A DNA stretch of 38,961 bases from positions 176,183-215,143 of the forward strand of contig CP070662.1 of the NCBI GenBank assembly GCA_020355185.1. Direction: 5' to 3'. Below, one piece after another: positions 1-38,961 of this stretch (positions are counted from its first letter, which is position 1; the number at the start of each line of letters is the position of its first letter). Position numbers and translations under genes: made by a program. This stretch comes from an archaeon. Its GTDB lineage: Archaea > Aenigmatarchaeota > Aenigmatarchaeia > PWEA01 > JAGHBM01. The notes beneath the pieces are model-generated. The model did no database searches and was not told the DNA's origin. It saw only the letters and a program-made list of their open reading frames with translations.

Positions 1-1414
1 ATACGGTACTGACGATTCCTGCGATATAGTGGGTGCCGAAAAAACATTTGAATACGTTTTAAGGGCGCAGGTAGCTTCTGTTGAGGTTTTATATGAAACG
101 GCTCCTGATATAGTTCCAAAGAATCACAGGGACGAGCTTGTGGAAAAGGCAGATTTGAAATACATAAATCCAGACAGAATAAGGGAAATTGAGGAAAAAA
201 CAAAACACGATGTAATAGCTATAAATACTGTCTGGGAAGAGCAGGTTAGTCCCGAGGCAGCAGCCCACATAAACAAGACGAGGACCAGCGCGGATTCAAC
301 CAGTACTGCATGGGCGCTGCAGGCAAAGGAGTATATTGAAGCTTATACGGATTCCCTGGAAAATCTCAGGGACATAATTTTGGAAAAGGCGACTCTGGAT
401 GAGTGGTTTAAAACGCCTCATATGGACAAGACTCACGGTTATGACGCCCTGCCCACCGTTGCGGGGAGACCTCTTGTCAATTACGCGGAAAGACTTCAGT
501 ATGACATAGACCTTCTTGAGTATTTTTATGAGACATCTTTGGTCGGAAAATGGGGCGATGCCACAGGATGTCATCATTCTGCCAAATCCTACGGTTTGGA
601 TGGAATTAAGCTTCAGGAGAATTACTGTAAAAAATTAGGCATAGGTCACATGATTGCACCTGCTCAGATTCCCGGAAGGGAGTTCAACACCCGCATCGTG
701 TTCGGTATTAATCTGTCCCAGGAAACCATAGCGGATTTGGCCCAGTATATACTAGACGGAAGAGACCAGGACTGCGGGATATTTAAAGTCCCCAAAAAGA
801 GAGAGGGGTCAACGGCAATGCCGCACAAAAACGAGATGGGGGGCAATCCAATAAAAGAAGAGCAGGCCGTATCTTCTTCCCATTCTTCCAAGGGGGATTT
901 GACGACTTCCGAAGCCTCAATCAGGATGAAACATGCAAGAGATTTGGTCGACTCGTCGTCTAACAGAATAACATTTGAGAAGCTCTTCAAGTTCTCCGAC
1001 CATACAGCAAGAAGGATGGCAGGAGCGGTTTATGAACTGATACTGATTCCAGAAAGGTGCGTAGAAAGAGTTAAGAGGACCTTTGGAATTACTACATCCC
1101 AGCAGGTAATGAACTACCTGACCGACCAGAGAAGAACTGATAAGCCTCTTACAAGAAAAAATGCCCACAGGCTTGCCGCCGAACTTGCAACTAAAGCTTA
1201 TAATGAAAAAATAGAATTCAAGGATGTATGTTTGCAAGACGAGAGAATCAATTCAAGATTCGATGAGAAAACGATAAAAGAAATAACAGACCCTTTCCAG
1301 TATATAGGAGAGAGCCAGAGTCAAATAGAGATGGTTTTCGACCTTTGTCACGGCAAAAAATCTGTACCCAGCAAAAACTATCTCAGGAATGCCGAGGCTA
1401 GGAAAGTAGCCTGA
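1..1414 (+). CDS. purB: Adenylosuccinate lyase (PurB-like), 5' end outside window
   Basis: Member of the fumarase/aspartase superfamily. Adenylosuccinate lyase makes AICAR from SAICAR and AMP from adenylosuccinate in the cytoplasm. The frame is open to the left edge (it reads YGTDDSCDIVGAEK), so the GTG at 29 is not the real start and some N-terminal residues are missing. Visible family features are KTHGYDALPTVAGRP, where TH matches the general-acid histidine region, and the signature loop GSTAMPHK followed by NEMGGNP. The canonical loop is GSSAMPHKxNP, so four residues seem to be inserted between MPHK and NP. KHARDLVDSSSNRI matches the ERDLSxSSxxRI helix. PurO at 8566-9366 is a second purine gene nearby. 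The superfamily is sure. Adenylosuccinate specificity is likely but not proven, because the active-site loops diverge. Confidence 0.8.
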   Translation, partial: YGTDDSCDIVGAEKTFEYVLRAQVASVEVLYETAPDIVPKNHRDELVEKADLKYINPDRIREIEEKTKHDVIAINTVWEEQVSPEAAAHINKTRTSADSTSTAWALQAKEYIEAYTDSLENLRDIILEKATLDEWFKTPHMDKTHGYDALPTVAGRPLVNYAERLQYDIDLLEYFYETSLVGKWGDATGCHHSAKSYGLDGIKLQENYCKKLGIGHMIAPAQIPGREFNTRIVFGINLSQETIADLAQYILDGRDQDCGIFKVPKKREGSTAMPHKNEMGGNPIKEEQAVSSSHSSKGDLTTSEASIRMKHARDLVDSSSNRITFEKLFKFSDHTARRMAGAVYELILIPERCVERVKRTFGITTSQQVMNYLTDQRRTDKPLTRKNAHRLAAELATKAYNEKIEFKDVCLQDERINSRFDEKTIKEITDPFQYIGESQSQIEMVFDLCHGKKSVPSKNYLRNAEARKVA

Positions 1415-1421
1415 TTCCCGG

Positions 1422-2021
1422 TCATAAACGCTTCCTGAGACGCTTCTTGAGCAGCCTTACCTGTTCTTCCCTGACTTCTTCCGGCATTATAAGGCCTTCG
1501 TTTGACTTCGGGAAGGACCCGACTATCGCATCCGGTGGCGTCAAATTAAAGCTGCCGAAATGTCTGAGATTGATGGTGCCGTATACCGGGAAGTTAAAGA
1601 CCCTGCCGAGTTTCTTTACCTCCAGTTTGGGCATGCCTTCATATTGCGGTATCAGGTCCCCGCTGGGGTGAACCGAAGGCCTCACCAGATAGTCTATCAG
1701 GGGCTGGCCTTCCCTCTCTTTCAGAACGTTCTCGGTTTTCTTGGCGGCCATGATTATGGCATCCGTTGCCCCCATTTTAAGGTTCCTGTACTCATCTCTT
1801 TCCTTTTTTGATAGGCATTCAAGGCCGTATTTCCCCTTTTCAATGCAGTGTTCGTAGGGAACTATCGCGGTTCTGAAAAGGTGCGGGCTAACTCTCTGGT
1901 TAAGATACAGACTGAAAAAATCACCGTCGTAAATCAGGTCTGTCTGGTCATCTCCTCTCAAAAGATTACAAATAGGACATTCTTCGTTAAAGTTCCTTAT
2001 TAAAGGTCTGATTCTTTTCAT
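1422..2021 (-). CDS. Uncharacterised protein with N-terminal CPxC motif
   Basis: About 199 aa, function not recognised. The N-terminus has ECPICNLLRGDD, a possible half zinc knuckle. The middle has VHPSGDLIPQYEG and the C-terminus is basic (RLLKKRLRKRL). Layout and length recall HIT/GalT-like proteins, but no HxHxH triad is visible, so I do not assign that family. The ATG at 2021 is chosen over the in-frame GTG at 2027 because GGAGGT sits 6 nt before it. The stop lies 8 nt from the convergent purB stop. The promoter side carries a TTTAAATAA box near 2058-2068 and a short inverted repeat, AATAAC/GTTATT. Confidence 0.7.
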   Translation of the reverse strand: MKRIRPLIRNFNEECPICNLLRGDDQTDLIYDGDFFSLYLNQRVSPHLFRTAIVPYEHCIEKGKYGLECLSKKERDEYRNLKMGATDAIIMAAKKTENVLKEREGQPLIDYLVRPSVHPSGDLIPQYEGMPKLEVKKLGRVFNFPVYGTINLRHFGSFNLTPPDAIVGSFPKSNEGLIMPEEVREEQVRLLKKRLRKRL

Positions 2022-2157
2022 GAACACACCTCCTGTTACAATATTGAATAACTTAGTTATTTAAATGTTACTATTTTATGGTAAATACTAAATTTCAGCG
2101 TTTGGCGGCCTTTTTTTATTTAAGGTAATCGATACTATACAATTTAAGGGTGTGCTG

Positions 2158-3402
2158 ATGAACCTCAGGAAGATTTTTGATTATTACTCCCAGGACGGGA
2201 TTCTTGAGAGGATTGTCCGGAGCGCTAGAGACCGCGAGGTTTCCTTCTCCAAGAGGGACGGCTCCCATCTTTCGCGGCCCAATACGCTTGTCTACCCCAG
2301 GGACGTCTTGGAAATGGTAAAGAAGGGGGCGGTGAGCTTCCACGGTTCGGTGGAGCGCTGGAGGAATCCCATGCAGCTGGGTACTAGGCTCAGCGAGAAG
2401 GAATTAAACGAACTGAGGAAAGGCTGGGACCTTATAATAGACATAGACTCCTCAATAGGCCTTGAGGCCTCAAAGCTTGCCGCCGTTCGCGTCCTTTCCT
2501 TCCTCAGGAAACACGGGATAAATAAACCGGGCCTGAAATTCTCCGGAAACAGGGGGTTCCACATAGGCATACCCTGGGAGGCTTTCCCCAGAAAGGTTGA
2601 TTATACAGCAACAAAGGACCAGTTTCCCCACCTACCGCAGGTTATAGCCACCTTCATCAGGGCCAAAATAAAGGACGACCTCATGCAGGACCTGATAAAA
2701 ATGAAGGGCTCCCTCAGAAGCCTGGTGGAGGATCTTGACCGCCACCTGGAGGAGCTGACTCCTTACATTTTCGTGGACATAGAAAAGGACTGGGGCTCCC
2801 GCCACCTCTTCAGGATGCCCTACACAGTGAACGAAAAAACCTTTTCCGAGAGGAAATGTCTGGTCACCCTTCCATTAAAAAACCCGGAGTCCTTCAAGCG
2901 TGACGATGCCTCTATAGAAAGAATAAAACCAAAACTCGATTTCTTCCGGGAAACGGAAAGGGGCGAGGCGACCAGCCTGGTGATAGATGCCATGGACTGG
3001 TACTCCGAGCGCAAGAAAGAGGAGAGAAAGAAGCCCAAGGGGAGGATAAGGAGGACCAGAAAAGTCCCCGAGGAACGCTTCCCGCCCTGCATAAAGCTTA
3101 TACTCAGGGGACTTTCCGACGGCAGGAAAAGGAGCGTCTTCATTCTGGCAAACTTTCTTGCCAGCTCCGGCTGGAGGAGGGAGGACGCAGAGAAAAGAAT
3201 TCTGGAATGGAACAGGAAGAACAGTCCGCCCCTGAAGGACAACTACATAAAGACCCAGCTCAAGTGGTTCGAGAGACAGAGGCGCAACCTCCTCCCGCCA
3301 AACTGCGACAACCAGCAGTTCTACAAGTCCTTCGGGGTGTGCAAGCCGGACAGCAAGTGCAAGAAGATAAAAAATCCGGTGGTTTATCCATTTAAGAAAT
3401 AG
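2158..3402 (+). CDS. priS: DNA primase, PriS catalytic domain fused to PriL-type Fe-S C-terminal domain
   Basis: Replicative primase, which synthesises primers for chromosome replication. Numbering from the ATG at 2158 (414 aa): catalytic DID at about 95-97, SGNRGFHI at 129-136 (nucleotide-binding R/H), and a third acidic residue near D207 followed by SRHLFRMPYTVNEKT. A basic linker (about 285-306) leads to a domain with four cysteines: PPCIKLIL (C311), LPPNC (C383), GVC (C395) and SKC (C401). That pattern matches the 4Fe-4S domain of the large subunit PriL. A one-chain PriS-PriL primase is established for Nanoarchaeum equitans. No zinc-knuckle cysteine cluster is seen in the PriS half. The ATG at 2158 is preferred to the GTG at 2152 because GGGTG lies upstream. 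The last codons (GTT TAT CCA TTT) are AT-richer than the rest and are repeated in diverged form at 4227-4251. Confidence 0.92.
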   Translation: MNLRKIFDYYSQDGILERIVRSARDREVSFSKRDGSHLSRPNTLVYPRDVLEMVKKGAVSFHGSVERWRNPMQLGTRLSEKELNELRKGWDLIIDIDSSIGLEASKLAAVRVLSFLRKHGINKPGLKFSGNRGFHIGIPWEAFPRKVDYTATKDQFPHLPQVIATFIRAKIKDDLMQDLIKMKGSLRSLVEDLDRHLEELTPYIFVDIEKDWGSRHLFRMPYTVNEKTFSERKCLVTLPLKNPESFKRDDASIERIKPKLDFFRETERGEATSLVIDAMDWYSERKKEERKKPKGRIRRTRKVPEERFPPCIKLILRGLSDGRKRSVFILANFLASSGWRREDAEKRILEWNRKNSPPLKDNYIKTQLKWFERQRRNLLPPNCDNQQFYKSFGVCKPDSKCKKIKNPVVYPFKK

Positions 3403-3406
3403 AATT
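3382..3406 (+). repeat. Copy A of duplicated primase 3' end
   Basis: In-gene copy encoding VYPFKK and the TAG stop plus AATT. It matches 4227-4251 at 21 of 25 positions. All four differences are third-codon-position changes (GTT/GTC, TAT/TAC, CCA/CCC, TTT/TTC). See copy B. Confidence 0.8.
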
Positions 3407-3425
3407 GTAGCAGCTCACATTCGTT

Positions 3426-4142
3426 TCATGATTTTTTAAGTATTAATTCAAATGCTTCTTTATGTTTTTCCAGGGAATCCCGTACTTTCAACTCATATTT
3501 TACATAATGGTTATTTACAAACACAATTTTACTAATACCTTTTACAACCTTTGTAATGAATTCTGATTTCTCTTTTCCTTTCAATCCACTTTGCTTATGT
3601 AATCCTAAATACTGATGATATACCAAATTACCGTCAAGGAATATTATTGGAGAATTTTCTAAACCCGTCTTACCAAAAGCGTTGCCTACACCAATATCTT
3701 TTTCATCACTAAATAATTTGCTTAATATTATGTTGTTGGGCGGTAGAGTTCTAGCCTGATTGCGAGTTAAATCAGGTACATCACTTAAATCGTATTTAAA
3801 GGATATATCCACTCCCCAAGCTTTTTCCCAATATCCTACATCTTGTATTCTTCTTTTTCTAATTAGTATGGTTGTTCCGTCATTACGATAAATAAGTTTA
3901 TCATTTTCGTCATGGAATCCTTCTCTAAAATACGGGTGACCCATATCCATAAATTCTAATCCTTGGTATACGTATTTTGTTTCAGGACAAGTAACAGTGG
4001 TCAAATCAGCGTCATAAATTCTAGCAAATCCCATAGTGCTCATTTCTCTAGTTAATCCCTTTTCTAAATCCAGAATATTTACATCTCTAGACAATTCTCT
4101 CGCTCTTTCCGCATGTTCAACAAATACTGCATTTTTATTCAT
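3426..4142 (-). CDS. AT-rich ORFan, convergent with primase
   Basis: About 238 aa, not recognised. It is soluble and mixed-charge with no membrane segment or obvious catalytic motif; I see no integrase R-HxxR-Y or DDE pattern. The ATG at 4142 is chosen over the GTG at 4151 because GGTGA stands 5 nt before it. Base composition is clearly more AT-rich than the primase or purB. The gene with its promoter lies exactly between the two copies of the primase tail (3382-3406 and 4227-4251), suggesting it arrived as a unit. A TATA-like box (minus-strand TTTATAAG, near 4180-4188) and a 25-bp palindrome precede it. The next ORFan (4251-5297) shares the promoter motif CTGAAAGGT. Confidence 0.65.
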   Translation of the reverse strand: MNKNAVFVEHAERARELSRDVNILDLEKGLTREMSTMGFARIYDADLTTVTCPETKYVYQGLEFMDMGHPYFREGFHDENDKLIYRNDGTTILIRKRRIQDVGYWEKAWGVDISFKYDLSDVPDLTRNQARTLPPNNIILSKLFSDEKDIGVGNAFGKTGLENSPIIFLDGNLVYHQYLGLHKQSGLKGKEKSEFITKVVKGISKIVFVNNHYVKYELKVRDSLEKHKEAFELILKKS

Positions 4143-4154
4143 TAAATTCACCGA

Positions 4155-4179
4155 ATTACTATTAATTAGTAATAGTAAT
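4155..4179. promoter_or_regulatory. 25-bp palindrome between TATA box and start of ORFan 3426-4142
   Basis: Perfect 10-bp arms, ATTACTATTA and TAATAGTAAT, separated by ATTAG. It lies just downstream of the minus-strand TATA-like box (about 4180-4188) and 13 bp before the ATG, a typical place for a repressor operator. Confidence 0.5.
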
Positions 4180-4226
4180 ACTTATAAACCTTTCAGGGAT
4201 GTCGTAAAATTTAAATAAAAACGTTT

Positions 4227-4251
4227 GTCTACCCCTTCAAGAAATAGAATT
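4227..4251 (+). repeat. Copy B: orphan remnant of a primase 3' end
   Basis: Encodes VYPFKK-stop in GC-richer codons. Upstream in-frame codons extend the resemblance: IKTFVYPFKK here against IKNPVVYPFKK in the primase. No primase sequence lies further upstream, so this is a detached tail. It ends at the stop codon of the minus-strand gene 4251-5297. This fits an ancestral primase end displaced by insertion of about 845 bp. Confidence 0.7.
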
Positions 4252-5297
4252 TAAGTGTAAGCCGCGGTTCCTCCATAGTCACCTTTGTTTATCTTTATGT
4301 TAACGTTTTTATTTTCTTTCTGGAAGTGCAGGAACAAAGGCAATAAATCATCCGCGTACACTATTCCCGAATTACTGCCTTTGGTTAATTTCACGAATGT
4401 ATTTTTCGTATACGGGTATATTTCTTTTTCGTTATTAATTTTGTCTATATCAGTCTCGAAATAAATCTCTTCAACTTTTATCTTATAATCATTAATAATT
4501 TTCTCCAAAAGAGCAAAAATATCATGTCTCTTTTCGCTGGCGTCAAAACAACTTTTTAATTCAAATATTTCGTCCTTCGCTTTTTCTAATACAAACTCTT
4601 TCTCACCACACGAAAACCTGCTTATCTGACCAACTTTACTGATTACTAAAAAACCAGAACTTACTCCAAAGCTTACATTCTTCACAGCTTGGTCTTTAAT
4701 GTCTTCATCTTTCGTGAATAACATTTTTTTATAATCACCCTCATTAAACACATGCTTTGGCTTAAGTTTATACTTGAAATCCTTGATGTTTTTGAAAGTT
4801 ATTGCCTCATCTAGGCTCACCTTCTTGTTTCTTTTGTACAAATCCTCTTTCATTAATTTTTTATAATCACTTCTCTCCATATAATCTTTATCAGGAAGCA
4901 ACTCAAGTTCCCTTTTGGCCTTTTTTTCATTAATCAAAAGGTCTTCATTAACGAAAAAATCGGAATTTCCTATAAGTCCAAAGATTAAGGAAACGCTAGG
5001 AATGACGTTCTTGTAGGACTTATGCTCTAAGATAAGGTTGGACTTGTAATTATCCTGAACATCAATGCCGTATATCTCAACTCTGTCAACGGTTTCGTCC
5101 GTAACTTTAAGAAAAGTGTTCACGGTATCGTTAATGAAGTTCTCCTTGCCGTCATTCATATCCGAAAAGCATTTATTATATACTCCGCAAGGCAAGGTAA
5201 GATATTTGTACTTGTCCCGGAATCCTTTACCTTCATATTTCAATACCAATACGCCATTTCCCACATTTACGGTGCTAATGAGGTTAGTCTTGAGCAT
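4251..5297 (-). CDS. AT-rich, lysine-rich ORFan
   Basis: 348 aa, not recognised. It is rich in Lys, Asn, Asp and Glu, with no membrane segment or known motif. The start ATG at 5297 has a strong GGTGAGG site. The C-terminus abuts the detached primase tail (copy B), so this gene was probably the original convergent neighbour of the primase. Upstream, CTGAAAGGTATTTAA resembles the promoter of the ORFan at 3426-4142. Low GC and lack of recognisable family suggest horizontally acquired accessory content. Confidence 0.65.
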   Translation of the reverse strand: MLKTNLISTVNVGNGVLVLKYEGKGFRDKYKYLTLPCGVYNKCFSDMNDGKENFINDTVNTFLKVTDETVDRVEIYGIDVQDNYKSNLILEHKSYKNVIPSVSLIFGLIGNSDFFVNEDLLINEKKAKRELELLPDKDYMERSDYKKLMKEDLYKRNKKVSLDEAITFKNIKDFKYKLKPKHVFNEGDYKKMLFTKDEDIKDQAVKNVSFGVSSGFLVISKVGQISRFSCGEKEFVLEKAKDEIFELKSCFDASEKRHDIFALLEKIINDYKIKVEEIYFETDIDKINNEKEIYPYTKNTFVKLTKGSNSGIVYADDLLPLFLHFQKENKNVNIKINKGDYGGTAAYT

Positions 5298-5439
5298 TTC
5301 CTCACCCTAATTTCAAATAATAAAATTTTAAAGGTTAAATACCTTTCAGAAGCAAATGTTTAAATATTATTGAAAAAATGACAAGCCCAAAGGTAATCAA
5401 ATAAAAAACAAAGAATCAAATAATCCCTGTCAGCAGGAA

Positions 5440-5610
5440 TTACCATTTCTTCCTTTTCTGGTAGCATTCCCTGCAGTAAACCGGCTTGCCCTGTGTGGGC
5501 TTGAAAGGAACTTCGCATTCCTTTCCGCATTCGGAACAAACAGCTTTATGCATTTCCCGCGGACCGAAGTTTTTCTTGAATCCGCCACGGCCTCTACTAA
5601 AATCTCCCAT
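5440..5610 (-). CDS. Small CxxC/CxxC zinc-ribbon protein
   Basis: 56 aa. Gly/Arg-rich N-terminus (GDFSRGRGGFKKNFGPREMHK), then VCSECGKECEVPF and KPVYCRECYQKRKKW, giving a C-x2-C-x(n)-C-x2-C zinc ribbon. Short proteins with the MHKAVC-CGKECEVPF-KPVYC-C pattern are widespread in archaea and candidate-phyla bacteria; their role is not established, and RNA or ribosome association is only a guess. An excellent AGGAGGTT site lies 6 nt before the ATG. The 142-bp gap on its downstream side (5298-5439) holds the promoter of the neighbouring ORFan and nothing else I can support. Confidence 0.85.
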   Translation of the reverse strand: MGDFSRGRGGFKKNFGPREMHKAVCSECGKECEVPFKPTQGKPVYCRECYQKRKKW

Positions 5611-5684
5611 TATCTAACCTCCTTTTAATGGTTTAATATAGAAGGCATACCTTTATAAATGCGACTATTTCTATAATAACTCTT

Positions 5685-5876
5685 TCAATCAAAAACGAAA
5701 AGCTCATCAATCTTGGCTTTAAGGGCGACAGCCACATCATGTGCCAGCTTAAGCGACGGGTTGTACTTCCCCTTCTCCAGGAATATTATGGTCTCCCTGC
5801 GAACGCCCACCCTGCGGGCCAGTTCCTCCTGAGTCAGGCCCCGCTTTGCGCGGTATTCCTTTATCCTTGTTTTCAT
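5685..5876 (-). CDS. XRE-family HTH transcriptional regulator
   Basis: 63 aa, a single helix-turn-helix domain ([38 protein letters not shown], read in parts as helices 2-4) of the short Xre/Cro type that pairs with small membrane proteins. Its start directly follows the stop of the membrane protein at 5877-6203, so the two are translationally coupled. Third gene of the operon 6635 to 5685. By analogy with similar pairs it probably represses its own operon through the tandem repeats at 6653-6684. Confidence 0.85.
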
Positions 5877-6203
5877 TTATCTCCCCGTCTTGTTGTAGTA
5901 AAACAGGGAAAGGATACATATTATCAGGCTCCCTCCGAATAGGAGTGCAAAAGCCGGCAGTAATATTCCCTGGTTCTGCGTCAGGTAGCCATACGTAATC
6001 GTCCCAGACCCGAAGAGCATGACGTACATAAAAGCATTCCTCGTTGCCCTGCCCAAATTAATCTCCATCCTTTCGTCGCTTATTTTGTATACTGAGAAGT
6101 AGGACAGGAATCCAAGAAAGCCCAAGAATCCCACTTTCCACTCCACAAAATACAACAAACTCAAAACGGAGAGGAAGCCCAGATACCAAAGTGCATTTTT
6201 CAT
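5877..6203 (-). CDS. Small membrane protein of XRE operon
   Basis: 108 aa with about four hydrophobic segments: residues 5-20, 24-40, 56-76 and 80-101. A polar loop holds KISDERMEINLGRATRNAF, resembling the conserved DER-x(n)-A segment of DUF2178/DUF3796-type proteins. Second gene of the operon, between the DUF2178-like gene and the regulator. It could be a sensor or partner of the regulator; function unknown. Confidence 0.7.
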   Translation of the reverse strand: MKNALWYLGFLSVLSLLYFVEWKVGFLGFLGFLSYFSVYKISDERMEINLGRATRNAFMYVMLFGSGTITYGYLTQNQGILLPAFALLFGGSLIICILSLFYYNKTGR

Positions 6204-6212
6204 TTACATCAC

Positions 6213-6635
6213 CTACCCCTCAATTCCCTTTCTTTTCAGGTAAAGGTACGATGCCACGAAAACAAAGCCCGATACAAGGACAACCAGCGCCGTGACCCGG
6301 CTACCCTCAAGCTCATACCCGAAAAGAATATCAATCACAAGCGGGCCGAATACCGCGCCCCAGATGGCGGCAATGAAGCCGTAATATCCCGCCTTCCAGC
6401 TAATCTTCCTCTCCATCTCATCCTTTACAGGGAGACCCTTTTTCAAGTTCCTTACCCGGTCCAGGATCATGTAAATCGCGAAAACAATTATTATCAGTAC
6501 TATTCCGGCCATTCCAATTTCTTCCGTTCCTATATTTCCCGCTCCTGCCAGATAGAAAAACATGGTCAAAACCACTGCAACCATAATCATAACTGCAACG
6601 GCAGTCAGCTCCCTGTCCCTATTTTTTCCCTCCAT
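6213..6635 (-). CDS. DUF2178-like membrane protein
   Basis: 140 aa with four membrane segments. The cytoplasmic segment VKDEMERKISWKAGYYGF matches the DUF2178 hallmark (KDER-x(n)-KAGYYAF). The ATG at 6635 has GGGAGGTG 5 nt upstream. First gene of the operon. The minus-strand TATA box (TTTATATAG, about 6692-6700) and tandem operator-like repeats lie just upstream. DUF2178 proteins commonly sit beside XRE regulators; their biochemical role is unknown. Confidence 0.75.
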   Translation of the reverse strand: MEGKNRDRELTAVAVMIMVAVVLTMFFYLAGAGNIGTEEIGMAGIVLIIIVFAIYMILDRVRNLKKGLPVKDEMERKISWKAGYYGFIAAIWGAVFGPLVIDILFGYELEGSRVTALVVLVSGFVFVASYLYLKRKGIEG

Positions 6636-6652
6636 AGAAACACCTCCCTTAT

Positions 6653-6684
6653 GTTAATTATTTCTAACGTTATATATTTCTAAC
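6653..6684. promoter_or_regulatory. Tandem 16-bp operator-like repeats of XRE operon
   Basis: Two abutting units, GTTAATTATTTCTAAC (6653-6668) and GTTATATATTTCTAAC (6669-6684), identical at 14 of 16 positions. Each has dyad ends GTTA/TAAC. They span the expected transcription start, about 25 bp from the TATA box at 6692-6700, so a bound regulator would block initiation. Confidence 0.65.
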
Positions 6685-6730
6685 ATTACTACTATATAAA
6701 ACTATCGCTCAAAAACCAAGAAAAACACTG

Positions 6731-7954
6731 CTATTGGTTGAACTGGGGGTTATCAAGCAGGAGTTCAAGTTCGCTGTGATAACCCGAGCCCGGCATACAG
6801 TCAAGGGGATACCCTTCCTCAAACCGGTAGGCGTAATCATGATGGTGGGGGTCGTCGCATTTGGCAGAGTCCTTCAATATACCCACGTAGTCCATGTCCA
6901 CATTTTCCGGGTTCTTCATGAAACCGGGTTCCCCCAAGTCAAAGTTCCAGTGGTTCATCATCACAAGGGTTTCCGCGTAATTGGAGCACGATTCCGGATG
7001 AGGCAGGCCGAAGGTATGACCAAGTTCGTGTACAAGGGTTCCCATGGCCTGGTTATATGTGCAAACCTCCCAGCCGTCGTAAATGTGGTTGGCCCATTTT
7101 TCCCTGCCCTCCGAATCCCTGTCCGGTTTGTCCGGGTAGGACAGGCATGAAGTGACGAGTTCGCCCACCAGCAGGTCTCCGTGCCCTCCGCATCCCCCTG
7201 CCCCAGCCCAGCCGCCGGCCCCCTCAACCAGGAGGACCTGTATGACGTTTTTGAACTTCTTGTCGCGACTTAATATGCCTCTCCTTTCCAGCTCTTCCCC
7301 TATCGTATTGGGTAGTGCGTTGTGGTCTATGTTGTCAAAGGAATGAGTCACGGGGTGCCAGTAGTGCATCATGGCCTCATCGCCTATCACCGTTATAACC
7401 GGTTTTATGTTCAGGGTCCTTCCGGTATGGTACTGGTAGAAATCTTTCACGCGGTCCATTAGCGCCTGAATCTCTTCCCTCTTCTCCTCCATCGCGGCCT
7501 CTCCCCGGACCCCCGTGAAAACGCTGCCATCGTGAGGTTCGTCCCTGGTCTCGTCGCGGCTGCCGTCCAGGTATTCTTCCAACATTACAATGTAAAATTC
7601 CCTTTGCTCATCGCTGAGCTGGTACCTTTCATCGTACAGAATTGTCTCCAGGATCTCTATCCTGTCTTCGATATATTCCTCCGAGCTGACCTTGCCCGGG
7701 GAAAAGAATATGGGCTGTATGTAGTAGGTGGTTTCTCCCGGTTCCGCAGGCTCTTCCTCTTCCCTCTCTTCTTCGCTGGCATTCCCGGACCGTTCCTGCC
7801 GAACTTCCTGCTCCCCGGGACCGGGCGTTTCAGCTATGGCCAGGCCCGGCTGACCTTCCTCTCCCTCCGGGACTGTCATGCCTTTTGTTTCAATCCGCTG
7901 CACGCAGCCGCTCAGGAAAATTACCAGGAAAAGAATTAGAATCAGCTTCTTCAT
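6731..7954 (-). CDS. Secreted lipoprotein zinc metallopeptidase (metzincin-like)
   Basis: 407 aa. N-terminal lipoprotein signal MKKLILILFLVIFLSGC, so the mature protein is anchored outside the membrane through Cys17. A low-complexity Glu/Pro linker (about 30-75) is followed by an acidic helical region and the catalytic part: HELGHTFGLPH (H309, H313, H319 as zinc ligands, E310 as catalytic base) and a Met-turn-like LVMMNHW about 14 residues later. Several cysteines (GGCGGHG, SCLSY, VCTYN, SCSNY, KCDD, DCMPG) may form disulfides. HExxHxxGxxH plus a Met is the metzincin layout. Substrate unknown. A second secreted peptidase lies at 19253-20146. Confidence 0.85.
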   Translation of the reverse strand: MKKLILILFLVIFLSGCVQRIETKGMTVPEGEEGQPGLAIAETPGPGEQEVRQERSGNASEEEREEEEPAEPGETTYYIQPIFFSPGKVSSEEYIEDRIEILETILYDERYQLSDEQREFYIVMLEEYLDGSRDETRDEPHDGSVFTGVRGEAAMEEKREEIQALMDRVKDFYQYHTGRTLNIKPVITVIGDEAMMHYWHPVTHSFDNIDHNALPNTIGEELERRGILSRDKKFKNVIQVLLVEGAGGWAGAGGCGGHGDLLVGELVTSCLSYPDKPDRDSEGREKWANHIYDGWEVCTYNQAMGTLVHELGHTFGLPHPESCSNYAETLVMMNHWNFDLGEPGFMKNPENVDMDYVGILKDSAKCDDPHHHDYAYRFEEGYPLDCMPGSGYHSELELLLDNPQFNQ

Positions 7955-7986
7955 GATTAGAATTTGTCGGGAGGGTATTTATTTCT

Positions 7987-8304
7987 TCATTTTTTCGTTC
8001 TCTTCTTCTTAACAGCCTTCTTGCCAGAAACCCAGATCTTTCTCTTATTCTCGGGCCACTTGTCCCTGTGAGACAAACCGATTGCAATGTAAACTAAACC
8101 CATTATGAAAAAGAAAGGGCTTATTGCCGAGTCATTAGACATGAAAACCACGCCAATCGGGAACCACACAAACCCCACAACAAAGAAGACGTAGTAATTT
8201 GGCTCCATCGGCTCTCCGGATTTCTTCTTTTTCCAGTAGAGAAGGGTGGTAACCAGACCCAGTATCACGCCCAAAACCAGAAGCACCATAACAATTTCAA
8301 CCAC
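7987..8304 (-). CDS. Small membrane protein
   Basis: 105 aa. Three predicted membrane segments (3-22, 38-55, 62-80) and a strongly basic tail (KRKIWVSGKKAVKKKRTKK), which by the positive-inside rule is cytoplasmic. No family recognised. Closely follows the DUF4177 gene on the same strand (9-bp gap), so probably co-transcribed. Confidence 0.7.
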   Translation of the reverse strand: MVEIVMVLLVLGVILGLVTTLLYWKKKKSGEPMEPNYYVFFVVGFVWFPIGVVFMSNDSAISPFFFIMGLVYIAIGLSHRDKWPENKRKIWVSGKKAVKKKRTKK

Positions 8305-8313
8305 TTAACCACC

Positions 8314-8508
8314 TCAAAAAACATCTTTTTTCTTCAGGAAGAGCTGCATTCCCGTGGTCGAGCCGGAAGTCGTTGAAAGCGGTATCACGGAAACCAGCTC
8401 CCATCCCTCCTTGCCCAGATCATTAAGCATCTTTTCCGGGTCATTCTTGTCCTCCGCGCTAAAGAACTTCTTCTTCAGCGTCAAAACCCTGTAAGCCCAT
8501 TTATCCAT
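8314..8508 (-). CDS. DUF4177 domain protein
   Basis: 64 aa. MDKWAYRVLTL at the start and LNDLGKEGWELVSV in the middle are hallmarks of DUF4177, a small alpha-beta fold of unknown role often found beside membrane proteins. A TTTTTAAACT box about 29 nt before the ATG suggests a leaderless or short-leader mRNA. That box lies in a perfect 25-bp palindrome (8526-8550), so the gene is probably regulated. Confidence 0.85.
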   Translation of the reverse strand: MDKWAYRVLTLKKKFFSAEDKNDPEKMLNDLGKEGWELVSVIPLSTTSGSTTGMQLFLKKKDVF

Positions 8509-8525
8509 AGCCAGATTTGCACCCC

Positions 8526-8550
8526 GGAGTTTAAAAAGATTTTAAACTCC
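8526..8550. promoter_or_regulatory. Perfect 25-bp palindrome over the DUF4177 promoter
   Basis: Arms GGAGTTTAAAA and TTTTAAACTCC (11 bp, no mismatch) flank AGA. It sits between the purO stop and the DUF4177 start (both minus strand) and contains the only good TATA candidate for 8314-8508. Operator is the best reading; a purO terminator hairpin is the alternative. Confidence 0.55.
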
Positions 8551-8565
8551 TAAAATAAACAGCAG

Positions 8566-9366
8566 TTAATTCCCTCTCTCGCTTCTGTTAATAGTAATTG
8601 TATCGAAAGATCCGTCCCCTTTCTTCAGCATACCGGCAGCGGCAACCCTGTAATTATCGCCGGGATTCTGGCCGCCATAAATTGCCTCATAAAGGCTTTC
8701 GGTGATGTCTTTAACGGATTCCGAGCCAATACCAATATCCAGGGGTTCTCCGGTGAAAGGAAGCAAAGGGTCTTCGTTATAACCCTTGTACGTCGTAATC
8801 ACCTTTCCCTTGCCCGGCTCCAGTTTAAAGGGATGGTATTCTTCATCCTTTTCGCCTTTAACACACCTCACAATATACAAAACGGCAGAGTCATTGTTTG
8901 CAATTAAACTGATTCTCGGCGTATTGTTCGGGGCGTCAGGCTCATACGTAGTGATATCAATCCACCTGTCGTCCTTCTGGTCATACCTGAAGGCGGGTTC
9001 CGAAAAAGACAATTCGATAATCTCCTTTAAGCCGTCAACGTTCTTGGTTAAACCGGGATTGTTCCTGACACCGGAATACAAAAGCTCGGTCTGGGCGCCG
9101 TTGCTTGCAACAATAACATTATCAACAGGAACAATTGCAGGATACAAAAGCAGTGCGGGACTGCCCTTCTCCAGCTGCTCCCTGTCAGTCACGTTCGTCC
9201 TGATTGTATTGGTTTTAGGACCCCTGACAAGCTCCCTTGCCTGGCTGGGCTGGCTCCTGCCTGTCAGCGGATAACCAACAAACACTTCGCTGATAGGAGT
9301 CATGGCGACAGGAATGCTCCTGCCGATGTATTTCAGTCTTTTCAAAGCATCAAAATTATCTTTCAT
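8566..9366 (-). CDS. purO: IMP cyclohydrolase, archaeal PurO type
   Basis: Closes the ring of FAICAR to give IMP, the last step of de novo purine synthesis. Numbered from the ATG at 9366 (266 aa), it opens with LKRLKYIGRSIPVAMTP (family YIGRxIxxG), then VASNGAQTELLY (family SNGxQTD) and TYEPDAPNNTPRISL (family YEPDAPNxTPRI). A longer frame reaches 9492 but would overlap the divergent gene starting at 9439. The ATG at 9366 has GGTGG 6 nt upstream, so I take it. The family is usually about 200 aa; this one is longer, mainly in the C-terminal half. Works in the same pathway as the purB at the left edge. Confidence 0.9.
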   Translation of the reverse strand: MKDNFDALKRLKYIGRSIPVAMTPISEVFVGYPLTGRSQPSQARELVRGPKTNTIRTNVTDREQLEKGSPALLLYPAIVPVDNVIVASNGAQTELLYSGVRNNPGLTKNVDGLKEIIELSFSEPAFRYDQKDDRWIDITTYEPDAPNNTPRISLIANNDSAVLYIVRCVKGEKDEEYHPFKLEPGKGKVITTYKGYNEDPLLPFTGEPLDIGIGSESVKDITESLYEAIYGGQNPGDNYRVAAAGMLKKGDGSFDTITINRSERGN

Positions 9367-9438
9367 TATACCACCCAGATAACTTAAGTCCCCAAAAACA
9401 TTTAAAACCCTTTTAAACCTCCGGGACAAATTATTATC

Positions 9439-9801
9439 ATGGAAGACTTGGAGCCGAGAGTTTACAGGCAGAGATTGATTATAGAAGGTCATTATACGAT
9501 AGAGGCCGACGGGGAGACCATAAGAAAATATCTCGCCGAATTGTCAGAAGTCTTGAAAATGAGGATTTTCGCAGGACCCTTTTCCTGGCCACCAGATAAA
9601 TGGACCCGTCCGGAAGTCGAGCTTCACGAGCTAAACGGGTTTGTTGCCTGGACAGAGTCGGGTTGCCAGATATATGCATGGAGATTCTGCAATTTTTTCA
9701 CCGCTGACATTTACAGCTGCAAGAAATTTGATGCCAAAAAAGTCGTTGAATTCACAAAGAACTTCTTCAAAACAAAGGATATGGTCTTCAAGGAGTTTTG
9801 A
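9439..9801 (+). CDS. S-adenosylmethionine decarboxylase-like protein with atypical active site
   Basis: 120 aa, the length of prokaryotic AdoMetDC (SpeH). GFVAWTESGCQIYAW then FFTADIYSC aligns with the family segment ESHISIHTWPE then aaVDIFTCG. Ser74 is at the self-cleavage position that yields the pyruvoyl group, and D90 and C94 match the DxxxC element. The two histidines of ESHxxxH, however, are Gly75 and Tyr79. His68 in the Thermotoga enzyme assists processing, so classic decarboxylase activity is doubtful. No spermidine synthase is visible in the window. It may be a repurposed relative; the family call rests on this one alignment block plus length. Confidence 0.65.
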   Translation: MEDLEPRVYRQRLIIEGHYTIEADGETIRKYLAELSEVLKMRIFAGPFSWPPDKWTRPEVELHELNGFVAWTESGCQIYAWRFCNFFTADIYSCKKFDAKKVVEFTKNFFKTKDMVFKEF

Positions 9802-9806
9802 CCTTT

Positions 9807-10298
9807 TTATCCCTTCTGCGCGTAGAAAAGGACTTCTATCTTCCTCAGGCTCTCCGATGGTTCGTAATCCGTGACAGATTCTATAATTCTGTTCTTCTCT
9901 TTATCCTCAAAAACTATGCACCATTTCCCCCTGTGCTTGTTGTATATGCAGTTCGGGAAAAGCATGTGATGATGCCAGTGAACTCCCCCGGAATTGTAAT
10001 CCCTTGCTCTTTCCAGAATCTCCTTTACTTCCCTGCTTTCTCCCTTTCTTATCTCTTTTTTCCCAAGAATCTCCTTGCCGTGCAGCATTCTCACAAGAAC
10101 CTGTCCCTGCTCCATATACCTTTTATCCGAATAAACAACATAGCTCTCCGAGTCGCTTTCATTCTCCAGAACAAACGCATTCTTCCCGCTCTCATTGAAC
10201 ATGCAGTCCGGCGTAAGCATATGAAAGTGCCATTTCTTGCCCTGCTCCTGCAGTTCCTTGGCTTTCCCCATTATTTCCCCTATCGTAATCTCCTGCAT
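9807..10298 (-). CDS. Protein with duplicated WHxHML-P-C motif, unknown function
   Basis: 163 aa from the ATG at 10298. Two internal repeats are clear: WHFHMLTPDCMFN near residues 23-35 and WHHHMLFPNCIYN near 107-119, each followed by a short strand region (NAFVLENESD and GKWCIVFEDKE). Conserved His, His and Cys in each copy suggest metal binding or redox chemistry, which is inference. The ATG fits a leaderless mRNA from the TATA-like CATATAAG near 10330-10337; an in-frame GTG lies at 10316. Divergent from the methyltransferase at 10350 with overlapping promoters. Family not recognised. Confidence 0.7.
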   Translation of the reverse strand: MQEITIGEIMGKAKELQEQGKKWHFHMLTPDCMFNESGKNAFVLENESDSESYVVYSDKRYMEQGQVLVRMLHGKEILGKKEIRKGESREVKEILERARDYNSGGVHWHHHMLFPNCIYNKHRGKWCIVFEDKEKNRIIESVTDYEPSESLRKIEVLFYAQKG

Positions 10299-10349
10299 AA
10301 TTAAATCTCTTGCCACAACTTTAAAAAACTTATATGCACAAATCTAATC

Positions 10350-10991
10350 ATGGACGACAGCGAAACCCTTGAAAAAATATATGAAAAACCCGGGGCGGTC
10401 TGGACAAAAACACAGCCGCCGAAAGAACTTGTGGAACTGGTTGAAACCGGGAAGGTCAAGCCGTGCAAAACGGTTGACCTGGGCTGCGGGGAAGGTTTCT
10501 ATTCAATCTACCTGGCTTCAAAGGGATTTGATGTTACAGGCATAGACATATCGGAGAAAGCGATTCGTTACGCGAAGCAAAACGCGGCAGAAGCCGAAGT
10601 AAAAATCAGGTTTCTGACAATGAACATCACGGACCTTCACAAACTGAATGACAAATTCGATTTCATTTTTGAATGGGCTTTGATGCACCACATAATGCCG
10701 CAGCAAAGACAAAAGTACGCTGCGGATGTTAACAGGATTCTTAACAAGGGGGGAAAATACCTGTCAGTTTGTTTTAACGAGAAAAGCCATACCTTCAGCG
10801 GTCCGGGCGAAAAACACAGGGAAAGCGGTGAAAGGGCACCCGGATTAAAAATATATTTCTCATCCCTGGAGGAACTAAAAACCCTGTTTTCTCCTTACTT
10901 CAGGATAACCGAGGCAAAGCTGATTGAAGTGCCATCGGTAGGATATGAAAAACCCCACACAGAAAACTACATCTTCATGGAGAAACCTTAA
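10350..10991 (+). CDS. Class I SAM-dependent methyltransferase
   Basis: 213 aa. Rossmann-fold motif I is VDLGCGEGFYSIYLASKG at about residues 31-48, motif II VTGIDIS, and an acidic/aromatic motif IV region FDFIFEWALMHHI. The N-terminus (ETLEKIYEKPGAVWTKTQPPKE) recalls TehB/thiopurine-type small-molecule methyltransferases, but substrate cannot be read from the sequence. A TTTAAAAAAC/TTATATG box about 25 nt before the ATG suggests a leaderless mRNA. Convergent with the ORFan at 10995. Confidence 0.85.
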   Translation: MDDSETLEKIYEKPGAVWTKTQPPKELVELVETGKVKPCKTVDLGCGEGFYSIYLASKGFDVTGIDISEKAIRYAKQNAAEAEVKIRFLTMNITDLHKLNDKFDFIFEWALMHHIMPQQRQKYAADVNRILNKGGKYLSVCFNEKSHTFSGPGEKHRESGERAPGLKIYFSSLEELKTLFSPYFRITEAKLIEVPSVGYEKPHTENYIFMEKP

Positions 10992-10994
10992 TCT

Positions 10995-11645
10995 TCACAC
11001 CATTAAAAATCTATTTCTATAACCGTCCAAATCCCCGTATTTAGCAATGGATTGAAGATTACATATATTTATCGCGAGATTACCTGGTTCAGATATTCCA
11101 TTCATTTCCAATTCTTTCTTGTAATGCTTTCTCCAATCAAAACCAGGTTTGTGGTATTTATATCCGTCATCTCTTATAGATACTAACCAATGATTTTTGA
11201 TTTCTTTTCTTTCTCTTCTAGTAGCTTTGTTTATCTCAACCCGTATTTCAGTTTGTTGAGAAAATAATTCAGAATGATGACCTAAAAGTTCAACTAACAT
11301 TTCGTATCTTTCTTCATTGGAAAATATTATTGGGTTTAAAGTGTAATCAAAATTTCTACTAAGCTTGTCCTTAAAAAACTCAGAGTGTTTATCACAGAGC
11401 TTTGCCTCCTTTTCCTGTTTTACATGGGCAGAACCAAAACAATTTGGGTCTGAACAATGATATTCAACTGGAAATCCAACGTCTCTGGATCCCAGGGCAA
11501 ACAATTCATGTTTCAAAACTTCTGGCGCTACAATAAATATTATATCCCTACTCTGATGTCTAAAACCACAAGAAAATTCGAGTGGTGAACCCTTATATAA
11601 TATGAATTGGTCGTAAAGATTAACCTCAACCCTTTTCTTTATCAT
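10995..11645 (-). CDS. AT-rich ORFan with Cys/His cluster
   Basis: 216 aa, not recognised. A central cluster EYHCSDPNC followed by LCDKH offers Cys/His ligands for one zinc; an upstream CGFRH could add to it. The C-terminal third is basic (RRERKEIKNHW, HYKKELE). It is AT-rich like the ORFans at 3426-5297 and unlike its neighbours, so it may be acquired accessory DNA. The ATG at 11645 has no clear SD. Confidence 0.65.
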   Translation of the reverse strand: MIKKRVEVNLYDQFILYKGSPLEFSCGFRHQSRDIIFIVAPEVLKHELFALGSRDVGFPVEYHCSDPNCFGSAHVKQEKEAKLCDKHSEFFKDKLSRNFDYTLNPIIFSNEERYEMLVELLGHHSELFSQQTEIRVEINKATRRERKEIKNHWLVSIRDDGYKYHKPGFDWRKHYKKELEMNGISEPGNLAINICNLQSIAKYGDLDGYRNRFLMV

Positions 11646-11691
11646 ATTAAAATTTTAACCAGAAAAAGCATTTAAACCCAAATTTCAGGTT

Positions 11692-12162
11692 TTACTTTTT
11701 CATATGGGAGTTGTCGAGCTTGTCAACTTCCCTTGCAATCTTGTTCTTGTATTCAATAAGGTCGCGCTTTCTTACTGTGGGGACCACCAGGTTGTAAACC
11801 TTTTTTTGCACGGCTTTTGAGAGGTTTGTGTTGCCCCCTATCCATTTTCTTTTTTTCCTCCAGAAGAGCTTTTCGGTTTCGCAGCCGGAAATTTCTATTC
11901 TCTGGCCGCTGTGCTTCAGGGTCAGCAGCAGGACGTTGAAGCTCTTGCCCCGGTATCTCCTGGGGCCGGAGACAAAATGTTTCTTTACGTGGGGAAGTAT
12001 TTTCGGGATGAATCTGTCCGGAACCGCTATGTCAATGTCGGCAAGGGCCCTTTTGGAGCCGTAAATCCTTGCGGCCAGGCCGCCTGTCACCTGAAAAGGG
12101 ATTTTTTGTTTCCTTAAAATTCCTACAATCCACCTGAAAGCTTCCCCCGCATTTCTGGCCAT
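11692..12162 (-). CDS. Nucleotidyltransferase-fold protein
   Basis: 156 aa. VTGGLAARIYGSKRALADIDIAV carries the polymerase-beta-type nucleotidyltransferase signature: a GG/GS turn, then DxD (DID) about 15 residues later. The rest lacks a recognisable partner domain. Such stand-alone domains include AbiEii-like toxins and tRNA- or antibiotic-modifying enzymes, so the role is open. It is divergent from the beta-helix gene, and a 30-bp repeated promoter block (12171-12200) lies directly upstream. Confidence 0.75.
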   Translation of the reverse strand: MARNAGEAFRWIVGILRKQKIPFQVTGGLAARIYGSKRALADIDIAVPDRFIPKILPHVKKHFVSGPRRYRGKSFNVLLLTLKHSGQRIEISGCETEKLFWRKKRKWIGGNTNLSKAVQKKVYNLVVPTVRKRDLIEYKNKIAREVDKLDNSHMKK

Positions 12163-12170
12163 AATATTAA

Positions 12171-12200
12171 TCTCGCGATAAAGTTATTAAGGTTTTTAAA
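12171..12200 (+). promoter_or_regulatory. 30-bp shared promoter block, copy 1
   Basis: Identical over 30 bp to 15307-15336. It contains TCGCGATAAAG, AAGG (BRE-like) and a TTTTTAAA TATA box. It ends 22 nt before the ATG at 12222, giving a TATA-to-ATG distance typical of a leaderless mRNA. Confidence 0.75.
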
Positions 12201-12221
12201 TACCGGGGAGGAATAACTAGT

Positions 12222-13787
12222 ATGAGAAATAAAGTTGTCTTTGTTGTTGCAGTGATGTTTTCAATTTTTTTGTCTGTTTTATCAATGTGTCCGCAGGTAA
12301 CGGCCTCTACCATTACTGTCCCGGATGATTATTCAACGATTCAGGCAGCGGTTGACGCGGCATCCGGCGGTGACACGGTTTCTGTTCTTTCCGGCACCTA
12401 TAATGAGAATTTAATCATAGATAAACAGATATCGCTGGTCGGTGAGGGTAAAGAAACGACCGTAATCGGCGCGGGCACCGGGCATGTTGTCCGTATAATT
12501 TCAAACGGGGTGGAAGTAAGCGGTTTCACGGTAAAGGGTTCCGGTAATATTTACATCGGCCCGTTTGAGGGAGGCGATGCGGGAATAATGCTGGACGGCG
12601 TAATGGAATGCACCATATCCGGTAACACTCTGACACAAAACACTGTCGGCATCTTCCTGAATGCGTCCGATAAAAACACAATTGAAAGCAACACAGTTTA
12701 CGGACACACATATGACGGCATCTACGGACGTTACTCTGATAGCAACGTAATCAGAGGCAACAATGCCACATCAAACGGGGGGCACGGGGGCATTTACCTG
12801 AACCCGGAAAACAGCAATAACCTGATTGAAGACAACCTCTGCACCCATAATCCTGACCACGGCATCAAGATACAGACAGACAGCAATTACAACGTGCTCA
12901 GAAACAATGTATGTCTTTACAACGGTGACGGCATTTTTCTGGGGGATGCTCACTACAACGAAATCACCAACAATATTTGCAGCAATTCGAGTGAGCGGCC
13001 CGGCATCACTCTGAGGCTGTCCGAAAATAACACGGTATCAAATAACCTAATAGAATATAACCCCGACCACGGATTAGACCTGGACTTTTTGAATTTTAAC
13101 AATACACTCAAAAACAATAAATGCTCCTACAACAGAAATGGTATTGCACTACGCTTGTCAAGCCATCATAACAAAATTATAAACAACACATGCACTTATA
13201 ACGAAGGAGCGGGAATTGAGATTGAACATTCCGATTACAATGAGATAACCCGTAACACTTTCTCTATGAATTCTGATGGAATAAAAATTATGATGATAGA
13301 CTCAAATCCTGACAATGAGTGGAACTCAATAGTCCAATGGGACTATGCCATGGAAAAATTCAAGGACCTCGTGGAAGATAGGGTGGCCAGGGGGATAAAA
13401 ATTGAAAGTGAGGATTCAATTGGAAATGAAATACACCGGAATATTGTTGAAGGGAACATTTTATTCGGAATCGTTAGCGAAATCCCCTCGGACATAGATG
13501 CCACATATAACTGGTGGGGAGATGCCAGCGGGCCGTTTAATCCACAAGAAAATCCCGATGGCAAAGGTAATGAAATACAGGGGAGGGGGGAAGGATCAGT
13601 CGTCTTTGAACCCTGGTTGGAATCATCCTCCACAGAAACGGAAGAGCAAAAAGATGTGGAGAAAACAGAAACTGCAGGCAAGACAGACGGCGAGGAAGGA
13701 TTTAACGTGGATAATACATATTTGATTATTATCGCAATTGTTATCCTAATTGCTATTTTACTGGGTTATAAGAGGTTTAAAAAATAA
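12222..13787 (+). CDS. Cell-surface right-handed beta-helix protein (NosD/PbH1-type)
   Basis: 521 aa. Signal peptide 1-29 (FVVAVMFSIFLSVLSM), then TITVPDDYSTIQAAVDAASGGDTVSVLSGTYNE in two halves, the classic start of a pectin-lyase-like helix. About 15 rungs of the N-x-I-x-x-N type follow (NTLTQNTVGIFL, NKCSYNRNGIAL and others) over about 90-430. YNWWGDASGP is a typical end cap. An acidic/Thr linker leads to a C-terminal membrane anchor (LIIIAIVILIAILLGYKRFKK). Likely an S-layer-exposed adhesin or carbohydrate-active protein. It uses the same promoter block as the VIT-like gene. Confidence 0.88.
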   Translation: MRNKVVFVVAVMFSIFLSVLSMCPQVTASTITVPDDYSTIQAAVDAASGGDTVSVLSGTYNENLIIDKQISLVGEGKETTVIGAGTGHVVRIISNGVEVSGFTVKGSGNIYIGPFEGGDAGIMLDGVMECTISGNTLTQNTVGIFLNASDKNTIESNTVYGHTYDGIYGRYSDSNVIRGNNATSNGGHGGIYLNPENSNNLIEDNLCTHNPDHGIKIQTDSNYNVLRNNVCLYNGDGIFLGDAHYNEITNNICSNSSERPGITLRLSENNTVSNNLIEYNPDHGLDLDFLNFNNTLKNNKCSYNRNGIALRLSSHHNKIINNTCTYNEGAGIEIEHSDYNEITRNTFSMNSDGIKIMMIDSNPDNEWNSIVQWDYAMEKFKDLVEDRVARGIKIESEDSIGNEIHRNIVEGNILFGIVSEIPSDIDATYNWWGDASGPFNPQENPDGKGNEIQGRGEGSVVFEPWLESSSTETEEQKDVEKTETAGKTDGEEGFNVDNTYLIIIAIVILIAILLGYKRFKK

Positions 13788-13870
13788 ATTTCTAGTAGGG
13801 CGGCGGGAACCATTTCCCAGATTTTTAGTGATAGGTTCTCTCACGGGGAAATTTATAAAATACTGACACA

Positions 13871-14959
13871 CTAGCTCTTTATTGCCATTTGTTTTATCAG
13901 GAAGTTCATGGCCTTTTGCTTGCTCCAGTCCCCCCATGGGCCGGGTATTCTTATTTTGGACTTTTTTTTCTCCGCAAACCCGTAGACTTCAGGCAGGACA
14001 GCTTTCCAGGATTCCTTGGCGACCTCGTAGAGGGGTTTCAGGGGATAGAAGAACAGGTTAATCCCCCGCCTGAGAAGGAAATCTTCATTATCGGAATTCT
14101 CGGCAACGAATTTCACGGCCTTGTTCACGACTTTTTCCGTTTTTCTGTAACAACTCCTTAACTCCGGTAAAGAAGTGATGGGGCAATTGTCAACCCTTAT
14201 AACGAATGATTCCAATGCCTCGGGGAAGGAGGGGTTGGCGTGGGTATGGCCCATAAAGAAGACCTCTATTTTCATGTCGCTGGGATAGATTCCTATTTCC
14301 TGGTAATGGTCGAAGGGGAAGTCAGCGACCAAATCCCACATTTCCCCGGCTTTCAGGTGGAAGAATTCCTTTACAAAGATTTTTTTGTCCCGGCAGGCGT
14401 AGGAACCGTGGGACATTCTGGACAGGTCAATCATGTAGTAGTAAAGAGTCTCTGCGTAAGAGACCAGAAGGCCCTCCAGTTTTGCCAGAACTTTGGCCAT
14501 TTCCGGGTTTTCCTTCCTGCTTATGAAATATCTTTCGCTAGCCTGCAGATTTTTCCTTACGTTCCTTTCCGACCAGACGGGATTCCTGAATTTTTCGCAA
14601 TAGGGCTCACCATTCCTCATCAGTGTAAGCAGTTCCACGAATTTTCCGGCTAGGTAGAATCTTTTGTCTGGGGAGACCTTCTTCAGGGTTCTGATGGGCC
14701 AGAGATACTGGTAATTTGCTATCTTCGTGGGGCTTCCGAAAAGTTCGGCCATCTTTTCAATACTATAGCCTCCGGATTCCAGTTTTTTCATCAGTCTGTA
14801 CAGCTCCTCAAAAACGAAAGGAGCGACCAGAGAATCCAGGAATACTGGGTGAAAAGGCCAGTAATTTCTTCCGTCACCGTGCTGCATATCGGTCTCATAA
14901 ATCATTTCAGCCGTCGCCGAGAACAGCCCGTCAAACTTCGTAGACAACACCTTCTTCAC
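13871..14959 (-). CDS. Unknown protein coupled to swivelling phospho-His domain gene
   Basis: Up to 362 aa, family not recognised. Notable segments are DMQHGDGRNYWPFHPVFLD near the N-terminus, LSRMSHGSYACRDKKIFVKEFF in the middle (read as two parts) and VFFMGHTHANPSFPEAL; these histidines could be catalytic or metal ligands. No membrane segment. The GTG at 14959 overlaps the end of the PEP-mobile-domain gene by 29 nt; an ATG at 14905 would avoid the overlap, and neither has a clear SD. The tight tandem order suggests the two proteins act together, with this one perhaps supplying the substrate-binding part. That is inference. Confidence 0.7.
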   Translation of the reverse strand: MKKVLSTKFDGLFSATAEMIYETDMQHGDGRNYWPFHPVFLDSLVAPFVFEELYRLMKKLESGGYSIEKMAELFGSPTKIANYQYLWPIRTLKKVSPDKRFYLAGKFVELLTLMRNGEPYCEKFRNPVWSERNVRKNLQASERYFISRKENPEMAKVLAKLEGLLVSYAETLYYYMIDLSRMSHGSYACRDKKIFVKEFFHLKAGEMWDLVADFPFDHYQEIGIYPSDMKIEVFFMGHTHANPSFPEALESFVIRVDNCPITSLPELRSCYRKTEKVVNKAVKFVAENSDNEDFLLRRGINLFFYPLKPLYEVAKESWKAVLPEVYGFAEKKKSKIRIPGPWGDWSKQKAMNFLIKQMAIKS

Positions 14960-15254
14960 CGTCTACGATAACCTCCATTCCATCCTTCAGGATTTTCGTG
15001 GCCTTTTCCGTGTTAACCACGCAGGGGATACCAAGTTCCCTGGAAACTATTGCCGCGTGGCACAGTTTTCCTCCGACGTCTGTCACGATTGCCGCGGATT
15101 TTTGAATGGCAGGAGTGAAAAGAGGGTTCGTCATTTCGGTAACCAAAATCTCGTTCCTTTTCATTTTTTCCATGTCTTTGGGCTTGAGTATTACTCTGAC
15201 CTTTCCTTTGGATGTGCCCTTGCCTGCACCAATTCCCCTCAACAGAACTTTCAT
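14931..15254 (-). CDS. Stand-alone PEP-utilising enzyme mobile (phosphohistidine) domain
   Basis: 107 aa. GIGAGKGTSKGKVRVI opens the domain and TDVGGKLCHAAIVSRELGIP is the hallmark with the phosphorylatable His66. In PEP synthase, PPDK and PTS enzyme I this domain swings between two active sites; here it is alone. A longer frame to 15626 is rejected because it covers the divergent gene at 15358. The ATG at 15254 is about 26 nt from TTTTATATTT (about 15279-15288), so the mRNA is likely leaderless. Followed directly by the unknown gene 13871-14959. Confidence 0.85.
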   Translation of the reverse strand: MKVLLRGIGAGKGTSKGKVRVILKPKDMEKMKRNEILVTEMTNPLFTPAIQKSAAIVTDVGGKLCHAAIVSRELGIPCVVNTEKATKILKDGMEVIVDGEEGVVYEV

Positions 15255-15306
15255 GATAATACTTAGTTTCATTAAAAATATAAAATTCGTTATCCTCAAT
15301 GTTGGT

Positions 15307-15336
15307 TCTCGCGATAAAGTTATTAAGGTTTTTAAA
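15307..15336 (+). promoter_or_regulatory. 30-bp shared promoter block, copy 2
   Basis: Exact copy of 12171-12200 and likewise 22 nt before an ATG (15358). The flanks differ, so identity stops at the block. It contains a TATA box (TTTTTAAA) and about 20 bp of conserved upstream sequence, more than core promoter function needs. Confidence 0.75.
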
Positions 15337-15357
15337 GGACTGGTTGCAATTAATTTT

Positions 15358-15834
15358 ATGAAGGAATCGCTGAGGACAGGAATCTGTTTCGGCACGACCT
15401 CGGGAATAATCACCACGCTGGGTCTGATTGTGGGGCTGCATGCCGGGACGCATTCCCGGCTTGTGATTATCGGGGGAATACTGACCATAGCGATAGCTGA
15501 TGCTTTTTCTGATTCGCTTGGGATACACGTATCGGAAGAGTCGGAGAACAAGCACACCGGAAGGGAGCTCTGGGAGTCAACAGCCTGCACTTTTATTGCC
15601 AAGTTTTTCTTTGCGATGACGTTCATCGCCCCGATTCTGGTGTTAGAGCTTTACACGGCAATTATTGTGAGCGTTGCATGGGGCCTGCTTATTCTGGCAG
15701 GAATCAGCTATTACGTGTCTAGGGTTGGAAAAGAGAAGCCATGGAAAGTCGTTCTGGAGCACCTTGTAATCGCGATGATAGTCATAGCGATAACGCACTA
15801 TGTCGGGGACTGGATCGGAATGGCCTTTGTTTGA
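15358..15834 (+). CDS. VIT1/CCC1-like membrane protein (putative Fe/Mn transporter)
   Basis: 158 aa from the ATG at 15358. Membrane segments lie at about 8-24, 33-50, 80-98, 100-121 and 131-152. The first part (GICFGTTSGIITTLGLIVGL, then IADAFSDSLGIHVSEESE) resembles the first helices and cytoplasmic acidic segment of VIT/CCC1 iron-manganese transporters, which is shorter here than in plant VIT1. The frame is open back to 15106, but that part lies over the mobile-domain gene, and the promoter block at 15307-15336 fixes the start at 15358. Transport role inferred. Confidence 0.75.
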   Translation: MKESLRTGICFGTTSGIITTLGLIVGLHAGTHSRLVIIGGILTIAIADAFSDSLGIHVSEESENKHTGRELWESTACTFIAKFFFAMTFIAPILVLELYTAIIVSVAWGLLILAGISYYVSRVGKEKPWKVVLEHLVIAMIVIAITHYVGDWIGMAFV

Positions 15835-15863
15835 TTCCGGCTAAAATTTTGCGGATTTGTTTT

Positions 15864-15992
15864 TCAGCTTATTATTCTGTCTAGTTCGTTCATCCTGTCC
15901 CGGCACAAGGTGCACAGCCACATGTCTTTTTTCCTTGCGAGAAAAGGACTGAAGCTCTCACACCTTTCGCAATACCCCCTTATATCTTTCAT
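15864..15992 (-). CDS. 42-aa zinc-ribbon protein (paralog of 24993-25154)
   Basis: MKDIRGYCERCESFSPF then MWLCTLCRDRMNELD: a C-x2-C-x(17)-C-x2-C ribbon. It aligns along its length with the 53-aa protein at 24993-25154 (CEACENYSHY, LWLCTICRDRKERLE). A GGGGGGTG site stands 5 nt before the ATG. Last gene of the minus-strand set with the mini-TFB. Such ribbons resemble the N-terminal ribbon of TFB or RNA polymerase subunits, but function is unknown. Confidence 0.8.
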   Translation of the reverse strand: MKDIRGYCERCESFSPFLARKKDMWLCTLCRDRMNELDRIIS

Positions 15993-16027
15993 TCCAACAC
16001 CCCCCAATGAACATATTTTACTTCATG

Positions 16028-16339
16028 TCAGGAAAAGACTTCCATATTGCAGTTTTCGCTAAGCCTTCTGGAATTATAGCTTATGTTTTTTTGTGGCACT
16101 CCCGAGTATAGTCCTAATTCTCTTTGCGTTATTTTATCCCCGGAGCCATTGGTTGTTTCCCCTGTGTATTTGCTTGCCAGATAGATTGCGGCGGCACCAA
16201 GAGAATCTGGTTTACTTCTTACCCTGCCTTTGTTTAAATTCAGTATTTCGTATGCTACCTCTTTTAATTTATTCGATAAAAGCATTTCCTCTACAATAAC
16301 GTCTGCCTTTTTTTTAGCCTCTTCCATTCTTTTACGCAT
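16028..16339 (-). CDS. Single-repeat TFB (TFIIB)-like protein
   Basis: 103 aa. Residues 10-95 form one cyclin-like repeat: RSKPDSLGAAAIYLASKYTGE matches the TFB segment RxPxxLAAAAlYLAs, and ITQRELGLYSGVPQKNI matches the recognition helix pair (TQREVAEAAGVTEVTI). A complete TFB is about 300 aa with zinc ribbon, B-finger and two repeats. Ribbon, finger and one repeat are absent here. GGGTGG 6 nt before the ATG shows a designed start rather than a degraded pseudogene. It could be a TFB competitor, a promoter-specific factor or a DNA-binding regulator. Neighbouring genes encode separate zinc ribbons. Confidence 0.8.
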   Translation of the reverse strand: MRKRMEEAKKKADVIVEEMLLSNKLKEVAYEILNLNKGRVRSKPDSLGAAAIYLASKYTGETTNGSGDKITQRELGLYSGVPQKNISYNSRRLSENCNMEVFS

Positions 16340-16355
16340 TCAACCACCCAGGCTG

Positions 16356-16481
16356 TCAGCTGGCATATGTTTTGTTACAAATCGGACACCTTCCTGTCAT
16401 TAAAAATTTTTCCAAGGTTTCACGGTCCTTTATAACGACACTTATGTTTTTACATTCAAACCTAGACAAGCCATCACCCAT
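16356..16481 (-). CDS. 41-aa CPxC protein in mini-TFB cluster
   Basis: MGDGLSRFECKNISVVIKD (start), TGRCPICNKTYAS (end). Cys10, Cys32 and Cys35 could make an incomplete zinc site. The ATG at 16481 is the first start after an in-frame stop; no good SD, so expression is less certain. It fills the gap between the 121-aa zinc protein and the mini-TFB on the same strand. Confidence 0.5.
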   Translation of the reverse strand: MGDGLSRFECKNISVVIKDRETLEKFLMTGRCPICNKTYAS

Positions 16482-16512
16482 TCAGGATTTATGGCAGAGA
16501 AAGTCCGGAATG

Positions 16513-16878
16513 TCATCCGATGAAATAAGACCTTATTTCATCTTCCAGCTTTTTGTCCTTTCCAGAAACCAGCTCGATTACCTCATTGATGTAGCAATGC
16601 ACGCATATGTCCACTGTTATTACGTTCCTGCATTTTATGCAGACGTCTTTGTTGTGGAAAAATGAAAAATGTTCCACAAGGTTTTCATGAAAATCCCTGA
16701 ATTCATCAGTTAAACCGCTTTTTTTGAAGGCGAGAATTTTTTTAATTTCCTCACCAAGGCACTCCACACAGATGAAGTTTGTTACCGGCTCAAGACATAA
16801 TGCGCAGAAAATACCCTCCGGTTTCTGAAAAGTCAGCTGTCCAAACTCTTCTTCTTCGTTTTGTTCCACACCCCCCAC
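16513..16878 (-). CDS. Duplicated zinc-ribbon protein
   Basis: 121 aa. Two knuckle sets with identical spacing: C25-x2-C28-x8-C37-x2-C40 (FCALCLEPVTNFICVEC) and C80-x2-C83-x8-C92-x2-C95 (VCIKCRNVITVDICVHC). Each is followed by a hydrophobic/charged helix (LGEEIKKIL and YINEVIELV), so the protein is an internal duplication. Start is GTG at 16878 (a TAG stop precedes it) or GTG at 16869. First gene of the mini-TFB operon, with a palindrome (16883-16904) in its leader. No family recognised. Confidence 0.75.
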   Translation of the reverse strand: MGGVEQNEEEEFGQLTFQKPEGIFCALCLEPVTNFICVECLGEEIKKILAFKKSGLTDEFRDFHENLVEHFSFFHNKDVCIKCRNVITVDICVHCYINEVIELVSGKDKKLEDEIRSYFIG

Positions 16879-16882
16879 CTAT

Positions 16883-16904
16883 TGCCATGCATAATTGCAT
16901 GGCA
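16883..16904. promoter_or_regulatory. Palindrome between zinc/TFB operon and HTH-PAS gene
   Basis: Perfect 9-bp arms TGCCATGCA and TGCATGGCA around TAAT. It lies at the predicted minus-strand transcription start, about 25 nt from a CTTTAAATA box at 16930-16938, and 5 nt before the GTG at 16878. Could be an operator, perhaps for the divergent HTH-PAS protein, or an mRNA 5' hairpin. Confidence 0.5.
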
Positions 16905-17007
16905 GTGTTAAATTTTTGTTATCTCTAGTATTTAAAGCTTACCCTTCGCATTGCATAAGCGCAAGCCAAAGCGAAAACCTTATATAGCAGAATCACCAAA
17001 GAATTTT

Positions 17008-17979
17008 ATGGAAAATTATCAGAAAGAACTCGCGGAAATCAAGAAAATTCTCATGGGAAATCCCCGAGGCATGACCGTAAAAGAGATTTCCGAGAAGATT
17101 AAAATCAACAGGAACTCGGTTGCAAAATACCTGGATGTTTTGCAGATATGCGGCCACGTGGAAAAGAAAAATATAGGACCCGCTAAAATCTTTTTCTTAT
17201 CGCAAAGGGTCCCCTTGCATGCAATGCTGAACTTCTCTTCAGACTACATCCTCGTGGTGGATAAAAACTTTAGAATAATACAGGCAAACGACAACATCCT
17301 TAAACTCATGAAAGTCAAAAGAAATAAAATCGTCGGCCATAAGATTGGAGACTCGCCCAAGTGTATTTTCAACAACTCAGAAACAATTTCTAACATAAAA
17401 AAGGCTCTTCTCGGAAAGGAAGTAAAAAATGAGATAAGTTCTTCAAAAAACAAGAAAGAAATGTATTTTAATATTAAGCTGGTTCCGACTACCCTTGAGG
17501 ACGGCCACTCCGGAGTAACCATAATCGCGGAGAATGTGACAAGTCACAAGAAAATGGACGAAAGATTAAGAAAATCTGAAGCAATTTTAAGAAGCACTAT
17601 CAACGCTTCCCCGGATGCAATTACGGTCACAGACCTCGACGGAAATATAACTTACTGCAACCAGGCAACGCTGGATTTGCACGGCTTTTCATCAAAAAAG
17701 GAATTAATCGGAAAAAATGCCCTGGAACTTATCGCAAAAAAAGACCATAAGAGGGCAGCGGAAAACATGAGAAAAACCCTGGAGAAAGGCGTGGTAAGAA
17801 ACCTGGTATACACCTTAGTAACCAAGAAAGGCAAAGAATTTCTTGGAGGCCTTTCCGCAAGCGTTATCAAGGATTCCAAAGGAAAAGTCACGGGCTTCAT
17901 GGCCATAACGAAAAATGTCAGCAAACTCATAAAGAGAAGAGATCTTAATAAGTACAGGGAAAAGTACAAAAGAAAATAA
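17008..17979 (+). CDS. HTH-PAS-PAS sensor/transcription regulator
   Basis: 323 aa from the ATG at 17008. Winged-helix domain 1-70 (MTVKEISEKIKINRNSVAKYL) for DNA binding. First PAS domain at about 71-178 (DYILVVDKNFRIIQANDNI). Second PAS at about 190-305 (SPDAITVTDLDGNITYCNQA, FMAITKNVSKL). No kinase or GGDEF domain, so a one-component cytoplasmic regulator sensing an unknown ligand. A TTG start at 16951 is possible, but TTATATAG at 16979-16986 is about 26 nt before the ATG at 17008, pointing to a leaderless mRNA. Divergent from the zinc-ribbon/mini-TFB operon, its likely target. Confidence 0.85.
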   Translation: MENYQKELAEIKKILMGNPRGMTVKEISEKIKINRNSVAKYLDVLQICGHVEKKNIGPAKIFFLSQRVPLHAMLNFSSDYILVVDKNFRIIQANDNILKLMKVKRNKIVGHKIGDSPKCIFNNSETISNIKKALLGKEVKNEISSSKNKKEMYFNIKLVPTTLEDGHSGVTIIAENVTSHKKMDERLRKSEAILRSTINASPDAITVTDLDGNITYCNQATLDLHGFSSKKELIGKNALELIAKKDHKRAAENMRKTLEKGVVRNLVYTLVTKKGKEFLGGLSASVIKDSKGKVTGFMAITKNVSKLIKRRDLNKYREKYKRK

Positions 17980-18031
17980 GCTTTATGCAAAGTTTTTATA
18001 GTTCATATTCGTATATTAATGAGGTGAAAAA

Positions 18032-19174
18032 ATGAAAATGAAGAACACTTTGGTTTTGGGAATAACATTCCTTCTCGTATTGGCAGGCACGGTCCAGGCA
18101 CAACAGCAGCAGAGCCAGGCCATGGGAATACCGCCGGACAGCCCCTTCTATTTCTTCCAGGGTTGGTCCGAGGGATTCCACGGAATGTTCAGGGGAGGAG
18201 ACCCCGAATTCCACGAGGAGCTTGCTATGAGAAGGCAGGCAGAGATATGGTACCTTGAGGAAAAAGGCGAGGAAGGCCTTATAGAAAGGCTCAGGCTCAG
18301 GGAAAGGGCACAGGAGCATTTTGAGGAAGCCCAGAGAATGAGACAGATGGCCCAACAGAGGGCCTCGGAACAGGCAAATGTCCCAGAGCAGGAAAGTCCC
18401 CCCGGACCGGGTGGGGCAGGAACTCAGGGAACCGGAGGACAGGGCACCGGGTCACAGGAAGGAACCCAAGGCACAGGTGGACAGACAGGAAGCTTCGTGC
18501 TGATGGTCTCGGACACGCCAGCGGACATCGCTGACTTCGAGAGCTTGGTGGTTAGCTTCTCAAAGGCAAGGATATTCAGCGTTGAAAATAACTCGGAAGG
18601 ATTTGAAGAGTACCAGCTGAACGGGACTTCCGTGGATCTGACCCAGGTTGTCGGAGAGAAGGCAATTTCAGTCCTGAACGTGGAACTGGCCGAAGGCACC
18701 TACAACAAGGTTGAGATGCATGTGTCCGAGGTAAACGGCACTGTAAACGGAACACAGGTGGACGTTGAGGTTCCCAGCAACAAGCTGCAGATTGTAAGAT
18801 CCTTCCAGATAAAGGCAGGCGAGACAACCAAGTTCGTTTTCGACATAAACGTGGTCAAAAAAGGTCATTCAGACGAGTACAACCTGCTCCCTGTAATCGG
18901 AAAGAGCGGAATTGTTGGACAGGACCTACAGGAGGAAGAAGTTGAGGAAACGGAGTGCACGGTTGACGAGGACTGCCAGGAGAACGAAATCTGCGTTGAA
19001 GGAGAATGCCAGGGGGCAGAGGAACCGGAATGCACAGAGGATTCGGACTGCGGAGAGAACCAGACCTGCGTGGAAAATGTTTGCATGGAAATGGAACAGG
19101 TGGAATGTACGGAGGACGAAGACTGCGGGGAAAACGAGACCTGTGTAGAAGGCGAATGCGAACCCTTTGAATAA
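18032..19174 (+). CDS. Secreted DUF5667-DUF4382 protein with Cys-rich repeats
   Basis: 380 aa. Signal peptide 1-23 (VLGITFLLVLAGTVQA). Residues 31-105, beginning PPDSPFYFFQGWSEGF and ending in a charged helix, look like DUF5667. A Gly/Gln/Thr-rich linker (about 120-153) leads to a DUF4382 domain (GSFVLMVSDTPADIADFESL onward), an extracellular beta-sandwich. The tail has three repeats of C-x5-C-x5-C-x4-C type (CTVDEDCQENEICVEGEC, CTEDSDCGENQTCVENVC, CTEDEDCGENETCVEGEC). GAGGTGA precedes the ATG. Likely a surface structural or binding protein. Confidence 0.85.
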   Translation: MKMKNTLVLGITFLLVLAGTVQAQQQQSQAMGIPPDSPFYFFQGWSEGFHGMFRGGDPEFHEELAMRRQAEIWYLEEKGEEGLIERLRLRERAQEHFEEAQRMRQMAQQRASEQANVPEQESPPGPGGAGTQGTGGQGTGSQEGTQGTGGQTGSFVLMVSDTPADIADFESLVVSFSKARIFSVENNSEGFEEYQLNGTSVDLTQVVGEKAISVLNVELAEGTYNKVEMHVSEVNGTVNGTQVDVEVPSNKLQIVRSFQIKAGETTKFVFDINVVKKGHSDEYNLLPVIGKSGIVGQDLQEEEVEETECTVDEDCQENEICVEGECQGAEEPECTEDSDCGENQTCVENVCMEMEQVECTEDEDCGENETCVEGECEPFE

Positions 19175-19204
19175 TTTTACCTTTTCTTTATTTTTTTCTT
19201 TTGG
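19175..19204 (+). terminator. T-rich archaeal terminator
   Basis: Runs of T (CCTTTTCTTTATTTTTTTCT) directly after the stop of 18032-19174, the usual archaeal intrinsic signal. A new promoter (TTTAAAATATTTTAAA) follows before 19253. Confidence 0.5.
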
Positions 19205-19252
19205 CTAAGCTTTAAATTCTTGTTTTTTTAAAATATTTTAAAGGTGAAAAAA

Positions 19253-20146
19253 ATGAAAAACCTTTTAATGGCAGCATTATTGACTATGGTGTTTTCAGTT
19301 GGACTGGTGGCTGCAGCGGGGCCTGATTTTATAGAAAAGGAAGTGACAAACCCGGTTACAGAAGAATCAAAGAACACGGTGGCTCTGCCAGCGAGGGCTG
19401 TGGAGGTCGCACCTAATGTATTTTACCTTGGTTTAGCCTTTGATAAGGGAACTTTAGTTGAAGGTTACGCTTTCGTAGATTACAGGGAAAGATTCGTAAA
19501 GCCGGGGACAGAGTGCGGAAACGGAATTTGCGAGCCGGGAGAGAACCCCAGAAAGTGTCCTCAGGACTGTACCGGAAACGGAGAAACAAGCGACTGTTAC
19601 GGCTTCCTTTCCAGAGGAGCGAAGTGGAAAGAAGTTGAGCCCTACACAGTTAACCCCATAAATAACGAGGGACTGGACTTCGGGTTCGTGTACGACAACT
19701 TGGCTTCGGATATCAGCAAGTGGGAGACAGCGGCAGGGGCGGAAATTCTTGGCACAGGAACAATCACAAATATGACTCTTGAAGCAGATACAATAAGCCC
19801 GGACGGGAAGAACGAGGTGTACTTCGGAGATATTGACCAGCCTGGTGCTATCGGAGTTACAATTGTCTGGGGAGTTTTTTCCGGACCGCCCAAAGGCAGG
19901 AAGCTGGTGGAGTGGGACCAGATTTATGACCAGGTAGATTTTGACTGGTCTGATTCGGGAGAACCGGGCAAAATGGACTTTGAGAGCATAGCCACTCACG
20001 AACTTGGACACAGCGTTGGATTGGACGACCTTTATGATAGCGGATGCTCAGAAATGACAATGTACGGATATGCGGATTACGGGGAAACCAAGAAAAGAAC
20101 GCTGGAAGACGGAGACATAACAGGGGTAAGCGAACTTTACGGCTAA
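19253..20146 (+). CDS. Secreted zinc metallopeptidase with HExxHxxGxxD motif
   Basis: 297 aa. Signal peptide 1-22. A Cys-rich segment ECGNGICEPGENPRKCPQDC (about 83-102) is a common disulfide knot of secreted archaeal/bacterial proteins. The C-terminal catalytic domain has HELGHSVGLDD (H249, H253, D259) and a Met-turn-like EMTMYGYADYGE, ending in GDITGVSELYG as matrixins do. Aspartate as third ligand is the snapalysin-type variant of the metzincin motif. The ATG at 19253 (GGTGA 7 nt upstream) is preferred to the GTG at 19244. It probably works on the cell surface with 18032-19174. Confidence 0.85.
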   Translation: MKNLLMAALLTMVFSVGLVAAAGPDFIEKEVTNPVTEESKNTVALPARAVEVAPNVFYLGLAFDKGTLVEGYAFVDYRERFVKPGTECGNGICEPGENPRKCPQDCTGNGETSDCYGFLSRGAKWKEVEPYTVNPINNEGLDFGFVYDNLASDISKWETAAGAEILGTGTITNMTLEADTISPDGKNEVYFGDIDQPGAIGVTIVWGVFSGPPKGRKLVEWDQIYDQVDFDWSDSGEPGKMDFESIATHELGHSVGLDDLYDSGCSEMTMYGYADYGETKKRTLEDGDITGVSELYG

Positions 20147-20168
20147 CCCCCTTTCTTTTTTATTTTAC
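20147..20168 (+). terminator. T-rich archaeal terminator
   Basis: CCCCTTTCTTTTTTATTTTA directly after the peptidase stop. Confidence 0.45.
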
Positions 20169-20252
20169 AAAATTTCGCTTTTAAAGTTTAGTAATCCCGG
20201 CTGCGATACCTATTTATATATGTGATTTTTTAGTTATTCAGGAGGTTTAAAA

Positions 20253-20453
20253 ATGACAGAAGGAACTGTAAAGTTTTTCAATACAATGAAAAGATTCGGC
20301 TTTATAACAGGCGAAGACGGAAAGGACTACTTCGTCCACGAATCCGGGCTGAAGGAAGGGACCGCGATACAGGAAGGCGACAAGGTTTCTTTCAAAGTGG
20401 TCGAGGGAGACAGGGGTCCAAAAGCCGAGGAAGTTGAAAAAATAGAAGATTAA
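20253..20453 (+). CDS. Cold-shock domain protein (CspA-like)
   Basis: 66 aa single OB-fold. GTVKFFNTMKRFGFITGEDG carries RNP1 (RFGFITG), and DYFVHESGL carries RNP2. It binds single-stranded RNA/DNA as a chaperone. Bacterial CspA reads KGFGFI where this has KRFGFI. Excellent AGGAGGTT 6 nt before the ATG and TATTTATATATG upstream, so probably well expressed. Followed by a DEAD-box helicase; both remodel RNA at low temperature, a sensible pair. Cold-shock domains are patchy in archaea and often acquired from bacteria. Confidence 0.95.
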   Translation: MTEGTVKFFNTMKRFGFITGEDGKDYFVHESGLKEGTAIQEGDKVSFKVVEGDRGPKAEEVEKIED

Positions 20454-20500
20454 GTTGTTAAGCTAATTTCTAATCGGTATTTTTTCTTTTTATTTTTATA
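20454..20500 (+). terminator. T-rich region between csp and helicase
   Basis: TATTTTTTCTTTTTATTTTTATAAAG: oligo-T tracts can end the cold-shock transcript, while the TTTTTATAAAG end can serve as promoter for the helicase. Confidence 0.4.
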
Positions 20501-20531
20501 AAGATTGGATTAGTTGAAAGGAGTGAAATTA

Positions 20532-21707
20532 ATGAAATTCAGAAATTTAAAAATAGAGAAAGATATCCTGAAGCTTATAGAGAAGAAAGGCTTTGACGAG
20601 CCCACAATAATACAGGCCAGGGCAATACCCCGGATACTTGAGGGAAAGGATGTCATAGCCGGTTCCGCCACGGGCTCCGGAAAAACCCTTGCTTTCGTGG
20701 TCGGTCTTTTACACAACCACAGGGATTCCACAGGGGAGGTGCAGGGTCTTGTGCTTGCCCCCACAAGGGAGCTTGCGCAGCAGGTCAGCAGGGAGTTGTC
20801 GTATTTCTGCGGGAGCAGGGGCTATAACGTGGCCTGCGTGTACGGCGGGGTTGCAATAGAGCCGCAGTTCAGAAGCCTCGAAAAGGCGGATTTTGTTGTT
20901 GCCACACCAGGAAGGCTGCTTGACCATCTGGGCAGAGGTTCGGTGGACCTTTCGAAGGTGAACACCCTTATTCTTGACGAGGCAGACCGCATGCTGGACA
21001 TGGGCTTCATAGACGACGTGGAAAGAATAATAAGGAAAACTCCCGCAAAAAGGCAGACCATACTCACCTCGGCCACCATGAGGGGGGAGGTTATGAGGCT
21101 TTCCCAGAGATACATGCACAACCCGGTAAAGGTTTTCGGCAAGAAAGAGGTGGACCCCAGCAAACTGAAGCAGGTATATTACGATATACCCAGGAACAGG
21201 AAGCTTTCGCTACTCACTTACCTTCTCAAAAAGGAAAAGTCTGACCTGACCATGGTCTTCTGCAACTCCAGGAGAGCTGTGGATTTTGTGACCAGAAACC
21301 TGCAGAACCACGGTATAAACACCCACGCCATACACGGCGGCTTCTCGCAGAAGCAGAGGGACAGTGCCATGAACAAGTTCAAGAGCGAGAACGTTCGGGT
21401 TCTGGTTTGCACGGACGTTGCCGCCAGGGGCTTGGATATAGAGAACATAAGCCACGTCTACAACTACGACATTCCCAGGGAAAGCAAACAGTACATGCAC
21501 AGGATAGGCAGGACCGCGAGGGCAGGCGAGGAGGGCAAGGCAATAAACATACTTTCAGGGGAACAGCACGAGGATTTCAGGCGTGTCATAAGGGACAACG
21601 GAGTGAGGGTGGACAAGGTTAAAACCCCCGAACTGAAAACATCACGCTTCCCGGGAGGGTCTCAGAGGATAGACCGACACAGAGGCCGGGAAAGAAGACT
21701 GAAATGA
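20532..21707 (+). CDS. DEAD-box ATP-dependent RNA helicase
   Basis: 391 aa. Motifs in order: Q-motif region (GFDEPTIIQARAIP), I (GSATGSGKT), Ia (PTRELAQQ), II (DEAD), III (SAT), IV-V (DVAARGLDI) and VI (HRIGRTARAG). The C-terminal tail is short and basic (RIDRHRGRERRLK). It unwinds short RNA duplexes in ribosome assembly or mRNA turnover. The ATG at 20532 has GGAGTGA upstream and is preferred to the TTG at 20514. The length is a minimal two-RecA-domain core, like the methanogen DeaD enzymes. Confidence 0.96.
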   Translation: MKFRNLKIEKDILKLIEKKGFDEPTIIQARAIPRILEGKDVIAGSATGSGKTLAFVVGLLHNHRDSTGEVQGLVLAPTRELAQQVSRELSYFCGSRGYNVACVYGGVAIEPQFRSLEKADFVVATPGRLLDHLGRGSVDLSKVNTLILDEADRMLDMGFIDDVERIIRKTPAKRQTILTSATMRGEVMRLSQRYMHNPVKVFGKKEVDPSKLKQVYYDIPRNRKLSLLTYLLKKEKSDLTMVFCNSRRAVDFVTRNLQNHGINTHAIHGGFSQKQRDSAMNKFKSENVRVLVCTDVAARGLDIENISHVYNYDIPRESKQYMHRIGRTARAGEEGKAINILSGEQHEDFRRVIRDNGVRVDKVKTPELKTSRFPGGSQRIDRHRGRERRLK

Positions 21708-21757
21708 AGAAATAACCCGTTTCGTAAAGCTTAAATACTTAACTGTCCTATTATTTT

Positions 21758-21803
21758 TGAACGGCTTCGGCTGTTCAGGTGGGATGCCGGCTTCGGCTGG
21801 TAT
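21758..21803 (+). ncRNA. Candidate small RNA with two tandem cUUCGg hairpins
   Basis: Stem-loop 1 is TGAACGGC-TTCG-GCTGTTCA (21758-21777, one G-U pair). Stem-loop 2 is ATGCCGGC-TTCG-GCTGGTAT (21784-21803, G-U pairs). Both have the extra-stable C(UUCG)G loop on the plus strand. A TTAAATACTT box at 21731-21740 is about 26 nt upstream of the first stem. It lies between convergent genes, so a bidirectional terminator is the alternative. Confidence 0.4.
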
Positions 21804-21823
21804 TCTTACCATTTCTTTTGGAT

Positions 21824-22012
21824 TCAGTACTTAATCATTACAATCAGCGTGGCTATGAACCCGAGGGCAAGTCCGAGGAAAGGTCCCACGTCCCATCTTC
21901 CGTAAAAGGCTCCAACGGCCATTCCCAGGAAGAAGAAGCCAACGAAGGCGTAGCCCGAAAGTTCCTTTTCCCTACTCTTTTTCTTGAACCTCTTGAAAAT
22001 TTTCTTTGCCAT
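21824..22012 (-). CDS. Small two-helix membrane protein
   Basis: 62 aa. Basic N-terminus (MAKKIFKRFKKKSREKE) and two hydrophobic segments (22-38 and 44-60). No family recognised. Short promoter distance to AATTAAATAT suggests a leaderless mRNA. Convergent with the helicase region. Confidence 0.65.
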   Translation of the reverse strand: MAKKIFKRFKKKSREKELSGYAFVGFFFLGMAVGAFYGRWDVGPFLGLALGFIATLIVMIKY

Positions 22013-22073
22013 ATTTAATTTTCAGGTTTCCCGGTTTAAATGCTTTTCCATCTCAGCTTTTTAAACCCTAAGA

Positions 22074-22190
22074 GCCAATTATATTGGCGAGGCCATACTT
22101 TTCCGTGCCCGGCTAATTTGGCAACATGCTATATCGCGCCAAATTTAATAAAAAGGTTCATCCGGGTTCGGAAGGGGTCAAACCGTAAAA
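22074..22190 (+). ncRNA. Candidate structured RNA
   Basis: Between 22013 and 22233 there is no gene. Three nested helices can form: ACTTTTCCG (22097-22105) with CGGAAGGGGT (22169-22178), CCCGG (22108-22112) with CCGGG (22162-22166), and AATTTGGC (22115-22122) with GCCAAATT (22138-22145). A TCAGCTTTTTAA box (22053-22064) lies about 26 nt before a start near 22088, and the same 12-mer recurs at 22200-22211 as the likely promoter of 22234. A GCCAAT-TAT-ATTGGC palindrome (22074-22088) lies at the predicted start. Not a tRNA, 5S or SRP RNA by eye. Confidence 0.45.
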
Positions 22191-22233
22191 AATTCTGAAT
22201 CAGCTTTTTAAGTCTCGAGCTACAAACTTTAGT

Positions 22234-22686
22234 ATGAAATTTTTGGGGTTCCTGAAAAAGGAAAAAAAATCCGGTCATCAGGAAAAAATAAAACAGGTAA
22301 ACGAGACAATAGCGGTTCTTCTCATAATCCTGGTTTTCATGACATCCCTTGTATTATACACCATGGGACCTTCCTTCGGAAAGATGATTGAGAACAGAAA
22401 GATTGAAGATGCCCGGGCGATAGACCAATCCCTTAAGTGGGAAGAGGACAACTACACTGAATGCGACTGTGTTTACCAGTGCTCAGTTGTTTATAACATG
22501 GAAACAGATGTGGAAAATGTTGCCCTTCTCGGGACCGGGGAATGCCTCTGCATGAATCCGGACAAGGATTTCTACAGGATAAAGCCGGACGGAAAGTGCC
22601 CAGAGTACGAACTCTTCACGAGAAACGTGGTGGAAAGGGAAATTGACCAGCTAAGGCAGGACAGGCTTGCAAATTCCACGGAATAA
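22234..22686 (+). CDS. Single-pass membrane protein with Cys-rich outer domain
   Basis: 150 aa. A basic cytoplasmic stretch (1-26) is followed by one membrane helix (IAVLLIILVFMTSLVLYTMG, 26-45). The outer domain has cysteines in CDCVYQC, GECLCMN and KCPEY, probably disulfide-bonded. The C-terminal helix is charged. No family recognised. A CTTTTTAAG box 26 nt before the ATG makes it leaderless. Confidence 0.7.
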   Translation: MKFLGFLKKEKKSGHQEKIKQVNETIAVLLIILVFMTSLVLYTMGPSFGKMIENRKIEDARAIDQSLKWEEDNYTECDCVYQCSVVYNMETDVENVALLGTGECLCMNPDKDFYRIKPDGKCPEYELFTRNVVEREIDQLRQDRLANSTE

Positions 22687-22740
22687 GAACTTGAGGGGGG
22701 GGAGTTAAGTATTTAAAATTTTCTACCTTTAAATAGTAAC

Positions 22741-24174
22741 ATGAAAGTAGTACTGGCAAATGTCCCGAGATTCGGGAAGAAGAGTTTCGCGGAAAAATTC
22801 AGCAACATAGACGGTGGGGGCATACCCAATTTGGCTGTTCCTTACATGATAGCCTATCAGGAAAAATATGGCGATACGAAGGTTGACTGGTACGTAAAGG
22901 AGTTCAGGCTGGAAAACAAAACGCCTTTGGAAGCTTCCAAAGAGATTGAAAAAATCGACCCTGATGTTGTAGGGTTTTCCGGATATACCCAAGAAATAAA
23001 TGACGTTTACAACTTTTCCCAGTTAATCGGGGCAACGATGCCGGAAACCATACGCATTCTTGGCGGTTACCATGCGACTGTTTTGCCGGAAGAGGCTCTG
23101 GACAAGGGGTTTGACGTCGTGTTCAGGGGGGAAAGTTTCGAGAGTTTAAAGGATTTTATAGACGAATTAAACGCTGCAGAAAATATCTCGGGAGTCGACC
23201 TGTCAAAAATCAGGGGCATAAGCTACAAGGAAAACGGGACAAAAGTTCATAATGAGCTCATGGACTTGATAGACATAAACAACCTTCCCTACCCCGCCTG
23301 GGACAAATGCCCGACTGATTTGTATACCTTCAGTAAAGGGCACGGATTCATGATGTCTTCCTTCGGGTGCAACATGAACTGCACCTTTTGCCAGTTCCCG
23401 CCGGGCGACGAGAAGAGGAAACATAGGAGGCACAGGGTAATGGAACCCCAGAAGGTAGTGGATCACATGAGGTACCTGAAAAGAAAGTTCCCCAACTTAG
23501 AGAACATGATCATAATAGATGACGATTTCTTTGAGCCGGAAGAAAGGGCTATGGAGATTTTTGATTTGAAGCATGACGACAAATATGCAAGCGGCCTGAA
23601 ATTGCATACCACCTCAAGGGCAGAGCATATTTCCAAGAATGGCGTAAAGAACCAAATCCTTCTGGATAAAATGAAAAAAGGATTGGTAAAAACAAATTTT
23701 ATCGGGGTTGAGACATCAAATAAACACATTCTGAAAAAGTTCTACAACAAGGGAGAGAAATGGGAGGACATCAAAAAAGCAATACGTTTCTGCAATGAAG
23801 AGGGAATAGACGTTTACGCCAGCATGATAATCAGTCCCTGGGACAGGTTCAAAGACTACCTGAGAACGTCTTACAGCTGTCGTCATGCGTCCATTTTCCA
23901 GGCCCCCCAGCTGACACCTTATCCCGGGACAATCTTGTTTGAAAGAGAAAAAGAAAAAATACTGAGTTTTAACTGGAGGAATTATGACGGTGCCCATCCC
24001 CTGATCAGGGGCGATTCAGTTGAGCCGAAACAAATAAAAAAGCAGATTAAAAAATCCCGTATTAACCAGGTCATGTTCAACTTCTATGTGAATTTCGGTC
24101 CCTCCCAGATTTTCAGAAACCCGGGAAATACTTATATCAAATTCGAGAAGACAATAAAGGCCATCTTCGACTGA
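22741..24174 (+). CDS. B12-binding domain radical SAM enzyme
   Basis: 477 aa. N-terminal half (1-180) is cobalamin-binding-like: DPDVVGFSGYTQE, then LGGYHATVLPEEAL and FDVVFRGE. The radical SAM core starts at GCNMNCTFCQFP, where C210, C214 and C217 (CxxxCxxC) bind the 4Fe-4S cluster. The downstream ETSNKHILKKF and VYASMIISP match core strands. DxHxxG of canonical cobalamin binding is not evident, so B12 may be absent. Many relatives modify tetrapyrroles, lipids or hopanoids, and the substrate cannot be told from sequence. The ATG at 22741 follows TTTAAATAG closely. No partner gene adjacent. Confidence 0.88.
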   Translation: MKVVLANVPRFGKKSFAEKFSNIDGGGIPNLAVPYMIAYQEKYGDTKVDWYVKEFRLENKTPLEASKEIEKIDPDVVGFSGYTQEINDVYNFSQLIGATMPETIRILGGYHATVLPEEALDKGFDVVFRGESFESLKDFIDELNAAENISGVDLSKIRGISYKENGTKVHNELMDLIDINNLPYPAWDKCPTDLYTFSKGHGFMMSSFGCNMNCTFCQFPPGDEKRKHRRHRVMEPQKVVDHMRYLKRKFPNLENMIIIDDDFFEPEERAMEIFDLKHDDKYASGLKLHTTSRAEHISKNGVKNQILLDKMKKGLVKTNFIGVETSNKHILKKFYNKGEKWEDIKKAIRFCNEEGIDVYASMIISPWDRFKDYLRTSYSCRHASIFQAPQLTPYPGTILFEREKEKILSFNWRNYDGAHPLIRGDSVEPKQIKKQIKKSRINQVMFNFYVNFGPSQIFRNPGNTYIKFEKTIKAIFD

Positions 24175-24192
24175 ACTAGAACTGAAAAAATT

Positions 24193-24756
24193 TCAGCCGG
24201 CAAGAGGATAAACGGATAACTTTTTTCTGCTTAGAATGTCATGTTCCTCTGCCTTCAGGTAACCGTGCTTCTCGTCGTACACCTGGCCTATCATTTCTCC
24301 CGGTTTCGGGCAAGTAATCAGATTTCCGGAGTATTTGTCTCCGGCCGGGGGCACACCATTAACTTTATCCAAGCCATAACTTGGGTCTCCCCCGGTCCCG
24401 GGCATGTAATCTTTAACTCCGTCGGAAACAGAATAACCGGGCAGGTCTTTCCCATGAAACCCGCCAAAGTAGTTTCTCTCCGGGAAGTCCGTGATGCTGA
24501 GCCTTCTGCTCTTTTGGCCGCCAAGTTTTTTTCCTTCCAAGGCTTTTTCGTCCCATTTGTCTTCCGTTGTAGCTTTATATTTAACTGCCATCCTCTTTAT
24601 TCTGCTTGAGTCAGCAGGATTAATGCTATGGGCCTCAAAAACTTCAGACATGGAATAGGGGCTGTTAATAAGCTCATCGACAAATCTTTCAAAATGATGA
24701 TAAGTAGGAAATTTTTTTGAATTCCACCTTGGTTTCATATAGACGAGGTCATTCAT
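24193..24756 (-). CDS. Uncharacterised protein, Gly/Lys-rich C-terminal half
   Basis: 187 aa from the ATG at 24756, chosen because GGGGGTG precedes it. A longer frame reaches 24888 without SD support. Segments include YHHFERFVDELINSPYSMSE near the N-terminus and a Gly/Pro-rich DLPGYSVSDGVKDYMPGTG later. No membrane segment and no family recognised. The promoter (TTTATATAGTAGT, minus strand, 24794-24806) shares a 13-mer with the XRE operon promoter. Confidence 0.55.
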   Translation of the reverse strand: MNDLVYMKPRWNSKKFPTYHHFERFVDELINSPYSMSEVFEAHSINPADSSRIKRMAVKYKATTEDKWDEKALEGKKLGGQKSRRLSITDFPERNYFGGFHGKDLPGYSVSDGVKDYMPGTGGDPSYGLDKVNGVPPAGDKYSGNLITCPKPGEMIGQVYDEKHGYLKAEEHDILSRKKLSVYPLAG

Positions 24757-24777
24757 ACCATACACCCCCACACTTGT

Positions 24778-24792
24778 CACTATATAATAGTG
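24778..24792. promoter_or_regulatory. Short palindrome downstream of TATA box
   Basis: CACTAT-ATA-ATAGTG between the TATA box (24794-24806) and the ATG at 24756, at the predicted start of transcription: operator-like. Confidence 0.35.
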
Positions 24793-24992
24793 GTAACTAC
24801 TATATAAAGATTTGGGGTTTAAATAGGGTACCAAATTCAGGCTCCAAAGGCCTTTAAAACGTTCTTTCGCCCGGTGACTGATTTTCATAAGACAATTGCC
24901 GTAAAGGATAATTTTTTATTCTTGTTTTTGCATAAATATAATCCAGAGGGATGAGACTTTCTACTTCTGGAACACTTTAAATGGGGGTTGGA

Positions 24993-25154
24993 ATGAGAAG
25001 AATTAGCGGATTCTGCGAAGCATGCGAAAACTACAGTCATTACCTTCAGAGAAGAAGGGGACTATGGTTGTGCACAATCTGCAGGGACAGAAAAGAAAGA
25101 CTTGAGAGTATATTGGTACCGGGTTCGCAGAACAGGTTTTTCTCCAGAATATAG
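24993..25154 (+). CDS. 53-aa zinc-ribbon protein (paralog of 15864-15992)
   Basis: MRRISGFCEACENYSHY then LWLCTICRDRKERLES: C-x2-C ... C-x2-C as in the 42-aa protein at 15864-15992, with an extra C-terminal tail. Both have a G-run SD followed by TTGGAATG. An in-frame ATG at 24981 precedes, but the G-run at 24984-24990 is positioned for 24993. Function unknown. Confidence 0.75.
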   Translation: MRRISGFCEACENYSHYLQRRRGLWLCTICRDRKERLESILVPGSQNRFFSRI

Positions 25155-25265
25155 ATGGGTTGGTTACAAGATAGAACGGGATATTGATAGGGTCATCTTT
25201 TTATTTCGGGTCCTTTCTTCATTTAATTTTTAAAATTTTCAAATGAATATTTCTAGTCAGAAAAA

Positions 25266-25350
25266 TCTAAAACAAAAAGAGTGGGGTTGAAAATCACTCA
25301 GAACACCCCCATATTCTGAGAAAAAGTGACGATTTTTCAACCCCCACCAA
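25266..25350 (-). ncRNA. Candidate small hairpin RNA
   Basis: In the 286-bp gap 25155-25440 a long imperfect hairpin spans 25281-25347. On the minus strand GTGGGGGTTGAAAAATC pairs with GATTTTCAACCCCAC, and inside it CTCAGAA pairs with TTCTGAG. Minus-strand CTATATATA at 25372-25381 is about 26 nt before the hairpin start, and a U-rich stretch (TCTTTTTGTTTTAG) follows it, as promoter and terminator of a short RNA. Palindrome CCAATA-ATTA-TATTGG (25347-25362) lies at the predicted start. Confidence 0.45.
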
Positions 25351-25440
25351 TAATTATATTGGGTACAACCTCTATATATAGTTTACTGTTGCTCATTTGA
25401 CCTTATACGTGTCAAATTTGGGTCTTATTTTTTCTGATAT

Positions 25441-25653
25441 TTAGGCGTAAAAACTAGGCCCACTTCCTTCTCTAGGAGGCAAAGAACCCCCATTTCTCCA
25501 GGGTAAATTCATCTTAAATTTTTCTTTACTCTCTTCAATCTCTTCAAAGGCCTGTCCATGGGAGATGTAATAGATATCATTTATGTCAATTCCGTTTTCC
25601 TCGGAAAATTCATTTGCCCTTTTATTTAGTAAATCCGTCTTGTTGCTAACCAT
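25441..25653 (-). CDS. Small hypothetical protein
   Basis: 70 aa from the ATG at 25653, which lies about 26-30 nt from the minus-strand TTTAATATATTTAAG box (25680-25695). The longer start at 25725 would place the coding region over that promoter. Helical, charged N-terminal half (LLNKRANEFSEENG), then PWRNGGSLPPREGSG at the end. Not recognised. Confidence 0.5.
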   Translation of the reverse strand: MVSNKTDLLNKRANEFSEENGIDINDIYYISHGQAFEEIEESKEKFKMNLPWRNGGSLPPREGSGPSFYA

Positions 25654-25732
25654 TCTATCAAATACAAGGGGAATTCCGAAGCTTAAATATATTAAAATCG
25701 GGTTTTTTAAATTCCGGATGCGCAATTAAATT

Positions 25733-26038
25733 ATGGAAGAAAATCAGTCTGGTTCAGGCAAAGTTTGCCAGTATTGCGGCAGACCTCTGGGAACCGAGAT
25801 GCCTTTCAGGTGCAAATACTGCAGCGGCAGCTTCTGCTCGGAACACCGGCTCCCGGAAAGCCACAAATGTGGGGGCCTGAAACAGGTAAAGGAAAGGGTG
25901 GCTCGCGGCGAGATGCCCATGTTTCCGGAGAAGAGAGTGGCCAGGGAGATAAAGCCGAAATTCAGTTCATCTTACGGCGGTTTGGGAGGTCTGAAGGACA
26001 AAATAAAAAATTTCTTCAGGAAACTTAAGTCAAGATAG
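25733..26038 (+). CDS. AN1-type zinc-finger protein
   Basis: 101 aa. VCQYCGRPLGTEMPFRCKYC then GSFCSEHRLPESHKC is a full AN1 finger (C-x2-C-x(9-12)-C-x2-C-x4-C-x2-H-x5-H-x-C) binding two zinc ions; FCxxHRLPExHxC is diagnostic. The C-terminal half is basic (KDKIKNFFRKLKSR) with a Gly-rich hinge. Archaeal AN1 proteins are short and of unknown role; eukaryotic relatives bind ubiquitin or the proteasome. A TTTTTAAATT box about 26 nt upstream suggests a leaderless mRNA. Confidence 0.92.
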   Translation: MEENQSGSGKVCQYCGRPLGTEMPFRCKYCSGSFCSEHRLPESHKCGGLKQVKERVARGEMPMFPEKRVAREIKPKFSSSYGGLGGLKDKIKNFFRKLKSR

Positions 26039-29000
26039 TCAGAATTCCAGGTAAAACCCCTTTCTGTCCTTCCTCAGAAATCCTTCCACGGTACCTTCCC
26101 CCTCGTACCCGCTTTTGCTGCTCAGACCGCGGATTTTTCCGGTACCGTCGCTTATCTCATAAAGGGTCATATTGCTGTCAGGCAGGAACTGGACAGGTTT
26201 TATCCTGTCCTCCACAACCACCTTTTTGCCCAGATATTCACCGGACCTGGAGAGTATCTGCCTTATATTCAGCACGGGAGATTCAGGTGAAGGCTTTTTG
26301 GGGGAAGCCCCCGGCTTTTTGGTTTTCCTTTCCCGTTTTTTAACCAAACAGCCGCCAGCCATTATCATGACAGCCATTACAGCAACGGGAATTATCAAAA
26401 AGTAAATCGGGATCGCAGGCGAATCCGTTTCTGTTTTTCCGGTAATGTTCTGCTGTTTCACGCCTTCTGTCGCCTGACCGGTCAATGGAACCCTTTCCGG
26501 TATCGTTGTGGTGGTCGTTGTTGCTGTCGTGCTTGTGACAGTGGTCGTGGTTGTCGCGGGCCTGCCTCTACCTCCGCCCCCGTTTCCGTCATCCAGGGTC
26601 GTCGTGGTCGTCGTGGTCGTGACTCCGAATATTCCGTAAAAACTGAAGTGGGTTGTATTGCCCCAGACATAATTCTCTGAAGTGTTGACACCGCCCGGTT
26701 TCTCGCTCCAGCTGCCTCCCGTCTCATTATAATAGAAAAGTCTGAGGCTGCTTTCCTCCAGTCCCGAAGATGTGACATTTTCATCAGCGTAAAAGAGCTT
26801 CACTATGACCCAGAGCAGATTATCGGTTACGTAAGAGCTTGTCTCGACCTGCAAGTACTTGCCGATATGGTTTATTTCCGGGTCTCCCACGGGATTTTCG
26901 GTATAGGACGCCGCGCTGATTGTGGTGTTTGTCAAATTTTGCAAGGTCTGAATTTCCAGCAAAAGGTTCAGGGAGCTCATGTTCATTAAGGTGTAATCCC
27001 CCGTGGTGGACCAGGAGGTGTTTGTGATAAACAGGTCCGCCCCGGAAGTCTGGTTAACTGTTATGTTTTTAGCCCATTCCGTTGCATTGTTACCTGCGTT
27101 GTCTGCAGCTGTTATATTTAGATAATAAACACCTTCGTCCAGGCTGCTTACGTTGAATACACGGGACCATTCATTCTGGGACTTGCTCATGTTGTCCTGG
27201 TAGAAATCGTACCACGAGGCGTTGTAAAGACCGACATAGGCGTAATCCACTTCATCATTATCCGTGATTCTGGCGACAACGGTTACATTGTAATTTGGTT
27301 TCACCAGGCCTGGGATAACACTTGTATTTGAAATAACAGGGGGGATTTGGTCTGCTGCAAGGAAACTAAAAATCTGGGAAGTGTTCCAGTTGTCCGCGGT
27401 GTCGTTTGCGTAAACCTTCCACCGGATTGATGTCCCGTGAGATGAGTTGACCGTCTTGGTCACATTGGACCAGTTCCCGATGCCTTTCATGCCTGTCCAG
27501 GTATCGTTTGAAAAAGCGCCGGTTCCGTTATCAAAACCGAACACATATCCGCTTAGTTCCGTGTTGTCCGTCCACCTGAGCCTGAATTCCACATTCTCTC
27601 CTGCGCCGCTGGAATTGGTGGAGTTGTCCCAGTACCTGGGCTCTTCGGGGCAATAAGTGAAGCGGAGGGATTCGGAACCCATGTTTCCCACGGAGTCGTT
27701 GCAGTAGACATAAAGCTTCTGGGTTCCCTGTGCCGAGTTTAAGGAGTCCCACCATGTTGTTACGGAGCCGGACATGCTATCATTCATAGTGCCGTTAAGG
27801 TTCCAGCCGCACCAGTCAGCGGATTCGTTTGTGCTTATGTTGAGGTCCAGGGGGAGAATTTCGTAGGTATGGTTTCCGGGACTGGTTATGTTTATTCCCG
27901 GAGGAACCATGACACTCAGGTTCCTGGTTTCCGAGCTGTTAATTATCCCCAGGTTATCTTCCCAGCATCTTATTCCCCATTCATAGTTTCCCGGAGCGAA
28001 ACTGTGGCTCATCAGGGCGGAAGTCCCGTTGGTTACGGTCGTGGAGTTGGTTATATTGTTGTTTACAATCAGGTCGCAGGTGGAATTGGCGGAATTCCGG
28101 TTCTCCACAGTGAAGTTGAATTCCACCTTCGCATAATTGGTCTCATTTCCCTCTTCCGGCCCGTAAAGTTGTATTATAGGCTTGAATTCCGGGGTATTGG
28201 TTATGTTAATGTAATGCACCTCGTCCCCCACGTTGCAGTTGTCGTCAAACCTTATTTTGAAGTAGCCGTTGTCCCCCCAGCCGCTCCCCCAGCTGTTCTT
28301 AAGAATCCAGTAGCTGGTGCTGTTGTTCCCTGTGTCATTGTATCCGGCCAGAATCACGGCATGTCCGCTGGTGCCTCCGGCACCGCAGTCAATGAAGCCC
28401 TGGGCATCCGGGTTGTCAACCATGTATATGGCTATGGTCAGGGGTCCCCTGTCAATCAGCCACTGCTCCAACTCCTCGTTGCTGAAATCGGTCCAGTAGC
28501 TGGAGTAGTCGGCTCCGCCCACCTTCCACAGCCTGTCCGCGTAGTCGGAGCACCTGTCGGAGCAGGTGGCATCGCTGCAGTTGTTCCCGGTGTCATAGGC
28601 GCACCCCGGATCGCAGTTATGCGCCGAGGGGCAGGTGCAGCCTGATGCATCGACATAGGGGAAGCAGCTCTCGTCGGTTATCCCCTCGTAGGTCGTGAAG
28701 TTGAGAGCCACCTCCATCCAGCCCCCGCAACAGTCCTGGTATAAGTTGTCGTGGCAGTCCGAGACCAGGTACTCCTCCGAGAGGTCCGGGTTGAGGCGGG
28801 ACTCTTTCTCGTTTATCTCGTGTCTGGCTTCTAAGTTTCCCACGGAAGAGAAGGCCCAGCAGGAGCCGCATAACCCCTGGTCCTTGACCGGGGTAAGCCA
28901 CCCGCTACCGCTGTCAAAATAAGTGAAGTTCCCCTGGTTGTAAACCGTTCCCTCCGGCGGGTCCCTCCAGTCCCAGCAGGAGAAATCTGTGGCGTTGTAA

Positions 29001-29440
29001 GGCGGGTCCCCCCTGGGAATGCCGGCAGTTTCCTGAACCGGTTGACCGTTTCCCTTTGGCTTGACCTCAGGGCAGCCTCTCGTCAGGTCAATGAGTCCCC
29101 CCAGAGGCACGTCCTCCGTTACAAGGGAAACTTTCCCCCCCTTTTCTTCAAACCTTGAGACCACGCAAACAGCCTCCCCGCTGCTGACGGACTTGATGCC
29201 GTGGCCATGCTTCACGCAGTAGGAATGCTTTCTGCCGCATCTGCCCCCGAGAAAATCCCATCCGTCGCAGTCCATGTCAGGGAGACGGCAGATGCCCCGT
29301 TCCCCGTCCCTTGACCTTTCTATCCTGTACTCGTGTCCCAGTTCCCGGCAGTAAACAGCGGCAGGGTTCGGAAGGGCATATGCAACGCCACTCAGAAGCA
29401 GAAATGCGAAAACCGATGTCCACACCCATACCAGACGCAT
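26039..29440 (-). CDS. Membrane-anchored papain-like (C1A) protease with DUF333, Ig-like and cytoplasmic OB-fold-like domains
   Basis: 1133 aa from the ATG at 29440 (signal peptide at its N-terminus; a longer frame to 29494 is less likely). Order: signal peptide 1-23; DUF333-like Cys motif (NPAAVYCRELGHEYRI, then CDGWDFLGGRC); papain domain about 165-415 with Q188 and C194 (VKDQGLCGSCWAFSS), H360 (GTSGHAVILAGY) and N382 (ILKNSWGSGWGDNGYF); several Asn/Ser/Thr-rich Ig-like domains with many N-x-S/T sites; Thr-rich spacers (TTTTTTTT); a membrane helix about 1018-1041; a basic stop-transfer; and an 80-aa cytoplasmic end with LGKKVVVEDRI and DGTGKIRGLS, like an OB fold. Acts outside the cell. The OB-like tail is unusual. 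Confidence 0.9.
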   Translation of the reverse strand: MRLVWVWTSVFAFLLLSGVAYALPNPAAVYCRELGHEYRIERSRDGERGICRLPDMDCDGWDFLGGRCGRKHSYCVKHGHGIKSVSSGEAVCVVSRFEEKGGKVSLVTEDVPLGGLIDLTRGCPEVKPKGNGQPVQETAGIPRGDPPYNATDFSCWDWRDPPEGTVYNQGNFTYFDSGSGWLTPVKDQGLCGSCWAFSSVGNLEARHEINEKESRLNPDLSEEYLVSDCHDNLYQDCCGGWMEVALNFTTYEGITDESCFPYVDASGCTCPSAHNCDPGCAYDTGNNCSDATCSDRCSDYADRLWKVGGADYSSYWTDFSNEELEQWLIDRGPLTIAIYMVDNPDAQGFIDCGAGGTSGHAVILAGYNDTGNNSTSYWILKNSWGSGWGDNGYFKIRFDDNCNVGDEVHYINITNTPEFKPIIQLYGPEEGNETNYAKVEFNFTVENRNSANSTCDLIVNNNITNSTTVTNGTSALMSHSFAPGNYEWGIRCWEDNLGIINSSETRNLSVMVPPGINITSPGNHTYEILPLDLNISTNESADWCGWNLNGTMNDSMSGSVTTWWDSLNSAQGTQKLYVYCNDSVGNMGSESLRFTYCPEEPRYWDNSTNSSGAGENVEFRLRWTDNTELSGYVFGFDNGTGAFSNDTWTGMKGIGNWSNVTKTVNSSHGTSIRWKVYANDTADNWNTSQIFSFLAADQIPPVISNTSVIPGLVKPNYNVTVVARITDNDEVDYAYVGLYNASWYDFYQDNMSKSQNEWSRVFNVSSLDEGVYYLNITAADNAGNNATEWAKNITVNQTSGADLFITNTSWSTTGDYTLMNMSSLNLLLEIQTLQNLTNTTISAASYTENPVGDPEINHIGKYLQVETSSYVTDNLLWVIVKLFYADENVTSSGLEESSLRLFYYNETGGSWSEKPGGVNTSENYVWGNTTHFSFYGIFGVTTTTTTTTLDDGNGGGGRGRPATTTTTVTSTTATTTTTTIPERVPLTGQATEGVKQQNITGKTETDSPAIPIYFLIIPVAVMAVMIMAGGCLVKKRERKTKKPGASPKKPSPESPVLNIRQILSRSGEYLGKKVVVEDRIKPVQFLPDSNMTLYEISDGTGKIRGLSSKSGYEGEGTVEGFLRKDRKGFYLEF

Positions 29441-29490
29441 GGATATTATTTGACATCTTTTAATTAAATTTGTTAAAAACCAGTAGGCAA

Positions 29491-29822
29491 TCATATTTTT
29501 ATTTCCGGTGATACAGTTTCGTATATCTCTAACCTTTTCCGCAGTTCTTCATTCACTTTTCTCAGTTTTTCAATCTCTTCCTCCAGTTTGCCAATTTCTT
29601 CTTTTTTTTCGTGTATTTTACGCTTTTGTTTCAGATACGATTCAAATATGTCATAGTGATGATCCTTGAATTTTTTACTCAAATCCGGAAACAGACCGAC
29701 TTGGTCAAGAAAACTAAATATATCCAGATGCTCATAAAGCCCGGGAATATCATCATACCTTCTGTTAATTTCTTCGGGTGTCAGGGTCCGTCTTTTGGCA
29801 AATCGCCGTGATATTCAGTCAT
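29491..29822 (-). pseudogene. Coiled-coil protein gene with apparent -1 frameshift
   Basis: An ATG at 29822, about 26-30 nt from a TATTTAAG box, starts MTEYHGDLPKDGP and then stops. The -1 frame continues without interruption as LTPEEINRRYDDIPGLYEHL (first part), then SFLDQVGLFPDLSKKFKD and a coiled coil (KKEEIGKLEEEIEKLRKVNE). That second frame has no ATG or GTG before a TTG at 29682. One extra C in the CCC run at 29784-29786 would join both into about 110 aa. True frameshift, programmed slip or sequencing error cannot be told apart here. Confidence 0.55.
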
Positions 29823-29897
29823 AACAAATTTTCATGGTCACTAAATCTTAAATACTTGTCTGAAAATCTTTTTATTTCTCCGGTCTAAATTAGATTC

Positions 29898-30722
29898 ATG
29901 AGCGACGGATCGGACAAGAAGGAGAATGTCATCACATACGAAACCTTCAGGAAGTTCCAGAGACTGGAGAGGGATAACGACAACCTCCAGAAGCTCCCGG
30001 GAGATTTCTTCCAGTCATGTGCGGAGTGGATTGACCGCAAGGGCAGGATGTATCAGGAAAACAAGGACCCCATGGTTCTCAAGGAAATAGAAAACGTTAT
30101 GTCCATCATAAGGGACATCCTCGACAGGAGGGAGAGGAAGCTGCTTCTCATGGCCATGCATGCGGTAAGGAGCGATGCCGCGCCGCAGAACCTTCACCTT
30201 CACGAGGAAAAGCACTTTGACTCGATTGTGGACCACCTGAAGGACATGAGGGTTAAAATCCTAAACATTATAAAAGGGTCGGATGAGGTCGGTAAGACCC
30301 AAGAAAAGGAGGAAACCACGGAAGAACTGGAGAAGGAATTCAAGAAGGAGATTAGGAAGGCGGCAAAGAAGTCGGCGGCAAAGAAGCCCGAACTGCCCAA
30401 GCAGGAAACCCTTCCCAGGTCCAGACATGAAAAGCTAATCCAGGAGGAGCCGGAACCGCAGCCGGAAGCTAAAGAAGAACCGGATAAGAAGCCCGATATA
30501 GAGAAGGAAGAAAAACCGGAAGAAGCCGGGGAACAGGTCCTCCCCAAGATGGTGGAGCCCGAGGGATACAAACTGATCAAGATTCTGGAAGAGGTGCCCA
30601 AGTTCCTGGGGACGGACGAAAAGACCTACGGGCCTTTCAAGAAGGATGACATGGTCACGGTGGAGGAAAAGATTGCCGAACTTCTTGTAAACAAGGGAAA
30701 GGCCGAGCTGGCCAACAAGTGA
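29898..30722 (+). CDS. Archaeal GINS subunit (Gins51-like)
   Basis: 274 aa. The GINS complex joins MCM and GAN/Cdc45 in the replicative helicase. N-terminal A domain is 14-110 (YETFRKFQRLERDNDNLQKL, EIENVMSIIRDILDRRERKL). A long Glu/Lys/Pro linker (about 125-215) leads to the C-terminal B domain KILEEVPKFLGTDEKTYGPF, ending in AELLVNKGKAEL. A-then-B order identifies the Gins51 type. It is followed by eL44, eS27 and aIF2-alpha, a gene order common in archaea. Confidence 0.88.
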   Translation: MSDGSDKKENVITYETFRKFQRLERDNDNLQKLPGDFFQSCAEWIDRKGRMYQENKDPMVLKEIENVMSIIRDILDRRERKLLLMAMHAVRSDAAPQNLHLHEEKHFDSIVDHLKDMRVKILNIIKGSDEVGKTQEKEETTEELEKEFKKEIRKAAKKSAAKKPELPKQETLPRSRHEKLIQEEPEPQPEAKEEPDKKPDIEKEEKPEEAGEQVLPKMVEPEGYKLIKILEEVPKFLGTDEKTYGPFKKDDMVTVEEKIAELLVNKGKAELANK

Positions 30723-30778
30723 AAATAATATTTAAATACTTGCTTCTTATAAGACTTAGAGTAATCTAAGGTGTGAAA

Positions 30779-30815
30779 AATGGAAATCAGGGAACTTGCG
30801 TTCCAAATTTCCATT
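30779..30815 (+). promoter_or_regulatory. Leader hairpin before eL44
   Basis: Outer stem AATGGAAAT (30779-30787) with ATTTCCATT (30807-30815); inner stem GGAAC (30791-30795) with GTTCC (30800-30804), loop TTGC. It covers the start of the 13-codon uORF at 30780-30821. A good candidate for translational or protein-binding autoregulation of the ribosomal-protein transcript. Confidence 0.6.
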
Positions 30816-30821
30816 CATTAA
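30780..30821 (+). CDS. Short upstream ORF (leader peptide candidate) of eL44
   Basis: MEIRELAFQISIH, then TAA 14 nt before the eL44 ATG. GGTGTG 6 nt upstream is a usable SD. The start lies in the 5' arm of the hairpin. Could couple translation to folding; might also be a chance ORF. Confidence 0.4.
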   Translation: MEIRELAFQISIH

Positions 30822-30835
30822 ATTGGTGATGTTTA

Positions 30836-31126
30836 ATGGAAATGCCCCAGGTTGTGAGGAAATACTGCCCGTTTTGCAAAAAGCACACGGAGCACAAGGT
30901 CAGACGTGAGAAGGTCGGGGCAAGAAGCAGGAGGACCCTGGCGCACGACCAGAGGCGTTTCCTCCGGAAGAAGGCCGGATACGGAGGCTTCCCGAGGCCG
31001 AATCCCAAGGGAAGGGAGAAGCCAACGCGAAAATTGGACCTCAGATACCAGTGCACGGAGTGCAAGAAGGAGCACATCATAGGCCGGGGTTTCCGGGTCA
31101 AGAAATTCGAGCTAAAGAAGAGCTGA
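30836..31126 (+). CDS. rpl44e: Large-subunit ribosomal protein eL42 (L44e)
   Basis: 96 aa. [13 protein letters not shown] and the second pair [12 protein letters not shown] form the L44e zinc site; [20 protein letters not shown] is the conserved basic core. It binds near the E site of the 50S subunit. The ATG at 30836 has GGTGA 6 nt upstream; a second ATG lies at 30842. First gene of the eL44-eS27 pair. The preceding hairpin may control both. Confidence 0.97.
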
Positions 31127-31145
31127 CAAATTAGGTGAAGTAAAT

Positions 31146-31328
31146 ATGGGTAAGAAACTGGAGCCAAGGAGCAAATTTTTGGTTTTGAAGTGCAAATGCA
31201 AGAACGAACAGATAGTTTTCAGCAACCCGGCATCGGACATCAAGTGTCTGGTCTGCGGCGAGCCTCTAGTCAAGTCGAAAGGCGGTCTGGGAGAAATAAA
31301 GGCAAAAATCCTCAAGGAAGTCGATTAA
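31146..31328 (+). CDS. rps27e: Small-subunit ribosomal protein eS27
   Basis: 60 aa, typical length. [20 protein letters not shown], then [16 protein letters not shown]. The second pair is a normal CxxC (CLVC), but the first is CKC where the family has CxxC (CPDC), so one residue appears deleted. Zinc may still bind with altered geometry. GGTGA 7 nt before the ATG. Confidence 0.96.
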
Positions 31329-31571
31329 TTATATACGCTTGCGGCATGACAACTCTTCTATTCCATCCATGTATTTCTTTCCTTTGTCAGTCAGGTAGTA
31401 TCCGTCTTTTCCTCTGTCCACATATTCGGCATCCACCAGTGAACATAAATGACTGTACAGTTTGTCAATTCCGTTTCCTGCAAGCTCCGACCATTTAATC
31501 GGTCTGCCCTTCTCGTACAACAAATTGACTATGCGAATCTGGTTGGGGTCGACGAGTATGAAGTCATTCAT
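31329..31571 (-). CDS. Small winged-helix protein
   Basis: 80 aa. QIRIVNLLYEKGRPIKWSEL, then HLCSLVDAEYVDRG and GYYLTDKGKKYM give a winged HTH with the wing residues DGYYLTDKG, as in PadR/ArsR-like or phage repressors. It lies antisense between eS27 and aIF2-alpha, splitting a usually contiguous ribosomal block, and its stop directly abuts the eS27 stop. The divergent promoter with aIF2-alpha (TATTTAAAG, about 31600) may let it regulate that gene. Confidence 0.75.
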   Translation of the reverse strand: MNDFILVDPNQIRIVNLLYEKGRPIKWSELAGNGIDKLYSHLCSLVDAEYVDRGKDGYYLTDKGKKYMDGIEELSCRKRI

Positions 31572-31640
31572 AATAATCTTCTATTATTTGCAGCCAAACA
31601 TATTTAAAGGTCTTAAAGCAGGTATAAAGTAGGTATAATT

Positions 31641-32414
31641 ATGGTCAGGAGAAAGAGTGACTACCCGCACGAGAGGGAAATAATTATAGGCACGGTAAAG
31701 GACATTAATCCTTATTCTGTCTTCGTGAGCCTGGACGAATACCCGGGCCGCATGGGCATGATTCACGTATCGGAGCTGGCCAGGAAATGGGTCCGCGACG
31801 TCAGGAACTGGGTAAAGAAAGGAGAGAAGGTGGTCTGCCTGGTCCTCAGGGTGGACAGGGAAAAGGGCCACGTCACCCTGAGCCTGAAGAGAGTTGCGGA
31901 CAACCAGAGGAACAGGAGGCTTCAGGCCTGGAAGAGGGACGAGAAGGGCGAGAAGCTTTTAAAGGGCATGGCCAAGGAAAAGGGAATGACCCTGGACCAG
32001 ATATACGATGAAATAGGCTTCAACATACAGGAGAACTTCAGGGACATGCTGGAAGTCTTTGAGACGGCATTGCGGAAGGGGGAGGACTACATCAAGAACA
32101 GGGGAATTCCGGACAAATGGGCAAAGGAGATAATGAAAACGGCCCAGGAAAAGATAAAGATACCTGAAGTGAAAATAGAGGAGGACGTGGAGCTGAGATC
32201 CTTCGCGCCGGACGGGGTGGAGAAGATAAGGGAAACGCTCTCCAAGGTAAGCAAAAAGAACGGCATTTCAGTCAGCTACATCTCGGCACCGAAGTACAGG
32301 CTTTTCCTGCTCACAAAGGACCCCAAGGAAGGTGAAAAGGTCATAAGCAAGTCCCTTCAGGAGATAAAGGCAGCCATAGAAAAGGACGGCGGGGAGTTCC
32401 TGGAAAAAGAGTGA
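31641..32414 (+). CDS. Translation initiation factor aIF2 subunit alpha
   Basis: 257 aa, normal length. N-terminal S1 domain 10-85 (EIIIGTVKDINPYSVFVSLDE, GMIHVSELARKWV, HVTLSLKRV), a helical middle domain and the C-terminal alpha-beta domain that binds the gamma subunit. Part of the heterotrimer delivering initiator tRNA. AGGT upstream of the ATG. Start codons downstream overlap closely with Bud23-like and Nop10 genes, indicating one operon. Confidence 0.97.
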   Translation: MVRRKSDYPHEREIIIGTVKDINPYSVFVSLDEYPGRMGMIHVSELARKWVRDVRNWVKKGEKVVCLVLRVDREKGHVTLSLKRVADNQRNRRLQAWKRDEKGEKLLKGMAKEKGMTLDQIYDEIGFNIQENFRDMLEVFETALRKGEDYIKNRGIPDKWAKEIMKTAQEKIKIPEVKIEEDVELRSFAPDGVEKIRETLSKVSKKNGISVSYISAPKYRLFLLTKDPKEGEKVISKSLQEIKAAIEKDGGEFLEKE

Positions 32415-32418
32415 GGGC

Positions 32419-33024
32419 ATGACCGATATTTTGGGCTCTGACGCAAGGCTCTACTGGAAGGGAAGGGCGGAAGAGTACGACAGGAACCGGGGGATAATAA
32501 AAACCCAGAAATTTCTTACAGAAAGAGGAATCGATCTCCTGAAACCCGGGAAGGGCCTGATTCTTGACGTAGGCTGCGGCACCGGGATATCAACCAAAAT
32601 AATTGAGGACAGGAACTTGCCTGTTGTCGGGCTGGACATCTCAGAGGACATGCTCCGCCTGGCAAAAAGAAAGGGTCTGAGGGTACTTGCGGGCGATTTC
32701 AGGTCCCTCCCTTTCAAGGGCAACAGTTTCCACAGCATTTTTTCCATATCAACCCTGCAGTGGATTACCGGCAGAGACGAAAGGGAAATAAGGGTAAAGT
32801 ACCGTGAAACCGCGGAAGAGTTTTACCGTGTCATCGTGAAAGGAGGTCGCGCCCTGATTCAGTTCTTTCCGGCAACAGAGGGGGAGATGGAAATGGCCAC
32901 AGAGGAATTCAGAAAAGCCGGTTTCACCGGCTACCTGGTGGAGGATACCGATGGCAGAAAATACATCCTGCTAACCAAAACAGGCAAAGAGGCTAAAAAT
33001 GACAATGATAAAGAAGTGTTTTAA
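32419..33024 (+). CDS. Bud23-like rRNA guanine-N7 methyltransferase
   Basis: 201 aa class I SAM methyltransferase. [15 protein letters not shown] is motif [11 protein letters not shown] motif II, and [11 protein letters not shown] matches Bud23 [30 protein letters not shown] fits Bud23 KYTxNSRIxxIQxxMTER, and [20 protein letters not shown] with [10 protein letters not shown] matches Bud23 GGRAVxQFYPE...AGFxGGLVVD. In eukaryotes Bud23 with Trm112 makes N7-methylguanosine in 18S rRNA. Position between aIF2-alpha (4 nt) and Nop10 (overlap) supports a ribosome role. No Trm112 seen in the window. Confidence 0.85.
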
Positions 33025-33190
33025 ATGCGGGACATACACCTTTAAGGATAAGTGCCCCAAGTGCGGCTCCGCGACAAGGACTCCGCACCCTCCGAAGTTT
33101 TCCCCCGAGGACAGGTACGGAAAGTACAGGAGGATGGCCAAAAGTTTGGCGAAGGGGGCGGAAAAAAGATATAATAAGGAGGACAAATAA
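32999..33190 (+). CDS. nop10: H/ACA ribonucleoprotein Nop10
   Basis: 63 aa. [20 protein letters not shown] is the zinc ribbon and [18 protein letters not shown] the conserved linker-helix that contacts Cbf5. Component of the H/ACA pseudouridylation complex. The start overlaps the end of the Bud23-like gene by 26 nt; an ATG at 33005 is also possible. Confidence 0.97.
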
Positions 33191-33222
33191 TATACAGAAG
33201 ATACAGGAGGTGTGGAAATTTT

Positions 33223-34122
33223 ATGAAAAAAATTCTGGCGGCATTTTTCGTTCTTCTGATGCTGGCGGTGCCGGTAACGGCCCAGTCCACAGCAAGCTAC
33301 AGGATAGGAGCTTACCTGCTTCTGGGAAAGGGTATAGCTTCCAGCCCCGACGACTCCATGGACTTTCTGATAGTCAAGATAGGGATAGCGAAGCTGGTAG
33401 CGGACAATGAGACAGAATACGGTGCAGGGATTATCAAAGTGGACGAGGAGAAGTTCAGGCTCGGTGACATAGAAACAGAGGAAGGATACATAGAGGGAGA
33501 CATATTTGAAAACGGCACGGACATAGGATATTTTGACCTGACTTCCGTCATGAAAGGCGACACAGAGGTCTGGGCAGGAGAAATGATTTTCAGGGGCACC
33601 AGGTACAACCTTCATGTAATTCAGGGAACCAGGCCGATAAAGGCCGGGGAACTGAAGGACAAGGTTGCAAGCTACTGCAGCAACAGCACTGATAGCAACT
33701 GCAGGGAAAAGATACAGGACTACTGCAAAAACAATCCGGATGACAGCAGGTGCAGGGCTCTTTTCAGGGCTTACTGTCTCAGGAACAACATGGATGACAT
33801 GAGGTGCAGACAGGCCTTCGCCGAGTGGTGCGAGGACAATCCTGAAAACAAGTACTGCGTTCCCTTCGCTCTACAGAGGACAAGAAAATACTGCGAAATG
33901 CACTCCTCTTCAAGAATCTGCAGGGCGATAGCCTCGGATGCGGCGGATTTCTGCGAGGAGAACCCCGATAACGAGGGCTGCCTGGAGATACAGCAGCTGA
34001 TCGAGGACTATCCCAGGCTTTTCAGGAAAATCAGCAGTCTGAGAAACAAAATCCTGGAAATAGATACCAGGGCCGGCCTGAGTACTTCTGACGTGACAAG
34101 CGCTGACGTGGAGGGGGATTAG
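33223..34122 (+). CDS. Secreted protein with repeated Cys-helix motifs
   Basis: 299 aa. Signal peptide 1-20 (FFVLLMLAVPVTAQ). A beta-rich domain at 22-145 (YRIGAYLLLGKGI, TEVWAGEMIFRGTRYNLHV). Then about five repeats of a C-x(7-9)-C-x(5)-YC type: CREKIQDYC, CRALFRAYC, CRQAFAEWC, CVPFALQRTRKYC and CRAIASDAADFC. These make paired disulfides in helical hairpins. A charged C-terminus. AGGAGGTG before the ATG. Followed without gap by a lipoprotein; likely a cell-surface pair. Family not recognised. Confidence 0.78.
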   Translation: MKKILAAFFVLLMLAVPVTAQSTASYRIGAYLLLGKGIASSPDDSMDFLIVKIGIAKLVADNETEYGAGIIKVDEEKFRLGDIETEEGYIEGDIFENGTDIGYFDLTSVMKGDTEVWAGEMIFRGTRYNLHVIQGTRPIKAGELKDKVASYCSNSTDSNCREKIQDYCKNNPDDSRCRALFRAYCLRNNMDDMRCRQAFAEWCEDNPENKYCVPFALQRTRKYCEMHSSSRICRAIASDAADFCEENPDNEGCLEIQQLIEDYPRLFRKISSLRNKILEIDTRAGLSTSDVTSADVEGD

Positions 34123-34359
34123 ATGATAAGGCATGTTCTTGTAGCAGCCCTTTTAATATCTGTTCTCCTGGCCTGCGGCTGTGCCGAGCAGAAGGAAACC
34201 GCAACAACCACGACCACAACGACCCTTCCGGAAGAAACCGGAGAAGGAGTAACGGGGGCGATTACAGAGGACCAGGCATTTGACACCATAGAACAGGAAA
34301 TGGAACAGGCCGCGGGAAACATGTCTCTGGAAGACATAGAGGGGTTAATCGCAGGTTAG
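34123..34359 (+). CDS. Small Thr-rich lipoprotein
   Basis: 78 aa. Lipobox VLLACGC with modified Cys near 19-21, a Thr-rich spacer (TATTTTTTTLPEETGE), then an acidic helix (DQAFDTIEQEMEQAAGN). The start directly follows the previous stop. Surface-anchored, function unknown. Confidence 0.75.
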   Translation: MIRHVLVAALLISVLLACGCAEQKETATTTTTTTLPEETGEGVTGAITEDQAFDTIEQEMEQAAGNMSLEDIEGLIAG

Positions 34360-34384
34360 CCCCGCTTTTTTATTTTTTCTTTCT
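34360..34384 (+). terminator. T-rich archaeal terminator
   Basis: CCCCGCTTTTTTATTTTTTCT directly after the lipoprotein stop. Confidence 0.5.
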
Positions 34385-34404
34385 AATTAATTACTGTGAG
34401 GCCG

Positions 34405-36435
34405 ATGTTTTCATATGACCAGCTGAGAAAGCTCGCGGAGGAGAAAGATTTTATTCCACCGGGCCTGGCAGTTCTTTTCTACATCTTGCTGAAGCTAATT
34501 GACTATACAAGAGGAAAGGCCTTCTTTGACGAGGGGGTTTACGTTGGGATGGCGAAATTCTTTGCCTCGGGGGGATCTTCAGGTTACTTTGAGATGCTCC
34601 GGCCCCTCGGCCTGCCCTACCTGCTCACGCCTCTCCAGTTACTGCCCCTGAGTCCAGCCGTAACAGGCAGGTCACTGGCACTGGTACTGACTGTCCTGAG
34701 CATATTCATGGTCTATTACGTTGCAAGGGAGACCTTCGGCAGGCCGGCCTGCGTCTGGGCGTCACTCGCTTTCGCGGCAAGCCCCTCGATACTCCTTTTC
34801 GGGGGATACATTCTCAACGACATTTTTGCATACACTCTTGCTCTGTTCTCAACCTTCCTGCTATTAAGGGAAAAAGGCTACAGAAATTACCTTCTTTCCG
34901 GGTTCTTTCTAGGAATAGCCTTTGTTTTCAAGTTTTCCGCCGCGGCAATCCTACCTGTCCTGGTTTTTTACATAGTTTTCACCAGGCTAAGGGAATCGCC
35001 CGTGCCTCTGGGTGCCCACCTCCTTGGTGTGGCGGCCGGCTCGCTCCCCTATTTCCTTTTCAACCTTTTTTTCTATGCGGGGCCTATCCTTGAGAGGCTG
35101 ACCCTTCCCCTGAGCAAGGCCCTGGGAGTGGTGCAGACGGGGACATGGATTTACGGAGAGGCCGGTTTCCTGAGTTACCTGTCATATCTTTTCACGGCGG
35201 AAATAATTCTTACTGCTGGTGCCATGCTGGGACTTTATTTCCTTTTAAAGAAAAAGAACAGGCCGGCCCTATTGTTCGTATCCTGCACTTTATTATTCTT
35301 TCTGTTCTTCTGCTTAAGAATAAGCAGGTTCGACGCGCGGTACCTTGTCTCTGTGCTCCCCTTCTTGGCCGTTCTGGCCGGCCCGGGAATATCAGAGTCA
35401 ATCCAAAAAATAAAAAAAGAAAAAATATTTTTTCTAGTTCTGCTTCTGGTTCTCCTTCCGGCACTGATTACAGTTGCGCTGACATCAAGTCTGACGGAAT
35501 TCAGGCACGACAAGCGCCTTGAGGAAAGCATTTCCTCATGCAGGGATGATTTGATTTTTACAAACGAGGCCCTGACAATGCTTTATTCCCCCACAAAGAC
35601 AGTCCTTTTGCCCGGCCCGAACCTTGGCCACACCTTCCTGCAGTACAGACTCAACGAATCTGCCGGAATTCTGGTTTTGAATCCCGAAGGCTATTTCTGC
35701 TCCCCCCAGGATTACGAATGCATTTCATCCTATCGTCTACAGCTCGGTCGCATGCTCTCAAAAAACACCCTGATTGACTGCGGGCACCTCCACGGAGCCC
35801 CCGTTGCGGTTATCTCAAAACAGCCGGATTCAGAGGCCATAACCATGGAGGAATGCACCGAAAGAATGGGATATGAAAGTCTCCGTTCTCCGGAATCCGA
35901 AACTTTTGTGCGACTTTTTGGCGCGGTTTTTACCAAGGAGGGTGAACTGCAGAATTCTGAAAATATACTTCACTTTTCCCAAAAATTAGACAGGCACAAT
36001 ATCACCTTTTACCTTATAATTGTTCCCGCGAGAACAAAACCCGGAGAGTATTCTGTGTTAAAGGACCTTCCTGAAAGCACGAATCTGGGGATTCTGGAAA
36101 CCCCGGGAATATCTTCGGAAGATTTCATCAGCAATATATCCGAACTTACCGGAATGAGTGCGACGGTTCTGGTACCCAGGGGCGACGACTGGATAGGGAA
36201 GGAGCCGCATTTCCCGGCCTCCATAAACCTTACCATAACCGGGGCCTGGGACAGTTCCCCGGTTCCGGTCCGAAAAAAGAGAATGGACATCTATACCTTC
36301 GATTACCAGGAAAAGGAACTAATAAATCTGGAGGACTTCAAGATTCTATACAGCGCTCTCTTGGCAGGGGATTACGAGATAGGCGTGGACATCCCGGCCC
36401 CCGCTTTGACCGATAAGAACATGGAGGCTTTGTAA
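34405..36435 (+). CDS. GT-C (PMT/ArnT-like) membrane glycosyltransferase
   Basis: About 676 aa. Roughly ten membrane helices between 15 and 355 and a soluble C-terminal domain of about 300 aa. The first outer loop has FFDEGVYVGMAKFF with the paired acidic DE typical of dolichyl-phosphate-sugar-dependent GT-C enzymes, and a later RFDARYLVSVLPF segment. It probably transfers sugar from a lipid carrier to surface glycans or lipids. The neighbouring UbiA/DPPR-synthase-like gene could make the arabinosyl-type lipid donor. ATG at 34405 or GTG at 34396; no clear SD. Confidence 0.82.
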   Translation: MFSYDQLRKLAEEKDFIPPGLAVLFYILLKLIDYTRGKAFFDEGVYVGMAKFFASGGSSGYFEMLRPLGLPYLLTPLQLLPLSPAVTGRSLALVLTVLSIFMVYYVARETFGRPACVWASLAFAASPSILLFGGYILNDIFAYTLALFSTFLLLREKGYRNYLLSGFFLGIAFVFKFSAAAILPVLVFYIVFTRLRESPVPLGAHLLGVAAGSLPYFLFNLFFYAGPILERLTLPLSKALGVVQTGTWIYGEAGFLSYLSYLFTAEIILTAGAMLGLYFLLKKKNRPALLFVSCTLLFFLFFCLRISRFDARYLVSVLPFLAVLAGPGISESIQKIKKEKIFFLVLLLVLLPALITVALTSSLTEFRHDKRLEESISSCRDDLIFTNEALTMLYSPTKTVLLPGPNLGHTFLQYRLNESAGILVLNPEGYFCSPQDYECISSYRLQLGRMLSKNTLIDCGHLHGAPVAVISKQPDSEAITMEECTERMGYESLRSPESETFVRLFGAVFTKEGELQNSENILHFSQKLDRHNITFYLIIVPARTKPGEYSVLKDLPESTNLGILETPGISSEDFISNISELTGMSATVLVPRGDDWIGKEPHFPASINLTITGAWDSSPVPVRKKRMDIYTFDYQEKELINLEDFKILYSALLAGDYEIGVDIPAPALTDKNMEAL

Positions 36436-36476
36436 GAAATGATAGAATACATGTCTGGAAAACCGGAGGCTATAAA

Positions 36477-37334
36477 ATGATTGCCATTAAGACCATTTAC
36501 AGCCTTTTGAGAGTAAACCAGTGGTACAAGAATCTTATTGTCTTCGTGCCCCTTGTTTTCTCCAGAAGCTTCCTGAACCCCGCGGCGGTCTTGGCTTCCT
36601 TCGCAGGATTTGCCGTGCTGTGCCTTGTTTCCTCTTCAAACTACATACTCAATGACGTTACGGACAGGAAAAGGGACAGACTGAACCCCGAAAAGAAGGA
36701 AAGGCCGATCGCTTCCGGTAAAGTGGGCCTGCCCGCCGCCTTTACGACAGCCGTGATTTTCCTTTTCACGGGCTTCTTTGTATCCTGGGGTTTCAGCCCA
36801 TACTTTTTCCTTGTGGTCGCTTTGTTTTTCCTTGTTTCAACCCTCTATTCCTTTCTGCTAAAGAAAATGATCTTTGCCGACATAATCGCGATATCCTTCA
36901 ATTTCCTTCTCAGGGCCATCTCCGGGGCAGTTCTGATAAACGTTTATATAAGCCCCTGGCTCGTGATGGGGATACTTTTCTTCGCCCTTTTCCTAGCCCT
37001 GGGCAAAAGATACGGGGAGGTTTCCTACCTTAAGAAAAAGTCCTCCGGGCACAGGTCTGTTCTCAGGTTTTACACCAGGGACATGATAAACTCCCTCCTA
37101 ATCATGGTCATGGGAATTCTGGTCCTGACTTTCGGCCTGTATTCCTTTTCCTCGGATTATCCGAACCTGATCTGGGAACTGCCCCTGTTTCTCTATCTGG
37201 TCCTCAGGTATTATCATCTCATTATAACAGACAGCAGAGCCGTCAGGCATCCGGAGAGGGTTTTCAGGGACCGGCCGCTTCTCGCGGCATCCGTAATATT
37301 CGCCATTCTGACGATGCTGTTAATCCTCTGGTGA
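36477..37334 (+). CDS. UbiA-family prenyltransferase, DPPR synthase-like
   Basis: 285 aa, about eight membrane helices. RVNQWYKNLIVFVPLVFS and NYILNDVTDRKRDRLNPEKK (NDxxDxxxD, Mg-PRPP or diphosphate site), followed by RPIASGKV, match decaprenyl-phosphate phosphoribosyltransferase rather than the archaeol-type UbiA. The second motif FADIIAISFNFLLRAISGA also fits. It would join phosphoribose to a polyprenyl phosphate. GGAGG before the ATG. With the GT-C gene upstream it looks like a two-gene lipid-linked sugar module. Confidence 0.85.
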   Translation: MIAIKTIYSLLRVNQWYKNLIVFVPLVFSRSFLNPAAVLASFAGFAVLCLVSSSNYILNDVTDRKRDRLNPEKKERPIASGKVGLPAAFTTAVIFLFTGFFVSWGFSPYFFLVVALFFLVSTLYSFLLKKMIFADIIAISFNFLLRAISGAVLINVYISPWLVMGILFFALFLALGKRYGEVSYLKKKSSGHRSVLRFYTRDMINSLLIMVMGILVLTFGLYSFSSDYPNLIWELPLFLYLVLRYYHLIITDSRAVRHPERVFRDRPLLAASVIFAILTMLLILW

Positions 37335-37390
37335 GGTCCTGAAAAGTATTTAAAAACTAAACCTTAATTAAATACTAATCGGTGTGAGTT

Positions 37391-38188
37391 ATGGAGACCA
37401 AAATCAAGGTTCTGAAGAAGATAAAGCCCAAAAATCCCATTTTCGTTGAGGGGCTGCCCGGCATAGGAAGCGTTGGAAGGGTGGCGGCCCAGTACCTGAT
37501 TGACGAGCTAAAGGCCGTAAAATTCGCGGAGTTGTATTCACCCTACTTCCTGCCCTTTGTGAGCATACAGAACAGCGTAATCGGGATACTCAAGAACGAG
37601 TTCTATTACTGGAAGAACCCCAAAAAGAACGGGGAAGACCTCATAATACTTGTGGGGGACTGCCAGTGCGGTGACTCCGGTACCCTAGGCCATTACGAGA
37701 TAGCGGAAAAGATACTGGGCCTGTGCGAAAGTCTCGGGGTCAAGAAGATATTCACCCTCGGGGGCTTCGGCACGGGCGAGATAGAGGAGACCAAGGACAT
37801 AGAGATTCTGGGAGCGGTTAACGACAAGAAACTGATAGAAGAGTACAAGGACTCCGAAGTGGATTTCAAGTCCTCCACCCAGAGGATACAGTACATAGTG
37901 GGCGCAAGCGGGCTCCTGATAGGCCTGGGAAAGGAGAGAGGCATGGACGGCATATGCCTCATGGGAGAGACCACGGGATTCCCGATTCTGACCGATCCGA
38001 GGTCAGCCGAAAAGCTTTTAAAGGTTCTCGTAAAGATTTTAAAACTGGACATAGACCTCAGCAAGATAGACCAGAAATCCAAGGAGATGGAGACCTTCCT
38101 GAAGAAACTGGAAGTGATACAGGAAAAGGCAATGAAAAAGCTGATGCCTAAGGAGGAAGGCAGGGAGAGGCTGAGATACATAGGATAA
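37391..38188 (+). CDS. PAC2-family proteasome assembly chaperone-like protein
   Basis: 265 aa. FVEGLPGIGSVGRVAAQYLI, VGDCQCGDSGTLGHYEIAEKI, FTLGGFGTGE and CLMGETTGFPI are hallmarks of the archaeal PAC2 family (PbaA/PbaB relatives). The C-terminal coiled coil (METFLKKLEVIQEKAMKKL) is usual. Assists proteasome assembly. Next to RpoK. A TTTAAAAAC box precedes the ATG. Confidence 0.93.
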   Translation: METKIKVLKKIKPKNPIFVEGLPGIGSVGRVAAQYLIDELKAVKFAELYSPYFLPFVSIQNSVIGILKNEFYYWKNPKKNGEDLIILVGDCQCGDSGTLGHYEIAEKILGLCESLGVKKIFTLGGFGTGEIEETKDIEILGAVNDKKLIEEYKDSEVDFKSSTQRIQYIVGASGLLIGLGKERGMDGICLMGETTGFPILTDPRSAEKLLKVLVKILKLDIDLSKIDQKSKEMETFLKKLEVIQEKAMKKLMPKEEGRERLRYIG

Positions 38189-38213
38189 AACATTTGAAAC
38201 ACGGGTGCAATAC

Positions 38214-38417
38214 ATGAGGGAAGAAGCAAACGGATACACGAGATATGAGCAGACCAGGATTATTTCCGCGCGCGCTCTCCAGATAGCTCTTGGCGCCCCT
38301 CTTCTGGTCCCGGCGAAGTCAAACGAGCTGGATCCTATAATGCTGGCCAGAAGGGAGTTTGATGGCGGCAAGATTCCCATCACCATAAAAAAGAATTTTC
38401 CTAGGAAACTGGAATAA
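38214..38417 (+). CDS. rpoK: DNA-directed RNA polymerase subunit RpoK (Rpb6)
   Basis: 67 aa from the ATG at 38214 (GGGTG 7 nt upstream; GTG at 38205 less likely). TRYEQTRIISARALQIALGAP and LDPIMLARREFDGGKIPI match Rpb6/omega. Helps hold the clamp of RNA polymerase. Enolase follows with one ORF between, an order widespread in archaea. Confidence 0.95.
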   Translation: MREEANGYTRYEQTRIISARALQIALGAPLLVPAKSNELDPIMLARREFDGGKIPITIKKNFPRKLE

Positions 38418-38503
38418 GCTTTCTCAAGGCTTCTTTTGCAGAAAAGTTTATATACTTTCATTCCCATACTTTGTAACTAATAGGTAGTAAATGGTGTGGG
38501 ATT

Positions 38504-38875
38504 ATGATAAGGCAAAAATACATTCTGAGATTTGAGAAATTCATCAAGAGCGACTCTTATTGGAGAAAGGTTTACAGGAGGATAGCCGAAAAGATAAAGT
38601 CGTGCAAGGATTACCGGAATTTCGTGAAAAGCGAGAAAAGAGTTCTTGTTGAGGACGTCCTGAGGGCCTTTGAGTTCAGACTCTTTAGCGAGAGCAGGGA
38701 CATTGAAAAACTGTCCGCAATGCCGGAAGACCAGCTCTTCAAGCTTTTCAGAAGGTTCTACGAGGAGGCAAAAGTCAGAAGGAGTCTGGTTCCCGTTAAC
38801 AGGGTGCCTCCCCCGGAATACGTCAGGGGGCTCCTGTTGGAGATAGGCGACACGGGATACAGAGACGGTTTCTGA
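38504..38875 (+). CDS. Conserved-context helical protein, unknown
   Basis: 123 aa, strongly charged and helical (KFIKSDSYWRKVYRRIAEKI, FRRFYEEAKVRRSLVPVN). No family recognised. Lies between rpoK and enolase on the same strand. GGTGTG 6 nt before the ATG. Probably a nucleic-acid-associated or adaptor protein, a guess from charge alone. Confidence 0.65.
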   Translation: MIRQKYILRFEKFIKSDSYWRKVYRRIAEKIKSCKDYRNFVKSEKRVLVEDVLRAFEFRLFSESRDIEKLSAMPEDQLFKLFRRFYEEAKVRRSLVPVNRVPPPEYVRGLLLEIGDTGYRDGF

Positions 38876-38910
38876 ATTATTTTTTTATATAGCCCCCTTC
38901 AAAAATAATC

Positions 38911-38961
38911 ATGATTAATGATATCAGGGGCTACAGGATTTACAACAGCAGGGGGGAGCCC
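38911..38961 (+). CDS. eno: Enolase, 3' part outside window
   Basis: The first 17 codons, MINDIRGYRIYNSRGEP, match the enolase N-terminus (xIxxIxxRxIxDSRGxPT). Interconverts 2-phosphoglycerate and PEP. A TTTTATATAG box about 26 nt before the ATG indicates a leaderless mRNA. Gene order rpoK-...-eno is typical of archaea. Confidence 0.88.
   Translation, partial: MINDIRGYRIYNSRGEP

Follow-up and report, generated by a model that had tools for sequence, protein, structure and literature searches.

The archaeal genome analysed here contains the tail of the primase gene priS twice, in two synonymous versions with a single AT-rich gene (ORFan1) between them. Overall, the best reading of this arrangement is an att-like insertion of the kind known from the 3' ends of protein-coding genes, here without an integrase of its own. 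We consider it very probable that DNA was inserted together with its own allele of the primase tail, and we favour, with moderate confidence, site-specific recombination as the route of entry. The fuller account towards which we lean is that a one-gene unit of about 845 bp joined the 3' end of priS by tail-to-tail recombination, probably performed by a tyrosine recombinase. The window, i.e. the whole stretch of DNA that was analysed, spans 39 kb of a host genome that consists of one contig of 832,779 bases (Table 1). The closest relatives with a name belong to Candidatus Aenigmatarchaeota, within DPANN. Orthologues of priS were found in 39 of 40 relatives. GINS51 directly follows priS in order-level relatives and is separated from it here by 26.5 kb (window 3403-29897), which indicates that the spot downstream of priS is open to change in this family; the genes that follow priS differ from genome to genome within the family.

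Table 1 Features of the priS locus and of the recombinase array in the host genome (positions refer to the window unless a contig is named).
Feature	Position	Strand	Basis or remark
Fused small/large-subunit DNA primase (here priS), 414 aa	2158..3402	+	Pfam DNA_primase_S and DNA_primase_lrg
In-gene repeat copy GTTTATCCATTTAAGAAATAGAATT: last six codons (VYPFKK), stop, AATT	3382..3406	+	Sequence
DNA between the tail copies	3407..4226	.	GC 31-33% vs 45-50% around; missing from the G002 junction
ORFan1, 241 aa, convergent to priS	3426..4151	-	GC 32%, GC3 0.23
Palindrome before ORFan1, 10-bp arms, 5-bp loop	4155..4179	.	
TATA-like box GTTTATAAGT for ORFan1	4180..4189	-	Seen in sequence
Orphan repeat copy GTCTACCCCTTCAAGAAATAGAATT: VYPFKK, stop, AATT in synonymous codons	4227..4251	+	Sequence
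ORFan2, 348 aa, AT-rich	4251..5297	-	Distant homologue abuts the priS stop codon in G002
GINS51 gene	29898..30722	+	Pfam Gins51_C; adjoins priS directly in order-level relatives (synteny)
Tail versions of the two copies: in-gene GTTTATCCATTTAAG; orphan GTCTACCCCTTCAAG			Sequence
Recombinase array	G000 C1:76348-80317 (L241:15340-19001, L109)		Just downstream of an aIF2-gamma-like gene

We confirmed the second copy of the 25-bp primase tail that had been reported in the initial annotation. The two copies agree at 21 of 25 positions, and all four differences (GTT/GTC, TAT/TAC, CCA/CCC and TTT/TTC) are synonymous and lie at third codon positions (p = 0.003 for random placement in 25 nt). The 13 identical bases of the repeat (AAGAAATAGAATT) form its right half, four of them being untranslated. 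Matches of at least 21/25 are expected 5e-5 times per 3 kb of the same composition and 0.002 times when allowing for 39 genes, a set of 1000 Markov-generated sequences modelled on the 2-kb region gave 19/25 at best, and the remaining gene tails in the window reached at most 17/25 in their downstream DNA. The annotation had conceded that many chance matches of like quality would undo its case; a degenerate pattern of the tail was found at exactly two places in the 832,779 bases, those of the two copies. By contrast, the alignment that it had extended to upstream codons (IKTF/IKNPV) does not exceed the level of the AT-rich background and is not supported. The priS tail site was absent from the viral contigs searched. 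Since the repeat is far above chance and its differences are exclusively synonymous, both copies are, judged by their sequences, derived from working alleles.

On a stop-anchored nucleotide scale, this case scores just 15.5, a value that A-rich tails equal, and it therefore rests on the composition-specific statistics given above. An explanation by chance resemblance or by an assembly artefact would draw on this score and on a loose amino-acid tail scan of 1,699 genes in 1.56 Mb of DPANN loci, which returned six matches; as tails swapped between loci gave as many (3-9 per round, i.e. per about 1,700 genes), the count from that scan was discarded. We nevertheless regard this explanation as improbable, as the 25-mer is not a simple A-rich tail, its expectation in 3 kb is very low, the silent-only pattern is independent evidence, and the genome is a single contig.

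The putative inserted unit measures 845 bp, extending over 3382-4226 or 3407-4251 according to which tail is native. As the annotation had stated, the interval holds a single AT-rich gene with a palindrome and the box GTTTATAAGT in front of it, the latter being a putative archaeal promoter element of ORFan1. The AT-rich block is larger than described there and extends from about 3403 to about 5400, because the next gene (ORFan2) is likewise AT-rich. Searches of Pfam, PHROGs and NCBIfam, of phage records, of viral and GTDB contigs and of related genomes revealed no relative of ORFan1; weak matches in three genomes (G089, G014 and G040) were rejected as unrelated proteins or frame-broken noise, and structure models of ORFan1 and ORFan2 were unusable (mean pLDDT 30 and 31, respectively). 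The alien composition of ORFan1 and its lack of relatives both count in favour of an insertion. An ordinary transposon whose target-site duplication mutated later would also leave a short direct repeat around an AT-rich gene, and we consider it very unlikely: the duplication is not exact, and its four mismatches in 25 bp are all silent (p = 0.003-0.006), while an unselected orphan copy would mutate at any codon position. Furthermore, neither terminal inverted repeats at the insert ends nor a transposase within the insert were found.

An apparently uninterrupted junction, of the kind for which the initial annotation had proposed to search, was seen in G002, which belongs to another genus of the same family. 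In this genome, a 301-aa protein is encoded convergently to priS and ends exactly at the priS stop codon, and neither ORFan1 nor a second priS tail was found. The protein is weakly homologous to ORFan2 (22% over 280 aa, pairwise E 1e-8), and ORFan2 is probably the older convergent neighbour of priS. As priS of G002 abuts this homologue and has neither ORFan1 nor the second tail beside it, the simplest and most likely history is that priS lay next to ORFan2 before a unit of about 845 bp with ORFan1 and its own tail allele came in. The weakness of the homology counts against this history, as does G001 of the same genus, where a different short convergent gene follows priS. Also counting against it, no second priS tail was found in the 9-20 kb downstream of priS at 20 further loci from the same class, nor at 80 distant priS loci.

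Similar tail duplications were identified in other DPANN genomes, where cases were kept if they stood clear of chance by nucleotide score or by gapped alignment; one at L088 (RIKKGL and stop) was at chance level and was dropped. In G095 (archaeon SMBSF31; L097), the priS tail is duplicated over 145 nt with 78% identity around a 174-bp insert, and the PCNA tail over 36 nt, 19 of them identical in a row, around a 0.9-kb insert with one gene. In G219 (C20, L205/L279, minus strand), a second copy of the Top6A tail (KLKNQKTWLP and stop) lies 2.58 kb downstream and differs from the first by three synonymous changes; the 2.5-kb insert carries several small genes. These three cases scored 24.5-27 on the stop-anchored nucleotide scale, on which nearly all controls stayed at about 16 or below, the high control scores being attributed to orthologous neighbours. 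In G105, the second priS tail stands out in a gapped alignment (E 1e-11). Three of these four cases have identical cores of 14-19 bp, and no recombinase was noticed in their inserts by inspection. Tail duplications occurred at 3 of about 155 priS genes and at 2 of about 1,544 other genes (p 0.006, or 0.04 minus the discovery case); this excess is only suggestive because the loci had been picked around priS. In G095, each of the two outer ends of the conserved divergent PCNA-priS block (L097:3871-7860) carries a duplicated gene tail.

The G002 junction and these parallel cases uphold that part of the initial proposal in which incoming DNA brought an allele of the primase tail. Its further part, according to which the tail now in the gene was imported and the orphan copy is the displaced original, is possible, with codon usage favouring it and the codons of sister species and the identical 13 bp favouring the in-gene copy as native. 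The reported AT-rich codons of the in-gene copy and host-like codons of the orphan were borne out by a codon-usage test, which favoured the orphan tail under the usage of priS (ln LR 4.2) and of 23 host genes (ln LR 2.4), and the in-gene tail under that of ORFan1 (ln LR 3.8). On the other side, the priS tail of the sister species G001 reads TAT CCA TTT as in the in-gene copy, and TAT CCA is common to G002 and G003. Native in-gene codons would be expected if strand exchange fell in the identical right half of the repeat, since codons to the left would stay. The relatives of G095 gave no polarity for its own pair, being about equally near to the orphan and the in-gene priS tail.

An alternative explanation is homology-facilitated exchange, in which the priS 3' end of a related low-GC archaeon would have entered with ORFan1, the other end being joined illegitimately inside the resident tail, now the orphan. 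The ORFan1-like codons of the in-gene tail and the priS-like codons of the orphan fit this explanation, as do the divergence of the two priS tails of G095, which is at between-species level, and the duplicated tails at both ends of its PCNA-priS block. We consider it the less likely course, since the in-gene codons recur in sister species, random joining would not be expected to give 13 identical bases at the right with four untranslated ones among them, and the junction lies near the stop codon in every case.

The statement in the initial annotation that an integrase is missing holds for the insert and for the window, where no recombinase was found, a point that weighs against our preferred reading of site-specific recombination; it does not hold for the genome, which encodes one full tyrosine recombinase about 100 kb from priS (C1:79 kb). 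This protein of 392 aa (C1:79141-80316) has a C-terminal zinc ribbon, and its closest curated models are XerA/XerD and the integron integrase, all below cut-off. A fragmentary tyrosine recombinase match is located at C1:799526-799858, and no serine resolvase was found in the host genome. The tail of the recombinase gene (KELQAGK and stop) is itself repeated in frame 1,464, 1,778 and 2,790 bp downstream, and in one of these copies all six differences are at third codon positions (p 2e-4). Between the copies lie small AT-rich genes, most of them encoded on the other strand, and promoter-like modules (TTTAAATC) are repeated there. The array looks integron-like in layout, and its geometry resembles that of the priS locus. 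However, the repeats of the array (C1:76.3-79.1 kb) and the priS sites showed no alignment beyond background, which also counts against the reading, and a role of this recombinase in trans at priS is a conjecture for that reason. In the related recombinase loci examined, no copies of their own tails were found within 1.5 kb. Beside the cassette array, a perfect inverted repeat with 59-nt arms and a masked spacer of 70 nt was observed (L241:14306-14493).

In the reading that we favour, a site on the unit resembling the primase tail would recombine with the chromosomal priS tail, with strand exchange taking place inside the 13 identical bases. Because the tail on the unit would have been synonymous and in frame, the exchange would preserve the primase and place a second tail beyond the insert. 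A tyrosine recombinase would be the most likely agent, either supplied in trans or formerly encoded by a larger element that has since been reduced. An excised circular form of the unit would have its right end linked to GTAGCAGC through one copy of the tail. In this account, the insertion itself, the enzyme and the point of crossover are inferred.

Insertion at the 3' end of a protein-coding gene is already known, and the missing recombinase and the tiny cargo are the peculiarities of the present case. The e14 prophage inserts into the 3' end of icd in E. coli with restoration of the reading frame, according to the statement in PMC6379469 that cites Hill et al. 1989. The e14 element is similar to the priS unit in using the 3' end of a protein gene of essential type, whose last codons come from the element and whose former tail persists beyond the insert as a pseudo-copy; likewise, the insert at priS is flanked by direct repeats of the end of the gene, which is intact. 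It differs in being a prophage that encodes its own integrase and has a tail of 163 bp, whereas the priS locus shows a single ORFan and a repeat of 25 bp, with no element-encoded integrase. In Thaumarchaeota, 14 of 68 elements are located at the 3' ends of protein genes, one with a 13-bp att site (PMC6563490). These are also archaeal, with short att repeats and a frame restored by element-derived sequence; unlike the priS unit, which has no recombinase, they are large (PMC6563490), and primase is absent from their list of targets (PMC6563490). A review of archaeal tyrosine recombinases mentions neither primase nor DPANN (PMC8371274). Integron cassette arrays, including archaeal ones, consist of small one-gene cassettes of unknown function (PMC9668308), similar to the layout at C1:76-80 kb; unlike integrons (PMC9668308), the priS locus has neither a recombinase nor a common site, and the host recombinase does not reach the threshold of the integron-integrase model.

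A broader, speculative and rather doubtful generalization is that small integrase-less DPANN cassettes, often with one gene, enter the 3' ends of the essential replication genes priS, PCNA and Top6A and of the recombinase's own gene, each carrying a silent in-frame variant of its target tail, and that a zinc-ribbon tyrosine recombinase such as that encoded at C1:79 kb of the host genome moves them in trans. If the recombinase array were the engine, this would explain how reduced genomes gain orphan genes without breaking essential ones. For the barely studied mobile DNA of DPANN, a stop-anchored tail repeated downstream in frame with silent changes only offers a signature of insertions, and priS, PCNA and Top6A are named here as landing sites.

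Two further observations concern the inserts at priS in other genomes. The 174-bp insert of G095 (L097:7543-7716) turned out to belong to a family of dispersed repeats found in that lineage, which are non-coding, 175-200 bp long and contain two hairpins. Copies are present in seven further genomes (G105, G106, G099, G104, G103, G098 and G110), with 2-8 matches per genome, and the right end of the repeat is often at the stop codon of a gene. In G105 (L113), the insert between the two priS tails, in the first 102 bp past the priS stop, consists of small hairpins spaced by TTCCAC.
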